Positions 1 to 64,000 of a stretch of DNA of 64,000 nucleotides are shown piece by piece. The translations under genes and the position numbers were made by a program. Each line of letters begins with the position of its first letter. Position 1 is the stretch's first letter. The notes beneath the pieces were generated by a model, which saw only the letters and a program-made list of their open reading frames with translations, searched no databases and had not been told where the DNA came from. The stretch is from Polaromonas sp. (lineage in GTDB: Bacteria > Pseudomonadota > Gammaproteobacteria > Burkholderiales > Burkholderiaceae_C): NCBI RefSeq assembly GCF_029945895.1, contig NZ_JAQSDL010000106.1:1-64000 (forward strand), given 5' to 3'.

Positions 1-710
<710 letters not shown>

Positions 711-718
<8 letters not shown>

Positions 719-1892
719 TCTTCTTCTCCTGAGCCTGTTCCATCAGCGCGGTGAAACGGTCGAACAAATACGAAATATCGTGCGGGCCGGGCGAGGCTTC
801 CGGGTGTCCCTGGAAACAGAAGGCCGGCTTGTCGGTGCGGGCCAGGCCCTGCAAGGTGCCGTCGAACAGGCTGATGTGGGTGGGGCGCAGATTCGCCGGC
901 AGGGTTTTTTCATCCACCGCAAAACCGTGGTTCTGGCTGGTGATGCTGACGCGGCCGTTGTCGAGGTCTTTCACCGGATGATTCGCGCCGTGATGGCCGA
1001 ACTTCATCTTGAAGGTTTTCGCGCCGCTGGCCAGCGCCATGATCTGGTGACCCAGGCAGATGCCGAAGGTCGGGATGCCGGTGTCGATCAGCTCGCGCAC
1101 CGCTGCAATCGCGTAGTCGCAGGGTTCCGGATCGCCCGGTCCGTTGGCCAGGAAGATGCCGTCGGGCTTGAGCTTGAGCACGTCGGCAGCGGGCGTCTGC
1201 GCCGGCACCACCGTGATGCGGGCGCCGCGCGCGGCCATCATGCGCAGGATGTTTTTCTTCACGCCGAAGTCGAAGGCGACGACATGGAATTTTGGCGTGA
1301 TCTGCACGCCGTAACCCGAACCCAGCTTCCACTCGGTCTGGGTCCACTCATAGGACTGCTTGCAGGAGACCACCTTGGCCAGGTCGAGGCCGGCCATGTT
1401 GGGGGCACTGCGGGCCACGAGAATCGCTTGTTCAATATGTTCAGGCGACACGTCCTCGCCCGCAGGCAGGGCCAGGATGCAGCCGTTTTGTGCGCCCTGG
1501 GTGCGCAGCATGCGTGTCAGCTGGCGCGTGTCGATGTTGGCAATCGCCACCGTGCCCTCCCTGACCAGGTATTCGGACAGGGTCATGGTGCTGCGAAAAT
1601 TCGACGCGATCAGCGGCAGGTCCTTGATGATCAGCCCGGCGGCATGGACTTTTTCTGCCTCCACGTCTTCGGCATTGATGCCGTAGTTGCCGATATGAGG
1701 GTACGTGAGGGTGACGATCTGCTGGCAGTAGCTGGGATCCGTGAGGATTTCCTGGTAGCCGGTCATGGCGGTGTTGAACACCACCTCACCGACCGTGGAG
1801 CCCACGGCTCCAATGGAATTGCCGATAAAGACCGTGCCGTCTGCGAGCGCCAGGATGGCGTGAGGGGTATTTCCCTGTAGAGACAAAAGCAC
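711..1892 (-). CDS. carA: Carbamoyl-phosphate synthase small (glutaminase) subunit
   Basis: CarA hydrolyses glutamine and channels ammonia to CarB. The 393-residue protein has an N-terminal small-subunit domain and a class I glutamine amidotransferase domain. Cys279 sits in GICLGHQ, and His363/Glu365 sit in [10 protein letters not shown], completing the catalytic triad. I chose the GTG at 1892 because a GGAGAA ribosome-binding site lies 6 bases upstream and the protein then starts VLLSLQG, as in the family; a 14-residue longer reading is open but lacks support. The gene precedes carB with an 8-bp overlap. The 5' leader is long (candidate promoter at 2027-2032). Confidence 0.96.
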
Positions 1893-2026
1893 TGGGTTCT
1901 CCGGGTTGGTTACGGTTCGCCCAAGCGTGCACAAGAAACGTCTCTGTCAAGACTCTTGCGGGCTGCTTTTGTGAGGGTGTTGGCTTGGTATGCGCTCGGG
2001 CGAAGCTGTGTTTTGAAAAGCCCCTG

Positions 2027-2032
2027 ATTATA
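2027..2032 (-). promoter_or_regulatory. Candidate -10 box for carAB
   Basis: The minus strand reads a perfect TATAAT here, about 135 bases before the carA start, directly at the edge of the tandem repeat at 2037-2290. No convincing -35 box lies 16-18 bp upstream; that position is occupied by repeat sequence. The call is therefore tentative. Confidence 0.4.
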
Positions 2033-2036
2033 TAAC

Positions 2037-2290
2037 GCCCCCACGGTCGTGCACTTCGTGTCACTCCCTGCCCCCCCGAGGGGGCTGATTTTCCTAGGGG
2101 CGGCCCGTCGGAAAATCGTCGCCCCCACGGTCGTGCACTTCGTGTCACTCCCTGCCCCTCGAGGGGGCTGATTTTCCTGGGGGCGGCCCGTCGGAAAATC
2201 GTCGCCCCCACGTTCGTTCGCTTCGCGTAGCTTCCTGCCTCCCGAGGGGGCCGCGCGCCTGCGGGCCGGCGGAGCCGGACCCGCGGCCCC
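2037..2290. repeat. Three tandem copies of a GC-rich hairpin repeat
   Basis: The unit begins GCCCCCACGGTCGTGCACTT and is repeated at 2037-2120, 2121-2203 and 2204-2290. Copies 1 and 2 are 84 and 83 bp and nearly identical; each ends in an inverted repeat GATTTTCC...GGAAAATC flanking a G/C-rich loop. Copy 3 diverges in its second half, where it carries the GGGCC-rich arm also seen at 5767, 12874 and 14600. With the sequence at 1893-2036 this fills the 436-bp gap between carA and the methylase gene, in which I see no gene. Confidence 0.85.
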
Positions 2291-2328
2291 AACTGGTAAA
2301 GAAATACCCGGAACGCCCTTGAGCTTGG

Positions 2329-3114
2329 CTAGTTGCGGGAAGTCGAGCTGGCGTAGAGGCAGATGGCCGCGGCAGCCGCCACATTGAGCGACTCCTCGCC
2401 GCCCGGCTGGTCTATGCGGACCTTCAGGCTGGCCCGGGCCATCAGGTCGTCGCTGACGCCCTGCCCCTCGTGCCCCATGGCCCAGGCACAGGGCATGGGC
2501 AAGGTTTGCTGGTGCAGGAAAGCGCCCTGGTGAGAACTGGTCACGAGGATGGGAACGATCAAGCCGTCCAGCGCCTGCGGCTCCACCCCTTCGAGCAGCT
2601 GAAGCCCGAAATGGGCGCCCATGCCCGCCCGCAGCACCTTGGGCGACCACAGCGCCGCCGTTCCCCGGAGCGCAATCACCTGACTGAAACCGAAGGCTGC
2701 AGCGCTGCGCAGCATGGAGCCGACGTTGCCGGCATCCTGCACCCGGTCAAGAATCAGCGAGGCCGCGCCAGGAATCAGGGCTTTTGGCGCCGGCAGGTCC
2801 AGCACGAAACCCATTTTCGCCGGGGACTCCAGCCCACTGATCTCGGGCAGGAGGGCATCCGCGATCACTATGGTTTTGATAGCTGCTCGCGCCCATTCGG
2901 CGGGGGCTTGTGGCCAAAATGACTCTGAAAACACGGCCATCGCCGGTGTCAGCCCGCGCAGCAACGCGGCGCGGCACAGGTGATCGCCCTCCAGCCAGAC
3001 CCGTCCCTGCTTGCGGTAGGCCGTGCTGTCCTGCGAGAGCCTGCGCAAATCCTTGACCAGGGCGTTGTCGCGCGAGCTGACAAAAACCGGGGCTGCCGGC
3101 GATTCGGCACTCAA
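2329..3114 (-). CDS. SpoU/TrmH-family RNA 2'-O-methyltransferase
   Basis: This 261-residue protein should methylate a ribose 2'-OH in rRNA or tRNA with S-adenosylmethionine. It has an N-terminal substrate-binding domain (ITSRDNAL-like start, [14 protein letters not shown]) and a C-terminal SPOUT knot with [27 protein letters not shown] and [17 protein letters not shown]. The start is taken as the TTG at 3114 because it overlaps the rnhB stop (TTGA) and matches the family's length; the reading frame stays open further upstream inside rnhB, which I reject. A dispersed repeat (2867-2922) lies inside the gene. RlmB is the closest family, but the exact target base cannot be told from sequence. Confidence 0.85.
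2867..2922 (+). repeat. Dispersed ATAGC element, copy 1 (inside the RNA methylase gene)
   Basis: The plus strand carries the core GATAGCTGCTCGCGCCC, then GGGGGCTTGTGGCCAAAAT, matching other copies in the window. It is antisense to the methylase and is translated there as part of the segment around [12 protein letters not shown]. Confidence 0.7.
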
Positions 3115-3728
3115 CGCAGCACCTCGGCCACCGGGCTGAAAGAGCGGCGGTGTTGCGGGCAGGCTCCGTGCGCGCGCAGCGCCGCCAGGTGTTCGGCCGT
3201 GCCGTAGCCCTTGTGGCCGGCAAAACCGTATTGCGGGTATTCGAGGTGGAACTGCTCGCACCAGCGGTCCCGGTGCACCTTGGCCAGGATGGACGCGGCA
3301 GAGATGGCCGGTACCAGCGCGTCGCCCTTGACAATGGCTTCGGCCAGCATGCTAAGCACCGGAAGCCGGTTGCCATCGACCTGGACTTTCACGGGCTTCA
3401 GGCGCAAACCCTCGACCGCGCGTTTCATCGCCAGCATCGTGGCCTGCAGGATGTTGAGCCTGTCGATTTCCTCGACACTGGCCTGCGCGATCGAGCAGCA
3501 CAGCGCCTTGGCAAGGATTTCCTCGTAGAGCTGTTCCCGGCGCCGCGCCGTCAGCACCTTGGAGTCCGCCAGGCCCCTGATGGGCTGCAGGTCGTCCAGG
3601 ATCACCGCAGCGGCCACCACCGGGCCGGCCAGCGGCCCCCGGCCGGCCTCGTCCACGCCGGCCCACAGTCCGGGCGTGTCCCAGGAGAGGGTGACCTGTT
3701 CAGCCTTCAAGAATGTTCTGGATCGCAT
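3111..3728 (-). CDS. rnhB: Ribonuclease HII
   Basis: RNase HII removes RNA from RNA/DNA hybrids and single ribonucleotides from DNA. The 205-residue protein carries the acidic metal-binding residues in [12 protein letters not shown] (Asp26, Glu27), Asp118 (VDGN) and Asp136 ([17 protein letters not shown]). The ATG at 3728 lies inside the end of lpxB (29-bp overlap); a TTG seven codons later is an alternative start. It is near the end of the long envelope-gene run, the usual place for rnhB in Burkholderiales. Confidence 0.95.
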
Positions 3729-4899
3729 CGGTGGCCAGTTGGGCGGTGTCGCGCCGCAGTTCGTGGTGCAGCTGGGTGAATCGTTGCTCGACGGCGGCTA
3801 TTTTTTCGGGTGCGGATATTTTCGCATCCATCCACTGCAACACCGCACCGGCCAGCGCCTGCGGCGTGGCAGCTTCCTGCAACAGCTCGGGCACGACAAA
3901 ATCGCGGCACAGGATATTGGGCAGGCCCACCCAGGGTTGCAGCTTCTTGCGGCGCATGATCTGCCAGGACAGGCAGTTCATGTTGTAGGCAATCACCATG
4001 GGTCGCTTGAACAGCGCCGCTTCCAGCGTTGCGGTGCCGCTGGCAATCAGCGTCACATCGCAAGCCGCCAGCACCGTGTGCGACTGCCCGGTGACGATCT
4101 GCACTTGTGCCCCCACACCTGCGTCCCGCGCTGCCTGTTCGATCTGCTGGCGCAAGGCGGGCACCGCAGGAACTACCATTTTGATAGCAGGTTGCGCCCG
4201 CTGGACAAGGGCTGCAGCCCGAAAGAACCTGTCAGCCAGGTACTGGATCTCGGAGCGACGGCTGCCCGGCAACACAGCCAGTACCTGATCATCCGCTGCC
4301 AGGCCCAGCGCTTGCCGGGCCGCCGCCTTGTCGGGCTGCATCGGGATCATGCCGGCCAGCGGGTGGCCCACATAGGTGGCGGCAATGCCGTGCTGCGCCA
4401 GCAAGGCCGGCTCAAAGGGGAAGATGCACAACACATGGTCCACACTGCGGCGGATTTTTTCGACACGGTCGGCGCGCCAGGCCCAGACCGAGGGGCTGAT
4501 GAAATGAACGGTGCGTATGCCGGCGGCCTTGAGGTCAGCCTCCAGGTCGAGGTTGAAGTCGGGTGCATCGACGCCGATGAACACATCGGGCCGCAACTGC
4601 AGCAGCCGCTGCCGGAGCTGGCGGCGGATGCCGACAATTTCGCGGTAGTGCCGCAGTACCTCGACATAACCGCGCACCGCCAGCTTTTCGCTGGGCCACC
4701 AGGCGGAGAAGCCACGCCCTGCCATTTGTGGCCCGCCTATGCCAACCGCCGTCAGCCCCGGCCAGCGTGCATGAAAACCGTCGAGCAGCAAACCGGCCAG
4801 CAGGTCACCGGAGGTTTCGCCGGCGACCAGGGCAAACGCGGGGGCCTTGGGGGTGCCGGCCACTCCACGGGCCGGCAGAGAGCTGGGTGCGTCCGGCAC
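3700..4899 (-). CDS. lpxB: Lipid-A-disaccharide synthase
   Basis: LpxB joins UDP-diacylglucosamine and lipid X to form the beta-1,6 disaccharide of lipid A at the inner-membrane surface. The 399-residue protein has the family start [16 protein letters not shown] and GIGGPQM, then [24 protein letters not shown]-type [10 protein letters not shown] and MVIAYNMN. It follows lpxA with a 7-bp gap and overlaps rnhB. A dispersed repeat (4172-4225) is translated in the middle as the stretch around [15 protein letters not shown] without obvious damage to the domain. Confidence 0.96.
4172..4225 (+). repeat. Dispersed ATAGC element, copy 2 (inside lpxB)
   Basis: The plus strand reads ACTACCATTTTGATAGCAGG followed by TTGCGCCCG and AAGGGCTGCAGCCCG. 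It is the clearest match to the copies at 2867 and 59184, and lies antisense within lpxB. Confidence 0.75.
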
Positions 4900-4906
4900 G
4901 AGAGGC

Positions 4907-5701
4907 CTAACGCACGATGCCGCGCTGCGGCGAAGTGGCTTCCAGAAACCCGAGCATCATCTGGACATCGGTTTCGGCTTCGGGATGCCGGGCCGTCAGC
5001 GTGGCGATGCGCGCCCTGGCCTGCTCCAGCGTCAGGTCCTCCCGGTACAGGGCCTTGTGCATGCCCTTGACGGCGGCGATGCGCTCCGGCGTGTAGCCGC
5101 GCCGGCGCAGGCCCTCATAGTTCATCGAACGCGCCCCCGCGGGCTGGCCCTGGCACATCACGAACGGCGGCAGATCGGCAAACAGCAGCGAACACATGGC
5201 GGTCATGCTGTGCGCACCCAGCCGGACAAACTGGTGCACCACAGTGAAGCCGCCCAGGATGACCCAGTCGCCGACATGTACATGGCCGGCCAGCTGCGAA
5301 TTGTTGGCAAAAATCGTGTGGTTGCCGACATCGCAGTCGTGCGCGAGGTGCACGTAAGCCATGATCCAGTTGTCGTTGCCGATCCGCGTCACCCCGGTGT
5401 CGCCGGGCGATCCGATATTGAAGGTGCAGAACTCACGGATGGTGTTGCGGTCGCCGATAACCAGTTCGCAGGGCTCTCCCGCATACTTCTTGTCCTGCGG
5501 AATGGCACCCAGCGAATTGAACTGGAAAATGCGGTTGTCGCGCCCTATCGTCGTGTGGCCCTCGATGACGCAATGCGCGCCAATCGTCGTGCCGGCCGCG
5601 ACCTTGACGTGCGGACCGATCACGGTGTACGGTCCCACGCTGACACTGCTGTCGAGCTGGGCCTGGGGATCAACCAGCGCGGTGGGATGTATAGCCATCA
5701 T
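4907..5701 (-). CDS. lpxA: UDP-N-acetylglucosamine acyltransferase
   Basis: LpxA transfers a 3-hydroxyacyl chain from ACP to UDP-GlcNAc, the first step of lipid A synthesis. The 264-residue protein is a left-handed beta-helix with many hexapeptide repeats from residue 5 to about 190. It has the catalytic histidine in HLAHDCDVG (His121) and an alpha-helical C-terminal part. Two adjacent ATG codons (5701 and 5698) could start it; MAIHPTA is the usual start. It lies between fabZ and lpxB, but a 239-bp repeat-filled gap separates it from fabZ. Confidence 0.96.
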
Positions 5702-5766
5702 GAAAAAAGATACTGTGCAGCGAAGACGTGGGCCACCAGCAGCGCGGGCAAGCGCCTCTTCAAGCC

Positions 5767-5939
5767 GGGGCCGCGGGACTGGCTTCGCCAGACCGCAGGC
5801 GCAGCGGCCCCCTCGGGGCTGGTACCTGCGGCTCCAAACCTGCTTGAGCAGGTTTGGACAGGCACCAGAAGCGAAGCCTCTGGCGAGCGGCGGCCTGCAA
5901 GGTGCAGCGCATTACCCGAAGCGAAAAGCGTGGGGGCCA
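5767..5939. repeat. GC-rich intergenic hairpin repeat with a nested segment
   Basis: The outer element matches the copy at 14600-14688: GGGGCCGC (5767-5774) pairs with GCGGCCCC (5804-5811), and the end reads CGAAGCGAAAAGCGTGGGGG. Between them about 95 bp (roughly 5819-5915) have no counterpart in the other copies. Within this lies a 12-bp-stem hairpin, 5833-5858 (CCAAACCTGCT/AGCAGGTTTGG). It fills the gap between fabZ and lpxA; no gene is seen. Confidence 0.75.
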
Positions 5940-5940
5940 T

Positions 5941-6381
5941 TCAAGCAATGCTGCGCATGGTGCACATCAGCTCGGCCTCGCAGACCATGTTGTCGTTCAC
6001 CCGGGCCACACCCTTGAACTTGAACACACCGGCCTTGAGCCGCTCCAGCGTGACGTCCATGATCAGCTGGTCGCCGGGCTCCACCGGCCGCTTGAAGCGC
6101 GCGCCGTCGATGCCGGCAAAGTAATACACGGTCTTGTCATCGGGCGTCACACCCTGCATGTCGAAAGCCAGCAGGGCGGCGGCCTGCGCCATGGCTTCGA
6201 GCATCAGCACACCCGGCATCACCGGCCGGTGCGGGAAATGCCCGGTGAAAAACGGCTCGTTGATCGTGACGTTCTTCAGCGCCTTGATGCGCTTGCCTTT
6301 TTCCAGTTCCAGCACCCGGTCCACCAGCAGAAAGGGAAAGCGGTGCGGGAGCTGCTTGAGAATTTGGTGAATGTCCATCAT
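5941..6381 (-). CDS. fabZ: 3-hydroxyacyl-ACP dehydratase FabZ
   Basis: FabZ dehydrates 3-hydroxyacyl-ACP in fatty acid elongation and balances lipid A against phospholipid synthesis. The 146-residue single hot-dog-fold protein carries the catalytic His48 in [12 protein letters not shown] and Glu62 in LMLEAMAQA. Its ATG overlaps the lpxD stop by 4 bp (ATGA), indicating coupling. The length is typical of the family. Confidence 0.97.
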
Positions 6382-7463
6382 GATTTTTCTTCGGTCTTTC
6401 CAGAGGCTTTGTCAGTCGTTTGCTCGAGCGCCTTGAGGCGTTCACGCAAGGCGTGAAGCTGCTTGAGTGTGGCTGCATTTTTTTCCCACTGCGCATTGTC
6501 GTCGATGGGAAAGAGCCCGGTGTAATGCCCCGGCTTGTGAATCGAGCGGGTCACCACTGAAGCGGCGGAAATATGCACGTGGTCGGCCAGGCTCAAATGT
6601 CCCAGCACCACCGCACCGCCGCCAATGGTGCAATGGGCACCAATGGTGGCACTGCCCGCCACCCCGGCACAACCGGCCATGGCCGTGTGCGCGCCCACGC
6701 GCACGTTGTGGCCGATCTGCACCAGGTTGTCCAGCTTGACGCCGTCTTCAAGCACGGTGTCCTGCAACGCACCCCGGTCGATGCAGGTGTTGGCGCCTAT
6801 CTCGACGTCGTTGCCGATGCGCACGGCGCCCAACTGCTCGATTTTTTCCCACCGACCGGCATGTGGCGCAAAGCCGAAACCGTCGGCGCCAATCACGGCA
6901 CCCGGGTGGACGATGCATCGCTCACCCAGGGAGCAGCCGTCGGCAACGGTCACGCGGGCCGACAGGCGCGTCCCGGTGCCGATCCGGACGTGGTTGCCAA
7001 TGACGCTGTGCGCGCCGACCTCAACACCGGCATTGAGCACCGCCTGGGCGCCAATGCATGCAAAGGCACCCACCACCACACCGGGCGCCAGGCGAGCCTG
7101 GGGGTCGATAAAGGCGCTGGGGTGAATGGGGAGCCCGCTGGTCGCCCCGGAAGAGCCCGACCGCGCGTGCTCGCGCTTCCAGAGCTGGGTGACGCGGGCA
7201 AAGTAGAAATACGGGTCCTCAACGATGATGCAGGCGCCGCGCAGCATCGCCGCCTCGGCCGCGCCAGGCCCCACCACTACGCAGGCGGCGGCTGACCGGG
7301 CGAGTTTGCCCTGGTATTTCGGATGGCTAAGGAAAGTCAGCTCGGCCGCGCCGGCCGATTCGAGCGGGGCAAGCCGCTCGACCAGGACATCCGGGTCTCC
7401 GACCAGCCGGGCGTCGAATTCGCCGGCCAGCGCTGCAACAATGTCCCCGAGTCTGAGCGTCAC
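6378..7463 (-). CDS. lpxD: UDP-3-O-(3-hydroxyacyl)glucosamine N-acyltransferase
   Basis: LpxD adds the second, amide-linked 3-hydroxyacyl chain in lipid A synthesis. The 361-residue protein has the N-terminal uridine-binding domain (LTFLSHPKY), a long hexapeptide beta-helix with GADGFGFAP and [15 protein letters not shown], and a C-terminal helix. The start is the GTG at 7463, with a weak AGGGA upstream. It follows skp by 25 bp and overlaps fabZ by 4 bp. The N-terminal start is the only uncertain point. Confidence 0.95.
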
Positions 7464-7488
7464 ACCTGGTGTGTCCCTGAGTGCGGGC

Positions 7489-7995
7489 TTATCTGGCGGC
7501 GTTGAGCGCCCTGATCACCTTGTCGGTGATGTCATGCTTGGGGTTGGCGTAGACCGCTTCCTGCAGGATGAGATCGTACTTCTCGGCCTCGGCAACGGTC
7601 TTGACAACCTTGTTGGCGCGCTCGATGACCTGCTGCAACTCTTCGTTCTTGCGCGCGTTGAGGTCTTCCTGGAATTCACGGCGCTTACGCTGGAAATCCC
7701 GGTCCTGTTCCACGAGCTGCTTCTGGCGGGCCACGCGCTGGCTCTCCGCCAAGGTGGGCGCCTCGCGGTCGAACTTGTCGGCCATGGCCTTGAGTTGCGT
7801 CCCGACGTCGGTGAGATCCTTCTCACGCTTGCCGAATTCCTGCTCCAGCTTGGCCTGGGCCGCCTTGGCACTGTTGGCTTCACGAAAGATACGGTCGATG
7901 TTGACGATGCCGATCTTGAAGTCCTGCGCGGCTGCCGCAAACGCGGCCAGCGCCATCACGGCAGCAAGGAAGAACTTGAGTGAAAAGGATTTCAT
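7489..7995 (-). CDS. skp: Periplasmic OmpH/Skp-family chaperone
   Basis: Skp holds unfolded outer-membrane proteins in the periplasm and delivers them to the BAM complex. The 168-residue protein starts with a signal peptide ([20 protein letters not shown], cleavage near AAAQ) and continues with [12 protein letters not shown] and a long charged coiled coil (residues 45-125), as in the family. Its ATG shares one base with the bamA stop (TAATG), so it is coupled to bamA. Confidence 0.93.
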
Positions 7996-10301
7996 TAGAA
8001 GGATGTACCAATCTGGAATTGCAGTCTCTGGATTTTATCCGTCGGCTTCTTGTTCAGGGGATGGGCAAACGCCAGCCGCAGCGGTCCGAGCGGCGAGATC
8101 CAGCTCACACCGAAACCCACCGATGAGCGCATCTCGCTGAGTGAATATTTCTCGTTCTCGCCAAACACATTGCCCGCGTCGACGAAACCGAAAAGCCGCA
8201 GGGTCCTGTCGTTGCCTGCGCCGGGAAACGGCGCCAGGATTTCGGCGTTCAGTGTGATCTTTTTCGGCCCGCCAATGGAGTTGTCCTGGCTGTCACGGGG
8301 ACCCAGGGTACCCGGCTCATAGCCGCGCACCGAACCCAGGCCGCCGGAGTAGAAATTCTTGAACACCGGGAAAGGTTGTCCGTTCAGGCCCTTGCCCCAG
8401 CCCAATTCGGTGTTCAGCGCAATGGTGAACTGCTTGTTCAGCGGGATGTACTGCTGGAACTGGTAGTTGGCGCGCAGGAAGCGGGCATCTCCTGCAACGC
8501 CCCAATCGCCATAGACGCGCTGAAAGCGCCCCTTGCTCGGGACGATGGCGCTGTCGCGCTCATCACGCGACCAGCCTACGGTCAAGGGCACGGAATTGCT
8601 CTTGGCCCCAAAGGTATTGATATAAGTCTGATAGACCACCGGGAGGTTGGTGCCGGAAATATCGATCTGCTCGAGTCCCCCGCCGAAATAGACCGTATCG
8701 ACTTCGCTGAAGGGCACACCGAAACGAATGCTGGCGCCAGTGGTCTTGAGCGCATAGTCGGTGTTCAACACGCCGATCTGGCTGTTGTAGGGGCGCGAAG
8801 TGCGTGTATACACGTCGATGGTCCGGGAAATGCCGTCATTCGTGAAATAGGGGTCCACGGTGCTCAGCACCAGTTGCCGGTTGTACTTGCCGGTGTTGAC
8901 CTCCAGGCCCAGGTAGTTGCCGGTACCGAAAGCATTTTCCTGCTTGAAACCGAACACCAGAGACAGGCGGTCGGCGCTGGAAAAGCCGGCACCGAGCTGC
9001 AGGTTGCCCGTGGGTTTTTCCACCACCGCGAGGTTCAGGTCCACCTGGTCAGGCGTGCCCGGCACTTCCTGCGTGTCGATGTTGACTTCGGTGAAGAACC
9101 CGAGACGGTCCACGCGATCACGCGACAGGCGGATCTTGTCGCCGTCATACCAGGAAGCCTCGAACTGGCGGAACTCCCGGCGCACCACTTCATCGCGCGT
9201 GCGGTTGTTGCCGCTGATGTTGATGCGTCGCACATAGGCGCGGCGCGAGGGCTCGCCCTGCAGCACAAAAGCCACGCGGTTGTTGGTCCGGTCGATTTCG
9301 GGCTGGGCGTCCACCTTGGCAAAGGCAAACCCGAAACTGCCGTAATATTCGACGAAGGCCTTGACGGTCTGGGCCACCTGGTCGGCGTTATAGGGTTCGC
9401 CCGGCTTGATGGTGACCAGGGACTTGAACTCGTCCTCGCGTTCGAGGAAATTGCCTTCGAGCTTGACACCGGACACGGTGAAACGTTCGCCCTCGGAGAT
9501 GTTGATGGTGACCGAAATATCCTGCTTGTTCGGGGAGATGGCGACCTGGGTGGAGTCGACCTTGAACTCCAGGTAACCGCGCGTCAGATAGTAGGAGCGC
9601 AGGGTTTCAATGTCGGCATTGAGCTTGGCACGCGAGTAACGGTCCGACTTGGTGTACCAGCTCAGCCAGCCGCCGGTGTCCAGGTCGAACAGGCCGCGCA
9701 ATGTGGACTCGCTGAACACCTTGTTGCCGACAATGCGGATTTCCTTGATCTTGGCAACATCGCCCTCGGTCACGCTGAAGGTCACGTTGACCCGGTTGCG
9801 CTCGATCGGGGTCACGGTGGTCACCACCTCGGCGCCGTACAGGCTGCGGTTGATGTACTGCCGCTTGAGCTCCTGCTCGGCCCGGTCTGCCAGCGCCTTG
9901 TCGAAAGGCCGGCCATCGGTGAGGCCGATTTCGCGCAGCGCTTTTTTGAGCACTTCCTTGTCAAACTCCTTGGCCCCGACAAAATCCACGTCGGCAACCG
10001 TGGGACGCTCCTCGACAATCACGACCAGCACATCACCGCTGACTTCAAGGCGCACATCCTTGAACAGGCCCAGCCCGAACAGAGCGCGGATCGCACCGGC
10101 TCCCTTGTCGTCGTTATAGGTCTCACCCACCCGGAAAGGGAGCGACGCAAAAATGGTCCCGGGCTCGACGCGCTGCAGGCCTTCGACGCGGATGTCGCGA
10201 ACGGTGAAGGGATCCACGGCCCAGGCTGCATGCGCGATGAGAAAGCTGGCCACCACCGCGGAAACGCTGCGGACCTTGAATCGTTTGATTTGTTTTTGCA
10301 T
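7995..10301 (-). CDS. bamA: Outer membrane protein assembly factor BamA
   Basis: BamA is the central Omp85 channel that inserts beta-barrel proteins into the outer membrane. The start is placed at the ATG at 10301 (MQKQIKRF), giving a 768-residue precursor with a signal peptide cleaved near AWA/VDPF; the frame is open 17 codons further but that part overlaps rseP. POTRA repeats (from FTVRDIRVEGLQRVEPG) occupy the N-terminal half. The C-terminal half is a barrel with GEPYNADQV-type turns, the GSVRGYEPGTLGPRD segment and a terminal Phe. It lies between rseP (13 bp away) and skp. Confidence 0.96.
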   Translation of the reverse strand: MQKQIKRFKVRSVSAVVASFLIAHAAWAVDPFTVRDIRVEGLQRVEPGTIFASLPFRVGETYNDDKGAGAIRALFGLGLFKDVRLEVSGDVLVVIVEERPTVADVDFVGAKEFDKEVLKKALREIGLTDGRPFDKALADRAEQELKRQYINRSLYGAEVVTTVTPIERNRVNVTFSVTEGDVAKIKEIRIVGNKVFSESTLRGLFDLDTGGWLSWYTKSDRYSRAKLNADIETLRSYYLTRGYLEFKVDSTQVAISPNKQDISVTINISEGERFTVSGVKLEGNFLEREDEFKSLVTIKPGEPYNADQVAQTVKAFVEYYGSFGFAFAKVDAQPEIDRTNNRVAFVLQGEPSRRAYVRRINISGNNRTRDEVVRREFRQFEASWYDGDKIRLSRDRVDRLGFFTEVNIDTQEVPGTPDQVDLNLAVVEKPTGNLQLGAGFSSADRLSLVFGFKQENAFGTGNYLGLEVNTGKYNRQLVLSTVDPYFTNDGISRTIDVYTRTSRPYNSQIGVLNTDYALKTTGASIRFGVPFSEVDTVYFGGGLEQIDISGTNLPVVYQTYINTFGAKSNSVPLTVGWSRDERDSAIVPSKGRFQRVYGDWGVAGDARFLRANYQFQQYIPLNKQFTIALNTELGWGKGLNGQPFPVFKNFYSGGLGSVRGYEPGTLGPRDSQDNSIGGPKKITLNAEILAPFPGAGNDRTLRLFGFVDAGNVFGENEKYSLSEMRSSVGFGVSWISPLGPLRLAFAHPLNKKPTDKIQRLQFQIGTSF

Positions 10302-10314
10302 GAAAAGTATGGAG

Positions 10315-11667
10315 TTAACCCAAAAGCCGGGAGACATCGTTAAACAGGGCAACGGACATCATGCCCAGCAGGATTGCAACGCCTCCGCGCTGCAACCGGT
10401 CCATCCACGCGTCAGACACGCTTTTGCCGGTAATCGCCTCCCAAAGATAATACATCAGGTGCCCCCCGTCCAAAACCGGCAGCGGCAGTAAATTGAGCAC
10501 ACCCAGACTCACGCTGATCAGCGCCAGAAACAGCAGATAGGCGGTCCATCCGATACTCGCCGACTTGCCGGCGTAGTCGGCAATCGTCAGCGGTCCGCTG
10601 AGGTTTTTCAGGGAGGCTTCGCCGATGACCATCTTGCCCATCATTTTCAGCGTCAGCGCCGAGACCTGCCAGGTACGGACCGCACCCTGCCACAGGCCTT
10701 CAACCGGGCCGTACCGCACCGTGACCATGGCGGGGGGTGCGCCAACATAGGCGCCGATGCGGGCGACCGACCGGCCGGCCTCCTGCCTGATCTCGGGCGT
10801 GACCGGCACCTGCATCGCCCGCCCTGCCCGCTCGATGCCCCAGGTCTGGGTGCCGCTGGACGCCCGGATGGTTTCACGCAGTTGCGGGCCGTCGACGATG
10901 GCCAGGCTGCCGATGCGCAGCACCAGGTCACCGCTGCGAAGGCCCGATTTCTCGGCAGCGCCACCGGCCATCAGTTCACCGATCACAGGCTGGGTCCAGG
11001 GCCCGATGAGGCCGATCCTGCGAAACAACTGGGCATCGGCGTCGGCAGCCTGGAGCTGGCCCAGCGGCAACACCAGTTCTCGCGTCGCTGCGGCCGCCGC
11101 GTCGGGTCCGCCTATCGCCAGCCGCACGTCACGGCCATTGAGCGCGCCCTGAGTCAGGAGCCAGCGCAGGTCCTCGAAAGAACGCATGTTCTGCAAGGAC
11201 TCCCCGTCCAAAGCCCCCTGCTGCACCCGCTCGCCGCCGCGCAGGCCGGCACGCTCGGCGATGGACCCCGCGACGGGACTGGCCAGGATGGCCTCCGGCT
11301 CCTGCAGGCCGCTCCAGTTGACCACGGCATACAGCACGATGGCCAGCAACAGATTGGCCGCCGGCCCGGCCGCCACCACCGCCGCACGCGAGCGCAAGGG
11401 TTGCGTGTTGAACGCCAGATGGCGTTCTGCCGGATCGACCGGCCCTTCACGCTCGTCGAGCATCTTGACGTAGCCGCCCAGCGGCAGCATGCCGATGGAA
11501 AATTCGGTGGGGCGGTTTTTGAGCCGCCAGGTGTAGAGGGGCTTGCCGAATCCGACGGAGAACTTCAGGACCTTGATGCCGCAGGCCACGGCCACGCGGT
11601 AGTGCCCATACTCATGCACCGCTATCAGGACCCCCAGGGCAACAACAAAGGCGACCAAGGTCAGCAT
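10315..11667 (-). CDS. rseP: Site-2 zinc metalloprotease RseP
   Basis: RseP cleaves membrane-embedded anti-sigma factors and remnant signal peptides in the inner membrane. The 450-residue protein has the HEYGH zinc motif at residues 18-22 in the first membrane helix and two PDZ-type domains in the middle (GSIAERAGLRGGERV, KSGLRSGDLVL). The conserved LPVLDGGHLMYY lies before the last helices. It sits between dxr and bamA as in most proteobacteria. No RseA/RseB genes are in the window, so its substrate here is unknown. Confidence 0.95.
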   Translation of the reverse strand: MLTLVAFVVALGVLIAVHEYGHYRVAVACGIKVLKFSVGFGKPLYTWRLKNRPTEFSIGMLPLGGYVKMLDEREGPVDPAERHLAFNTQPLRSRAAVVAAGPAANLLLAIVLYAVVNWSGLQEPEAILASPVAGSIAERAGLRGGERVQQGALDGESLQNMRSFEDLRWLLTQGALNGRDVRLAIGGPDAAAAATRELVLPLGQLQAADADAQLFRRIGLIGPWTQPVIGELMAGGAAEKSGLRSGDLVLRIGSLAIVDGPQLRETIRASSGTQTWGIERAGRAMQVPVTPEIRQEAGRSVARIGAYVGAPPAMVTVRYGPVEGLWQGAVRTWQVSALTLKMMGKMVIGEASLKNLSGPLTIADYAGKSASIGWTAYLLFLALISVSLGVLNLLPLPVLDGGHLMYYLWEAITGKSVSDAWMDRLQRGGVAILLGMMSVALFNDVSRLLG

Positions 11668-11680
11668 GGAATAACTCCTG

Positions 11681-12862
11681 TCAAGTCGTCAGATTACCGG
11701 CGATGCGGGCGGCCGCAGCGCGCGCCTGCGCATCCAGCGCGAGCAAGTCACCCATGCCCCGTATTTCAGAGGCGCTCACCGTGTCCAGAGTTCCACGGTT
11801 GACGGCGTGAATCTGGTCAAAGCGTATCCGTTTTTCCAGGAAGGCAGCGACCGCCACCTCGTTGGCAGCGTTCAGCACCGCCGTGGTGCCGACCGGCGCA
11901 TCGAGCACCTCCCAGGCCAGCGGCAAGCCGGGAAAATGCTCGTTGTCAGGGACCGCGAACGTCATGGTGGCCAGCGCCCGGAAATCGAGCGCCTGCGCAC
12001 CCGAGGAAATCCGGCCCGGCCAGGCCAGTCCGTAGGCGATCGGCACCCGCATGTCGGGCGTGCCAAGCTGCGCCACCACCGAGGTGTCGCGGTATTGAAC
12101 CATCGAATGAATGATGCTTTGCGGGTGAATCACCACCTCGATCTGCGCTGGCGCCAGACCGAACAGGTACCGGGCCTCGATCACTTCGAGCGCCTTGTTC
12201 ATCATGGTGGCCGAGTCCACCGAAATCTTGCGGCCCATCACCCAGTTCGGGTGGGCGCAGGCTTCGTCGGGGGTGACGTCACGCAGCGTGGCCGGCGCCC
12301 GGGTGCGAAACGGACCGCCGGAGGCCGTCAGGATGATCTTGTCGATGCGCTCCATCCAGGCGGCCGGGTCTTCCGGCAGGGACTGGAAAATCGCCGAGTG
12401 TTCGCTGTCGATGGGCAACAACTGCGCGCCGCCCTCGCGCACCGCCTGCATGAACACCTCGCCGCCGACCACCAGGGCTTCCTTGTTGGCCAGCAGCAGG
12501 CGTTTACCGGCGCGCGCAGCCGCCATGCAGGCGCCCAGCCCGGCGGCGCCCACGATGGCTGCCATCACGGTATCCACCCGCTCATCCGACGCTATCATTT
12601 CAAGAGCATTCGGCGCAGACAGGACCTCGGTTGAAAGCCCGTTTTCCTTCAGACTTTGAGCCAGCACGCGGGCGTGCGGTGCGCTTGCCATGACGGCGTA
12701 CGATGGCTTGAAGCGCAGGCACTGCGCCAGCATCAAATCGGTCTGCGTGGCCGCACTGAGCGCAAACACCTCAAAACGTTCGGGGTGGCCGGCAATCACG
12801 TCCAGAGTATTGACCCCGACCGAGCCGGTCGAGCCCAGCACCGTGACACGTTGTTTCTTCAT
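11681..12862 (-). CDS. dxr: 1-deoxy-D-xylulose 5-phosphate reductoisomerase
   Basis: Dxr converts DXP to 2-C-methylerythritol 4-phosphate with NADPH, the committed step of the MEP isoprenoid pathway. The 393-residue protein opens with MKKQRVTVLGSTGSVG (NADPH fold) and has PIDSEHSAIFQ, LTASGGPFR and VDSATMMNKALEVIEA. The ATG at 12862 was chosen over one 10 codons upstream because it fits the family start. It precedes rseP by 13 bp. A weak dispersed repeat copy (12591-12644) lies inside. Confidence 0.96.
   Translation of the reverse strand: MKKQRVTVLGSTGSVGVNTLDVIAGHPERFEVFALSAATQTDLMLAQCLRFKPSYAVMASAPHARVLAQSLKENGLSTEVLSAPNALEMIASDERVDTVMAAIVGAAGLGACMAAARAGKRLLLANKEALVVGGEVFMQAVREGGAQLLPIDSEHSAIFQSLPEDPAAWMERIDKIILTASGGPFRTRAPATLRDVTPDEACAHPNWVMGRKISVDSATMMNKALEVIEARYLFGLAPAQIEVVIHPQSIIHSMVQYRDTSVVAQLGTPDMRVPIAYGLAWPGRISSGAQALDFRALATMTFAVPDNEHFPGLPLAWEVLDAPVGTTAVLNAANEVAVAAFLEKRIRFDQIHAVNRGTLDTVSASEIRGMGDLLALDAQARAAAARIAGNLTT
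12591..12644 (+). repeat. Dispersed ATAGC element, degenerate copy (inside dxr)
   Basis: The sequence GCTATCATTTCAAGAGCATT followed by CGGCGC and GAAAGCCCGTTTT keeps the layout of the other copies, but the ATAGC arm has decayed to AGAGC. This is a weaker match than the others. Confidence 0.4.
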
Positions 12863-12873
12863 GGGAAATCGAG

Positions 12874-12950
12874 CGACGCCGGGCCGCCCCAAGGCGCGAG
12901 GGCCCCCTCTGGGGGCAGCGTAGTACGCGAAGCGACAAGCGTGGGGGCCA
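12874..12950. repeat. GC-rich intergenic hairpin repeat between cdsA and dxr
   Basis: The stretch contains GGGCCCCCTCTGGGGGC and ends CGAAGCGACAAGCGTGGGGG, the same end as the copies at 5767 and 14600. It fills the 94-bp gap between the two genes. Confidence 0.7.
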
Positions 12951-12956
12951 TATACA

Positions 12957-13793
12957 TCAGACCGTCACCAGCATCATGGCCAGCGGCAGCACAGGCAACA
13001 GTGCATCGACCCGGTCCAGCACCCCGCCGTGACCCGGCAGCAAACCACTGGAATCCTTGGCGCCGGCGCTGCGCTTGATCAGGGATTCGACCAGGTCACC
13101 GACCACGCTGAGCGCCGCCAGAAACACCATGGCCAGCAGCGTCACGGCAAGGCCGTGCTGCGCCGCCAGGCGCGCGTACAGACTACCGCCGGTGGTGTCG
13201 AGCAGCAGCCAGACCACGCACAACACCAGCACCCCCGCCATGCCACCCCAGACGCCCTCCCAGCTTTTGCCGGGGCTGATCGAAGGAGCCAGTTTGCTCT
13301 TGCTGAAACGCCCGCCCAGCGCCTTGCCGGCGAAATACGCGCCGATGTCGGCGACCCAGACCAGCAGGAGCACCGACAGCAGGAACTCGATACCGATGAA
13401 ACGGGCCTGCGCCACGGCCAGCCACGCCAGCCAGAGCGCCAATACACCGACCACCAGGCGCACCGTGCGCGGAATGCGCGACCAGCCCGTCACGCCGCCG
13501 CGCAGCAGCCAGGCGCCCGCCAGCACCCAGCCTGCACCGGCCAGCCGCCACAACAAAGGCAAGGGTTCGTCGAGCATTCCCAGGTCCCAGGACATGCCGC
13601 ACAGCACCACGCAAACAAAGCCGGCCACCAGCGCACTGAGCTGTCCGTAACCGTTCAGGCGCGCCCACTCCCAGGCGCCTGCGGCAATCAGCACCAGGGC
13701 GACCACGGCAAACGGCACCGGGGTGCTGTAAAAAAGCGCTGGCAGCAGGATGGCCAGCATCACCAGCGCCGTGATCACGCGTTGCTTGAGCAT
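12957..13793 (-). CDS. cdsA: Phosphatidate cytidylyltransferase
   Basis: CdsA makes CDP-diacylglycerol from phosphatidate and CTP, the branch point of phospholipid synthesis in the inner membrane. The 278-residue protein has about eight hydrophobic segments and ends with the family signature SLIKRSAGAKDSSGLLPGHG followed by GVLDRVD. Its ATG shares one base with the uppS stop (TGATG). Length is normal. Confidence 0.95.
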   Translation of the reverse strand: MLKQRVITALVMLAILLPALFYSTPVPFAVVALVLIAAGAWEWARLNGYGQLSALVAGFVCVVLCGMSWDLGMLDEPLPLLWRLAGAGWVLAGAWLLRGGVTGWSRIPRTVRLVVGVLALWLAWLAVAQARFIGIEFLLSVLLLVWVADIGAYFAGKALGGRFSKSKLAPSISPGKSWEGVWGGMAGVLVLCVVWLLLDTTGGSLYARLAAQHGLAVTLLAMVFLAALSVVGDLVESLIKRSAGAKDSSGLLPGHGGVLDRVDALLPVLPLAMMLVTV

Positions 13794-14536
13794 CAGGCAG
13801 CCTTCATGTCGGGGTTGGGGGATGGCGCGACGACTTGCGCGGAGGTCTGGCCAAAACGGCGCTCGCGGCTGCGGTAGACCGCAATGGCCTCATCGAGCGC
13901 CGCCTCGTCAAAGTCGGGCCAAAGCTTGTCGGAAAAATGGAGTTCGGAGTACGCCGCCTGCCAGAGCAGGAAATTGCTGATGCGCAGCTCACCGCCGGTG
14001 CGGATCAGGAGGTCCGGGTCGGGCACATGGGCCAGCGCCAGCGCACGGTCCAGCGCCATTTCGGTGATCTCCTGGCCCGCGGCCGCCAGCTTGCGCGCCG
14101 CCTGGGCGATATCCCAGCGACCACCATAGTTGAAACACACGTTGAGAATCAGGCGCTGGTTGTCGGCGGTGGCCTGCTCGGCCTGCGCCAGCCCGGCCTG
14201 GAACTTGTCGGACAGGCGCTGTCGGTCACCGACAAAATGCAGCTGGACGCCGTTGGCCTTGAGCGACGGCACTTCCCTGGCCAACGACAGGGCCAGCAGT
14301 TCCATGAGCCCGGAGACTTCGTCCGGGGGCCGGTTCCAGTTCTCGGACGAAAAGGCAAACACGGTCAACACGCCGATGCCGCGGGCCATGCAGGCCTGCA
14401 CGCAACGATTGAGCGCACTGACACCCTGCTTGTGACCGGCGATGCGCGGCAGGAAACGCCGCGTGGCCCAGCGGCCGTTGCCATCCATCACGATGGCGAC
14501 ATGGTGTGGAACGGCAGTGGAACTTGTTTGAGCCAT
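13793..14536 (-). CDS. uppS: Undecaprenyl (di-trans,poly-cis-decaprenylcistransferase) diphosphate synthase
   Basis: UppS adds isoprene units to farnesyl diphosphate, making the lipid carrier for peptidoglycan and O-antigen. The 247-residue protein has the catalytic MDGNGRWA near residue 18, GHKQGV, FAFSSENWNRP, FNYGGRWDI and the C-terminal RTGGELRISNFLLWQ. It is followed immediately by cdsA and preceded by a repeat-filled 154-bp gap after frr. Confidence 0.96.
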   Translation of the reverse strand: MAQTSSTAVPHHVAIVMDGNGRWATRRFLPRIAGHKQGVSALNRCVQACMARGIGVLTVFAFSSENWNRPPDEVSGLMELLALSLAREVPSLKANGVQLHFVGDRQRLSDKFQAGLAQAEQATADNQRLILNVCFNYGGRWDIAQAARKLAAAGQEITEMALDRALALAHVPDPDLLIRTGGELRISNFLLWQAAYSELHFSDKLWPDFDEAALDEAIAVYRSRERRFGQTSAQVVAPSPNPDMKAA

Positions 14537-14599
14537 GTCGGCAGTCAGTCAGTCACTACGCACAGTGTGCGCGCTAGAGGACAACTGTCTTTTCAGGCA

Positions 14600-14688
14600 G
14601 GGGCCGCGGAGCCGGCTTCGCCGGGCCGCAGGCGCAGCGGCCCCCTCGGGGGGCTGCGAGCGACACACAGTGAGCGAACGTGGGGGCA
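14600..14688. repeat. GC-rich intergenic hairpin repeat between uppS and frr
   Basis: GGGGCCGC (14600-14607) pairs with GCGGCCCC (14637-14644). Between them, GCCGGCTTCGCCGGGC forms a second hairpin, followed by CCCCCTCGGGGGG and an end AGCGAACGTGGGGG. This appears to be the intact form of the element. Confidence 0.8.
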
Positions 14689-14690
14689 AT

Positions 14691-15251
14691 CTAGACTGCC
14701 ATGATGTCTTGTTCCTTGCCTGCGACCAGCTTGTCGACTTCGGCAATGAAACGGTCGGTGAACTTCTGCACTTCGTCATGGGCGCGGCGTTCGTCGTCTT
14801 CCGAGGCCAGCTTGTCCTTGACGAGTTTCTTGACGCCGTCATTCGCGTCACGGCGCAGATTGCGGATGGCGACCTTGGCGTGTTCGCCCTCGGCACGGAC
14901 CACCTTGGTCAGCTCCTTGCGGCGCTCTTCGGTCATGGCCGGCATGGGCACGCGAATCAGGTCTCCCTGCGACGCCGGGTTGAGTCCGAGATCGGAGTCG
15001 CGGATGGCTTTTTCAATCTTGGCGCCCATGCCTTTTTCCCAGGGCGCGACGCTGATGGTGCGCGCATCGAGCAGCGCCACATTGGCGACCTGGCTGATCG
15101 GCACCATGGCGCCGTAGTAGTCCACATGCACGGTGTCCAGCAGTCCCGGGTTGGCACGGCCGGTGCGGATTTTCGTCAGGGCATGCTTGAAGGACTCCAC
15201 CGACTGCTGCATTTTCTGCTCGGCCTGGCTCTTGATATCGGGAATGCTCAT
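14691..15251 (-). CDS. frr: Ribosome recycling factor
   Basis: RRF splits post-termination ribosomes together with EF-G. The 186-residue protein shows the family start ([19 protein letters not shown]), the [11 protein letters not shown] loop, [16 protein letters not shown] and the C-terminal helix with [15 protein letters not shown]. It follows pyrH by 66 bp in the standard pyrH-frr order. Confidence 0.97.
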
Positions 15252-15317
15252 GATGGTTATCTCCGGATGAATCTTTGTTTTGCAAACTGGACGGGGATGG
15301 CCTGGCCATGATCAGCT

Positions 15318-16028
15318 TCAGACGTGAACCAGCGTCCCTTCGTCTTCGCCCTGCACCACCCGCTTGAGCGCGCCGTGCTTGAAGATGCTGAAAATCTTGA
15401 TCGGCAGTTTCTGGTCGCGACACAGCGCAAAGGCAGTCGCGTCCATGACTTCCAGATTCCTGCCCATGGCCTCGTCAAAGGTGATGTTGGTGTACCGTGT
15501 GGCCGTCGGGTCTTTCTTCGGGTCCGCGCTGTACACGCCGTCAACCTTGGTGGCCTTGAGCACGATCTCGGCTCCGATTTCCGCGCCGCGCAGGGCGGCC
15601 GCGGTGTCGGTGGTGAAGAAAGGATTGCCGGTGCCGGCTGCGAAGATGACGACCTTGCCCTCTTCGAGATATTGCAGCGCCTTGGGGCGGACATACGGCT
15701 CGACGATGCGTTCAATGCCGATGGCCGACATGACGCGCGGCGTGAGGCCGGCCTTGTCCATGGTGTCGCCCAGTGCCAGGGCATTCATCACGGTGGCCAG
15801 CATGCCCATGTAGTCGGCGGTGGCACGGTCCATGCCAACCGAGCCGCCTGCGACACCCCTGAAAATATTGCCGCCGCCGATCACGACAGCCACTTCCACG
15901 CCCATGCGGGTGATATCCGCAATTTCCTCGACCATGCGCACAATCGTCGCGCGGTTGATGCCGAAGGCATCGTCTCCCATCAAGGCTTCGCCTGAAAGTT
16001 TCAACAAGATTCGCTTGTAGGCTGGCAT
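15318..16028 (-). CDS. pyrH: UMP kinase
   Basis: PyrH phosphorylates UMP to UDP in pyrimidine nucleotide synthesis. The 236-residue amino-acid-kinase-fold protein starts with [15 protein letters not shown] and has [41 protein letters not shown] and [17 protein letters not shown]. It lies between tsf and frr as usual. Confidence 0.97.
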
Positions 16029-16090
16029 GGGGGAGTTCCTGTCGTTTTTATGGGCGTAAGTTTAGCGGCCTTTCGGATCAGCGGGCGTGA

Positions 16091-17005
16091 TCAGGCCGCT
16101 TTGGCGGCGGCCACCTGGGCGGCCACTTCAGCCGCAAAATCGTCGACCTTCTTCTCGATGCCTTCGCCGACCACATACAGCGTGAACGCCTTCACGGTCG
16201 TGCCTTTTTCCTTGAGCATCTGCTCGACCGTCTGCTTGTCGTTTTTCACGAAAGGCTGGTTGAACAAGGACACTTCCTTGAGGTATTTCTGCACGCCGCC
16301 TTCAATACGTTTGGCAACAATTTCGGGCGACTGCACCGGCTTGCCGGCTGCGGTGGCCACAGCGGCATCCTCGGCAGCCTTGGCCGCAGCGACGGACCGC
16401 TCGCGGGCCACCAGCTCGGCAGGTACCTGGTCGCTCGACAGCGACACCGGCTTCATCGCGGCCACGTGCATGGCGACGTCCTTGGCGGGCACTTCCTCGC
16501 CCTCGTACTCGACAACCACGCCGATACGCGTGCCGTGCAGGTAAGAGGCCAGCTTGCCCCCTTCAAAACGCTTGAAGCGGCGCACGCTCATGTTCTCGCC
16601 GATCTTGCCGATCAGGCCCTTGCGCACGTCTTCCACCGTCGGGCCGAAACCGTCCAGCGTCAAGGGCATGGTACCGATCGCGGCCACGTCAGCCGGGTTG
16701 TTCTTGACGATGCCCTTGACCACCGCGTCGGTGAAGGCCAGGAAGCTGTCGTTCTTGGTGACGAAGTCGGTTTCGCAGTTGATCTCGACCAGCGCGCCCA
16801 CGGCACCTTCGCTGTGGAAGGCAATCACGCCTTCTGCGGTGATGCGGGAAGCGGCCTTGCCGGCCTTGTTGCCCAGCTTGACGCGCAGGATTTCCTCGGC
16901 TTTTTCGAAGTTGCCGTCGGCCTCGGTCAGTGCTTTCTTGCACTCCATCATCGGTGCGTCGGTTTTTGCGCGCAACTCTGCGACCATGCTTGCTGTGATT
17001 GCCAT
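16091..17005 (-). CDS. tsf: Elongation factor Ts
   Basis: EF-Ts exchanges GDP for GTP on EF-Tu. The 304-residue protein starts [20 protein letters not shown] with a GGAGAA site 7 bases upstream, and has [12 protein letters not shown] and the paired core domains. A reading 19 codons longer exists but would run into the rpsB-tsf terminator region. It follows rpsB across a strong hairpin. Confidence 0.97.
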
Positions 17006-17069
17006 CTTCAGTTCTCCGTGTGTCGTGTTGACTTCAAATAAATTGGGGGTGCCTTCGCACAAGGCTGTG

Positions 17070-17096
17070 AAAAAGGGGCTACGCGAGCCCCTTTTT
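17070..17096 (-). terminator. Rho-independent-type terminator or attenuator between rpsB and tsf
   Basis: An 11-bp stem, AAAAAGGGGCT/AGCCCCTTTTT, flanks a 5-base loop (17081-17085). It gives a T-run on both strands, so it could work in either direction. Placed between rpsB and tsf, it would allow partial termination and a higher S2 than EF-Ts output. Confidence 0.75.
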
Positions 17097-17121
17097 CGCG
17101 TCAGGCGCAGGGCCGCAACGA

Positions 17122-17874
17122 TCAGGCGGCGGCGTTTTCCACTTCGACGAATTCGTCGCTGCTTTCGGCGGAAACCATCTTGACGACTTCATTGCCAGCG
17201 GCGGCGCGGCCTTCAATGATCGCGTCGGCGATGCCGCGTGCGTACAGGGCCACGGCCTTGGACGAGTCGTCGTTGCCGGGGATCACGTAGTCGATGCCGA
17301 TGGGCGAGTGGTTGGAGTCAACAACGCCGATCAGCGGAATGCCCAGCTTTTTGGCTTCGAGGATGGCAATCTTGTGGAAGCCCACGTCGATCACGAAAAT
17401 CGCGTCCGGCAAGGCGTTCATGTCCTGAATGCCGCCGATGTCTTTTTCGAGTTTTTCCATCTCACGCTTGAACGTGAGTTGCTCTTTCTTGCTCAGGGTG
17501 TCGAGACCGACTTCCTGCTGGGCCTTCATTTCCTTGAGGCGCTTGATCGAGGTCTTGACCGTCTTGAAGTTGGTCAGCATGCCGCCCAGCCAGCGCTGGT
17601 CGACAAAAGGCACGCCGGCGCGTTTGGCTTCGGCGGAAACGAGTTCGCGGGCCTGGCGCTTGGTGCCCACCATCAGGATGGTTCCGCGGTTGGCGGACAG
17701 CTGCTTGGCGAACTTCATCGCGTCCTCGAACATCGGCAGCGATTTTTCGAGGTTGATGATGTGGATACGGTTGCGGTGGCCGAAGATGTACGGGGCCATC
17801 TTGGGGTTCCAGAAGCGGGTTTGGTGACCGAAATGGACGCCGGCTTCCAGCATTTCACGCATGCTTGTTGACAT
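17122..17874 (-). CDS. rpsB: 30S ribosomal protein S2
   Basis: S2 is a late-assembling small-subunit protein. The 250-residue protein starts [20 protein letters not shown], with a GGAGT site 8 bases upstream, and has [31 protein letters not shown] and the [17 protein letters not shown] segment. The frame is open upstream for 66 codons, but this lacks any S2 similarity. It opens the long minus-strand run ending at 2329. Confidence 0.98.
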
Positions 17875-18013
17875 AGAGATACTCCAAAGGTTGTGTCTAA
17901 AATCAGCGCTTATCGCCTGAGAGCATCTGTTGAAAGCGCTCGGGCAACACCTTGAGTGGCTGATTTGCGATTTACTGCACGAACGGCGAAATTGCCTTTT
18001 GCACAGCCTGCTG

Positions 18014-18022
18014 AGTATAACA
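18014..18022 (-). promoter_or_regulatory. Candidate extended -10 promoter for rpsB
   Basis: The minus strand reads TGTTATACT, an extended -10 (TGn + TATACT), about 140 bases before the rpsB start. TTGGCA lies 13 bp upstream, too close for a regular -35, so the extended -10 would carry the activity. Confidence 0.45.
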
Positions 18023-18120
18023 TCCCTGACTGTGCCAACCTCCCCGCCCGAGCCCTGCCGCCCCTCAGCCACTGCTGCCGGCTACGCGCCGGCCCGGGTG
18101 TCCGCTCCCGTCCACACTTC

Positions 18121-18171
18121 AAAAACAATAGCAGCCTGCGCTTTACCCGTGCGAGCTTGCATCCGATTTAA
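18121..18171 (+). repeat. Dispersed ATAGC element, copy 3 (rpsB-dadA gap)
   Basis: AAAAACAATAGCAGCCTGCG is followed by CTTTACCCG and ATCCGATTTA, which closely matches the copy inside nnr at 20061. The 362-bp gap 17875-18236 also holds the rpsB promoter candidate; nothing else is evident in it. Confidence 0.65.
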
Positions 18172-18180
18172 CCCACAAAC

Positions 18181-18240
18181 ATGAACGCACCGAGTTTCTG
18201 CCCCAGCCACCGTCCCCGCCCTGCAGGGACCGTCCGATGA
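18181..18240 (+). other. Possible 19-codon upstream ORF overlapping dadA
   Basis: An ATG at 18181 opens 19 codons whose TGA overlaps the dadA ATG (ATGA at 18237-18240). No ribosome-binding site is seen before it, so it may be chance. Confidence 0.2.
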
Positions 18241-19508
18241 GGGTCGCCGTCATCGGCGCCGGCATCATCGGCATCACCACCGCCTGGGAACTCGCCCGGG
18301 ACGGCCATGAGGTCACGGTTTTCGAGCGCCGCGGCGCCGCTGCCGAAGAAAGCAGTTTTGCCAATGCCGGCGTGGTGGCCCCGGGTTACGTGACCCCCTG
18401 GGCGGCGCCCGGCATGCCGGGCAAGGTGCTGGGTCACCTGCTGGGCCGCCACGCGCCGGTCCGGCTCAGCCTGCCGCTGGCCGGCCACGAGCTGGCCTGG
18501 ATGTGGAAATGGTGGCGAGCCTGCCGCCTGGAAACCTATCTGGCCAACCGAGCGCGACTGCAGCGCCTGGCTTTCTACAGCCGCGCGCGCCTGCACCAGA
18601 TCACCGCCGAGTGCCAGCTCGAGTACGACCGCAGCCCCGGCTACATGGTGCTGCTGCGCGCCGAACAGGACGGCCTGATGGTCGAACCCGGCCTGCAGGT
18701 GCTTCGTGATGCGGGGGTCAGCTTCCGGCAGATCGGCTCCGACGAAGCGCGCCGGATCGAGCCGGCGTTGAACCCGGACACACCCCTGCTGGGCGCCGTT
18801 CACCTGCCCGACGACGAAGTGGCCAACTGCCGCCAATTCGCCCTGCTGCTCAAGGCCGAGGCCCAGCGCCTGGGTGTGACTTTTGAGTTCAATACGGCTG
18901 TGACCCAGATGGATCGGGCGCAACCAGCTACCTTTTTGATAGCAGGCGAAGCGAGGCCGCGAAATTTTGACGCAGTCGTCCTGTGCGCCGGCCTGGCTTC
19001 GGCCTCGCTGCTCAGGCCGCTGGGCATCAAGGTCCCGCTGGCGGCGGTGTACGGTTATTCGCTGAGCGCTCCGATTCGCGAGCCTCTGAACGCACCGCGC
19101 AGCGCCCTGATGGACGAACGCTACAAGGTTGCGATCTCGCGCCTGGGCAACCGTGTGCGCGTGGCCGGCAGCGCCGAAATCGGCGGCAGGCCCGACAGGA
19201 AGAGCGCCGCGGCCATCCAGACGCTTTACAAGGTCCTGCAGGACTGGTTCCCAGGCGCCGCCCACACGTCCAACACCACCGCCCATGTGCAGGAGTGGAA
19301 AGGAGTGCGGCCCATGCTGCCGGACGGCCCGCCCATCCTCGGCGCCAGCGGCCTGCCCGGCCTGTGGCTCAACCTGGGCCACGGCTCCAGCGGCTGGGCA
19401 CTGAGTTGCGGCAGCGCGCGGGCTGTCGCCGACCTGGTGGCCGGTCAGACGCCGGAAATCGACCTCGAAGGGCTGGACCTGAGCCGGCTCGCCTCCCCGG
19501 CCGCCTGA
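18237..19508 (+). CDS. dadA: D-amino acid dehydrogenase (FAD), DadA family
   Basis: This FAD enzyme oxidatively deaminates D-amino acids at the inner membrane and passes electrons to quinone. The 423-residue protein begins with the dinucleotide-binding MRVAVIGAGIIGITTAWELA and has GVVAPGYVTPWAAPGMP, YDRSPGYMVL and the C-terminal GLPGLWLNLGHGSSGW. No dadX racemase lies next to it. A dispersed repeat (18890-18947) is translated within it, giving MDRAQPATFLIAGEARP, a stretch that looks inserted or remodelled compared with the flanking conserved sequence. Confidence 0.9.
   Translation: MRVAVIGAGIIGITTAWELARDGHEVTVFERRGAAAEESSFANAGVVAPGYVTPWAAPGMPGKVLGHLLGRHAPVRLSLPLAGHELAWMWKWWRACRLETYLANRARLQRLAFYSRARLHQITAECQLEYDRSPGYMVLLRAEQDGLMVEPGLQVLRDAGVSFRQIGSDEARRIEPALNPDTPLLGAVHLPDDEVANCRQFALLLKAEAQRLGVTFEFNTAVTQMDRAQPATFLIAGEARPRNFDAVVLCAGLASASLLRPLGIKVPLAAVYGYSLSAPIREPLNAPRSALMDERYKVAISRLGNRVRVAGSAEIGGRPDRKSAAAIQTLYKVLQDWFPGAAHTSNTTAHVQEWKGVRPMLPDGPPILGASGLPGLWLNLGHGSSGWALSCGSARAVADLVAGQTPEIDLEGLDLSRLASPAA
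18890..18947 (-). repeat. Dispersed ATAGC element, copy 4 (inside dadA)
   Basis: On the minus strand: GCTATCAAAAAGGTAGCTGG, then TTGCGCCCG, then a diverged GGGTCACAGCCGTATT arm. The first half matches well, the second half less so. Confidence 0.55.
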
Positions 19509-19526
19509 AGGCGGCACAATCGGCGC

Positions 19527-21074
19527 ATGTTAGCCGTCACCCCTGCCCTCAGCCTGCCGCTCCACGGGGTGGCTTCGACGCGCTTGCTGGAGCAGCGGGC
19601 GGCAGCCCACCTGCCAGCGCACACCCTGATGCAGCGTGCGGGGCTGGCGAGCGCGCGCCTGGCCCTGGCGCTGGCGCCGCACGCGCAGTGCATCTGGATT
19701 GCCTGCGGGCCGGGCAACAACGGCGGCGACGGCCTGGAAGCGGCCCGGCATCTGCACCTGTGGGGCAAAACCGTGGGGGTGACCTGGCTGGGCGCGCAAA
19801 ACGAAGCCCGCGTTCCCACCGATGCACTGGCCTCGCTGGCACGCGCCCGTGCAGCCGGCGTGCCCTTCGCCGGCACACCGCCAGCCGGCTTTGACTTCGC
19901 CATCGACGCCCTGCTGGGCATAGGCGCGGTACGCCGCCCCCTTGCGGCCAGGGGCCAGACCGATCTGCTCGGCCAGTGGCTGGCGCTGCTGCAGGCCAGC
20001 GTGCAACCGGTCCTGGCGATGGATATCCCGAGCGGACTGGACGCCGACACGGGCGCACCACTAGCTCCTGAATTGATAGCTTCCCGCGCTTTACCCGCAA
20101 GGGCTGGTACCCGATTTACCTTGAGCCTTTTGACGCTGAAGCCAGGCTTGTTCACGGCCGCCGGCCGCGACCTGGCCGGACAGGTCTGGTGGGACGACCT
20201 CGGCGTCACACCTGAACCGGCGCTGGCGCCGGACGCCTGGCTACTGGGCCGGGACCGCGCCGAATCACACGGACGTGACCAGGCAGCGCATACCAGCCAC
20301 AAAGGCAGCTTTGGCGATGTCGCCATCCTCGGCGGGCAGTCCAGCCCGCAAGCCGCCACCCACATGAGCGGCGCCGCCCTGCTGGCCGGGCGCGCCGCCC
20401 TGCATGCGGGCGCCGGCCGGGTGTTTGTGGCCCTGCTTGGCGGCGCCGGCCTCACGGTGGACCCGCAGCAGCCCGAGCTGATGTTCCGCAGTCCCGACGC
20501 GCTCGACCTCAAGACGCAGGTGCTGGTGTGTGGCTGCGGCGGCGGCGACGCCGTGGCCGCCGTGCTGCCGCGCGTGTTGTCGGGCGCGCAGACCGCCGTG
20601 CTGGACGCCGATGCGCTCAACGCCATCGCCGCCGACACCCAGCTGCAAACCCTGCTGCGGGCCCGCCAGGGCCGCGGCTACCGCACGGTGCTGACACCGC
20701 ATCCGCTGGAGGCCGCGCGCCTGCTCGGCAGCAACGCCGCCGCGGTGCAGGCCGACCGTTTGCTGGCCGCGCGGCAGCTGGCTGAAAAATTCGCCTGTGT
20801 GGTGGTGCTCAAGGGCTCGGGCACGGTGATCGCTGCGCCGGACCAGGTCAGCGCCATCAACCCCACCGGCAACGCGCGCCTGGCCACGGCCGGCACCGGC
20901 GATGTGCTGGCGGGCATGGTGGGTGCCCGGCTGGCCGGCGGACAGACGGCCTTTGACGCTGCCTGCAGCGCCGTTTTCCGGCATGGCCAGCTGGCCGATG
21001 ACTGGCCGGCCTGCCACCCCGGGCAGACGCTGACCGCCTCTGCCTTAGCCCAGAACCATCAGCCCGATCTGTAG
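19527..21074 (+). CDS. nnr: Bifunctional NAD(P)H-hydrate epimerase/ADP-dependent dehydratase
   Basis: Nnr repairs hydrated NADH/NADPH: the N-terminal YjeF domain epimerises R-NAD(P)HX and the C-terminal ribokinase-like domain dehydrates the S form with ADP. The 515-residue protein shows CGPGNNGGDGLEAARHL and DIPSGLDADTG in the first half. The second half has GSFGDVAILGGQ, DADALNAIA, LTPHPLEAARLL and NARLATAGTGDVLAGM. A dispersed repeat (20061-20119) falls at the end of the first domain and encodes APELIASRALPARAG, probably a linker insertion. The 3' end overlaps the convergent yggT by 30 bp. Confidence 0.93.
   Translation: MLAVTPALSLPLHGVASTRLLEQRAAAHLPAHTLMQRAGLASARLALALAPHAQCIWIACGPGNNGGDGLEAARHLHLWGKTVGVTWLGAQNEARVPTDALASLARARAAGVPFAGTPPAGFDFAIDALLGIGAVRRPLAARGQTDLLGQWLALLQASVQPVLAMDIPSGLDADTGAPLAPELIASRALPARAGTRFTLSLLTLKPGLFTAAGRDLAGQVWWDDLGVTPEPALAPDAWLLGRDRAESHGRDQAAHTSHKGSFGDVAILGGQSSPQAATHMSGAALLAGRAALHAGAGRVFVALLGGAGLTVDPQQPELMFRSPDALDLKTQVLVCGCGGGDAVAAVLPRVLSGAQTAVLDADALNAIAADTQLQTLLRARQGRGYRTVLTPHPLEAARLLGSNAAAVQADRLLAARQLAEKFACVVVLKGSGTVIAAPDQVSAINPTGNARLATAGTGDVLAGMVGARLAGGQTAFDAACSAVFRHGQLADDWPACHPGQTLTASALAQNHQPDL
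20061..20119 (+). repeat. Dispersed ATAGC element, copy 5 (in frame inside nnr)
   Basis: It reads CTAGCTCCTGAATTGATAGC, then CGCTTTACCCGCAAGGGCTG and CCGATTTAC. It is the best partner of the intergenic copy at 18121, but here it is translated. Confidence 0.75.
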
Positions 21075-21593
21075 CAGCAGCAGCAGCACCAGCGCCGACA
21101 GGTCGACACCGCCGATGGCCGGAATGATGCGCCGCAGCGGCGCCAGCAGGGGCTCGGCCAGCCGGCCCAGCAGGCCATACATGGGCGAACCGGGCTGCAG
21201 CCAGGAAATGATGGCGTAAATCAGCACCACCATGAAGGCCAGCTGCAGCGCAACCCGCAGCAGCATCTTCAGGCTCATCAACAGCAAGGCCGGCAGCATG
21301 GCCGCCGTCAGGTTCAGCAAGGCGCCGAACAGGGCCGCCCAGACCAACGCATACACCAGCGCCAGCAGCAAGGCGGCCAGCAGACTGGCCCAGTCCACGC
21401 GTGACTGCGCGACCGCCTTGGGCAGCATGCGCCGCAGGGGCTTGACCAGCCAGTCCGTCACGGCCATCACAAAGGTGCCGGGCTGCGCGCTCATGTTGAT
21501 GCGCAGGCGGTTCATCCAGGCACGCATCAGGGCCGCGCCTATCAGCACAAAGAACAGGCTGTCCACCAGAAAGGCCAGGATGCGGATCAGCAT
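21045..21593 (-). CDS. YggT-family membrane protein
   Basis: This is a small inner-membrane protein of 182 residues with two YggT repeats. Each consists of a hydrophobic pair around a short basic motif (DWLVKPLRRMLPKA near residue 48 and EPLLAPLRRIIPAIGGVDLS near residue 150). Function in the family is poorly known; links to osmotic or cell-envelope roles have been suggested. It overlaps the 3' end of nnr on the other strand. Confidence 0.85.
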   Translation of the reverse strand: MLIRILAFLVDSLFFVLIGAALMRAWMNRLRINMSAQPGTFVMAVTDWLVKPLRRMLPKAVAQSRVDWASLLAALLLALVYALVWAALFGALLNLTAAMLPALLLMSLKMLLRVALQLAFMVVLIYAIISWLQPGSPMYGLLGRLAEPLLAPLRRIIPAIGGVDLSALVLLLLLQIGLMVLG

Positions 21594-21662
21594 GGTTGTT
21601 GGGTCCTTGGCATGGTGGGCATGGCGGCGATAGCGGGCGAAAGATCAGAAAGGGTCATGCGT

Positions 21663-24017
21663 TCAGCGCCTGGGTTTCTTGCTCTGCTTGCGCCCGGCGC
21701 TGGAAGCAGATTTTTTGACCGCCGCCTTCAGCGCCTGGATCGGCGACTTGGCCGTCCGGCTGCCCGCCCCACTGCCCTCGCGCGCGCCGGCACGCTGCTC
21801 GGTGCCCTTGCCCGTGCGTTTGTTGTCGTCGCGCTTGCCACCACGCTGCTCGCCGGCCTTGCGCGGCGATGCGCGCTCCTGCTCGGGCAGCTCGGCGCTG
21901 CGACCACCGGCCTTGTCCTTCATGGCGCGGGTCAGCAGCTCTTCGCCCTCGCGCACCAGGCGGAAATCGATCTTGCGGCCGTCGAGATCGACCCGGCTGA
22001 CCTGGACGCGCACCCGGGTGCCGATGGCATAACGGATGCCGGTGCGTTCGCCGCGCAGCTCCTGGCGTGCCTCGTCAAAGCGGAAATACTCGCCGCCCAG
22101 TTCGGTGATGTGCACCAGGCCTTCGACATACATCGCATCGAGCGTGACAAAAATGCCGAAGCTGGTGGCCGCCGTGACGACGCCGCCGAACTCTTCGCCC
22201 AGGTGCTCACGCATGTATTTGCACTTGAGCCAGGCTTCCACGTCGCGGCTGGCTTCGTCGGCACGGCGTTCGTTGGCGCTGCAATGCAGGCCGGCCGCCT
22301 GCCAGGCGAGCTGGTCGGCGGTTGGCTTTTTCGGTTTCTGGTCCGGCTCGGTGACGCGCGAGGCCAGCCGTTTCGACAGCTTGGCCTCGGCCTCCCCGGG
22401 GGTAGGCAACACCGGCAGTTGGTACCGGGACTTGGTCAGCACTGCCTTGATGACGCGGTGCACCAGCAGGTCCGGGTAGCGGCGTATCGGGCTGGTGAAG
22501 TGCGTGTAGGCCTCATAGGCCAGGCCGAAGTGGCCGGCGTTCATGGGGGTGTAGATCGCCTGCTGCATGGAGCGCAGCAGCATGGAATGGATCTGCATCG
22601 CATCGGGCCGATCCTTGGTGGCCATGGCGATCTGCTGGAACTCGCCCGGCGCGGGGTTCTCCGTGATCGTCATGCCAATGCCCAAAGCCTTCAGGTAGGT
22701 GCGCAGAATGTCCTTCTTCTCGGGCGTCGGGCCTTCGTGCACACGGAACAGGCCTTCGTGTTTGCTGCCGGAAATGAAGTCCGCAGAACAGACGTTGGCC
22801 GCCAGCATGGCCTCTTCAATCACGCGGTGGGCAACGTTGCGGGTGCGCGGCACGATTTTCTCGATGCGCCCGGCCTCGTCGCAGACGATCTGTGTCTCGG
22901 TGGTTTCAAAGTCCACCGCGCCGCGCACGCCACGCTCCTTGAGCAGCGCCTGGTAGACGTCATGCAGGTCCAGCAGGTGCGGCACCAGCGCCTTGCGCTG
23001 GGCCGCTTCCGGGCCGCGCGTGTTAGCCAGGATGGCGGCGACTTCGGTGTAGGTGAAACGCGCGTGGCTGAACATCACCGCCGGGTAGAACTGGTAGGCG
23101 TGGACTTCGCCCTTGGCGTTGACCAGCATGTCGCAGACCATGCACAGACGCTCGACGTTCGGGTTCAGCGAACACAGGCCGTTGGAGAGCTTTTCGGGCA
23201 GCATGGGAATCACGCGGCGCGGAAAATAAACGCTGGTCGCGCGGTCGTAGGCATCGATATCGATCGCACTGCCGGTTTCCACATAGTGGCTCACGTCGGC
23301 AATCGCCACCAGCAGGCGCCAGCCCTTGCCGCGGCCGACCTTGGCCGGCTCGCAATACACGGCATCGTCAAAGTCGCGCGCGTCTTCGCCGTCGATGGTC
23401 ACCAGCGGAATGTCGGTCAGGTCGACGCGGCCTTTTTTGTCGGCGGGCCGCACGGCGTCCGGCAGGGTGCGGGCCAGCGCCAGTCCGGCGTCGCTGAACT
23501 CATGCGGCACGCCGTATTTGCGCACCGCAATTTCGATTTCCATGCCCGGGTCGTCGATCTCACCGAGCACTTCCTTGACGCGGCCGACCGGCTGGCCAAA
23601 CAGCGCCGGCGGCTCGGTGAGCTGCACCACCACGATCTGTCCGGGCTTGGCCGTGCCGATGGCGCCCTTGGGGATCAGCACGTCCTGGCCGTAACGCTTG
23701 TCCTCGGGCGCCACCAGCCAGACACCGCTTTCCTGCAACAGGCGGCCAATGATGGGATTGGGCGAACGTTCAATGATTTCCGTGACGCGGCCTTCGGGGC
23801 GGTTCTTGCGGTCGTGCCGCACGATGCGCGCCTTGACGCGGTCCTTGTGCAGCACGGCGCGCATTTCGTTGGGCGGCAGGTAGATGTCGGCTTCGCCGTC
23901 ATCGCGCTGGACAAAGCCGTGGCCATCGCGATGGCCTGAAACAGTGCCTTCAAATTCGGCGAGCAGTCCGGCGCCTGGGCCGTTGCTGTGGGTAGTTGTT
24001 TTGATAACGGGTCTCAC
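21663..24017 (-). CDS. rnr: Ribonuclease R
   Basis: RNase R is a 3'-5' exoribonuclease that degrades structured RNA and acts in quality control. The 784-residue protein has cold-shock domains (GHRDGHGFV, DIYLPPNEM), the RNB catalytic domain with DGEDARDFDDAVYCE and SSYFP-type ATSVYFPRRVIPMLPE, HFTSPIRRYPDLLVHR and an S1 domain. A lysine/arginine-rich tail (about residues 700-784) is typical. The start is a GTG at 24017; no strong ribosome-binding site is visible, so it could shift slightly. Confidence 0.96.
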   Translation of the reverse strand: MRPVIKTTTHSNGPGAGLLAEFEGTVSGHRDGHGFVQRDDGEADIYLPPNEMRAVLHKDRVKARIVRHDRKNRPEGRVTEIIERSPNPIIGRLLQESGVWLVAPEDKRYGQDVLIPKGAIGTAKPGQIVVVQLTEPPALFGQPVGRVKEVLGEIDDPGMEIEIAVRKYGVPHEFSDAGLALARTLPDAVRPADKKGRVDLTDIPLVTIDGEDARDFDDAVYCEPAKVGRGKGWRLLVAIADVSHYVETGSAIDIDAYDRATSVYFPRRVIPMLPEKLSNGLCSLNPNVERLCMVCDMLVNAKGEVHAYQFYPAVMFSHARFTYTEVAAILANTRGPEAAQRKALVPHLLDLHDVYQALLKERGVRGAVDFETTETQIVCDEAGRIEKIVPRTRNVAHRVIEEAMLAANVCSADFISGSKHEGLFRVHEGPTPEKKDILRTYLKALGIGMTITENPAPGEFQQIAMATKDRPDAMQIHSMLLRSMQQAIYTPMNAGHFGLAYEAYTHFTSPIRRYPDLLVHRVIKAVLTKSRYQLPVLPTPGEAEAKLSKRLASRVTEPDQKPKKPTADQLAWQAAGLHCSANERRADEASRDVEAWLKCKYMREHLGEEFGGVVTAATSFGIFVTLDAMYVEGLVHITELGGEYFRFDEARQELRGERTGIRYAIGTRVRVQVSRVDLDGRKIDFRLVREGEELLTRAMKDKAGGRSAELPEQERASPRKAGEQRGGKRDDNKRTGKGTEQRAGAREGSGAGSRTAKSPIQALKAAVKKSASSAGRKQSKKPRR

Positions 24018-24241
24018 TTCTTGAGATGATTAATGGGGGAAAGAATTCCGGAACCGGCTTGCTGCCGGCGGGAAATCCGTCGTGTCCGTATATTTCTGCA
24101 TGTCAAAAGCCGGCAGTTTGCGGGACCATGGCGTGAAGTTGCGAGCCTGGCATGGGATGCGCCTCATGGTCCGCACCTCGATTGAAATTTTTTGGAATCC
24201 GGACAGGAAAACCGATTCTGTAATGGTACACTGCTGGCTGT

Positions 24242-24326
24242 GCCCGGGTGGCGGAATTGGTAGACGCGCACGGTTCAGGTCCGTGTATCGCAAGATGTGG
24301 AGATTCGAGTTCTCTCCCGGGCACCA
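24242..24326 (+). tRNA. tRNA-Leu (anticodon CAG)
   Basis: The acceptor stem GCCCGGG pairs with CCCGGGC (24316-24322), followed by A and an encoded CCA. The anticodon stem CACGG/CCGTG holds the loop TTCAGGT with anticodon CAG at 24276-24278. A long variable arm, as expected for a class II leucine tRNA, follows. Confidence 0.97.
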
Positions 24327-24355
24327 GATACATCAAATCCAGCGAAAGCTGGTAC

Positions 24356-24390
24356 AAAAAAGGCCACCGCCAACCCGGTGGCCTTTTTGC
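24356..24390 (+). terminator. Rho-independent terminator after tRNA-Leu
   Basis: GGCCACC (24362-24368) pairs with GGTGGCC (24377-24383), flanked by an A-run before and TTTTT after. It is symmetric and could also serve the convergent rimO transcript. Confidence 0.85.
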
Positions 24391-24437
24391 TTTCCAGGTG
24401 CTTTTTCAGCACTTGTGCCAGCCCCATGCGGACGGCC

Positions 24438-25847
24438 TCAGACCGGCACCGCCACGAGATCGTGGCCCTGGGTGCCGACAATCCGGGCCTTGGTGAATTC
24501 CCCGACCTTGAGCGTCTTGCTGATTTTTTCGGGTGGCAGCAATTTCACGACACCGTCAATCTCCGGCGCGTCGGCGTAGCTGCGGCCCACGCCGCCCTTT
24601 TTACCCATGCCGGGAGCCGAGTCCACCAGCACCTGCATGGTCGCCCCCACACGCTGCTGCAGCTTCGCCGCAGAGACCGCTTCGGCCACGGCCATGAAAC
24701 GTGCGCGGCGCTCCTCGCGCACTTCGAGGGGCAACATACCGGGAATGTCGTTGGCGGTGGCGCCCTCCACCGCGCTGTAGGCAAAGCAGCCGGCGCGGTC
24801 AATCTGCGCTTCACGCATGAAATCCAGCAGGTGCTCGAATTCACCCTCGGTTTCGCCGGGAAAACCGGCAATGAAGGTGCTGCGGATCACGATCTCGGGG
24901 CAGATTTCGCGCCAGCGCGCAATGCGCTCCAGATTCTTCTCACCGCTGGCCGGTCGTTTCATGCGCTTGAGCACATCGGGGTGGCTGTGCTGCAGGGGCA
25001 CGTCCAGGTAAGGCAACACCTTGCCGGTGGCCATCAACGGCAGGATCTCGTCCACACTGGGGTACGGGTAGACGTAATGCAGGCGCACCCAGGCACCGTA
25101 GGGCTCGGCAATCTCGCCGAGCGCCTGCACCAGCTCCAGCATGCGGGTCTTGACGGGTTTGCCGTCCCAGAAACCGGTGCGGTACTTCACGTCCACCCCA
25201 TAGGCCGAGGTGTCCTGGCTAATGACGAGCAGCTCCCGGACACCGCCCTCAAACAGCGCGCGCGCCTCATTGAGCACGTCGCCGATCGGCCGCGACACCA
25301 GGTCGCCGCGCATCGACGGAATGATGCAGAAGGTGCAGCGGTGGTTGCAGCCTTCACTGATCTTCAGGTAGGCATAGTGCCGCGGTGTGAGCTTGATGCC
25401 CGCAATGCCGAAGGCGTTGGGCACCAGATCGACAAACGGGTCGTGCGGCTTGGGCAGGTTCAGGTGCACCGCGTCCATCACTTCCTGCGTTGCGTGCGGG
25501 CCGGTCACGGCAAGCACACTCGGATGCATCTGGCGCACCAGGTTGCCGCCGCCCTCGCCCGCCTTGGCGCCCAGGCAGCCGGTCACGATGACACGGCCGT
25601 TTTCTGCCAGCGCCTCGCCAATGGTGTCCAGGCTTTCACGGACGGCGTCATCGATGAAGCCGCAGGTGTTGACGATCACCAGGTCGGCGCCTTCAAAGGT
25701 TTTGGAGGTCTGGTAACCCTCGGCGCTGAGCTGCGTCAGGATCAGCTCGGAGTCGGTCAGGGCCTTGGGACAGCCGAGGCTGACAAACCCGACGCGCGGC
25801 GCCGTGTTCAAGGTGGAGGAAGGTGGGGTAGCTAGGGCTTGGCTCAT
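24438..25847 (-). CDS. rimO: Ribosomal protein S12 methylthiotransferase RimO
   Basis: RimO is a radical-SAM enzyme that adds a methylthio group to an aspartate of ribosomal protein S12. The 469-residue protein has an N-terminal UPF0004 domain with cysteines in [22 protein letters not shown] and VTGCLGA. The radical-SAM cluster motif is CNHRCTFC, and a C-terminal TRAM domain follows. It needs two Fe-S clusters, which the isc genes in this window would supply. Confidence 0.95.
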
Positions 25848-25910
25848 GCCCTCTATTGTCTCAGAGCGCGCAGGGTGCGACTGCCTGCGCGCGAAATGGC
25901 CTGGACACGG

Positions 25911-26528
25911 TCAGCGCTTGAGGCCCAGGGCGGCCAGCATCTGCTCGCTTTGTTTTTGCATCTGCTCCTGCATTTGCGTGAACACGGTTTTCGACTGCTC
26001 GACATAGCTGCCCATCATGCCCTGCATGGTGGGCGACTGGGCATTGACAAACTGCGCCCACGCCTCCGGCGTCAGGCCCTTGGACTGCTCGGACATCTTG
26101 AGCTGCAAGTCCATGAAGGACTGGACGTTTTTCTCGAGGTAGGAACCCATGAAGCTCTGCATCGCATTGCCGTAAAAACGGATGATGTTGGACAACACCG
26201 CCTCGGTGAACATGGGCGCGCCACCGGCTTCCTCTTCCAGAATGATCTGCAGCAGGATGCTGCGTGTCAGGTCCTCATTGGACTTGGCATCGCGCACCAC
26301 GAAGTCGGTGCTGTCCATGACGAGGTTTTTGACCTCGGCCAGAGTGATGTAGGCTGAAGTATCGGTGTCGTAGAGACGGCGATTCGGGTATTTCTTGATG
26401 ACACGCGGCGAGGCCGCCTTGCCGTTACCGCCCTTGCTGCCCGGTATTTTCCCCGACGTACTGCCAACGGGGGGAGCCGGGTCGGTTGACTGGCTCCTGG
26501 ACTGACTGGTGGGCTTGCTCTTGGGCAC
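25911..26528 (-). CDS. phaR: Polyhydroxyalkanoate synthesis repressor PhaR
   Basis: PhaR represses phasin and other PHA genes and is released when it binds PHA granules. The 205-residue protein has the diagnostic DNA-binding start RVIKKYPNRRLYDTDTSAYI, then EVKNLVM and a PHB-accumulation domain, and a Met/Gln-rich C-terminal helix. The GTG at 26528 has AGGAG 9 bases upstream; an ATG 13 codons earlier lacks this. A possible target site lies before phaZ (44759-44773). Confidence 0.93.
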   Translation of the reverse strand: MPKSKPTSQSRSQSTDPAPPVGSTSGKIPGSKGGNGKAASPRVIKKYPNRRLYDTDTSAYITLAEVKNLVMDSTDFVVRDAKSNEDLTRSILLQIILEEEAGGAPMFTEAVLSNIIRFYGNAMQSFMGSYLEKNVQSFMDLQLKMSEQSKGLTPEAWAQFVNAQSPTMQGMMGSYVEQSKTVFTQMQEQMQKQSEQMLAALGLKR

Positions 26529-26669
26529 TGTGCGAACTCCTGTGAATGACTGCCTGCACCAATGCACAGGGTCACCACATTCTAGGAAGTATGCTTACCT
26601 GCAATCCCCTTGGTTTACCCTGTGAGCACCGTGGAATGCACAGTTGACAGGAAAACAACTACAGGAAAT

Positions 26670-26746
26670 TGGTAGGCGCGATTGGACTCGAACCAACGAC
26701 CCCCACCATGTCAAGGTGGTGCTCTAACCAGCTGAGCTACGCGCCT
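26670..26746 (-). tRNA. tRNA-Val (anticodon GAC)
   Basis: Read on the minus strand, the acceptor AGGCGCG pairs with CGCGCCT and is followed by A and encoded CCA. The anticodon stem CCACC/GGTGG holds the loop with GAC. The T-arm contains GGTTCGAGTCC. It is 77 nt long including CCA. Confidence 0.97.
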
Positions 26747-26823
26747 AAGGACTGTTCGACCTCGTCATTGTAGCAGCGCAAACCCGGCCTTTTTGCACCC
26801 TGGCCGAAATTTTTGCGGACAAA

Positions 26824-29124
26824 TCAGCGCCTGCGCGCCGAACGCACACCATTGACTTCGGCGACGACCGCAAGCACCTGGTTGAGCCGGCCCGAGTCAG
26901 CCACCTCCACCGTGAAGGTCATCCAGGCCGTGCCGCCGCGGTTGTCCTTGACCGACGTGGTCTGCACACCAATGACGTTCATTTTTTCCCTGGCAAACAC
27001 CTCGGAGATGTCGCGCAGCAAACCCTGGCGATCAGACGCCTCGATGGCGACATCCACGGGGTAGACCGAGCCGCCCGCATTTTTCGGCTGGCTCCACTCG
27101 ACCTCGATCACGCGATCCGGGCTGCCGCCGGCCATGTTGCGGAAGTTGCTGCAATCGCTTCGGTGGATGCTCACGCCTTTCCCCTTGGTCACAAAACCGA
27201 GGATGGCATCCGGTGGCGCGGGCTTGCAGCACCTGGCGAGCTGGGTGAGCAGCGAGTCGATGCCCACCACCAGTACCCCGCCTTTGCTGCCCCCAGACTT
27301 GTCGGGCCTGGCCTTTTTGGCCAGCACGTAGTCGTCCTGCGTGGGGGGCGGCTCGGGCGGCTTGAGCATGTTCTCGATGGTGCGCAGCGACAGTTCGTCC
27401 TTGCCGACCACTTCAAACAGATCCTCTGCGCTTTTAAAGCCCAGCTGCGTCGCTACGTCCTCGAGCTTCATCGCGGTTCTGCCCTCGCGCTGCAGCAGTT
27501 TTTCCACTGCTTCGCGCCCGCGCGCCACCGTCTGTGCCATGGCCTGGGCGTTGAACCAGGCGCGCACTTTCGACCGCGCGCGGTGGCTGGCCAGGAAGCC
27601 GAGCTCGGGATTGAGCCAGTCCCGCGACGGGCCGCCCTCCTTCGTGGTGACGACCTCGACCGTCTGCCCGTTTTGCAGCGGCGTGTTCAGCGGCACCATG
27701 GCGCCGTCGATGCGTGCGCCGCGGCAGCGATGACCCAGGCTGGTGTGCACGCTGTAGGCAAAGTCGAGCGCGGTCGCGCCCTGCGGCAGTTCGACGACGG
27801 CCGCTTCCGGCGTCAGGACGTAGATGCGGTCCTCGAACAGGCCCTGGTTGGCGTCGCGCGACTTGGCCGCCACCGGCCCCGACAAATCACGTTCCCAGGC
27901 CAGCAACTGCCGCAACACGGCAATTTTTGCGTCGTACTCGCTGCTGGCCGACACGCCGCCGTATCCCTTGGTGCCCGCTTCCTTGTAAGCCCAGTGGGCA
28001 GCCACGCCATGCTCGGCATGGTCGTGCATGGCCTGGGTGCGGATCTGGATCTCGACCGCCCGCTGCTGAGCATCGCGCACCACCGTGTGCAGCGACTGGT
28101 AGCCGTTGGACTTGGGCTTGGCGATGTAGTCGTCGAATTCGCCCTCGACCGGCGTGAAATGCGAATGCACAAAGCCGAGTGCCGCGTAACAGCCCTTGAC
28201 GTCGGCGGCGATCACGCGCAGGGCGCGGATGTCGAACACCTGGTCGAAATCGAGGCCCTTGCCGCGCATCTTCTTGACGATGCTGTAGATGTGTTTGGGC
28301 CGGCCCTGCACCAGCGCCGCAATGCCGTTGCTGTTCAGGTCGCGCTCCAGCTGGGCGCGCAGCGCTTCCATGAAGACCTCGCGCCCGGCTCGTTTTTCAT
28401 CAAGCAGGCGGGCAATGCTTTTGTAGGTGTCCGGCTCGAGAAAACGGAAGGCCAGATCTTCCATTTCCCACTTGATCTGCCAGATGCCCAGGCGGTTGGC
28501 CAGCGGCGCAAAAACGTTGAGCGACTCGCGCGCCACGGCCAGCGGGCATGGTTGCCGGATGGCTGCAAAGTGACGCAAGGTCTGCAGGCGGGACGCCAGG
28601 CGCAGCATGACGACCCGCAGATCGCGCGAAAACGCCAGCAGCATCTTGCGCACGTTTTCAGTCTGCGCCGCCGGGTCTTCGAGCTGGGCCCTGTCGTCGG
28701 CGGCGCGGGCCTGCTTCTGCACATGGACGAGCTTGGTGGTCTCCATGGCCAGGGCGGCGAAGTTGGCACCGAAAGCCTTGGCAATCACCTCCTGCGGCTT
28801 GTTCAGGTGCGCGCAGGCGTGGACGAGGTAGGTGGCCGCCTGCATGGCCTCGGAGCCGCCAATGGCCTTGAGAATGGCCGCGACGGCGTCCGCATGGGCC
28901 AGGATGTTTTCACCGGTGTCCAGCGTTTCGCTGGCGATCAGCGGCTCGGCAAAGGCCCTGGCGCGGGCCAGCGCGTGCGGCTGGTCCGGCAGGCTGTCGG
29001 CCGTGGCCGTCACGATGGACGCATTGGGCAGTGGCGTCATGGGCGTCTGGGGCGCCACGCCTGTCTGGGACTTCAAAAGCGATTTGGGCGGAGCGCCAGG
29101 CCCGGCCCCGGCATGTTTCGTCAC
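26824..29124 (-). CDS. relA: RelA-type (p)ppGpp synthetase
   Basis: This enzyme makes the stringent-response alarmone when uncharged tRNA enters the ribosome. The 766-residue protein keeps the synthetase domain (RPKHIYSIVKKM, DIRALRVI, KPKSNGYQSLHTVV, IQIRTQAMHDHAEHGVAAHW). A TGS domain (YVLTPEAAVVELPQGATALD), a helical region and a C-terminal ACT domain follow. The N-terminal HD hydrolase motif is degenerate: the expected His-Asp is His102-Ala103 (YLVHACAH), so it should only synthesise. The start is a GTG at 29124 without a clear Shine-Dalgarno sequence; a later ATG at 29040 is possible. Confidence 0.93.
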   Translation of the reverse strand: MTKHAGAGPGAPPKSLLKSQTGVAPQTPMTPLPNASIVTATADSLPDQPHALARARAFAEPLIASETLDTGENILAHADAVAAILKAIGGSEAMQAATYLVHACAHLNKPQEVIAKAFGANFAALAMETTKLVHVQKQARAADDRAQLEDPAAQTENVRKMLLAFSRDLRVVMLRLASRLQTLRHFAAIRQPCPLAVARESLNVFAPLANRLGIWQIKWEMEDLAFRFLEPDTYKSIARLLDEKRAGREVFMEALRAQLERDLNSNGIAALVQGRPKHIYSIVKKMRGKGLDFDQVFDIRALRVIAADVKGCYAALGFVHSHFTPVEGEFDDYIAKPKSNGYQSLHTVVRDAQQRAVEIQIRTQAMHDHAEHGVAAHWAYKEAGTKGYGGVSASSEYDAKIAVLRQLLAWERDLSGPVAAKSRDANQGLFEDRIYVLTPEAAVVELPQGATALDFAYSVHTSLGHRCRGARIDGAMVPLNTPLQNGQTVEVVTTKEGGPSRDWLNPELGFLASHRARSKVRAWFNAQAMAQTVARGREAVEKLLQREGRTAMKLEDVATQLGFKSAEDLFEVVGKDELSLRTIENMLKPPEPPPTQDDYVLAKKARPDKSGGSKGGVLVVGIDSLLTQLARCCKPAPPDAILGFVTKGKGVSIHRSDCSNFRNMAGGSPDRVIEVEWSQPKNAGGSVYPVDVAIEASDRQGLLRDISEVFAREKMNVIGVQTTSVKDNRGGTAWMTFTVEVADSGRLNQVLAVVAEVNGVRSARRR

Positions 29125-29147
29125 TGGGAATTTTTCAATGAAAGGTT

Positions 29148-30047
29148 TCAGACAAGAAGAAAATCGCCCACCGCACTGACCTGATCCATCGCCACCAGTG
29201 TCGGTGCATGGCCTACCCCGTCAAACGCCACCAGGCGAGCCCGTGGACCACGTTGCGTCATGGCCAGCGCCGTGGCATGGCTGAGCAGATCCGATTGTGC
29301 GCCACGCACGACCAGCGTCGGCGCCCGAATGTTGTCAAAAAGTTGCCACAGCAGCGCCTCGCCTTCGCGCGCCGCCGCTTCGGTCGTCGCCCGGACCGGC
29401 TCCGCAATGGCCGGGTCGTAATGCAGCATCACACGGCCATCGTCTGCACCGGGCACAGGCTTGACCATGTGGCGCGACAGAGCCATCCATTGTTCGGGCG
29501 TGTGCGGGCCAAAACTGGTCGAGATCGCCCACATCGCATCAGCAGCCTCCTGCAGCGAGCCAAAGTGCCCGGCCTTGCCAAGGTAGGCGGCAATACGCGC
29601 AATGGCCTGCCACTCAATGGCCGGCCCCACATCGTTCAGGACCAGCTTGTGAACAGGCGCTGGCAAGGGCAGCTCAGGCTGGCCAGCAATGACCATGCCG
29701 ATCAGGCCGCCCATGCTGGTGCCAACCCAGTCCAGCGTCGTGACCGGCGCTTGCTGGTGCAGGTGCGCCAGCAGTGCCATCATGTCCGCCGCGTACTGGG
29801 GAATCTGGTAACCCATGGGGTCCTGGAGCCAGTCGCTGCGGCCGCGGCCGACGACGTCGGGGCACACGACCCGGACCTCGTCCGACAGGTACTCTGCCAG
29901 CACGTCAAAATCCCTGCCCTGGCGCGACAGGCCGTGCACACACAGCACCACATGCGGGTTGGCCGGATCGCCCCACTCCCAGTACGCCATGCGGTGCCCT
30001 CCCGAAACGTCGGGGCAGGATACGTAGTTCAGCGTAGGTTCAGTCAT
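29148..30047 (-). CDS. Alpha/beta-hydrolase
   Basis: This is a 299-residue cytoplasmic alpha/beta-hydrolase. The oxyanion region is VVLCVHGLSRQGRDFD, the nucleophile elbow is WVGTSMGGLIGM, an acidic residue lies in VVRGAQSDLL and the catalytic histidine in FDGVGHAPTL. Substrate is not evident. It is divergently placed (93 bp) from 3-hydroxybutyrate dehydrogenase, so hydrolysis of a 3-hydroxybutyrate oligomer or ester is a reasonable guess. It lies 23 bp upstream of relA and may share its transcript. Confidence 0.85.
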   Translation of the reverse strand: MTEPTLNYVSCPDVSGGHRMAYWEWGDPANPHVVLCVHGLSRQGRDFDVLAEYLSDEVRVVCPDVVGRGRSDWLQDPMGYQIPQYAADMMALLAHLHQQAPVTTLDWVGTSMGGLIGMVIAGQPELPLPAPVHKLVLNDVGPAIEWQAIARIAAYLGKAGHFGSLQEAADAMWAISTSFGPHTPEQWMALSRHMVKPVPGADDGRVMLHYDPAIAEPVRATTEAAAREGEALLWQLFDNIRAPTLVVRGAQSDLLSHATALAMTQRGPRARLVAFDGVGHAPTLVAMDQVSAVGDFLLV

Positions 30048-30140
30048 GGCCAGGGAATCCGGGTTGCAGGCTTGATAATTGCGCGGGCCGCTGATTTTTC
30101 AGCGTCTGACAGGCATCGTAAATCATCCGGAGAAAACTTC

Positions 30141-30923
30141 ATGCTCAAAGGTAAAACTGCACTCGTGACCGGCTCCACCAGCGGCATCGGACTGGGGATC
30201 GCCAGGGCGCTGGCGGCACAGGGTGCCAACATCGTGCTCAACGGCTTCGGCGACACCGAAGGACCCAAGGTGGAAATTGCTGCGCTGGGTGTGAAGGTGG
30301 CCTACCACGGTGCCGACATGAGCAAGCCCGCCGAGATTGAGGCCATGATGACTTTTGCCGCGGCGCAATTCGGACAGGTGGACATCCTGGTCAACAACGC
30401 CGGCATCCAGCATGTAGCAAAAATCGAGAACTTTCCGGTCGAACGCTGGGACGCCGTTCTGGCGATCAACCTGAGCAGCGCCTTCCACGCCACACGGCTG
30501 GCCCTGCCGGCCATGCAGGCCGCCAATGGCGGCAAGGGCTGGGGCCGCATCATCAACGTCGCCTCGGTGCACGGCCTGGTGGGCTCGGCGGAAAAATCTG
30601 CCTATGTCGCGGCCAAACACGGCATCGTCGGCCTGACCAAGGTGACGGCTCTCGAGAACGCCACCACCGGTGTGACCTGCAACGCCATCTGCCCGGGCTG
30701 GGTCCTGACGCCGCTGGTGCAAAAACAGGTGGATGCCAAGGCCGCGGCTGGCGGCATCTCCAACGAACAGGCCACGCAGCAACTGCTGGGCGAAAAAGAG
30801 CCGTCGATGCAATTCACCACGCCCGAGGAACTGGGCGCGCTGGCGGTGTTTTTCTGCTCGCCGGCCGGCAACAATGTGCGCGGCGTGGCGTGGAACATGG
30901 ACGGCGGCTGGGCAGCGCAGTAA
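30141..30923 (+). CDS. bdhA: D-beta-hydroxybutyrate dehydrogenase
   Basis: This short-chain dehydrogenase oxidises 3-hydroxybutyrate released from PHB to acetoacetate with NAD. The 260-residue protein has the cofactor loop TGSTSGIGLG, NNAGIQHV, the catalytic Tyr/Lys in SAYVAAKHG, and the family-typical CPGWVLTPLVQKQ and C-terminal MDGGWAAQ. The ATG at 30141 has GGAGA 8 bases upstream. The frame is open far upstream, but that is the antisense shadow of the hydrolase gene. It fits functionally with phaR and phaZ in this window. Confidence 0.93.
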   Translation: MLKGKTALVTGSTSGIGLGIARALAAQGANIVLNGFGDTEGPKVEIAALGVKVAYHGADMSKPAEIEAMMTFAAAQFGQVDILVNNAGIQHVAKIENFPVERWDAVLAINLSSAFHATRLALPAMQAANGGKGWGRIINVASVHGLVGSAEKSAYVAAKHGIVGLTKVTALENATTGVTCNAICPGWVLTPLVQKQVDAKAAAGGISNEQATQQLLGEKEPSMQFTTPEELGALAVFFCSPAGNNVRGVAWNMDGGWAAQ

Positions 30924-30944
30924 AGCGCCGAAACCCCAAGACGC

Positions 30945-30976
30945 GCCAGGCTGGCGGCAAATGCCGCCAGCCTGGC
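30945..30976 (+). terminator. Strong hairpin after bdhA
   Basis: A perfect 14-bp stem GCCAGGCTGGCGGC/GCCGCCAGCCTGGC with loop AAAT lies 22 bases after the stop. No T-run follows, so it may protect the 3' end or act as an incomplete terminator. Confidence 0.5.
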
Positions 30977-30990
30977 ATGCATCAAGAAAT

Positions 30991-31050
30991 ATAGCCAAAT
31001 CGGCCACCAGCCCTTGCTGGTATTGCGCAGGCAGCTATTGTTTTAATAGC
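30991..31050 (-). repeat. Dispersed ATAGC element, copy 6 (complete, intergenic)
   Basis: On the minus strand: GCTATTAAAACAATAGCTGC, CTGCGC, then AGCAAGGGCTGGTGGCCGAT and a closing TTGGCTAT. It is the most complete copy, with both arms and no overlapping gene. Confidence 0.8.
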
Positions 31051-31126
31051 AAACTCATGCTGCTCGCACCATGCCTGCACAGCGGGTGTCGGCTGGTCCA
31101 CCGAAAGACATATCGCGCCGGCCATA

Positions 31127-31160
31127 GAAAAAGCCCCAAGTCGCAAGCGACTTGGGGCTT
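31127..31160 (-). terminator. Rho-independent terminator after tRNA-Val(CAC)
   Basis: A perfect 14-bp stem, AAGCCCCAAGTCGC/GCGACTTGGGGCTT, with a 2-base loop is followed on the minus strand by a T-run. It lies directly downstream of the tRNA. Confidence 0.88.
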
Positions 31161-31166
31161 CAATTC

Positions 31167-31241
31167 TGGTGGGCGGTGCAAGTTTCGAACTTGCGACCCC
31201 TGCAGTGTGAATGCAGTGCTCTACCCCTGAGCTAACCGCCC
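31167..31241 (-). tRNA. tRNA-Val (anticodon CAC)
   Basis: On the minus strand the acceptor GGGCGG pairs with CCGCCC, followed by A and an encoded CCA. The anticodon stem CTGCA/TGCAG holds the loop TTCACAC with anticodon CAC, which reads the GUG valine codon. It is 75 nt long. Confidence 0.95.
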
Positions 31242-31275
31242 TGTTTGGTCAGCCTCAGATTATAAGGGTTTTTTG

Positions 31276-31983
31276 TCACGCACCGGCAAGTTCGCGCCAG
31301 ACAGTTTTGCCTTTGCTGCTTTTATCGATGTCTGCCAGCAGGCTTTCGTGGGCGGCGATCTCCTGATCGTTGGCCAGCAGCAGGGGCAAATCAAAACCGC
31401 TGAGGTCCATGGCTACTGCGGCGCCACCGTCCTGCGTACTGCCGCCCAGGTCCATCACCAGCGAATTCTGCCCGCGTGTCAGGTTGATATAGACGTCGGC
31501 CAGCAGTTCGGCGTCGAGCAGGGCGCCATGCAGTGTGCGGCCCGAGTTGTCGACGTCCAGGCGGTCGCACAGGGCGTCGAGAGAATTGCGTTTGCCGGGA
31601 TACAGCTCCTTGGCCATCATCAGGCTGTCGGTGACCTTGGCCACGCAGTTGCGGATCGAGACACGTTCCATCAGCTCGAGTTCCTTGTCCAGGAAACTGA
31701 TGTCGAAGGGCGCGTTGTGGATGATGAGCTCGGCGCCGTCGAGATAAGCCAGCAGTTCGTCAGCGATGGCCGGAAACTTGGGCTTGTCCTGCAGGAACTC
31801 GTTGCTGATGCCGTGCACCTTGAGCGCGTCCTCGTGGCTGTCGCGCTCGGGGTTCAGGTAGAAATGTTTGTTGTTGCCGGTGAGCTTGCGGCCGATCAGC
31901 TCGACGCAGCCGATTTCGATGATGCGGTCGCCGTTTTCAGCGGACAGACCGGTGGTTTCAGTGTCAAGAACGATTTGGCGCAT
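31276..31983 (-). CDS. dnaQ: DNA polymerase III epsilon subunit (proofreading exonuclease)
   Basis: DnaQ is the 3'-5' proofreading subunit of the replicative polymerase. The 235-residue protein has Exo I DTETTGLS, Exo II HNAPFDISFLD, and Exo III with HGALLDAELLADVY. The C-terminal tail that binds the alpha subunit is present. The first ATG (MRQIVLDTETTG) is right at the exonuclease domain, as in the family. Confidence 0.95.
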   Translation of the reverse strand: MRQIVLDTETTGLSAENGDRIIEIGCVELIGRKLTGNNKHFYLNPERDSHEDALKVHGISNEFLQDKPKFPAIADELLAYLDGAELIIHNAPFDISFLDKELELMERVSIRNCVAKVTDSLMMAKELYPGKRNSLDALCDRLDVDNSGRTLHGALLDAELLADVYINLTRGQNSLVMDLGGSTQDGGAAVAMDLSGFDLPLLLANDQEIAAHESLLADIDKSSKGKTVWRELAGA

Positions 31984-32164
31984 GCCGGGATTATCGCTCC
32001 ACGCCGACGCCTTGCCGCCGACCGGTCAAGCGGAAAAACATGCCGGGCCCGCTTCTTGCAGTACATTAAGGACCAATTATTTAAACCTAAACAAACCGGC
32101 ACAGGTATCGCCATGTGCCCGGCATTTTCAACGTGTCTTTTCTTTTTCAATACAGCGGAAAACC

Positions 32165-33280
32165 ATGACCCCTGCCCTTCGCATCCTCGCTTCCGTGGTG
32201 GCACTGTCCGCCAGCCTGTCGGCCCAGGCCGATTCCAAACCGATTCTGATCGGCCAGACCTATCCACAAAGCGGTCCGCTGGCATCGCTGGCGACCGAGC
32301 CGCTGACGGGCATACGCGCGATGCTCAGGGCCGTCAATGCAGCCGGTGGTGTCAATGGCCGCCCCGTGGAACTCAAACAGATGGATGACGCCTACGACGC
32401 TGTCCGGGCAGCAGACAACGTCAAAAAGCTGGAGGCGGAAGGCGCCGTGGCGATCCTGATGCCGATTGGCACCACCTCGTCGGTCGGCGCACTCAAGGCG
32501 GCCAATGAACTGAAGATCCCGCTGGTCGCACCCTACACGGGCGCCGGACCGGTCGTCAAATTTTCCGAATACGGTTTTCCGGTGCGCATCAGCTTCGATG
32601 AGGAATACGGGCGCATCGTCAACCACCTGTTCACGGTGGGCATCACGCGTATTGCCTTTGCACACAATGACAATCCCGGCGCCCGCTCGGCCATGGAAAG
32701 CACGCGCAAATTCATCGAGGAGCGGGGCAGCAAGATGGTCGGCAGCGCCGCCATCCAGAACGACGGCTCCGACGCAGAAGCCAGAGCGGTCGAATTGGCC
32801 AAACTCAAGCCCGCCGCCATCGTGCTGTCGGCAACCAATGCGGTCACCGCCAAATTCATCAAGGCCTACCGCGCCGCCGGGGCAGAAGCCCGGTTTTACT
32901 CCTTCTCTTTCCTGAACGGGCAGCAATTGCAGAAGGACATAGGCGCGGATGCCGTGGGTGTGGTGGTGTCACAGGTGGTGCCCTACCCCTGGAATCCGGC
33001 GCTGCCGGTCCTCGCGGAATACCAGGCGGCCATGAAGAAGATGGGCGTCACGGAACTCAGTTATGGCAGCCTCGAAGGCTACGTCAGCACCAAGGTGCTG
33101 ATCGAAGGCCTCAAACGCGCCGGCGCCAACCCGACAGCCGAATCACTGAAAAAAGCGCTTGAAAGCTTCAAGTCACTGGACCTGGGCGGCGTCTTCGTGC
33201 GCTACGGTCCGACCGATCACCAGGGCATGAATTTTTCCGAGCTGTCCATGCTGCGCAAGGACGGCGGCTACGTGCGCTGA
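32165..33280 (+). CDS. ABC transporter periplasmic substrate-binding protein (Leu/Ile/Val-type)
   Basis: The 371-residue protein begins with a signal peptide (MTPALRILASVVALSASLSA, cleavage near QA/DSK). It has the type I periplasmic binding fold of the branched-chain amino-acid family: ILIGQTYPQSGPLA, NAAGGVNGRPVELKQMDD and SYGSLEGYVSTKVLIEGL. No permease or ATPase gene is nearby, so it is an orphan receptor; the ligand (amino acid, aromatic acid or amide) cannot be read from sequence. The earlier in-frame region overlaps dnaQ and was rejected. Confidence 0.88.
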   Translation: MTPALRILASVVALSASLSAQADSKPILIGQTYPQSGPLASLATEPLTGIRAMLRAVNAAGGVNGRPVELKQMDDAYDAVRAADNVKKLEAEGAVAILMPIGTTSSVGALKAANELKIPLVAPYTGAGPVVKFSEYGFPVRISFDEEYGRIVNHLFTVGITRIAFAHNDNPGARSAMESTRKFIEERGSKMVGSAAIQNDGSDAEARAVELAKLKPAAIVLSATNAVTAKFIKAYRAAGAEARFYSFSFLNGQQLQKDIGADAVGVVVSQVVPYPWNPALPVLAEYQAAMKKMGVTELSYGSLEGYVSTKVLIEGLKRAGANPTAESLKKALESFKSLDLGGVFVRYGPTDHQGMNFSELSMLRKDGGYVR

Positions 33281-33321
33281 CCGCAAACCGGGCGATCCGG
33301 CACACCGCGCCGCTCAGTGCC

Positions 33322-33660
33322 TCAATGCACTTCCTTGGCGTGGTTGATCGAGTATTTGGGAATCTCGACCGTCAGGTCGGTCTGGGCCACGATGGCCTGG
33401 CAGCTCAGGCGCGAGTTGGGCTCCAGGCCCCAGGCGCGGTCCAGCAGGTCTTCCTCGCTCTCGTCCATCTCGTTGAGCGAGCGCATGCCTTCGCGCACGA
33501 TGACGTGACAGGTGGTGCAGGCACAGCTCATGTCGCAGGCGTGTTCGATGTTGATGTCGTTCTCGAGCAGCGCCTCGCAGATGGACGTGCCGGCAGGCGC
33601 GGACACTTCGGCTCCGTTGGGGCAGTATTCAGGATGAGGCAGTATTTTGATGATGGGCAT
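33322..33660 (-). CDS. fdx: [2Fe-2S] ferredoxin of the Isc system
   Basis: This 112-residue adrenodoxin-type ferredoxin supplies electrons for Fe-S assembly. The four cluster cysteines lie in EHACDMSCACTTCHV and RLSCQAI. The typical SLNEMDESEEDLLDRAWGLE segment is present. It is the last gene of the isc operon, 19 bp after hscA. Confidence 0.96.
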   Translation of the reverse strand: MPIIKILPHPEYCPNGAEVSAPAGTSICEALLENDINIEHACDMSCACTTCHVIVREGMRSLNEMDESEEDLLDRAWGLEPNSRLSCQAIVAQTDLTVEIPKYSINHAKEVH

Positions 33661-33679
33661 GGTGTGTTCGGTCCGTGGG

Positions 33680-35554
33680 TCAGACCGTCGCTATGTTTTT
33701 TCCGGCCAGGGCCTGGCGGATGCCGCGGTTCATGCGCTGGGCCGCAAAGTTCTCGGTACCGGCAGCCAGGGCCTTGATGGCGGCTTCGATCTGCGCGGCG
33801 TCGCCCTGCTGCCGGACGGCCGCCAGGTCGGCCATCAGGCGATCGATCTCCGCTTTTTCCTCGGGGGTCAGCAGGTCGGCATCGGCATCCAGCGCACTGC
33901 GCGTTGCCAGGATCATGCGGTCGGCATCGACCTGCGCCTCGGCCAGCGCGCGCGCCTGCATGTCCTGCTGGGCCGTCGAAAAACTCTCCTGCAGCATGCG
34001 GGCAATGTCGTCGTCGGACAGACCGTAGGAGGGCTTCACGTCGATCCGCGCTTCCACGCCGCTGCCCTGCTCTTTCGCGCTGACGCTGAGCAGGCCATCA
34101 GCGTCCACGGTGAAGGTCACGCGGATGCGTGCCGCGCCCGCGGCCATCGGCGGGATGCCGCGCAGCTCGAAACGCGCGAGGCTGCGGCAGTCGGCCACGA
34201 GGTCGCGCTCGCCCTGCACCACATGCAGTGCCAGCGCGGTCTGGCCGTCCTGGTAGGTGGTGAAGTCCTGCGCCATCGCGGTCGGGATGGTCTGGTTGCG
34301 CGGCACGATGCGTTCGACCAGGCCGCCCATGGTTTCGATGCCCAGCGACAGCGGAATCACGTCGAGCAGCAGCAGGTCGCTGCCGGTGCTGTTGCCGGCC
34401 AGCTGGTTGGCCGAAATGGCCGCGCCCAGGGCCACGACTTCATCGGGGTTCAGGTTGGTCAGGGGCTCGCGGCCAAACAGGCCGGCGACAGCGCGGCGCA
34501 CCTGCGGCATGCGCGTGGACCCGCCCACCAGCACCACGCCCTGGACCTCGTCTTTGCCCAGCCCGGCATCGCGCAGGGCCTTGCGCGCCACCGTCAGCGT
34601 GCGCTGGGTCAGCCCGGCCGTGGCCGCTTCAAAGTCCGCGGCCTTCATGTCAAATTGCACGTTAGCCCTTGCCAGACGGGCGGAGAATGCTACTGAATCC
34701 GTAGCAGACAAGGCCTCCTTGCAGGCTCGGGCCGCCTGCAGCAAGGCGGCTTTGTCGCCCGGTGTGAGGGTGTCGGCAGCCAGGCCGGCCTTGACCAGCA
34801 CCCATTCGACCAGCGCGCGGTCATAGTCGTCGCCGCCGAGGGCCGAGTCGCCGCCGGTGGCGACCACTTCAAACACGCCCTGCGTCAGGCGCAGGATGGA
34901 GATATCAAATGTGCCGCCACCGAGGTCGTAGATCGCGTAAACGCCTTCGCTGGCGTTGTCCAGGCCGTAGGCAATCGCCGCCGCGGTCGGCTCGTTGATC
35001 AGGCGCAACACGTTGAGCCCGGCCAGTTGCGCGGCATCCTTGGTGGCCTGCCGCTGGGCGTCGTCAAAATACGCCGGCACGGTGATGACCGCACCGAAGA
35101 TCTCGTCGTCAAAGCTGTCTTCTGCCCGGTAGCGCAAAGTCGCCAGGATCTCGGCGCTGACTTCGACCGGGCTTTTTTCACCGGCCACGGTCTGCAGCGT
35201 GACCATGCCGGGCTGGTCAATCAGCTGGTAAGGCAATTGCGCGCGGTTGCCGATGTCGTCAATACCACGGCCCATCAGGCGCTTGACCGAGGCGATGGTG
35301 TTTTGCGGGTCCTGCACCTGCGCAGCCAGTGCATCGAAACCGATCTGGCGGCTGGTGGCGCCGTTGTCATCCACCAGGTAACGCACCACGCTGGGCAGCA
35401 AGACGCGGCCCTGCGCATCGGGCAGGCATTCGGCCACGCCGCTGCGCACGCTGGCCACCAGCGAATGGGTGGTGCCCAGATCAATGCCGACGGCAATGCG
35501 CCGCTGGTGCGGATCGGGGGTCTGTCCGGGTTCGGAAATTTGCAGTAAGGCCAT
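33680..35554 (-). CDS. hscA: Fe-S assembly chaperone HscA (Hsp70 type)
   Basis: HscA with HscB helps move clusters from the IscU scaffold to target proteins. The 624-residue protein has [46 protein letters not shown] and [13 protein letters not shown], and the peptide-binding domain ([14 protein letters not shown]). The C-terminal EEVD-type tail of DnaK is absent, as expected for HscA. Confidence 0.96.
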
Positions 35555-35589
35555 GAATGTTTTGGGTCGCGCTGGAGGTCTGGGACAGG

Positions 35590-36111
35590 CTATTGTCCCA
35601 GCGAGTCGATGCGCGCATCAATCTCGCTGCCAAAGCGCTCAATAAACATAAGGCTTCTCACCTGCTGGGCAGCAGCCGGATAGTCCTTGTCCCGATCCAG
35701 CGAGCGCTCTATTTTTGATAGCTGCTCGCGCTTGCTGTCCAGGGTCTGGGCGGCGATTTCTTCCAGACTGTCGAGTCCCTGGGCTTCTTCCAGCGCCTCG
35801 CGCCACTGCATCTGCTGGATCAGGAAATCCGGCGGCATGGCCGTGTTGCTCTCCGCCTGGATGGGCGCGCCGTGCAGCTCGCAGAGGTAGATTGCACGTT
35901 TGAGCGGATTTTTCAGCCGCTGGTAGGCCTCATTGATGCGTACCGACCACTGCATGGCCACACGCTGGGCGGCAGCGCCTTGCGCCGCAAACCGGTCGGG
36001 ATGCGCCTCGCGCTGCAGGTCCTTCCAACGCGCATCGAGTGCGGCACTGTCCTGCGCAAACTGCACAGGCAGGTCAAAAAGTTCGAAATCGTTGGATTGG
36101 AGACTTGTCAC
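35590..36111 (-). CDS. hscB: Fe-S assembly co-chaperone HscB
   Basis: HscB is a J-domain protein that brings IscU to HscA. The 173-residue protein has a J domain ([15 protein letters not shown] with the HPD motif, [18 protein letters not shown]) and the C-terminal IscU-binding helices. The GTG at 36111 gives the family length; the frame is open 26 codons further, into a structured spacer, without family similarity. A dispersed repeat (35709-35759) is translated as the [17 protein letters not shown] region. Confidence 0.93.
35709..35759 (+). repeat. Dispersed ATAGC element, copy 7 (inside hscB)
   Basis: It reads TATTTTTGATAGCTGCTCGC, then GCTTGCTG and a diverged GGTCTGGGCGGCGATTT arm. It is antisense to hscB. 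Confidence 0.6.
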
Positions 36112-36250
36112 GGAAAGCCCGTTTTCGGGATAGGAAGCGTAGCGAGCGGGCGTCAGCGAGGTGCGGCCAGCGCGGAGCCACCGGAGCATACTTCAGGTAC
36201 GTGAGGATGGCGAGCACTGCCCGCGCCTCGATCACGCCTGCGCAGTAGCT

Positions 36251-36574
36251 TCACACCCGAAAAGATTCGCCGCATCCGCAGCGGTCGCGTTCATTCGGAT
36301 TGATGAACTTGAAGCCTTCATTGAGGCCCTCACGCACAAAGTCGAGCTGGGTGCCGTCGATGTAAGCCATGCTTTTCGGGTCCACCAGCACCTTCACGCC
36401 GTTGTCTTCAAACACCACGTCCTCCGGCGCAATCTCGTCGGCATATTCGAGTTTGTAGGCCAGGCCGGAGCAACCGGTGGTTCTGACGCCCAGGCGTACA
36501 CCCACGCCCCTGCCGCGTTTGGCCATGTAGCGGGTGACGTGACGTGCTGCGGCGTCTGTGAGGGTAACGGACAT
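36251..36574 (-). CDS. iscA: Fe-S cluster carrier IscA
   Basis: IscA is an A-type carrier that delivers [4Fe-4S] clusters. The 107-residue protein has the three conserved cysteines in TTGCSGLAY (Cys35) and RCGCGESF (two near residue 100). It lies between iscU and hscB. The gap to hscB is 139 bp, unusually long for this operon. Confidence 0.96.
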
Positions 36575-36596
36575 GGTTCGCGCGGGTCAATGAAGG

Positions 36597-36983
36597 TTAT
36601 TGGGCGTGCTTGAGCTTGTAGTCGCTGACGGCCGCCTTGATGGCGTCTTCAGCGAGGATGGAGCAATGGATTTTCACGGGTGGCAGGGCCAGCTCTTCGG
36701 CAATCGCGCTGTTCTTGATGCTGGCCGCTTCGTCCAGGGTCTTGCCCTTGACCCACTCGGTCACGAGTGAACTCGACGCAATCGCGGAGCCGCAGCCGTA
36801 GGTCTTGAAACGCGCGTCTTCAATCACGCCCGTCAGCGGGTTGACCTTGATCTGCAGCTTCATGACGTCGCCGCAGGCCGGTGCGCCGACCATGCCGGTG
36901 CCTACCGAGTCGTCGCCCTTTTCAAACGAGCCGACGTTGCGGGGATTTTCGTAGTGGTCCACCACTTTTTCGCTGTATGCCAT
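36597..36983 (-). CDS. iscU: Fe-S cluster scaffold IscU
   Basis: IscU is the scaffold on which new clusters are built. The 128-residue protein carries the three cluster cysteines (GAPACGDVM, KTYGCGSAIASSS, KIHCSILAEDAI) and the HscA-recognition motif LPPVK. It follows iscS and precedes iscA. Confidence 0.97.
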   Translation of the reverse strand: MAYSEKVVDHYENPRNVGSFEKGDDSVGTGMVGAPACGDVMKLQIKVNPLTGVIEDARFKTYGCGSAIASSSLVTEWVKGKTLDEAASIKNSAIAEELALPPVKIHCSILAEDAIKAAVSDYKLKHAQ

Positions 36984-37028
36984 TTTGTTTACCTCTTCAA
37001 GCTGTTGGTGCGTTACGTACGGCCGGTC

Positions 37029-38246
37029 TCAGTGAGCAGCCCACTGGATGGTGGACAGATCCACGCCATCCTTGAACATATCCCAGAGCGGCGACAGGTC
37101 ACGCAGTTTGGCGACGTTTTCCTTGATCGTCGCCACGGCGTAATCAATCTCTTCTTCGGTTGTCCAGCGGCCTATGGTCATGCGCAGGCTGCTGTGGGCC
37201 AGCTCGTCGCTGCGGCCCAGGGCACGCAGCACATAGCTGGGCTCCAGGCTGGCCGACGTACAGGCCGATCCGCTGGACACCGCCAGGCCCTTGATACCCA
37301 TGATCAGGGACTCGCCCTCGACATAATTGAAGCTCATGTTGAGGTTGTGCGGCACGCGCTTGTCGGCATGGCCGTTGAGGAAAACCTCTTCCACGTCCTT
37401 CAGTCCCGCCAGCATGCGCTCGTGCAGGGCACGGATGCGCTTGTTTTCCTCGTGCATTTCCGCCTTGGCGATGCGGTAGGCCTCGCCCATGCCTACGCAC
37501 TGGTGCGTCGGCAAAGTGCCCGAACGCATGCCGCGCTCGTGGCCGCCACCGTGCATCTGGGCTTCCAGGCGAATCCGCGGCTTGCGGCGCACATACAGCG
37601 CGCCTATGCCCTTGGGGCCGTAGGTCTTGTGCGAGGTCAGGCTCATCAGGTCAACCGGCAAGGTCGCCAGATCAATGTCGACGCGGCCGGTGGCCTGCGC
37701 GGCGTCCACATGGAAAATGATGCCTTTTTCGCGGCACAGGGCGCCAATCGCCGGGATGTCCTGGATCACGCCAATTTCGTTGTTGACGAACATGACGCTG
37801 ACAATGATGGTGTCGGGGCGGATCGCCGCCTTCAGCACCTCGAGGTCGAGCAGACCATCGGCCTGCACGTCGAGATAAGTCACTTCAAATCCCTGGCGCT
37901 CCAGCTCCCGGCAGGTGTCGAGCACGGCCTTGTGCTCGGTCTTGACCGTGATCAGGTGTTTGCCTTTGGACTTGTAAAAATGCGCAGCACCCTTGAGCGC
38001 CAGGTTGTTGGACTCGGTGGCACCGCTGGTCCAGACGATCTCGCGCGGGTCGGCACCAATCAGCTCGGCCACCTGCTCGCGGGCTTTTTCCACCGCAGCT
38101 TCTGCTTCCCAGCCCCACGCATGACTGCGTGAAGCGGGATTGCCAAAATGCTCGCGCAACCAGGGAATCATGGCGTCCACCACGCGCGGGTCGCACGGGT
38201 TCGTGGCGCTGTAGTCCATGTAAATGGGGAAGTGTGGGGTTTCCAT
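37029..38246 (-). CDS. iscS: Cysteine desulfurase IscS
   Basis: IscS is a PLP enzyme that takes sulfur from cysteine for clusters and thiolated tRNA. The 405-residue protein has [14 protein letters not shown], the PLP lysine in [12 protein letters not shown], and the catalytic cysteine in [16 protein letters not shown]. The C-terminal IscU-binding end ([10 protein letters not shown]) is complete. Confidence 0.97.
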
Positions 38247-38342
38247 GTGGCTAGCTTTTTATTTCAGGGCTGGCTTGCAGCATCAGCATCAAAAATGGAC
38301 GGCAGTCTGCCCCCGGTTTTCCACCGGCAGCGACCGGCCGGA

Positions 38343-38879
38343 TCAGGACTTGGAGAACGCGTTACCCAGGGCAAACACCGAATTGGGCGCGTTGACGCGC
38401 ATCGGCTTGGCCACCGGCGCTGTGAAGATGGCTTTCTTCACCATGGGTGTGTTTTCGACCACGACGCCCTTGGCGAGCTGGTCGTCGACCAGCTTTTGCA
38501 GGGTCACGGAGTCGAGAAATTCCACCATGCGGCTGTTCAGCGAAGCCCACAACTCGTGCGTCATGCAACGACCACCGTCACCGAGACAGTTTTCCTTGCC
38601 GCCGCATTGGGTCGAGTCGATGGGTTCGTCCACCGACACAATGATGTCGGCAACGGTGATGGCTGCCGCCTTGCGGCCCAGGGTGTAACCGCCGCCGGGG
38701 CCACGGGTGGACTCGACGAGTTCATGGCGGCGCAGCTTGCCGAACAACTGCTCAAGGTAGGACAGCGAAATCTGCTGGCGCTGGCTGATGGCCGCCAGGG
38801 TAACGGGGCCGTTGTTCTGGCGCAGGGCCAGGTCAATCATCGCGGTGACCGCAAAGCGGCCTTTGGTCGTGAGGCGCAT
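38343..38879 (-). CDS. iscR: Fe-S responsive transcription regulator IscR
   Basis: IscR is an Rrf2-family [2Fe-2S] repressor of the isc operon. The 178-residue protein starts [19 protein letters not shown] with AAGGAG 7 bases before the ATG at 38879 (an upstream TTG is less likely). The three cluster cysteines lie in [14 protein letters not shown]. It heads the operon iscRSUA-hscBA-fdx and has a fitting operator at 39014-39038. Confidence 0.96.
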
Positions 38880-39013
38880 TTTCAAGCTCCTTAAAAGTTG
38901 GCTTGACTGTCGTTTGGCTCACCCTGCCAAGCTCGTGGCTTGAAAGGGAACTTTTTCTCCACCCGCCCCGGCCTGTCGGCCTGATCGGCTACAGGGCTTT
39001 TGTTGTTCTGCTT

Positions 39014-39042
39014 GTTCTTGACTGTTTTCGTCAAGTATAGCA
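39014..39042 (-). promoter_or_regulatory. isc promoter with IscR type-1 operator
   Basis: The minus strand at 39038-39014 reads ATACTTGACGAAAACAGTCA then AGAAC. By eye it fits about 22 of 25 positions of the type-1 IscR consensus recalled from enterobacteria (ATASYYGACT...AGTCRRSTAT). It overlaps an extended -10 box (TGC + TATACT, 39042-39034), so [2Fe-2S]-IscR bound here would block RNA polymerase. The leader to the iscR start is about 150 bases. Confidence 0.75.
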
Positions 39043-39145
39043 CAGATGCCCGACCGATTCACTCGTCATTGTACCGCTCACACCACTTTGTCCAAGACAA
39101 ACAAAGCCGAATCCGTGACGAAAGTCCCGCTTCCCCGTTTCATTT

Positions 39146-41248
39146 TCAGCTCGCCACCGGCGGCACGTTGTCCACACCCGGCGCGCCAAAAGCCTGCGCC
39201 TTGAGCACATGCAACTGGTCGCGAACGCCGGCCGCCCTTTCGAATTCCAGGTTTTTGGCGTGTTCGATCATCTGTTTCTCCAGCCGCTTGATTTCCCGGG
39301 CAATGTCTTTCTCGCTCATGTCCTCCACCAGGGCCTTCTGCAACTCGAGCTTTTCCGCTTCCTTGCCGGATTTTTCGCTATACACACCGTCAATCAGGTC
39401 CTTGATGCGCTTGACGATGCTGCGCGGCGTGATCCCATGTTCGAGGTTGAAAGCGATCTGTTTGTTCCGGCGGCGTTCGGTCTCGCTCATCGCCTTCTTC
39501 ATGGAGTCGGTGATGCGGTCCGCATACAGGATGGCCCGGCCATTGAGGTTGCGGGCGGCCCGGCCTATGGTCTGGATCAGGCTGCGCTCGGCGCGCAAGA
39601 AACCTTCCTTGTCGGCGTCCAGGATGGCGACCAGGCTGACTTCAGGGATGTCCAGGCCTTCCCGCAGCAAATTGATGCCGACCAACACGTCGAAGGCGCC
39701 CAGGCGCAGGTCACGCAGGATTTCCACACGCTCGACCGTGTCCACATCGCTGTGCAGGTAACGCACCTTGACGCCGTTGTCGGTGAGGTAATCGGTGAGC
39801 TGCTCGGCCATGCGTTTGGTCAGGGTGGTGATCAGCACCCGTTCGTTCTTGTCGACGCGGATGCGGATTTCCTGCAGCACGTCGTCGACCTGGTGCGTGG
39901 CCGGCCGCACCTCCACCTCGGGGTCTACCAGCCCGGTGGGCCGCACCACCTGCTCGACCACCTTGCCGGCGTGCTGCTGCTCGTAGGCAGCGGGCGTGGC
40001 CGAGACAAAAATCGCCTGCCGCATCTTGGTCTCGAACTCCTCGAACTTCAGCGGCCGGTTGTCCAGCGCACTGGGCAGGCGAAAGCCGTACTCGACCAGC
40101 GTGGTCTTGCGCGAGCGGTCGCCGTTGTACATGGCGTTGAGCTGGCCGATCATGACGTGACTCTCATCGAGAAACATGATCGCGTCTTTCGGCAGGTAGT
40201 CGCACAGCGTCGAGGGCGGCGAGCCCGGCGGCGCGCCGGAGAGGTGGCGGGTGTAGTTCTCGATGCCCTTGCAGTGGCCAATCTCGCTGAGCATCTCCAG
40301 GTCGAAACGCGTGCGCTGCTCGATGCGCTGGGCTTCGACCAGCTTGCCATCACCGACGAATTGCGCCACCCGCTCGGACAGTTCAAGCTTGATGGTTTCG
40401 ACCGCCGCCATGACCTTGTCGCGCGGCGTCACGTAATGGCTCTTGGGGTAGACCACAAAACGCGGCACCTTCTGGCGGATGCGCCCAGTCAGCGGGTCGA
40501 ACAGCGAAAGCGTTTCGATCTCGTCGTCGAACAGTTCGATGCGGATGGCGAGTTCGGAATGTTCGGCCGGAAACACGTCGATCACGTCGCCGCGCACGCG
40601 GAAGGTACCGCGCGCAAAGTCCTGGTCGTTGCGCGCGTACTGCATACGGATCAGGCGCGAGATCACGTCGCGCTGGTTCATCTTGTCGCCGCTGCGTGCG
40701 ATGAAACGCATCTGCGTGTAGTCCTCGGGCGCGCCTATGCCGTAAATCGCGCTGACGGTCGCCACGATGATGGTGTCGCGCCGTTCCAGCACGCTTTTGG
40801 TCGCCGACAGGCGCATCTGTTCGATGTGTTCGTTGATCGCAGAGTCTTTTTCAATGAACAGGTCGCGCTGGGGCACATAGGCCTCGGGCTGGTAGTAGTC
40901 GTAATAACTGACGAAATACTCAACGGCGTTTTTCGGGAAGAACTCGCGGAACTCGCTGTACAGCTGAGCCGCCAGCGTCTTGTTGGGGGCAAACACAATC
41001 GCCGGCCGTCCCATCCGGGCAATCACGTTGGCCATGGTGAAGGTCTTGCCGGAGCCCGTTACACCCAGCAGGGTCTGGAAGACCTCGCCGTCATGGAGGC
41101 CCTCGACCAGTTGCTCGATCGCCACGGGCTGGTCCCCCGCCGGGGGGTAGGGCATGAAGAGCTCGAACGGGGAGTCCGGAAAGCGCACAAATTCGCCGTT
41201 GACAGGCGCTTGGCTGGACTCTGGCATGACTTCAATCAGTTCTGGCAT
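39146..41248 (-). CDS. uvrB: Excinuclease ABC subunit B
   Basis: UvrB is the DNA-damage verifying helicase-like subunit of nucleotide excision repair. The 700-residue protein has Walker [17 protein letters not shown], the beta-hairpin region [12 protein letters not shown], the DEXX-type [17 protein letters not shown], and helicase motifs ([29 protein letters not shown]). The C-terminal UvrC-binding UVR motif is also present. Confidence 0.97.
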
Positions 41249-41422
41249 AAAAAACTCAAAATAGGCCCGCTAAAATCCGGGGCAACCGAACAGAATACGA
41301 CATTTGGGTGGCCGGCGGAAACTTGAACCGCCAGTCTCCGGGATGTCTGCGTAACAGCCGGTAAACCAATTGGCGCGCCGGGCCGTTAAAAAAAACACAA
41401 ACCACCCTTCCAGAGGATTTTC

Positions 41423-42619
41423 ATGTCGCTTTTCACCGCCGTCGAAATGGCCCCCCGTGACCCCATATTGGGCCTGAACGAGCAATTCAATGCCGACACC
41501 AACCCGAACAAGGTCAATCTCGGCGTCGGCGTGTATTACGACGATGACGGCAAGCTGCCCCTGCTGCAGTGTGTGCAGGCCGCCGAAAAGGCCATGATGG
41601 CGTCGCCCAAGCCGCGCGGCTACTTGCCCATGGACGGTGTGGCTGCCTATGACGCGGCCGTCAAGGCCCTCGTCTTCGGCGCCGACAGCGAGCCCGTCAA
41701 AAGTGCGCGCGTTGCCACCGCCCAAGGCATAGGCGGCACCGGCGGCCTGAAAATCGGCGCCGACTTCCTGAAAAAGCTCAGCCCGAGCGCCAAGGTCCTG
41801 ATCAGCGACCCGAGCTGGGAGAACCACCGCGCCCTGTTCGCCCAGGCCGGCTTCACGGTGGAGAGCTACCCTTACTACGACGCCGCCAAGCGCGGTGTCA
41901 ACTTCGAGGGCATGCTCGCGGCGCTGAACGCCGCTCCCGCCGGCACCATCGTCGTGCTGCACGCCTGCTGCCACAACCCGACGGGCTACGACATCACCAG
42001 CGCCCAGTGGGACCAGGTGATTGCCGCCGTCAAGGCCCGCCAGTTGACCCCTTTCCTGGACATGGCCTACCAGGGCTTCGGCCAGGGCATCCAGGAAGAT
42101 GGCGCCGTGATCGGCAAGTTTGTCGCTGCCGGCCTGTCCTTCTTTGTCTCGACTTCGTTTTCCAAGAGCTTCAGCCTGTACGGCGAGCGCGTCGGCGCCC
42201 TGTCGGTGTTGTGCGAGAACAAGTACGAGGCCGATCGGGTGCTGTCGCAACTCAAGATCGTGATTCGCACCAATTACAGCAACCCGCAGATCCACGGTGC
42301 CACCGTGGTCGCCAACGTGCTGAACAACCCCGAACTGCGCGTGCTCTGGGAAAAAGAGCTGGGCGAGATGCGCGTGCGCATCAAGGACATGCGCCAGAAG
42401 CTGGTGGACGGCCTGAAAGCCGCTGGCGTGAAAGAAGACATGAGCTTCATCACCAAGCAGGTCGGCATGTTCAGCTACTCCGGCCTGACGAAAGACCAGA
42501 TGGTGCGCCTGCGCAATGAATTCGGCGTTTACGGCACCGACACCGGCCGCATGTGTGTGGCCGCGCTGAACAGCCACAACATCGCCCACGTCTGCGCGTC
42601 CATCGCCAAGGTGATGTAA
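41423..42619 (+). CDS. tyrB: Aromatic/aspartate aminotransferase (class I)
   Basis: This PLP aminotransferase should transaminate aspartate and aromatic amino acids with 2-oxoglutarate. The 398-residue protein starts FTAVEMAPRDPILGLNEQF, has HACCHNPTGYD and the PLP lysine in SFSKSFSLYGERVGAL, and ends with the FSYSGL region and the substrate-binding TGRMCVAALN. GAGG lies 7 bases before the ATG. TyrB is preferred over AspC by overall look, but specificity needs testing. Confidence 0.92.
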   Translation: MSLFTAVEMAPRDPILGLNEQFNADTNPNKVNLGVGVYYDDDGKLPLLQCVQAAEKAMMASPKPRGYLPMDGVAAYDAAVKALVFGADSEPVKSARVATAQGIGGTGGLKIGADFLKKLSPSAKVLISDPSWENHRALFAQAGFTVESYPYYDAAKRGVNFEGMLAALNAAPAGTIVVLHACCHNPTGYDITSAQWDQVIAAVKARQLTPFLDMAYQGFGQGIQEDGAVIGKFVAAGLSFFVSTSFSKSFSLYGERVGALSVLCENKYEADRVLSQLKIVIRTNYSNPQIHGATVVANVLNNPELRVLWEKELGEMRVRIKDMRQKLVDGLKAAGVKEDMSFITKQVGMFSYSGLTKDQMVRLRNEFGVYGTDTGRMCVAALNSHNIAHVCASIAKVM

Positions 42620-42649
42620 ATCGGCGAGGCCGGCCTGCCGCAGCGGTTT

Positions 42650-43225
42650 GTGCAGGATGCCCTGCGCAACCCCTGCAACCGGGCCCTGCTGGAGCGACTT
42701 CCCGAACTGGATTTGCCCGACGCCTGGCTGGTCGGGGGTTGCCTGTTCCAGACCGTCTGGAACCTGCTGGACGGCTGCTCACCCGATACAGGCATCCGCG
42801 ACTACGATATTTTCTACTTCGACCCCAAAGACCTTTCCGATCACTCGGAGCAAGCCGTCAACCGGCGGGCACAGGCTCTTTTTTCCGGCCTGGGCGTCCA
42901 GCTCGATGTCAGAAACCAGGCGCGTGTGCATACCTGGTACCCGGCGTATTTCGGGCGGCCCTGCCCGCGGCTGCAAAACGCCTGTGAGGGCGTGGACCGC
43001 TTTCTGGTGGGCAGCACCAGCGTCGGTTTACGCCGGGAAGCCGGCCACATACAGGTTTACGCGCCCTACGGACTGGACGACATGTACCGGGGCATCCTCA
43101 GCCCCAACCCTCGCGTGGACCACGGGCCCTTGTATGACCACAAGGTGCGGGACTATCAGGCGCGCTGGAACTGGCTGAGGCGGCCCGAACCGATGCCACT
43201 TGCGGCTGCAAGCCAGGATTTATAG
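42650..43225 (+). CDS. Nucleotidyltransferase-like protein (NTP_transf_6 type)
   Basis: This is a 191-residue protein with WLVGGCLFQTVWN and IRDYDIFYFDPKDLS, the pattern of the PF06042-type nucleotidyltransferase-like family of unknown substrate, and YAPYGLDDMYRG near the end. It lies in the same frame as tyrB and starts right after its stop. No ATG exists between; the GTG at 42650 is my choice, without a clear ribosome-binding site, and translation coupled to tyrB is likely. The stop codon touches a dispersed repeat. Confidence 0.75.
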   Translation: MQDALRNPCNRALLERLPELDLPDAWLVGGCLFQTVWNLLDGCSPDTGIRDYDIFYFDPKDLSDHSEQAVNRRAQALFSGLGVQLDVRNQARVHTWYPAYFGRPCPRLQNACEGVDRFLVGSTSVGLRREAGHIQVYAPYGLDDMYRGILSPNPRVDHGPLYDHKVRDYQARWNWLRRPEPMPLAAASQDL

Positions 43226-43280
43226 AAAAAGTGCCTGCAGCCCTTATGGATAAAGCGAAGAAAGCTATCTATTTGATAGC
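43224..43280 (-). repeat. Dispersed ATAGC element, copy 8 (intergenic, abutting a stop codon)
   Basis: On the minus strand: GCTATCAAATAGATAGCTTT, then CGCTTTATCC, then AAGGGCTGCAGGCACTTTTT. The last two bases touch the stop of the nucleotidyltransferase-like gene. Confidence 0.75.
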
Positions 43281-43310
43281 GAAAGGCGATGCAACCTTGG
43301 CCACCCCGGA

Positions 43311-43676
43311 TCAGGCACCGACCGTCGTCGGATCGTAGAAGAATCGCTCTTCCACAATCCTGTCACCCTCCCAGCGCTGGTGCGCCAGTTCGTCGATACG
43401 CAGCATCGAGCCTGAAACACGGGTGAACTCGAAGACCCAGTGGATCACGACGAAGTCGCCATCGACCAGGAAAGACTCCACCGGCAAGGTGCGCATCGCG
43501 CTGCAGGCGGCCATGACGGCCCGCTCGTAGGTCACCAGCGCGTCGCGGCCGCGCCGGGGTGGCTGGCTGTTTTCCTGCATGCTGGCGTCGGGCGCATAAA
43601 ACTGCTCGATGGCCTCGACGTAATGGCCCTGCTCCACCAGCGCGATGAATTCCTGGACGGTTTGGCGGCTTGGCAT
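43311..43676 (-). CDS. SnoaL-like (nuclear transport factor 2 fold) protein
   Basis: This 121-residue protein matches the NTF2/SnoaL fold: an N-terminal helix (TVQEFIALVEQGHYVEAIEQF), YAPDASMQEN, then a curved sheet with VIHWVFEF and the closing IVEERFFYDP. Such proteins are small enzymes or stress-related ligand binders; the substrate is unknown. It lies 19 bp downstream of the dioxygenase-like gene and may be co-transcribed with it. Confidence 0.75.
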   Translation of the reverse strand: MPSRQTVQEFIALVEQGHYVEAIEQFYAPDASMQENSQPPRRGRDALVTYERAVMAACSAMRTLPVESFLVDGDFVVIHWVFEFTRVSGSMLRIDELAHQRWEGDRIVEERFFYDPTTVGA

Positions 43677-43695
43677 GTGTCTATGTGTTCCTGGT

Positions 43696-44550
43696 TCAGC
43701 CCCAGATCACGGAGCGCATGGAGATCGAGCCGAACTGGAAACTGGTGTTGAAAAAACGTGGCGCTTCACTGCTGTCCACCGCCGCTGCCGCATACAGCAG
43801 GGGCAGGTAATGTTCATGGGTCGGGTGCGCCATCAGCGCCAGCTGGCCCAGTTTCTGGAAGTTCTGCAGCGCGTCCAGGTTGCCCTGTTGAATGTAGCCC
43901 CCGGTGGTCTGGTCGAACTCCAGTGCCCAGTCGTAGGCCTGGTTGCCGGCCGCACCACGCTGCGCCTGGCGCAGGTTGTGCACGATGTTGCCGCTGCCAA
44001 CGATCAGCACGCCACGCTCGCGCAGGCCTTTGAGCTGTTTCGCCAGCGCGTAGTGGTCGGAGGGCGGACGGCTGTAGTCCATGCTTAGCTGCAGCACCGG
44101 AATGCCGGCGTCGGGAAACATGGGCTGGAGTACCGACCAGGCGCCGTGGTCCAGGCCCCAGGCGTCCAGGTCCACCCCCAAGGGCGCCGAAGCGCGCTGC
44201 CTGACAAAACGGCTGATCTCGCGTGCGGCGGCGGGTGCGCCCGGCGCCGGGTACTGCTGGTCGAACAGCTCCTGCGGAAAACCACCGAAATCATGGATGG
44301 TCTTGGGTTGCGCCATGCCGGTCACCCACCAGCCTTCTGTCAGCCAATGGGCTGAAATACACAGCACCAGCTGCGGCGGCGGGAATTTGTCGCCAAATTC
44401 CGCAGCCAGCGCCTGCCAGCTACGGCGGTATTCGTTGTCGCCAATCGCGTTCATGGGACTGCCATGGCCGACAAACAGCACCGGCATCCGGTCCGATTTT
44501 TTCAGGGAGGTGAATTCGTCAAGCGCCAGGGCGCCGGTCATTTCGTTCAT
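43696..44550 (-). CDS. DODA-type extradiol aromatic ring-opening dioxygenase (YgiD family)
   Basis: This is a 284-residue class III extradiol dioxygenase-like protein. It has MPVLFVGHGSPMNA, LCISAHWLTEGWWVTG, DLDAWGLDHGAWSVL and NIVHNLRQ, which supply the metal-binding histidines. The family includes 4,5-DOPA dioxygenase, but the physiological substrate in bacteria is uncertain. The ATG at 44550 gives a start slightly longer than usual; MPVLFVGHG at residue 22 is near the normal beginning. Confidence 0.85.
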   Translation of the reverse strand: MNEMTGALALDEFTSLKKSDRMPVLFVGHGSPMNAIGDNEYRRSWQALAAEFGDKFPPPQLVLCISAHWLTEGWWVTGMAQPKTIHDFGGFPQELFDQQYPAPGAPAAAREISRFVRQRASAPLGVDLDAWGLDHGAWSVLQPMFPDAGIPVLQLSMDYSRPPSDHYALAKQLKGLRERGVLIVGSGNIVHNLRQAQRGAAGNQAYDWALEFDQTTGGYIQQGNLDALQNFQKLGQLALMAHPTHEHYLPLLYAAAAVDSSEAPRFFNTSFQFGSISMRSVIWG

Positions 44551-44758
44551 AAACTATCCATCAGGGCACCCCGTGCCGTTGGCCAGGGCGCTTTACGCGG
44601 CACCAGGAAGGCCTTTGTGCCTGTCTGCCGGGGAGATATTCAGACATACAGAGGCCGGACATGTGCAATTTTCCATCGAATGGCAGAAAGAAGTGTCCTC
44701 CAGCCCCTCCGTATTGGTGTTTGCCCTCCATTTAATCGTAAGCACACCTGTTATTATT

Positions 44759-44773
44759 TGTTGCACTGCAACA
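44759..44773 (+). promoter_or_regulatory. Candidate PhaR operator before phaZ
   Basis: TGTTGCA-C-TGCAACA is a perfect 7-1-7 inverted repeat, 24 bases before the phaZ start. Within it, TGCACTGCAACA fits 11 of 12 positions of the PhaR motif TGCRNYGCASMA that I recall from Rhodobacter. An AT-rich stretch (TTATTATTTG) just upstream could hold the -10 box. Confidence 0.6.
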
Positions 44774-44796
44774 TATCGCTGTACAAAGGTCAGACC

Positions 44797-46191
44797 ATGC
44801 TTTATCAAGTTTATGAAACCCAGCGTTCGCTGATGGAGCCGTTTGTCGACTTCGCCCAGGCCGCCGCCAAGCTCTACAACAATCCCCTCTCGCCCTTGAG
44901 CAAGAGCCCGCTGGCGCAGCGGGCGGCAGCCGGCTACAGCCTGATTTACCGCCTCGGCAAGGACTACGAAAAACCGGTCTTCGGCCTGACCACCGTCGAT
45001 GTGGATGGTACCGGTGTGGCGGTGCACGAACGGGTTGAGCTGGACAAGCCCTTTTGCGAGCTGCGCCGCTTCAAGCGCTTCACCGACGATCCGGCCACCC
45101 TGACCACACTCAAGAGCCAGCCGGCCGTGTTGATCGTGGCCCCGCTGTCAGGTCACTACGCGACCTTGCTGCGCGACACCGTCAAAACCATGCTGAAGGA
45201 CCACAAGGTCTACATCACCGACTGGAAAAACGCCCGCACCGTGCCGCTGTCGGACGGCGCCTTCTCGCTCGACGATTACGTCAACTACGTGCAGGAATTC
45301 ATCACCCACGTGCAGGGCATCTATGGCAATTGCCATGTGATCAGCGTCTGCCAGCCCACCGTGCCGGTGCTGGCCGCCATTTCGCTGATGGCCAGCCGCG
45401 GCGAAACCACGCCGCTGTCCATGACCATGATGGGCGGACCCATTGACGCGCGCAAGTCGCCGACCGCCGTCAACAACCTGGCCATGAACAAGAGTTATGA
45501 GTGGTTCGAGAACAATGTGATTTACAAGGTGCCGGGCAATTTCCCCGGCGCCGGCCGTCGCGTCTATCCCGGTTTCCTGCAGCACACCGGGTTTGTCGCC
45601 ATGAACCCGAGCAACCACGCCAAAAGCCACTACGACTATTTCAAGGATCTGATCAAGGGCGATGACGCCAGCACCGAAGCCCACACCCGGTTTTATGACG
45701 AGTACAACGCCGTGCTGGACATGGACGCCGACTACTACCTGGACACCATCAAGACCGTGTTCCAGGAGTTCAAGCTGGTCAACGGTACCTGGGACGTGAA
45801 GTCCAGGCACGGCAAAATCGAGCGGGTCCGCCCCGAGGACATCACCACCACGGCCCACTTCACGGTGGAAGGCGAGCTCGACGACATCTCCGGCTCCGGC
45901 CAGACCGAAGCCGCCCATGGCCTTTGCTACAACGTGCCCAAGGCACGCCAGAAGCACATGGAAGTCAAGGGCGCCGGACATTACGGCATTTTCAGCGGCC
46001 GACGCTGGCGCGACATCGTGTATCCGCAGGTCAAGGCTTTCATTCTTGAGCACAACCAGGGGCCGTCCCTTTCTGCAAACGGCAAGGCCGCTCCAAAGAA
46101 GGCAACAAAGTCCGCTGTGAAACCAGCCCCCCAGACGGCAACCAGGCCCGCCACCCGCAGCGTCGCCAAAAAGAGCGTCGCCAGGAAATAA
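44797..46191 (+). CDS. phaZ: Intracellular poly(3-hydroxybutyrate) depolymerase
   Basis: PhaZ mobilises stored PHB granules. The 464-residue protein resembles the Ralstonia PhaZ1 type: start MLYQVYETQRSLMEP, the thiol nucleophile Cys185 in HVISVCQPTVPVL, TMMGGPIDARKSPT, and a catalytic His in KGAGHYGIFSGRRWRD. There is no signal peptide. After about residue 430 comes an Ala/Lys/Pro-rich tail (KKATKSAVKPAPQTATRP) resembling histone H1-like tails, beyond the usual domain end. The ATG at 44797 has AAAGG 10 bases upstream. A PhaR-type site lies before it. Confidence 0.92.
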   Translation: MLYQVYETQRSLMEPFVDFAQAAAKLYNNPLSPLSKSPLAQRAAAGYSLIYRLGKDYEKPVFGLTTVDVDGTGVAVHERVELDKPFCELRRFKRFTDDPATLTTLKSQPAVLIVAPLSGHYATLLRDTVKTMLKDHKVYITDWKNARTVPLSDGAFSLDDYVNYVQEFITHVQGIYGNCHVISVCQPTVPVLAAISLMASRGETTPLSMTMMGGPIDARKSPTAVNNLAMNKSYEWFENNVIYKVPGNFPGAGRRVYPGFLQHTGFVAMNPSNHAKSHYDYFKDLIKGDDASTEAHTRFYDEYNAVLDMDADYYLDTIKTVFQEFKLVNGTWDVKSRHGKIERVRPEDITTTAHFTVEGELDDISGSGQTEAAHGLCYNVPKARQKHMEVKGAGHYGIFSGRRWRDIVYPQVKAFILEHNQGPSLSANGKAAPKKATKSAVKPAPQTATRPATRSVAKKSVARK

Positions 46192-46217
46192 AGCGCATCA
46201 ACGGTGGGGGCGGCGTC

Positions 46218-46886
46218 GTGAACCTGCTTGCCGAACGGCTCAATGCCGCGCTGCCGCAAACGCAGTGCACACGCTGCGGCTACCCTGACTGCTCGGCCTA
46301 CGCGCAGGCCCTGGCCGATGGCCAGGCAGGGATCAACCAGTGCCCGCCGGGCGGTGCCGAAGGCATCACGCGCCTGGCCCTGATCACCGGCCGCCCCGCC
46401 CTCCCCCTCAACCCCGACAACGGCAACGAAGGACCGCGACAGATGGCCGTGATCGACGAGGCCTGGTGCATAGGCTGCACCTTGTGCCTCGACGCCTGCC
46501 CGGTGGACGCCATCGTTGGCAGCAACAAGCAGATGCACACCGTGATCGAGTCCTGCTGCACCGGCTGCGAACTCTGCCTTCCGGTGTGCCCGGTGGACTG
46601 CATCAGCCTGGAAAACGTCACGGGTGAGCGCACCGGCTGGGCCGCCTGGTCGGAAGCCGACGCCGGGCTGGCCCGAAAACGCTATGAAATTCATAGCTAC
46701 CGGCGCTTGCTGGACGAGGGTAAAAACCAGAAAAGGCTTGAAGAAAAAGCCGAGGCCGCGCTAGCCGACCTGCCCGGGCATTCCCGACACACGGACCCTG
46801 TGGTGCTGGACCAGAAACGCGCCGTGATCGAAGCGGCACTGGCGCGCGCACGGGCCAGGCGTGAGCCGGGTAACGGTAGCGCCTAG
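46218..46886 (+). CDS. RnfB/RsxB-like ferredoxin
   Basis: This 222-residue soluble protein has an N-terminal Fe-S motif (CTRCGYPDCSAYAQAL...CPPGG). Two [4Fe-4S] motifs follow, CIGCTLCLDACPVDAI and CTGCELCLPVCPVDCI, then a charged helical tail. It lacks the membrane segment of true RnfB and no rnf genes are near. It faces the 2-oxoacid:ferredoxin oxidoreductase operon and could carry its electrons. The start is a GTG at 46218. A dispersed repeat (46681-46730) is translated near its C-terminal part (RYEIHSYRRLLDEGKNQ). Confidence 0.88.
   Translation: MNLLAERLNAALPQTQCTRCGYPDCSAYAQALADGQAGINQCPPGGAEGITRLALITGRPALPLNPDNGNEGPRQMAVIDEAWCIGCTLCLDACPVDAIVGSNKQMHTVIESCCTGCELCLPVCPVDCISLENVTGERTGWAAWSEADAGLARKRYEIHSYRRLLDEGKNQKRLEEKAEAALADLPGHSRHTDPVVLDQKRAVIEAALARARARREPGNGSA
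46681..46730 (+). repeat. Dispersed ATAGC element, copy 9 (in frame inside the ferredoxin gene)
   Basis: It starts with a perfect inverted repeat GCTATGAAATTCATAGC, then CGGCGCTTGCTGGACGAGGG and AAAAACC. It is translated in the sense direction. Confidence 0.7.
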
Positions 46887-46898
46887 TTCATTGCAGCG

Positions 46899-47339
46899 TC
46901 AGCCCAGCGCGTCATTGACCGAGTCCCGGAACTCGGCCAGGCTGACCGCGCTGTCAATCTCTCGTGGCAAGGCATCACGAATCGAGAACACCCCCAGGAT
47001 TTTTCCGGCCGACGAGACAATCGGCAAATGCCGGAAGCCGCGCTCGAGCAGGATCAGCACGGCATCCGACACCGCCAACTCGGGCACCACACACAGGGGG
47101 TTCTGCGTCATCACCTCGGACACCGGGGTTTTTTTGGCATTCAGGGCCTTGGCCAGCACACGGGTCATCAGGTCACGCTCGGTCAGGATGCCCTGCATGA
47201 CGCCGGCAACGTCAATGACCAGCACACTGCCGCAGTTGGCCTTGGTCATCAGACAGGCGGCCTGCCAGACGCTGGCCTGCGGCGGGCAACTCACCACATG
47301 CCGGTGCGGAATGGATTGAAACACGGTACGTTCAGACAT
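46899..47339 (-). CDS. CBS-domain pair protein
   Basis: This 146-residue protein consists of two CBS domains (VWQAACLMTKANCGSVLV...GILTERDLMTRVLA, and VSEVMTQNPLCVV...LGVFSIRDALPRE). It could sense adenine nucleotides. The ATG at 47339 has AGGAGG 8 bases before it; longer readings were rejected. It lies 28 bp after the beta subunit gene of the 2-oxoacid oxidoreductase and is probably in the same operon, so it may signal energy state to that enzyme. Confidence 0.87.
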   Translation of the reverse strand: MSERTVFQSIPHRHVVSCPPQASVWQAACLMTKANCGSVLVIDVAGVMQGILTERDLMTRVLAKALNAKKTPVSEVMTQNPLCVVPELAVSDAVLILLERGFRHLPIVSSAGKILGVFSIRDALPREIDSAVSLAEFRDSVNDALG

Positions 47340-47367
47340 GAGGTTCCTCCTGTCCATCGGGCATCGG

Positions 47368-48423
47368 TTAACGCAGGGATGAATTGACCTTGTCCAGCGC
47401 GCGCCCGCCCGGGCACAGCGCCGAGGCATCGAACTGGTTCAGCGGTGTAGCGCTGGTGTTCAGCGCCACATGCAGATCGGTCGCCAACTGGTCCACGTAA
47501 AGCAGCCCGGTGACAACCTCACCGCGCGCTTGGTGCGCATTCATGTAACTCAGGGCCGCGTAACGATCGGTGGGGTCGTAGTCTGCCTGCAGCTTGCGAA
47601 AGCGCAGGCTGGAGCCGTCGTGCTGCACCACCTCGATCACCTCGCCCGGCGCGTAGCTGGCGGTGATTTCCTCGCGGCCGGTGATGAAGTCGATGCGGTT
47701 GACCGACTCGTTGTGCTCGCGCACATAGTCGTAGCTCTTGGTGCTCCCCGCATGGTTGTTGAAGGCCACGCAGGGACTGATGATGTCAATGAAGGCTGCA
47801 CCGCCGTGGCCGATGGCCCCCTTGATCAGCGGCACCAGCTGGGCCTTGTCGCCCGAAAAGCCGCGCGCCACGTAGGTCGCGCCCAGCTGCAGCGCGAGGG
47901 CCACCAGATCGACCGGGCTGTCGCTGTTGACCACACCCTTCTTGCTTTTGGAGCCCTGGTCGGCTGTCGCCGAAAACTGCCCCTTGGTCAGGCCGTACAC
48001 GCCGTTGTTCTCGACCAGGTAGACCATGTTGACGCCGCGCCGCATCGCGTGGGCGAACTGGCCCAGGCCAATCGACGCAGAATCACCGTCCCCCGAGACA
48101 CCGAGGTACAGCAGGTCCCGGTTGGCCAGGTTGGCGCCGGTCAGCACCGAGGGCATGCGACCATGCACGGTATTGAAGCCATGGGAGGCACCGAGAAAAT
48201 AGTCCGGCGTCTTGGAGCTGCAGCCTATGCCCGAAAGTTTGGCGACGCGGTGCGGTGCTATGTCGAGTTCCCAGCAGGCCTGGATGATGGCCGCCGAGAT
48301 CGAGTCGTGCCCGCACCCGGCGCACAGCGTGGAAATTTTTCCCTCGTAGTCGCGCCGGGTGTAGCCGACCTTGTTGACGGTCAGCGACGGGTGGTGCAAG
48401 CGGGGCTTGGCCAGATAAGTCAT
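47368..48423 (-). CDS. korB: 2-oxoacid:ferredoxin oxidoreductase, beta subunit
   Basis: This is the TPP-binding subunit. The 351-residue protein has CAGCGHDSISAAI with cluster cysteines, SGIGCSSKTPDYF, the TPP motif GVSGDGDSASIGLGQF and VENNGVYGLTKGQFS. The PCVAFNNHAGSTKSYDY segment is the family's C-terminal part. It overlaps the alpha gene by 4 bp. Related Thauera and Azoarcus enzymes use 2-oxoglutarate, which fits the kor naming, but other 2-oxoacids are not excluded. Confidence 0.88.
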   Translation of the reverse strand: MTYLAKPRLHHPSLTVNKVGYTRRDYEGKISTLCAGCGHDSISAAIIQACWELDIAPHRVAKLSGIGCSSKTPDYFLGASHGFNTVHGRMPSVLTGANLANRDLLYLGVSGDGDSASIGLGQFAHAMRRGVNMVYLVENNGVYGLTKGQFSATADQGSKSKKGVVNSDSPVDLVALALQLGATYVARGFSGDKAQLVPLIKGAIGHGGAAFIDIISPCVAFNNHAGSTKSYDYVREHNESVNRIDFITGREEITASYAPGEVIEVVQHDGSSLRFRKLQADYDPTDRYAALSYMNAHQARGEVVTGLLYVDQLATDLHVALNTSATPLNQFDASALCPGGRALDKVNSSLR

Positions 48424-50270
48424 GTCATGTGCTCCCTGCCCTGTTCTTGAGCCTTGTCCGCCTGCGCCTTCACGTGCGCGGTGATGGCCGCGGTGATGAA
48501 ACGCGCGGTGATCGGCGTGCCGTCGTAATGCAGTACCCGCACCAGACGCGCCGGATCAACATCGAGTTCGTTGACCAGCAGGCAATGCATTTGCGCATCG
48601 CGGTTCTGCTCGACCACAAACACCCTGTCATGCCCGGCAATGAATTGCGCGACCAGGGCAGGGAAAGGAAAAGCCCGCAGCCGCAGTGCATCGATGTGGA
48701 TCCCGGCTTCGGTCAACACATCCAGCGCCTCATTCATGGACGGGCTGGTGGAGCCGAAATAGATCACGCCCAGCCGGGTCGGGCGCGCGGCGGGCCGCAG
48801 CACCGGCTGCGGCACCAGCGTGGCCGCGGTCTCGAACTTCTTCAGCAGGCGCTGCACGTTGTAGATATAGTCCGGCCCGCGCTCTGAATACTGCGCGTAG
48901 GCATTGCGTGTGGTGCCGCGCGTGAAATAACTGCCCTTGCTCGGATGTGTGCCCGGCAAGGTGCGCCACGGGATGCCGTCCCCGTCCACGTCCTTGTAGC
49001 GGCCAAAATCCTTGCCGGCTTCAAGTTCGTCCGCTGTCATGACCTTGCCGCGGTCATAGCTGCGGCTGTCGTCCCAGGCAAAGGGTTCGCACAGGCGCTG
49101 GTTCATGCCGATGTCCAGGTCGGTCATCACAAACACCGGCGTCTGCAGCCGGTCGGCCAGATCCAGCGCCGCCGCGGCGTGTTCAAAACACTCGTGCGGG
49201 TCCTCCGGCAGAAGCAGCACATGTTTGGTGTCGCCATGCGAGGCATAGGCGCAGGAGATCAGGTCGGCCTGCTGGGTGCGGGTCGGCATGCCGGTGGACG
49301 GGCCGCCGCGCTGCACGTTGATGATGGTGACCGGAATCTCGGCAAAGTAGGCCAGGCCGAGGAACTCGGTCATCAGCGACACCCCTGGCCCCGAGGTCGC
49401 GGTGAAGGCGCGTGCACCGTTCCAGCCGGCGCCCACCACCATGCCGATGGAGGCAATTTCATCTTCGGCCTGCACCACGGCGTAGTTGTGCCGGCCGGTC
49501 GCAGGGTCCACCCGGTACCTGGCGCAATAGGACTGGAAGGCTTCGGCCACCGAGGACGAGGGGGTGATGGGGTACCAGGCCGCAACGGTGGCGCCGCCAT
49601 AGACGCAGCCCAGCGCCGCGGCGCTGTTGCCATCCACAAAAATCCTGTTGCCGACCTGGTTGCTGCGCTTCACACGAATGCCCAGAGGACCCTTCAGGTG
49701 CTCGCTGGCAAAGTCCCGCCCCAGATGCAGCGCCTGCACATTCGACGCCAGCAGTTTCTCCTTGCCCTTGTACTGCTCACCGAACAGTTTTTCCAGGACC
49801 TCCGGCTCGATTTCCAGCAGCACCGACAGCGCCCCCACATACACGATGTTCTTGAAAAGCTGGCGCTGTCGCGGGTCGCTGTAAACGGCGTTGCAGATTT
49901 CCGTCAGCGGCATGCCAATGACATGAATGTCTTCGCGAAACTTTTCCGGCGGCATGGGCCGGGTACTGTCGTAAAACAGGTACCCACCGGGCTCCAGTTC
50001 GGCCACATCGGCATCCCAGGTCTGCGGATTCATCGCCACCATCATGTCAATGCCGCCACGCCGGCCCTGGTAACCCCTGTCACTCACACGCGCTTCGTAC
50101 CAGGTCGGCAAGCCCTGGATGTTGCTGGGGAAAATATTGCGCGGACTGACCGGCACCCCCATGCGCAAAATGGCCTTGGCAAACAGCTCGTTGGCCGAGG
50201 CGGAGCCGGAGCCGTTGACGTTGGCGAACTTGATTACAAAGTCGTTGACCGCTTCAATTCTTTTTTTCAT
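48420..50270 (-). CDS. korA: 2-oxoacid:ferredoxin oxidoreductase, fused gamma-alpha subunit
   Basis: The 616-residue protein fuses an N-terminal gamma domain (NGSGSASANELFAKAI, residues 15-190) to an alpha (pyrimidine-binding) domain with YPITPSSSVAEAF, QAEDEIASIGMVVGAGWNGA, TATSGPGVSLMTEFLG and RGGPSTGMPTRTQQADL. It works with the beta subunit to decarboxylate a 2-oxoacid to its CoA ester and reduce ferredoxin. It overlaps its neighbours by 4 bp on both sides. Confidence 0.9.
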   Translation of the reverse strand: MKKRIEAVNDFVIKFANVNGSGSASANELFAKAILRMGVPVSPRNIFPSNIQGLPTWYEARVSDRGYQGRRGGIDMMVAMNPQTWDADVAELEPGGYLFYDSTRPMPPEKFREDIHVIGMPLTEICNAVYSDPRQRQLFKNIVYVGALSVLLEIEPEVLEKLFGEQYKGKEKLLASNVQALHLGRDFASEHLKGPLGIRVKRSNQVGNRIFVDGNSAAALGCVYGGATVAAWYPITPSSSVAEAFQSYCARYRVDPATGRHNYAVVQAEDEIASIGMVVGAGWNGARAFTATSGPGVSLMTEFLGLAYFAEIPVTIINVQRGGPSTGMPTRTQQADLISCAYASHGDTKHVLLLPEDPHECFEHAAAALDLADRLQTPVFVMTDLDIGMNQRLCEPFAWDDSRSYDRGKVMTADELEAGKDFGRYKDVDGDGIPWRTLPGTHPSKGSYFTRGTTRNAYAQYSERGPDYIYNVQRLLKKFETAATLVPQPVLRPAARPTRLGVIYFGSTSPSMNEALDVLTEAGIHIDALRLRAFPFPALVAQFIAGHDRVFVVEQNRDAQMHCLLVNELDVDPARLVRVLHYDGTPITARFITAAITAHVKAQADKAQEQGREHMT

Positions 50271-52138
50271 GCCGGCACTCCTGTTGCGCGTGTGTCAGCC
50301 TTGTTGGCAGCGCGACAGGACGGCCCGGCCTGCGTGGTCTGCAAGAGAAATTTCTGCATGTCCCAGGCGCCGGTCGGACAGCGCTCGGCACACAGGCCGC
50401 AATGCAGGCAGACATCCTCGTCCTTGACCATCACCCGCCCGGTCTTGAGTTCGCCGGACACATAGAGGTCCTGCACCAGGTTCAGCGCCGGAGCCTTGAG
50501 CCGCGTGCGCAAATCGGCCTCTTCGCCATTGGCGGTGAAGCTGATGCAGTCCATCGGGCAGATATCGACACAGGCGTCGCATTCGATGCAGGCCGGCGCA
50601 GCGAACACCGTCTGCACATCGCAGTTCAGACAGCGCCCGGCTTCCTTGAAGGCCGTTGCGGCGTCGAAACCGAGTTCCACCTCGACACGTATGCTGGCCA
50701 GCGCAATTTCCGCCTTGGCCCAGGGCACCTTGAAACGGGCATCGTTGGAAGTGTCGTTGTCATAACTCCACTCATGAATGCCCATCTTGGTGGACATCAG
50801 GTTGGTCATCGGGTCGGGCCGGCGGTGGATGTCCTCACCGTGGAGAAAGCGGTCGATCGACACCGCTGCCTCATGGCCGTGCGCCACCGCCGTGATGATG
50901 TTTTTCGGACCGAAGGCCGAATCGCCGCCGAAAAAAACATGGGGCACGGTGGACTGGAAAGTTTCCTTGCCCAGCACCGGCAGCCCCCATTTGTCGAAGG
51001 TGACGCCGCAGTCGCGCTCTATCCAGGGAAAGGCGTTTTCCTGGCCGACGGCAATCAACACGGCGTCGCATTCCACCCGCACGTCCGGCGCGCCGGTCGG
51101 CACCAGACTGCGTTTGCCGCTGCCGTCGTAGACCGCCTGGACCACTTCAAAAGTCATGCCGGTGAGCTTGCCCTGGTCATGTTCGAAAGACTTGGGCACA
51201 TGGAAGTTGATGATGGGAATGCCTTCGTGCTGGGCGTCTTCCTTCTCCCAGGGCGACGCTTTCATTTCGTCGAAGCCGCTGCGCACAATCACCTTCACGT
51301 CGCTGCCACCCAGGCGCCGTGCCGAGCGGCAGCAATCCATGGCCGTGTTGCCGCCTCCGAGCACGATCACGCGCTGGCCGATGGATGTGATGTGGCCGAA
51401 GGACACCGAGGCCAGCCAGTCGATGCCGATGTGGATGTTCTCCTTGATATCGCTGCGGCCCGGCAGGTCCAGGTCGCGCCCGCGCGGCGCACCGCAGCCG
51501 ACAAACACCGCGTCGTAGTCCTGCGCCAGCAAGCCCTTCATGGAGGCGATGCGCTGGCCGCTGTTGAAGTTCACGCCCAGGTCCAGGATGTAGCCGGTTT
51601 CCTCGTCGATCACCGACTCGGGCAGGCGAAAGCGCGGAATCTGGGTGCGGATGAAGCCGCCGGCCTTGGCCTCGCCGTCAAAGACCGTGACTTCGTAACC
51701 GAGCGGGGCCAGGTCGCGTGCCACTGTCAGCGAGGCCGGGCCGGCACCGATGCAGGCAATACGCTTGCCGTTTCGGGGAGCGACCTCGGGCATGCGCTGG
51801 CGGACATCATTTTTCATGTCGGCGGCCACCCGCTTGAGGCGGCATATCGCCACCGGTTCCGGCTGCTCGCCATTGTTCTCCTCGACGCGGCCCCTGCGAC
51901 AGGCCGGCTCGCAGGGCCGGTCGCAGGTGCGGCCCAGAATGCCGGGAAACACATTGGACACCCAGTTGACCATGTAGGCGTCGGTGTAGCGCCCCTGGCC
52001 GATCAGGCGGATGTATTCAGGAACGGGGGTATGGGCGGGACAGGCCCATTGGCAATCGACGACCTTGTGGAAGTAGGACGGCTGGGCGACGTTGGTTGGC
52101 TGCAAAACGCTGTCTCCTTCGCCCCGCTGCAACACCAC
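50267..52138 (-). CDS. NAD(P)H:ferredoxin-type oxidoreductase subunit (GltD-like, Fe-S and FAD)
   Basis: This 623-residue multi-domain protein has an N-terminal Fe-S domain (CQWACPAHTPV, RTCDRPCEPACRRG) and an FAD fold (CIGAGPASLTVARDL). It also has an NAD(P)-binding fold (VLGGGNTAMDCCRSAR) and two C-terminal [4Fe-4S] motifs (CIECDACVDICPMDC, CLHCGLCAERCPTGA). It resembles the third subunit (KorC) of the Thauera 2-oxoglutarate oxidoreductase and would link the oxoacid enzyme to NAD(P)H. It heads the operon and overlaps korA by 4 bp. The first ATG at 52138 may be a few codons early. Confidence 0.85.
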   Translation of the reverse strand: MVLQRGEGDSVLQPTNVAQPSYFHKVVDCQWACPAHTPVPEYIRLIGQGRYTDAYMVNWVSNVFPGILGRTCDRPCEPACRRGRVEENNGEQPEPVAICRLKRVAADMKNDVRQRMPEVAPRNGKRIACIGAGPASLTVARDLAPLGYEVTVFDGEAKAGGFIRTQIPRFRLPESVIDEETGYILDLGVNFNSGQRIASMKGLLAQDYDAVFVGCGAPRGRDLDLPGRSDIKENIHIGIDWLASVSFGHITSIGQRVIVLGGGNTAMDCCRSARRLGGSDVKVIVRSGFDEMKASPWEKEDAQHEGIPIINFHVPKSFEHDQGKLTGMTFEVVQAVYDGSGKRSLVPTGAPDVRVECDAVLIAVGQENAFPWIERDCGVTFDKWGLPVLGKETFQSTVPHVFFGGDSAFGPKNIITAVAHGHEAAVSIDRFLHGEDIHRRPDPMTNLMSTKMGIHEWSYDNDTSNDARFKVPWAKAEIALASIRVEVELGFDAATAFKEAGRCLNCDVQTVFAAPACIECDACVDICPMDCISFTANGEEADLRTRLKAPALNLVQDLYVSGELKTGRVMVKDEDVCLHCGLCAERCPTGAWDMQKFLLQTTQAGPSCRAANKADTRATGVPA

Positions 52139-52231
52139 CGGGTCAGGAGGCCAGGCCAGTTTACGCCTGGCCCGGCGAACAGCGCTCTCGGGTGAATCCC
52201 TCAGTTCCTCCTCAACCCCGTGGTGCCCGCA

Positions 52232-53755
52232 TCAGCCCGCCACGAGGTTTTTATAGACACCGCAGCCCACAAACACATCGTCCACCTGCTGGACAAAAGA
52301 CATCTTGGTCTGAACCTTGCCGGTGATCGGGTGGGTGATGCCGTACTCCACCCAGCCCGGCTCGTCGCTGGCCTGGTCGATGATGGACTGGAGCAATTTC
52401 CCGCCGTCGATGCCGGGGATGTCCTGCACCCGTGTGCCGACCTTCGACGGGTTGCCGCCGAAGGCGAGGTAGCTGCCGTGGCTGTCGAGTGCAAAAACAT
52501 ACATGTCGCGGTCGTGAAACCCCCTGGCGGGCAGCGTGAGGTCGCGCAGGAAGGCCTCTTTCGACCTGTGCTGGCGGTGCGCCACGGCACGCGCCACCAG
52601 GGCCACCGCTTCTTCGGCCGACCCCTGCTGCAGCTTGAACAAGGCCACCGACTGCACCAGCGTGCCGGCCCGCGCCTCCAGGTTGACGGCCTGGCTGACC
52701 GCGCGCTCCACCATCCGGGCATTGCTCTGGGTGATCTCATCGAGCTGGTGCACGGCCGAGGTGATTTCAGTCAGGCCCGTGCTCTGCTCGGCGCTGGAGG
52801 CCGATATCTGCGACATGTTGGCCGCCACGTCGCGGATGCCCGAAACGATCTGGTTCATGTTGATGCCCGCCGCACGGATTTTTTCCGCACTGGCCGCCAC
52901 CTGGCCCGACGACACACCGATCAGCTGGCGGATTTCCCGGGCCGAGTCGGCCGAACGCTGCGCCAGCGAGTGCACCTCGCTGGCCACCACCGCAAAGCCT
53001 CGGCCCGACTCGCCGGCACGTGCCGCCTCCACGGCCGCGTTGAGCGCCAGGATGTTGGTCTGGAACGCCAGCCCGTCGATCACCCCGACGATGTCGCCCA
53101 TGCGTTTGGCGCTGCCCTGCACGGCTTCCACCGACTCGATGGCCTGCGCCATGGCCGTCGCGCCCTGGTCGGCCACATCCCGCACCTGGGCGGCCCGGGC
53201 GCTGGCCTGACCGGCCATGCCGGCATTGGCCTGAACCGTGGCCGACAGCTGTTCCACGCTGGCCGCCGTTTCCTCGAGGTTGGCCGCCTGCCGCCCGGTG
53301 CGGTCCGACAGGTCCCGGTTGCCTATGGCCATGCTTTGGCCCGAATGGGCCACAAAAGCGGCGTTGCTGCGTACATTGGCCACCATGCCGGACAGGGTGC
53401 AGCCCAACTCGCCCATGGCCTGGGCCAGCTGGCCGGCCTCGTCGGGACCGCGTCTCGCCAGGTCCAGACGCAAATCGCCGGCCACCAATTGCCGGCTCGC
53501 CAGGATCACCTGCTGCAGATCCTGCGCAAGGCTGCGGTGAAAAGCCAGCAGCAAATAAAGCAACAGCAGCAGCCCCGCACCGCCGATGGCAAGCACGCTG
53601 CCCGGGCTGCTGAAGCCGCTACTGCCCAGCAGGCGCTGCAGCGCCAGCAGCAGCAGCGGCAACGCCGCCACACACCCCAGCAGGGCCAGCTTGCCTGCCA
53701 GACGCAGCCGGCGCAGCAAGCAGGTGGCTGGATAAAGCAGCTTGCCAAATATCAT
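52232..53755 (-). CDS. Methyl-accepting chemotaxis protein with C-terminal Cache-like domain
   Basis: The 507-residue protein has two membrane helices (about 22-40 and 52-71) separated by only about 11 residues, so there is no periplasmic sensor. A HAMP-like region follows, then the signalling helices with the hairpin tip [20 protein letters not shown] (about 260-290). After residue 400 comes an extra domain ([58 protein letters not shown]), which has the pattern of a Cache/sCache domain and would lie in the cytoplasm. The ATG at 53755 has GGAGAA upstream; the 44-codon longer reading is rejected. Confidence 0.88.
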
Positions 53756-54011
53756 GAGGATTCTCCGGAGTCGCGGCCTGAAAACCGGCCCGAGGTGCCG
53801 TTGCGCCGGCCCGGTGACTGGTGTCAGGGGACCCGCGTGGCAGACACCCGCACGGCCGTGCGTACACAGGGAACCGCCAGCAAGCATTGCCCGACAGCCA
53901 GCCAGTACCAGCCCGGTTGCAGTGCTGCACCAACGGATCAGGGTGCTCTCACTTAACGGCTGCGGAGCCTGAAAACTGAAGCCGGGTTATCCCGAAGGGC
54001 GCGTTCTCTTT

Positions 54012-54484
54012 TCAGCCGGCCAGCCTGGAGAAGGCCTGAACCACCTCGGGCGGCGCCTGCACCAGCTCGATCAGCACACCCTCGCCTGCGACCGGAAACT
54101 CGTCATTCGCCTTGGGATGCAGAAAGCAGATGTCGAAACCCGCCGCGCCGGGGCGGATGCCGCCCGGGGCAAAGCGCACGCCTTGGGCGGTCAGCCACTC
54201 CACAGCCCTGGGCAGGTCGTCAATCCACAGCCCGACATGGTTCAGCGGCGTGGTGTGCACGGCGGGTTTTTTGTCCGGGTCCAGCGGCTGCATCAGGTCC
54301 ACCTCGACCTTGAACGGCCCGCTGCCGATGGCGCAAATGTCTTCATCGACGTTTTCGCGCTCGCTGCGGAAAGTGCCGGTGACTTCCAGGCCCAGCATCT
54401 CGACCCAGAGTTTTTGCAGACGTTGCTTGTCGGGGCCGCCTATGGCGATTTGCTGGATGCCCAGCACCTTGAACGGGCGGGCCA

Positions 54485-54485
<1 letters not shown>
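54012..54485 (-). CDS. VOC-superfamily protein, probable methylmalonyl-CoA epimerase
   Basis: This 157-residue vicinal-oxygen-chelate protein is annotated from context as the epimerase that turns (S)- into (R)-methylmalonyl-CoA. Possible metal ligands are His83 ([10 protein letters not shown]), Glu61 (FKVEVDL) and Glu140 (VLIELVQAP). The first metal-ligand histidine position holds Gln12 (GIQQIAIGG), as in some glyoxalase I enzymes, so a lactoylglutathione lyase is the alternative. Its ATG shares a base with the pccA stop (TGATG). Confidence 0.7.
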
Positions 54486-56525
<2,040 letters not shown>

Positions 56526-56533
<8 letters not shown>

Positions 56534-56654
56534 ATGCCTTCTCCATAGAGGTGAAATCGCCTGCACCCACTGCGTGCGTCATGCGATGTAGCTTCGCTGC
56601 TGCGCCGCTTTGCGGCTGGTCACCGCGATTCGCTGTCAGGATTTTGGTAAACAT
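56526..56654 (-). CDS. Short leader ORF copying the pccA N-terminus
   Basis: A 42-codon ORF starts MFTKILTANRGDQPQSGAAA, almost the same first 12 residues as PccA (MFEKILVANRGE). It then leaves the biotin-carboxylase pattern and ends with a TGA that overlaps the pccA start by 8 bp. GAGA lies 5-6 bases before its ATG. It may be a decayed duplicate of a biotin-carboxylase 5' end now working as a translation-coupling leader. Translation is unproven. Confidence 0.5.
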
Positions 56655-56684
56655 TTTTCTCTTTCGATCAGGGAACGCAGCGCA

Positions 56685-57644
56685 TCAGCCTTTAAGGCCT
56701 TTTTCCGCGCGTTGCTGTATGTCTTCGGTAGTCTGGTTCAGCGTGCACAAGGCCCCGATCAGCAGTGCCGAGCTGACGATGATGTGACGCTCGGGCCCCA
56801 CGCCTTCGGCTTTCAAAATTTGGGCCTGCACCCCCATGGCCTGCAGCCGGTCGGCCAGTGCGGTCTGCACCGCCCACGGGACATTTGTGTCGGCAGGATC
56901 ACCCAGCACAAAAACCCGCAAGCCCGGGTTCATGCGGGTCTTGTTCAGGTGCTCAATGGGTTCATACGAATCGGAATAACCTGTCGCATCGACCGTCCAG
57001 CCCCGCAGCTTCATGCGCATGGACGGCGAGGACACGGCCGAGGTCGGGACCGCACAAACCACGTCGGAGCGGTAACCCAGCAGCGAAGCGACCACATGGC
57101 CACCGCCACTTAATCCGGCAATCGAGATCTCTTCGATGCCATGGCGCTTCTTGATTTCATCGATCGCAGCGGACACCAGCCGCGCTTCGGGCTGGCGCCT
57201 GCGCTCCTTGTGCGAGCCGGAAGACCCGAAGGTACCCGGCCTGCCAATAAAAATATAGGGCACACCGAACCGCTGCGGCACGGTGTCGATGACTGCCTGT
57301 ACCTTGGCCGGTGTCATGCCCGCATACGTTTTATCGACCACGATGTCCTGGGCCAGGAGGTCCCCGGCGAAGAAGAACAGCGCCCTTGGGTTCGCTCCGT
57401 CCTTGAGCCCGGCGTGCCAGTAGCGCAGACATTCGCCGCGTTCTCCCTCCGGTTGCGCCCACACTGCATTCGGCACGCTTGCGCACTGCGCTGCGGTCGC
57501 CTTGACGCCGCGGACGACGGCCTCGCTGGTGAGCGCTTCCTCATGGGCAGGCATGTCCACGCGATCCAGGACGGCATGCGCGCTGCCCGTGAGAAACAGC
57601 CCCAGCAGAGCTGGTGCAAGGCGAGCCCGGCCCCGCGCGTTCAC
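56685..57644 (-). CDS. Exported alpha/beta-hydrolase inside the propionyl-CoA operon
   Basis: The 319-residue protein begins with a signal peptide ([20 protein letters not shown], cleavage near AHA/VLD). It has an esterase-like core with nucleophile motif [28 protein letters not shown] and a late His in [12 protein letters not shown]. The GTG at 57644 overlaps the pccB stop (GTGA). The substrate is unknown. Its place between pccB and pccA suggests release of a propionyl or branched precursor outside the cytoplasm, but this is only inference. Confidence 0.75.
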
Positions 57645-59173
57645 AGCGGAATGTTCCCGTGTTTGCGCCACGGGTTCTCAAGCTTCTTGTCTTTCAGCAT
57701 CACTAGCGAGCGGCAAATCCGCTTGCGGGTTTCGTGCGGCAGGATCACGTCGTCGATGAAGCCGCGCGCGCCAGCCACAAAGGGGTTGGCAAAACGCGCT
57801 TTGTACTCGGCCTCTTTCGCAGCCAGCTTGACCGGGTCTTTGCGGTCTTCGCGGAAGATGATTTCCACGGCGCCCTTGGCGCCCATCACGGCGATCTCGG
57901 CGTTGGGCCAGGCAAAGTTGACGTCGCCGCGCAGGTGTTTGGAACTCATCACGTCGTAGGCACCGCCGTAGGCCTTGCGCGTGATCACGGTGATTTTCGG
58001 TACCGTGCATTCGGCGTACGCATACAGCAGCTTGGCGCCGTGTTTGATGATGCCGCCGTACTCCTGGCTGGTGCCGGGCATGAAGCCGGGCACGTCCACG
58101 AAGGTGATCACCGGAATGTTGAAGGCATCGCAAAAACGCACGAAGCGCGCCGCCTTGATCGAGCTCTTGATGTCCAGGCAGCCGGCCAGCACCAGCGGCT
58201 GGTTGGCGACGATGCCGACGCTCTGGCCTTCCATGCGGGCGAAACCGATGATGATGTTTTTGGCGTATTCGGGCTGCAGCTCGAAGAAGTCGCCGTCGTC
58301 CACCGTCTTGGTGATCAGCTCCTTCATGTCGTAGGGCTTGTTCGGGTTCTCGGGCACCAGCGTGTCCAGGCTCAGGTCCATTCGAGCAGCCGGGTCGGCG
58401 CTCGGGCGGATAGGCGCCTTCTCTCGGTTGTTCAGGGGCAGGTAGTTGTAGAGCCGGCGCAGCATCAGGAGCGCCTCGACATCGTTTTCAAACGCCAGAT
58501 CGGCCACGCCGCTGCGGGTGGTGTGGGTGGTGGCGCCCCCCAGTTCCTCGGCCGTCACCTCTTCATGGGTCACGGTTTTCACGACCTCGGGACCGGTGAC
58601 AAACATGTAGCTGCTGTCCTTGACCATGAAGATGAAGTCGGTCATGGCCGGCGAATACACGGCACCACCAGCACAGGGGCCCATGACCATGCTGATCTGC
58701 GGCACCACGCCCGAGGCCATGACGTTGCGCTGGAAAACATCGGCATAACCACCGAGCGATGCCACGCCTTCCTGGATGCGCGCGCCGCCGGAATCGTTCA
58801 AGCCAATCACCGGTGCGCCCACCTTCATCGCCTGGTCCATCACCTTGCAGATTTTCTCGGCATGGGCCTCGCTGAGGGCGCCGCCGAACACCGTGAAGTC
58901 CTGGCTGAACACAAACACCAAGCGGCCGTTGATCATGCCGTAGCCGGTCACCACACCGTCGCCGGGGATCTTGTTGTCGGCCATGCCGAAGTCGGTGCAG
59001 CGGTGCTCGACAAACATGTCCCATTCTTCAAACGTGCCTTCGTCGAGCAGCAGCTCCAGCCGCTCACGCGCCGTGAGCTTGCCCTTGCCGTGCTGGGCAT
59101 CGATGCGTTTCTGCCCTCCGCCCAGGCGGGCAGCGGCGCGTTTTGTTTCGAGTTGTTCAAGAATGTCTTGCAT
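57641..59173 (-). CDS. pccB: Propionyl-CoA carboxylase beta subunit
   Basis: PccB transfers carboxyl from biotin to propionyl-CoA, giving (S)-methylmalonyl-CoA. The 510-residue crotonase-fold protein has [38 protein letters not shown] and [16 protein letters not shown] in the N half. The C half has [20 protein letters not shown] and [15 protein letters not shown]. It follows meaB by 21 bp. Confidence 0.95.
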
Positions 59174-59183
59174 GGTTTGCTTT

Positions 59184-59245
59184 CTATATGCTCTTTATTT
59201 AATAGCAGCTTGCGCCCGTCCCGATTGGGCTGCAAGCAGATTTCT
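59184..59245 (+). repeat. Dispersed ATAGC element, copy 11 (3' end of meaB)
   Basis: TTTATTTAATAGCAGCTTGC is followed by GCCCGTCCCGATTGGGCTGC and AAGCAGATTT. It covers the last codons (GRAQAAIK) and the stop codon of meaB on the other strand. Confidence 0.8.
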
Positions 59246-60228
59246 TGCCGCAGTGGAGGCCGGGAGCCGCCCGCTTTCGACCTCGGCCACCAGGGTGGGC
59301 AGCAAGGCGCTGACCGCCGGGTCCTGCCGGAAGGCCTGCTTGAGCCCGGCGTCAATACGCTCCCACATCCATGCCAGGGACTGGTGCCGGCGGCGCTCGG
59401 CCAGACGGCCGTTGGCGGTCTGGATGTTTCTGAACTTCGTCACCGCAGCCCAGAAGCCATCGACCCCCTGGTTGTGCAGCGCGCTGAGCTGGATCACCTG
59501 CGGATGCCAGAAGGAGTCGTACGCTGCCGCTTGTGCGCTGCCCATCGCGTTGTTGACCAGCCCGAACAGGCGCATGGCCGAGGCGATCTGAGCCTGCGCG
59601 CGCATCGCGGCGTCGGCATCGATGTCGGCCTTGTTGATGACCACCAGGTCGGCCAGCTCCATCACGCCCTTCTTGATCGCCTGCAGGTCGTCGCCGGCAT
59701 TGGGCAGCTGCATCAGCACAAACATGTCGGTCATGTTGGCGACCGCAGTTTCGCTCTGGCCGACCCCCACGGTTTCGACAATCACCACGTCATAACCGCC
59801 CGCTTCGCAGACCAGCATGGCCTCGCGCGTTTTTTCCGCCACGCCGCCCAGGGTGCCGCTGGACGGACTCGGCCGGATGTAGGCGCACTCGTGAACCGAC
59901 AGTTGCTCCATGCGTGTCTTGTCGCCGAGGATGGAGCCGCCCGAGACGCTGGAAGACGGGTCTACGGTCAGCACCGCGACCCGGTGGCCCTGCGCGATCA
60001 GGTGCAGGCCCAGCACCTCGATGAAGGTGGATTTTCCGACACCGGGAACGCCGCTGATGCCGAGGCGGAAAGCGTTTCCGGTGTGCGACAGCAAAGCGGT
60101 CAGCAGTTCGTCGCCTTGTGCCCGATGGTCGGCACGGGTCGATTCCAGCAGCGTGATGGCCTTGGCGATGGCACGGCGCTGCGCGGCAGCGTCGCCGTGC
60201 AGAACCGCACCCACCAGATCGCCGGAAA

Positions 60229-60232
<4 letters not shown>
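59195..60232 (-). CDS. meaB: Methylmalonyl-CoA mutase-associated GTPase MeaB
   Basis: MeaB (formerly ArgK) protects and reloads the B12 cofactor of methylmalonyl-CoA mutase. The 345-residue protein has the P-loop [15 protein letters not shown], switch [31 protein letters not shown] and the G4 motif VVINKADID. It overlaps the mutase gene by 4 bp. Its C-terminus and stop codon lie in a dispersed repeat. Confidence 0.95.
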
Positions 60233-62397
<2,165 letters not shown>

Positions 62398-62447
62398 GGC
62401 GCGTGTTTCGATGGGTTTGCGCAGCGAGGCTGCCGATTTCGCCAGTT

Positions 62448-62482
62448 TACATTATTTATAATTATTGATGCAAAATTTAGTT
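62448..62482. promoter_or_regulatory. AT-rich divergent promoter/operator region of mcm and the GntR gene
   Basis: A pronounced AT-rich patch in a GC-rich background holds a perfect TATAAT (62457-62462) for the plus-strand regulator gene. On the minus strand an overlapping TATAAA could serve mcm. It is the likely place where the GntR-type protein acts. No clear -35 boxes are visible. Confidence 0.5.
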
Positions 62483-62538
62483 TCGGATAAGATCGCGCAG
62501 TCCAGCCCTCCGGCTGCAATCGACCCCTTACCACGACC

Positions 62539-63174
62539 ATGGCCGCTGTTTCACTGACCCCTAGAGCCCTTTACGAAGAGGTGGCGGAGCTTTTGCGCCA
62601 GCGTATTTTCAGCCGCGAACTGGCGCCAGGCAGCTGGATCGACGAGCTCAAACTGGCCGAAGAATATGGCATCAGCCGCACGCCGCTGCGTGAAGCCCTC
62701 AAGGTGCTGGCCACTGAAGGGTTGGTGACCATGAAGGTGCGACGCGGCGCCTACGTCACCGAGGTGTCCGAACGCGACCTGACCGATGTCTACCACCTGC
62801 TTTCGCTGCTGGAAAGCGACGCCGCTGGCGTGGTGGCGACCCAGGCCACCGAGGCCCAGCTGCAGGAGCTGCAAACCCTGCACCGCGAGCTCGAAAAAGC
62901 CGTGGCCAACCGCGAGCGCTTCTTCCAGATCAACGAAACCTTCCACATGCGCCTGCTGGAAATCGCCAACAACCGTTGGCGCGACCAGATGGTGGCCGAT
63001 CTGCGCAAGGTCATGAAGCTGAACCGCCACAACTCCCTGCTCAAAAGCGGCCGCATCGAAGAATCACTGACCGAACACCGCGCCATCATGGCGGCGCTGA
63101 GCGCACGCGATGCCGATGCCACCGTGCAGCGCATGCGCGAACACTTCAGGAACGGGCTGGAAGCGGCGGCTTGA
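62539..63174 (+). CDS. GntR-family (FCD) transcription regulator
   Basis: The 211-residue protein has an N-terminal winged helix (EEVAELLRQRIF, GISRTPLREALKVLATEGLV, RRGAYVTEV) and an all-helical FCD ligand-binding domain with a metal-binding style FHMRLLE and EHRAIMAAL. Divergent placement suggests it controls the methylmalonyl-CoA operon in response to an acid such as propionate or methylcitrate; the ligand is unknown. The 3' end overlaps the convergent transporter gene by 29 bp. Confidence 0.88.
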   Translation: MAAVSLTPRALYEEVAELLRQRIFSRELAPGSWIDELKLAEEYGISRTPLREALKVLATEGLVTMKVRRGAYVTEVSERDLTDVYHLLSLLESDAAGVVATQATEAQLQELQTLHRELEKAVANRERFFQINETFHMRLLEIANNRWRDQMVADLRKVMKLNRHNSLLKSGRIEESLTEHRAIMAALSARDADATVQRMREHFRNGLEAAA

Positions 63175-64000
63175 CAGGCTGTTTGATCGGCCGCGTGACC
63201 AGAAACACCCCCGGCAGGATCAGCAGTGCGCCGGCGGCATGGTGCCAGCCCGGCGGTTCACCGAGCAACCAGGCCGCCCCCGCCGCGTAAAGCGGGCCCA
63301 GGTACAGCGCCACGGCCACCCGGCTGGCCCCGAGGATTTTCTGCGCCCAGCCGTAGATCCAGTAGGCCCCTACGCCGGGGATCAGCGCAGCCACCACCAC
63401 CAGCAGCAAGGCCTGGCCACCCAGGGCGTCCGCGCCGGGCCGTGTCGCCTCCCACACGGCCGGAGGCAGCAGGACCAGGGTGCCGCCCATGCAGATGGCG
63501 GCCAGCCGCGCCGTCGCGCTCAGGGAACTGGGCCACCTTTTCTGCAGCAGCGCATAAGCGGCCCAGGACACGGTGGCCGCCAGAATCCAGGCATCTCCTG
63601 CCACAAACTGCACGTCGGCCAGTGCTGTCCAGCGCCCTTTGACGACCACATGCACCACGCCCGTCAGCGCCAGCAGCACACCGGCCGCCTGCCGCGCGCC
63701 GAAACCCTCGCCCAGCCACCACATCGCCCCGAGGGCGATCAGCACCGGCGAGGCCGAATAGATCAGCGCAATGTTCATGGCCCCCGTGGAGCGCGCCCCT
63801 TCATACACCCAGGCACCGCACACCAGCATGCCCAGGAAACCGAGCACCAGGTATTGCCGCCAGGCCCGGGCGATCGCCGCGCGTTGCGCCCACAGCTCCG
63901 CCCGCGTGAGCGCTACCAGGATCAGGGCGGCCAGGCCCCAGCGGCCCAGGGCCAGCATGTAGGGCCCGATGACCCCGGGCGCCTTGCGCGCCACGATGTA
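63146..64000 (-). CDS. EamA/DMT-family transporter, C-terminal part (cut by window edge)
   Basis: This is the last 284 or so residues of a ten-helix drug/metabolite transporter. Two EamA halves are visible (GPYMLALGRWGLAALILVAL, IALIYSASPVLIALGAMWWL; then SWAAYALLQKRW and GVGAYWIYGWAQKILGASRV). The reading continues past 64000, so the true start is outside. Substrate unknown. Confidence 0.88.
   Translation of the reverse strand, partial: YIVARKAPGVIGPYMLALGRWGLAALILVALTRAELWAQRAAIARAWRQYLVLGFLGMLVCGAWVYEGARSTGAMNIALIYSASPVLIALGAMWWLGEGFGARQAAGVLLALTGVVHVVVKGRWTALADVQFVAGDAWILAATVSWAAYALLQKRWPSSLSATARLAAICMGGTLVLLPPAVWEATRPGADALGGQALLLVVVAALIPGVGAYWIYGWAQKILGASRVAVALYLGPLYAAGAAWLLGEPPGWHHAAGALLILPGVFLVTRPIKQPVKPPLPARS

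Follow-up and report, generated by a model that had tools for sequence, protein, structure and literature searches.

Which 2-oxoacid does the korCAB cluster of this Polaromonas genome oxidize, what receives the electrons, and do the genes beside it belong to the same system? The cluster lies in a stretch of 64,000 nucleotides (the window), where the genes concerned are arranged as follows.

korC, 50267-52138 (-): GltD/NfnB-like FAD, NAD(P)H and Fe-S subunit with a C-terminal dicluster ferredoxin domain
korA, 48420-50270 (-): fused gamma-alpha subunit of a 2-oxoacid:acceptor oxidoreductase
korB, 47368-48423 (-): beta subunit with ThDP and one [4Fe-4S]
Two-CBS-domain gene, 46899-47339 (-): PF00571 twice; probable adenylate-binding regulator
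RnfB-like soluble ferredoxin gene, 46218-46886 (+): NF005415 above cut-off; convergent with the CBS gene

A preliminary description had proposed a three-subunit 2-oxoacid oxidoreductase followed by a CBS gene, and open reading frames, Pfam domains and conserved gene order bear this out. The coordinates confirm 4-bp overlaps at both korC/korA and korA/korB, and Pfam recovers the expected GltD-like subunit (KorC: Fer4_20, Pyr_redox_2 and a C-terminal Fer4, Fer4_7), fused gamma-alpha subunit (KorA: POR for gamma, POR_N for alpha) and beta subunit (KorB: TPP_enzyme_C). The CBS protein has two CBS stretches, and the RnfB-like protein, encoded facing the CBS gene as described, has FeS and Fer4_21 domains. 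Against NCBIfam models, KorA scores over the cut-off of TIGR03710 (582.3 bits vs 482.75) and the RnfB-like protein over that of NF005415 (304 vs 281), while KorB is below that of TIGR02177 (200.7 vs 261.9) and KorC below that of NF009410 (387 vs 516). The start of korC may be a TTG near 52105, a candidate with the same Cys29 spacing in the window and in loci L037, L039, L041 and L002. Upstream of the cluster, 52232-53755 (-) encodes a chemotaxis protein with HAMP (72-116), signalling (188-342) and C-terminal Cache sensor (379-501) domains, a domain order that, with Cache last, is unusual for an MCP.

We mapped the active site by alignment to Sulfolobus tokodaii OFOR (StOFOR) and Magnetococcus OGOR, using residues named in excerpts of PMC5020499. 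KorA retains the YPITP motif (233-237), Ser49, Thr326 and Arg321, the carboxylate arginine by StOFOR mapping, in 112/112 aligned rows. KorB Cys34/37/68/218, Lys71, Leu145 and Lys147 are likewise invariant (107/107 rows), the four cysteines corresponding to the cluster ligands of known structures and Lys147 to the CoA-site lysine. Residues for ThDP, the 2-oxoacid carboxylate, CoA and one [4Fe-4S] are all kept across 107-112 aligned rows, and the hallmarks of the OFOR superfamily are found on the alpha side (YPITP, carboxylate Arg, gamma domain) as well as the beta side (four cluster Cys, ThDP domain). Judged by its sequence, korCAB encodes a real and complete enzyme of this superfamily.

KorA orthologs (at least 69% identical) are present in 64/200 genomes of the family, about a third, three of them partial or split; G017 and G117 have distant KorA matches only. 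A search of 274 genomes in the class found orthologs in 21 further ones (51-77% identical), the next matches reaching at most 37%. The closest relative among the matches listed is a Polaromonas MAG (KorA 98%). Our comparison covers 112 loci, called by anchored gene calling: the window, three plasmid loci, the 80 best relatives and 28 further loci. The named relatives are the best 80 of at least 567 in a contig scan, so this set leans toward close kin. In 111/111 readable loci korC precedes korA on the same strand (the remaining locus ends at a contig edge), and this pairing is not chance. The flanks vary: the genes before korC form 64 clusters among 96 genes, those after korB, with CBS and RnfB set aside, form 42 clusters among 45, and, singletons left unannotated, no general partner gene besides CBS recurs across loci. 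On plasmid 2 of Aromatoleum EbN1 (L001, 105-10056) the kor set adjoins conjugation genes and is accompanied by two acyl-CoA dehydrogenase genes, an FAD-dependent oxidoreductase and an unannotated 130-aa frame with an electron transfer flavoprotein domain.

The facing RnfB-like ferredoxin had been put forward as a possible partner of the enzyme, a suggestion that its distribution does not support. RnfB-like matches at E <=1e-56 occur in 196/200 family genomes, the remaining four ranging from 1.6e-21 to 6.9e-6, and the protein scores above cut-off in 135/200, against 64/200 for kor; of the 54 kor-positive genomes (of 64) in which the two positions could be compared, 18 have the gene no more than 12 kb from kor. 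In ten kor-less genomes, picked from a list, phaZ adjoins the RnfB-like gene every time, with no kor or CBS match on the RnfB-phaZ stretch. Three such kor-less regions, one of them from the window's own genus (L186, genome G099; L187; L188), have glyoxalase-4 and carboxylase genes following RnfB-phaZ, preceded in L187 and L188 by the chemotaxis gene; in a further kor-less region (L194) the glyoxalase-4 gene alone was matched. Since the RnfB-like gene is core and keeps the same neighbours without kor, it is no private kor partner: a dedicated role is ruled out by its distribution and the kor-less regions, and we read it as a backbone gene that goes with phaZ and is a bystander to the kor unit. 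The backbone in L186-L188 is intact without kor; the kor unit is thus accessory, having either entered a conserved region or been lost from it.

The longest ORF of the CBS gene starts at 47429 and would overlap korB by 62 bp. Its conserved start is Met31 of that frame (M in 44/60 aligned rows, a gap in the remaining 16), which places the gene 28 bp past korB. A CBS gene comes next after korB in 59 of the 106 loci with a gene call there and in 0/21 loci from other families of the class; within the named set, the best 80 of at least 567, CBS-bearing loci are nearly all labelled Burkholderiales, with one Rhodocyclaceae MAG (L116). CBS domains of the adenylate type carry the motif G-h-x-(S/T)-x-x-D, and it is found in both repeats, as G80-I-(L/V)-T-E-R-D86 in the first (one H for R among 60 rows) and G146-V-F-S-x-R-D152 in the second (S in 58/60 rows). 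These motifs would allow adenylate sensing and make an adenylate-binding regulator the probable role of the protein. A CBS gene also precedes korC in Aromatoleum EbN1, sharing about 24% identity with that of the window.

CBS genes also occur near more distant kor sets. L175 (G027:C165, 1958-9173) contains a second CBS gene, with 68% identity to that of the window and one gene away from a korCAB set whose products are 32% (KorC), 27% (KorA) and 33% (KorB) identical to the window's, an arrangement that hints at a second CBS-kor link. In Ideonella sp. A 288 (L088, 7163-17913) a window-type korCAB-CBS unit is followed by one gene and then by a distant second korCAB (KorC 30%, KorA 28%, KorB 36%) with sizes resembling those of the sets in L175 and L177.

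What the enzyme reduces depends on KorC. Its ten C-terminal cysteines (503, 506, 517, 520, 523, 527, 577, 580, 583 and 587) are invariant in 104/104 rows and would suffice for a dicluster domain; N-terminal cysteines of the GltD type are kept as well. The solved structures that match best are NfnA (9n5u) and a molybdopterin oxidoreductase (9bov), followed by Nfn and GltD-type subunits. A second glycine motif, GGGNTAMDC, together with R286 fits an NAD(P) site, NAD and NADP not being separable by motif. KorC is present in every readable locus and supplies FAD, an NAD(P)-binding fold and Fe-S centres of its own. This makes NAD(P)+ more likely than free ferredoxin as the acceptor; the clusters of KorC could equally reduce ferredoxin.

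On balance, we lean toward reading korCAB as a soluble, NAD(P)-linked and lipoate-independent 2-oxoacid (probably 2-oxoglutarate) oxidoreductase that forms an accessory bypass beside 2-oxoglutarate dehydrogenase. KorAB would decarboxylate a 2-oxoacid, most likely 2-oxoglutarate, using CoA, and electrons would pass from the [4Fe-4S] of KorB to the dicluster domain and FAD of KorC and from there most likely to NAD(P)+, with NADP+ suggested by analogy with the three-subunit enzyme of Azoarcus evansii. The CBS protein would probably sense adenylates and tune the complex or its expression. We infer the substrate, the NAD(P)+ acceptor, the CBS function and expression in the host organism.

The coexistence of kor with the standard enzyme is seen directly. 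SucA was found in 69/70 kor-positive genomes searched (49/64 from the family and 21/21 others), one of these a partial match below cut-off; it is missing only in G374 (1.2 Mb, 97% complete), and 3/10 kor-negative genomes also lack it. Kor is thus not a needed replacement for SucA, and that idea is ruled out. The exception, a 1.2-Mb single-contig genome, keeps korCAB (L159, G374:C1), which may be its sole 2-oxoglutarate oxidising enzyme. The host genome itself has SucA, NarG and zwf and no match to RnfD (the sole Rnf subunit searched), BcrD or NrdD, nor NifH above cut-off; such absences are not proof, since the assembly is in 122 contigs and 95% complete. Marker counts across the family disposed of two other ideas: that kor makes up for NADPH shortage where zwf is lacking (zwf 55/64 kor-positive vs 100/136 kor-negative, the opposite direction) and that it serves nitrogenase (NifH 4/64 vs 7/136, no association). 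Anaerobic ribonucleotide reductase is not in excess (7/64 vs 23/136), and narG is in weak excess (34/64 vs 51/136, p = 0.046 uncorrected).

The same chemistry could act on another substrate, such as pyruvate, 2-oxobutyrate, a branched-chain or other 2-oxoacid, and might for example feed propionyl-CoA into the adjoining methylmalonyl-CoA genes. In StOFOR1, K49 and Asp468 are required for 2-oxoglutarate, according to excerpts of PMC5020499. The counterpart of K49 is the invariant KorB Lys71, which is no proof of 2-oxoglutarate because Magnetococcus OGOR has Arg there. At the position of Asp468, placed by sequence alignment within the loop, KorA has Thr453 (T 99, S 12, A 1 among 112 rows), and the substrate could therefore differ from 2-oxoglutarate; Arg455 (R 98, H 12, K 2) lies where StOFOR1 has a His in the same pocket loop. 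Aligned in this way, the pocket appears to be of its own kind. Propionyl-CoA carboxylase-like genes upstream of kor in the window (54485-59173, the smaller ones presumably of this kind, as labelled partly by size) and a glyoxalase-4 gene near kor in 16/81 loci (by earlier codon-model gene calls) also speak for another substrate. These are backbone genes, however, with the carboxylase accompanying RnfB-phaZ in 3/10 kor-less regions and glyoxalase-4 in 4/10, and many kor loci elsewhere have different flanks. We consider a different substrate unlikely; that of KorAB is probably 2-oxoglutarate.

Alternatively, KorCAB could pass low-potential electrons to a ferredoxin, RnfB-like or other, for a reductive process. 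The 2-oxoacid:ferredoxin oxidoreductase fold of the complex is in keeping with this, as is the closeness of RnfB to kor in some genomes (18/54). Window-type kor occurs in 10/11 genomes with BcrD above cut-off (11/200 in the family; the eleventh is G017) vs 54/189 others (p = 5.5e-5, ignoring kinship), and one BcrD genome, G100, has no other strong KorA match. Yet 54/64 kor-positive genomes lack BcrD above cut-off (two of them, G061 and G173, reach about 130 bits and fall short of it), and on six BcrD-bearing stretches (L166-L171) another KorAB stands next to bcr; the same KorAB kind recurs in L172, L173, L174 and L176 without a full BcrD on the stretch. The presence of the RnfB-like gene in the same setting in kor-less genomes, the lack of association with NifH and the absence of RnfD from the host genome all argue against such a role, which we find quite unlikely. 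Still less credible, indeed highly improbable, is electron bifurcation or confurcation by an NfnB-like KorC, yielding reduced ferredoxin and NADPH together: Nfn-type transhydrogenase subunits are among its best solved-structure matches, but the kor unit encodes one flavin-type subunit only, bifurcation is absent from many GltD-like subunits, and the oxidation of 2-oxoglutarate has a potential low enough to need none.

When would an NAD(P)-linked bypass be used? Upstream regions of korC, readable in 84/112 loci, were scanned for FNR-type boxes, with the upstream regions of 567 other genes from these loci as controls. Boxes with at least 9/10 matches precede korC in 13/84 loci vs 20/567 controls (p = 7e-5) and perfect boxes in 5/84 vs 1/567; dinucleotide shuffles agree (14/84 in 400-base regions vs 0.6%). 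The boxed loci are partly related: a divergent hemerythrin-like gene is common to six of the 13, which are thus not independent. This divergent gene stands upstream of korC in nine loci (L066, L071, L081, L083, L084, L085, L093, L095 and L099), the one scanned member of its cluster showing a hemerythrin domain; in 6/9 of these loci an FNR-type box of at least 9/10 lies between it and korC. The best site upstream of korC in the window matches 7/10, and no box was found in Polaromonas L037, Ramlibacter L041 or Variovorax L002; control by low oxygen would thus apply to no more than part of the clade. The expectation of expression at low oxygen thus fits part of the relatives, in which the bypass would probably be switched on under such conditions, and does not extend to a box in the window itself. 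A promoter scan of 46700-52500 found no sigma-70-type promoter.

If the bypass reading is true, about a third of the sampled family genomes encode an alternative to a TCA step that uses a different cofactor, and metabolic models would be misled by annotations that call kor ferredoxin-dependent and link it to anaerobic aromatic degradation. Through the CBS link, control of a 2-oxoacid oxidoreductase by energy charge could be tested directly. More speculatively, and with considerable doubt, this widespread proteobacterial branch, whose hosts keep their normal 2-oxoglutarate dehydrogenase, might be a 2-oxoacid:NAD(P)+ bypass that is gated by CBS proteins, controlled in part by FNR and responsive to adenylate charge where oxic and anoxic zones meet, and that has recruited CBS proteins more than once. 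Among the literature matches listed (titles and abstract starts), none is plainly about the window's kor cluster, and a full-text search found no paper combining 'cbs domain' and '2-oxoglutarate ferredoxin oxidoreductase'. In the excerpt of PMC12684718, korD is named in a table, with no detail on this cluster.

How does the cluster compare with known systems? The preliminary description had drawn an analogy with Thauera, where such an enzyme reduces ferredoxin for anaerobic aromatic degradation, and had called its purpose in a Comamonadaceae-type genome unclear. The host genome has no BcrD match, and therefore the Thauera role does not apply. The analogy itself, taken to mean bcr-linked KorAB, is not supported. 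The Thauera aromatica type likewise uses ThDP and Fe-S to oxidise 2-oxoacids and consists of gamma-alpha and beta subunits, but proxies for it from ten family loci, taken in place of Thauera's own sequence, are only 28-32% (KorA) and 37-45% (KorB) identical to the window's. Their beta subunits have 277-290 aa in nine loci and 362 aa in one gene call, against 351 aa for the window's KorB. Unlike the window, the bcr-type loci have no directly adjacent GltD-like gene; L168, L172 and L173 have one, with its own alpha-like gene, three genes further on. A KorA tree of 60 rows, built by a quick method that flagged long branches including the join between the two groups, splits 41 window-type from 10 bcr-type rows by a fully supported branch, placing the window's KorA outside the bcr-type clade and, on this tree, well separated from it. 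Excerpts of PMC2755013 state that no benzoyl-CoA reductase genes were found in Rhodoferax ferrireducens, and those of PMC9973337, which present two alternative suppliers of benzoyl-CoA reductase in Rhodopseudomonas, KorAB and AadN, do not deal with the window-type branch.

By sequence, the solved enzymes closest to the window's are Magnetococcus OGOR (6n2n/6n2o) and OFOR1/2 of Sulfolobus tokodaii (5b46-5b48). They belong to the same family and share the catalytic residues, but were solved as two-subunit enzymes and differ in the pocket loop (Thr453/Arg455 in the window). KorC shares the FAD/NAD(P)H core of the N-terminal module of NfnB, GltD and dihydropyrimidine dehydrogenase, from which it differs by its extra C-terminal dicluster domain and by being encoded with KorAB. 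A closer parallel is Azoarcus evansii KGOR, reportedly a 2-oxoglutarate:NADP+ oxidoreductase of three subunits, including a GltD-like FAD/Fe-S subunit (Ebenau-Jehle 2003), with subunit sizes that reportedly match the window's. The same architecture, a GltD-like subunit encoded with alpha and beta, is found in all readable loci, and Aromatoleum aromaticum EbN1, a relative of Azoarcus, carries on plasmid 2 an ortholog with 66% (KorC), 69% (KorA) and 75% (KorB) identity. Two features set the window apart from the Azoarcus evansii enzyme: its genome has no BcrD match, and a CBS gene directly after korB is seen in close relatives only. On this architecture, the window's enzyme probably belongs to the same branch as the 2-oxoglutarate:NADP+ oxidoreductase of Azoarcus evansii.
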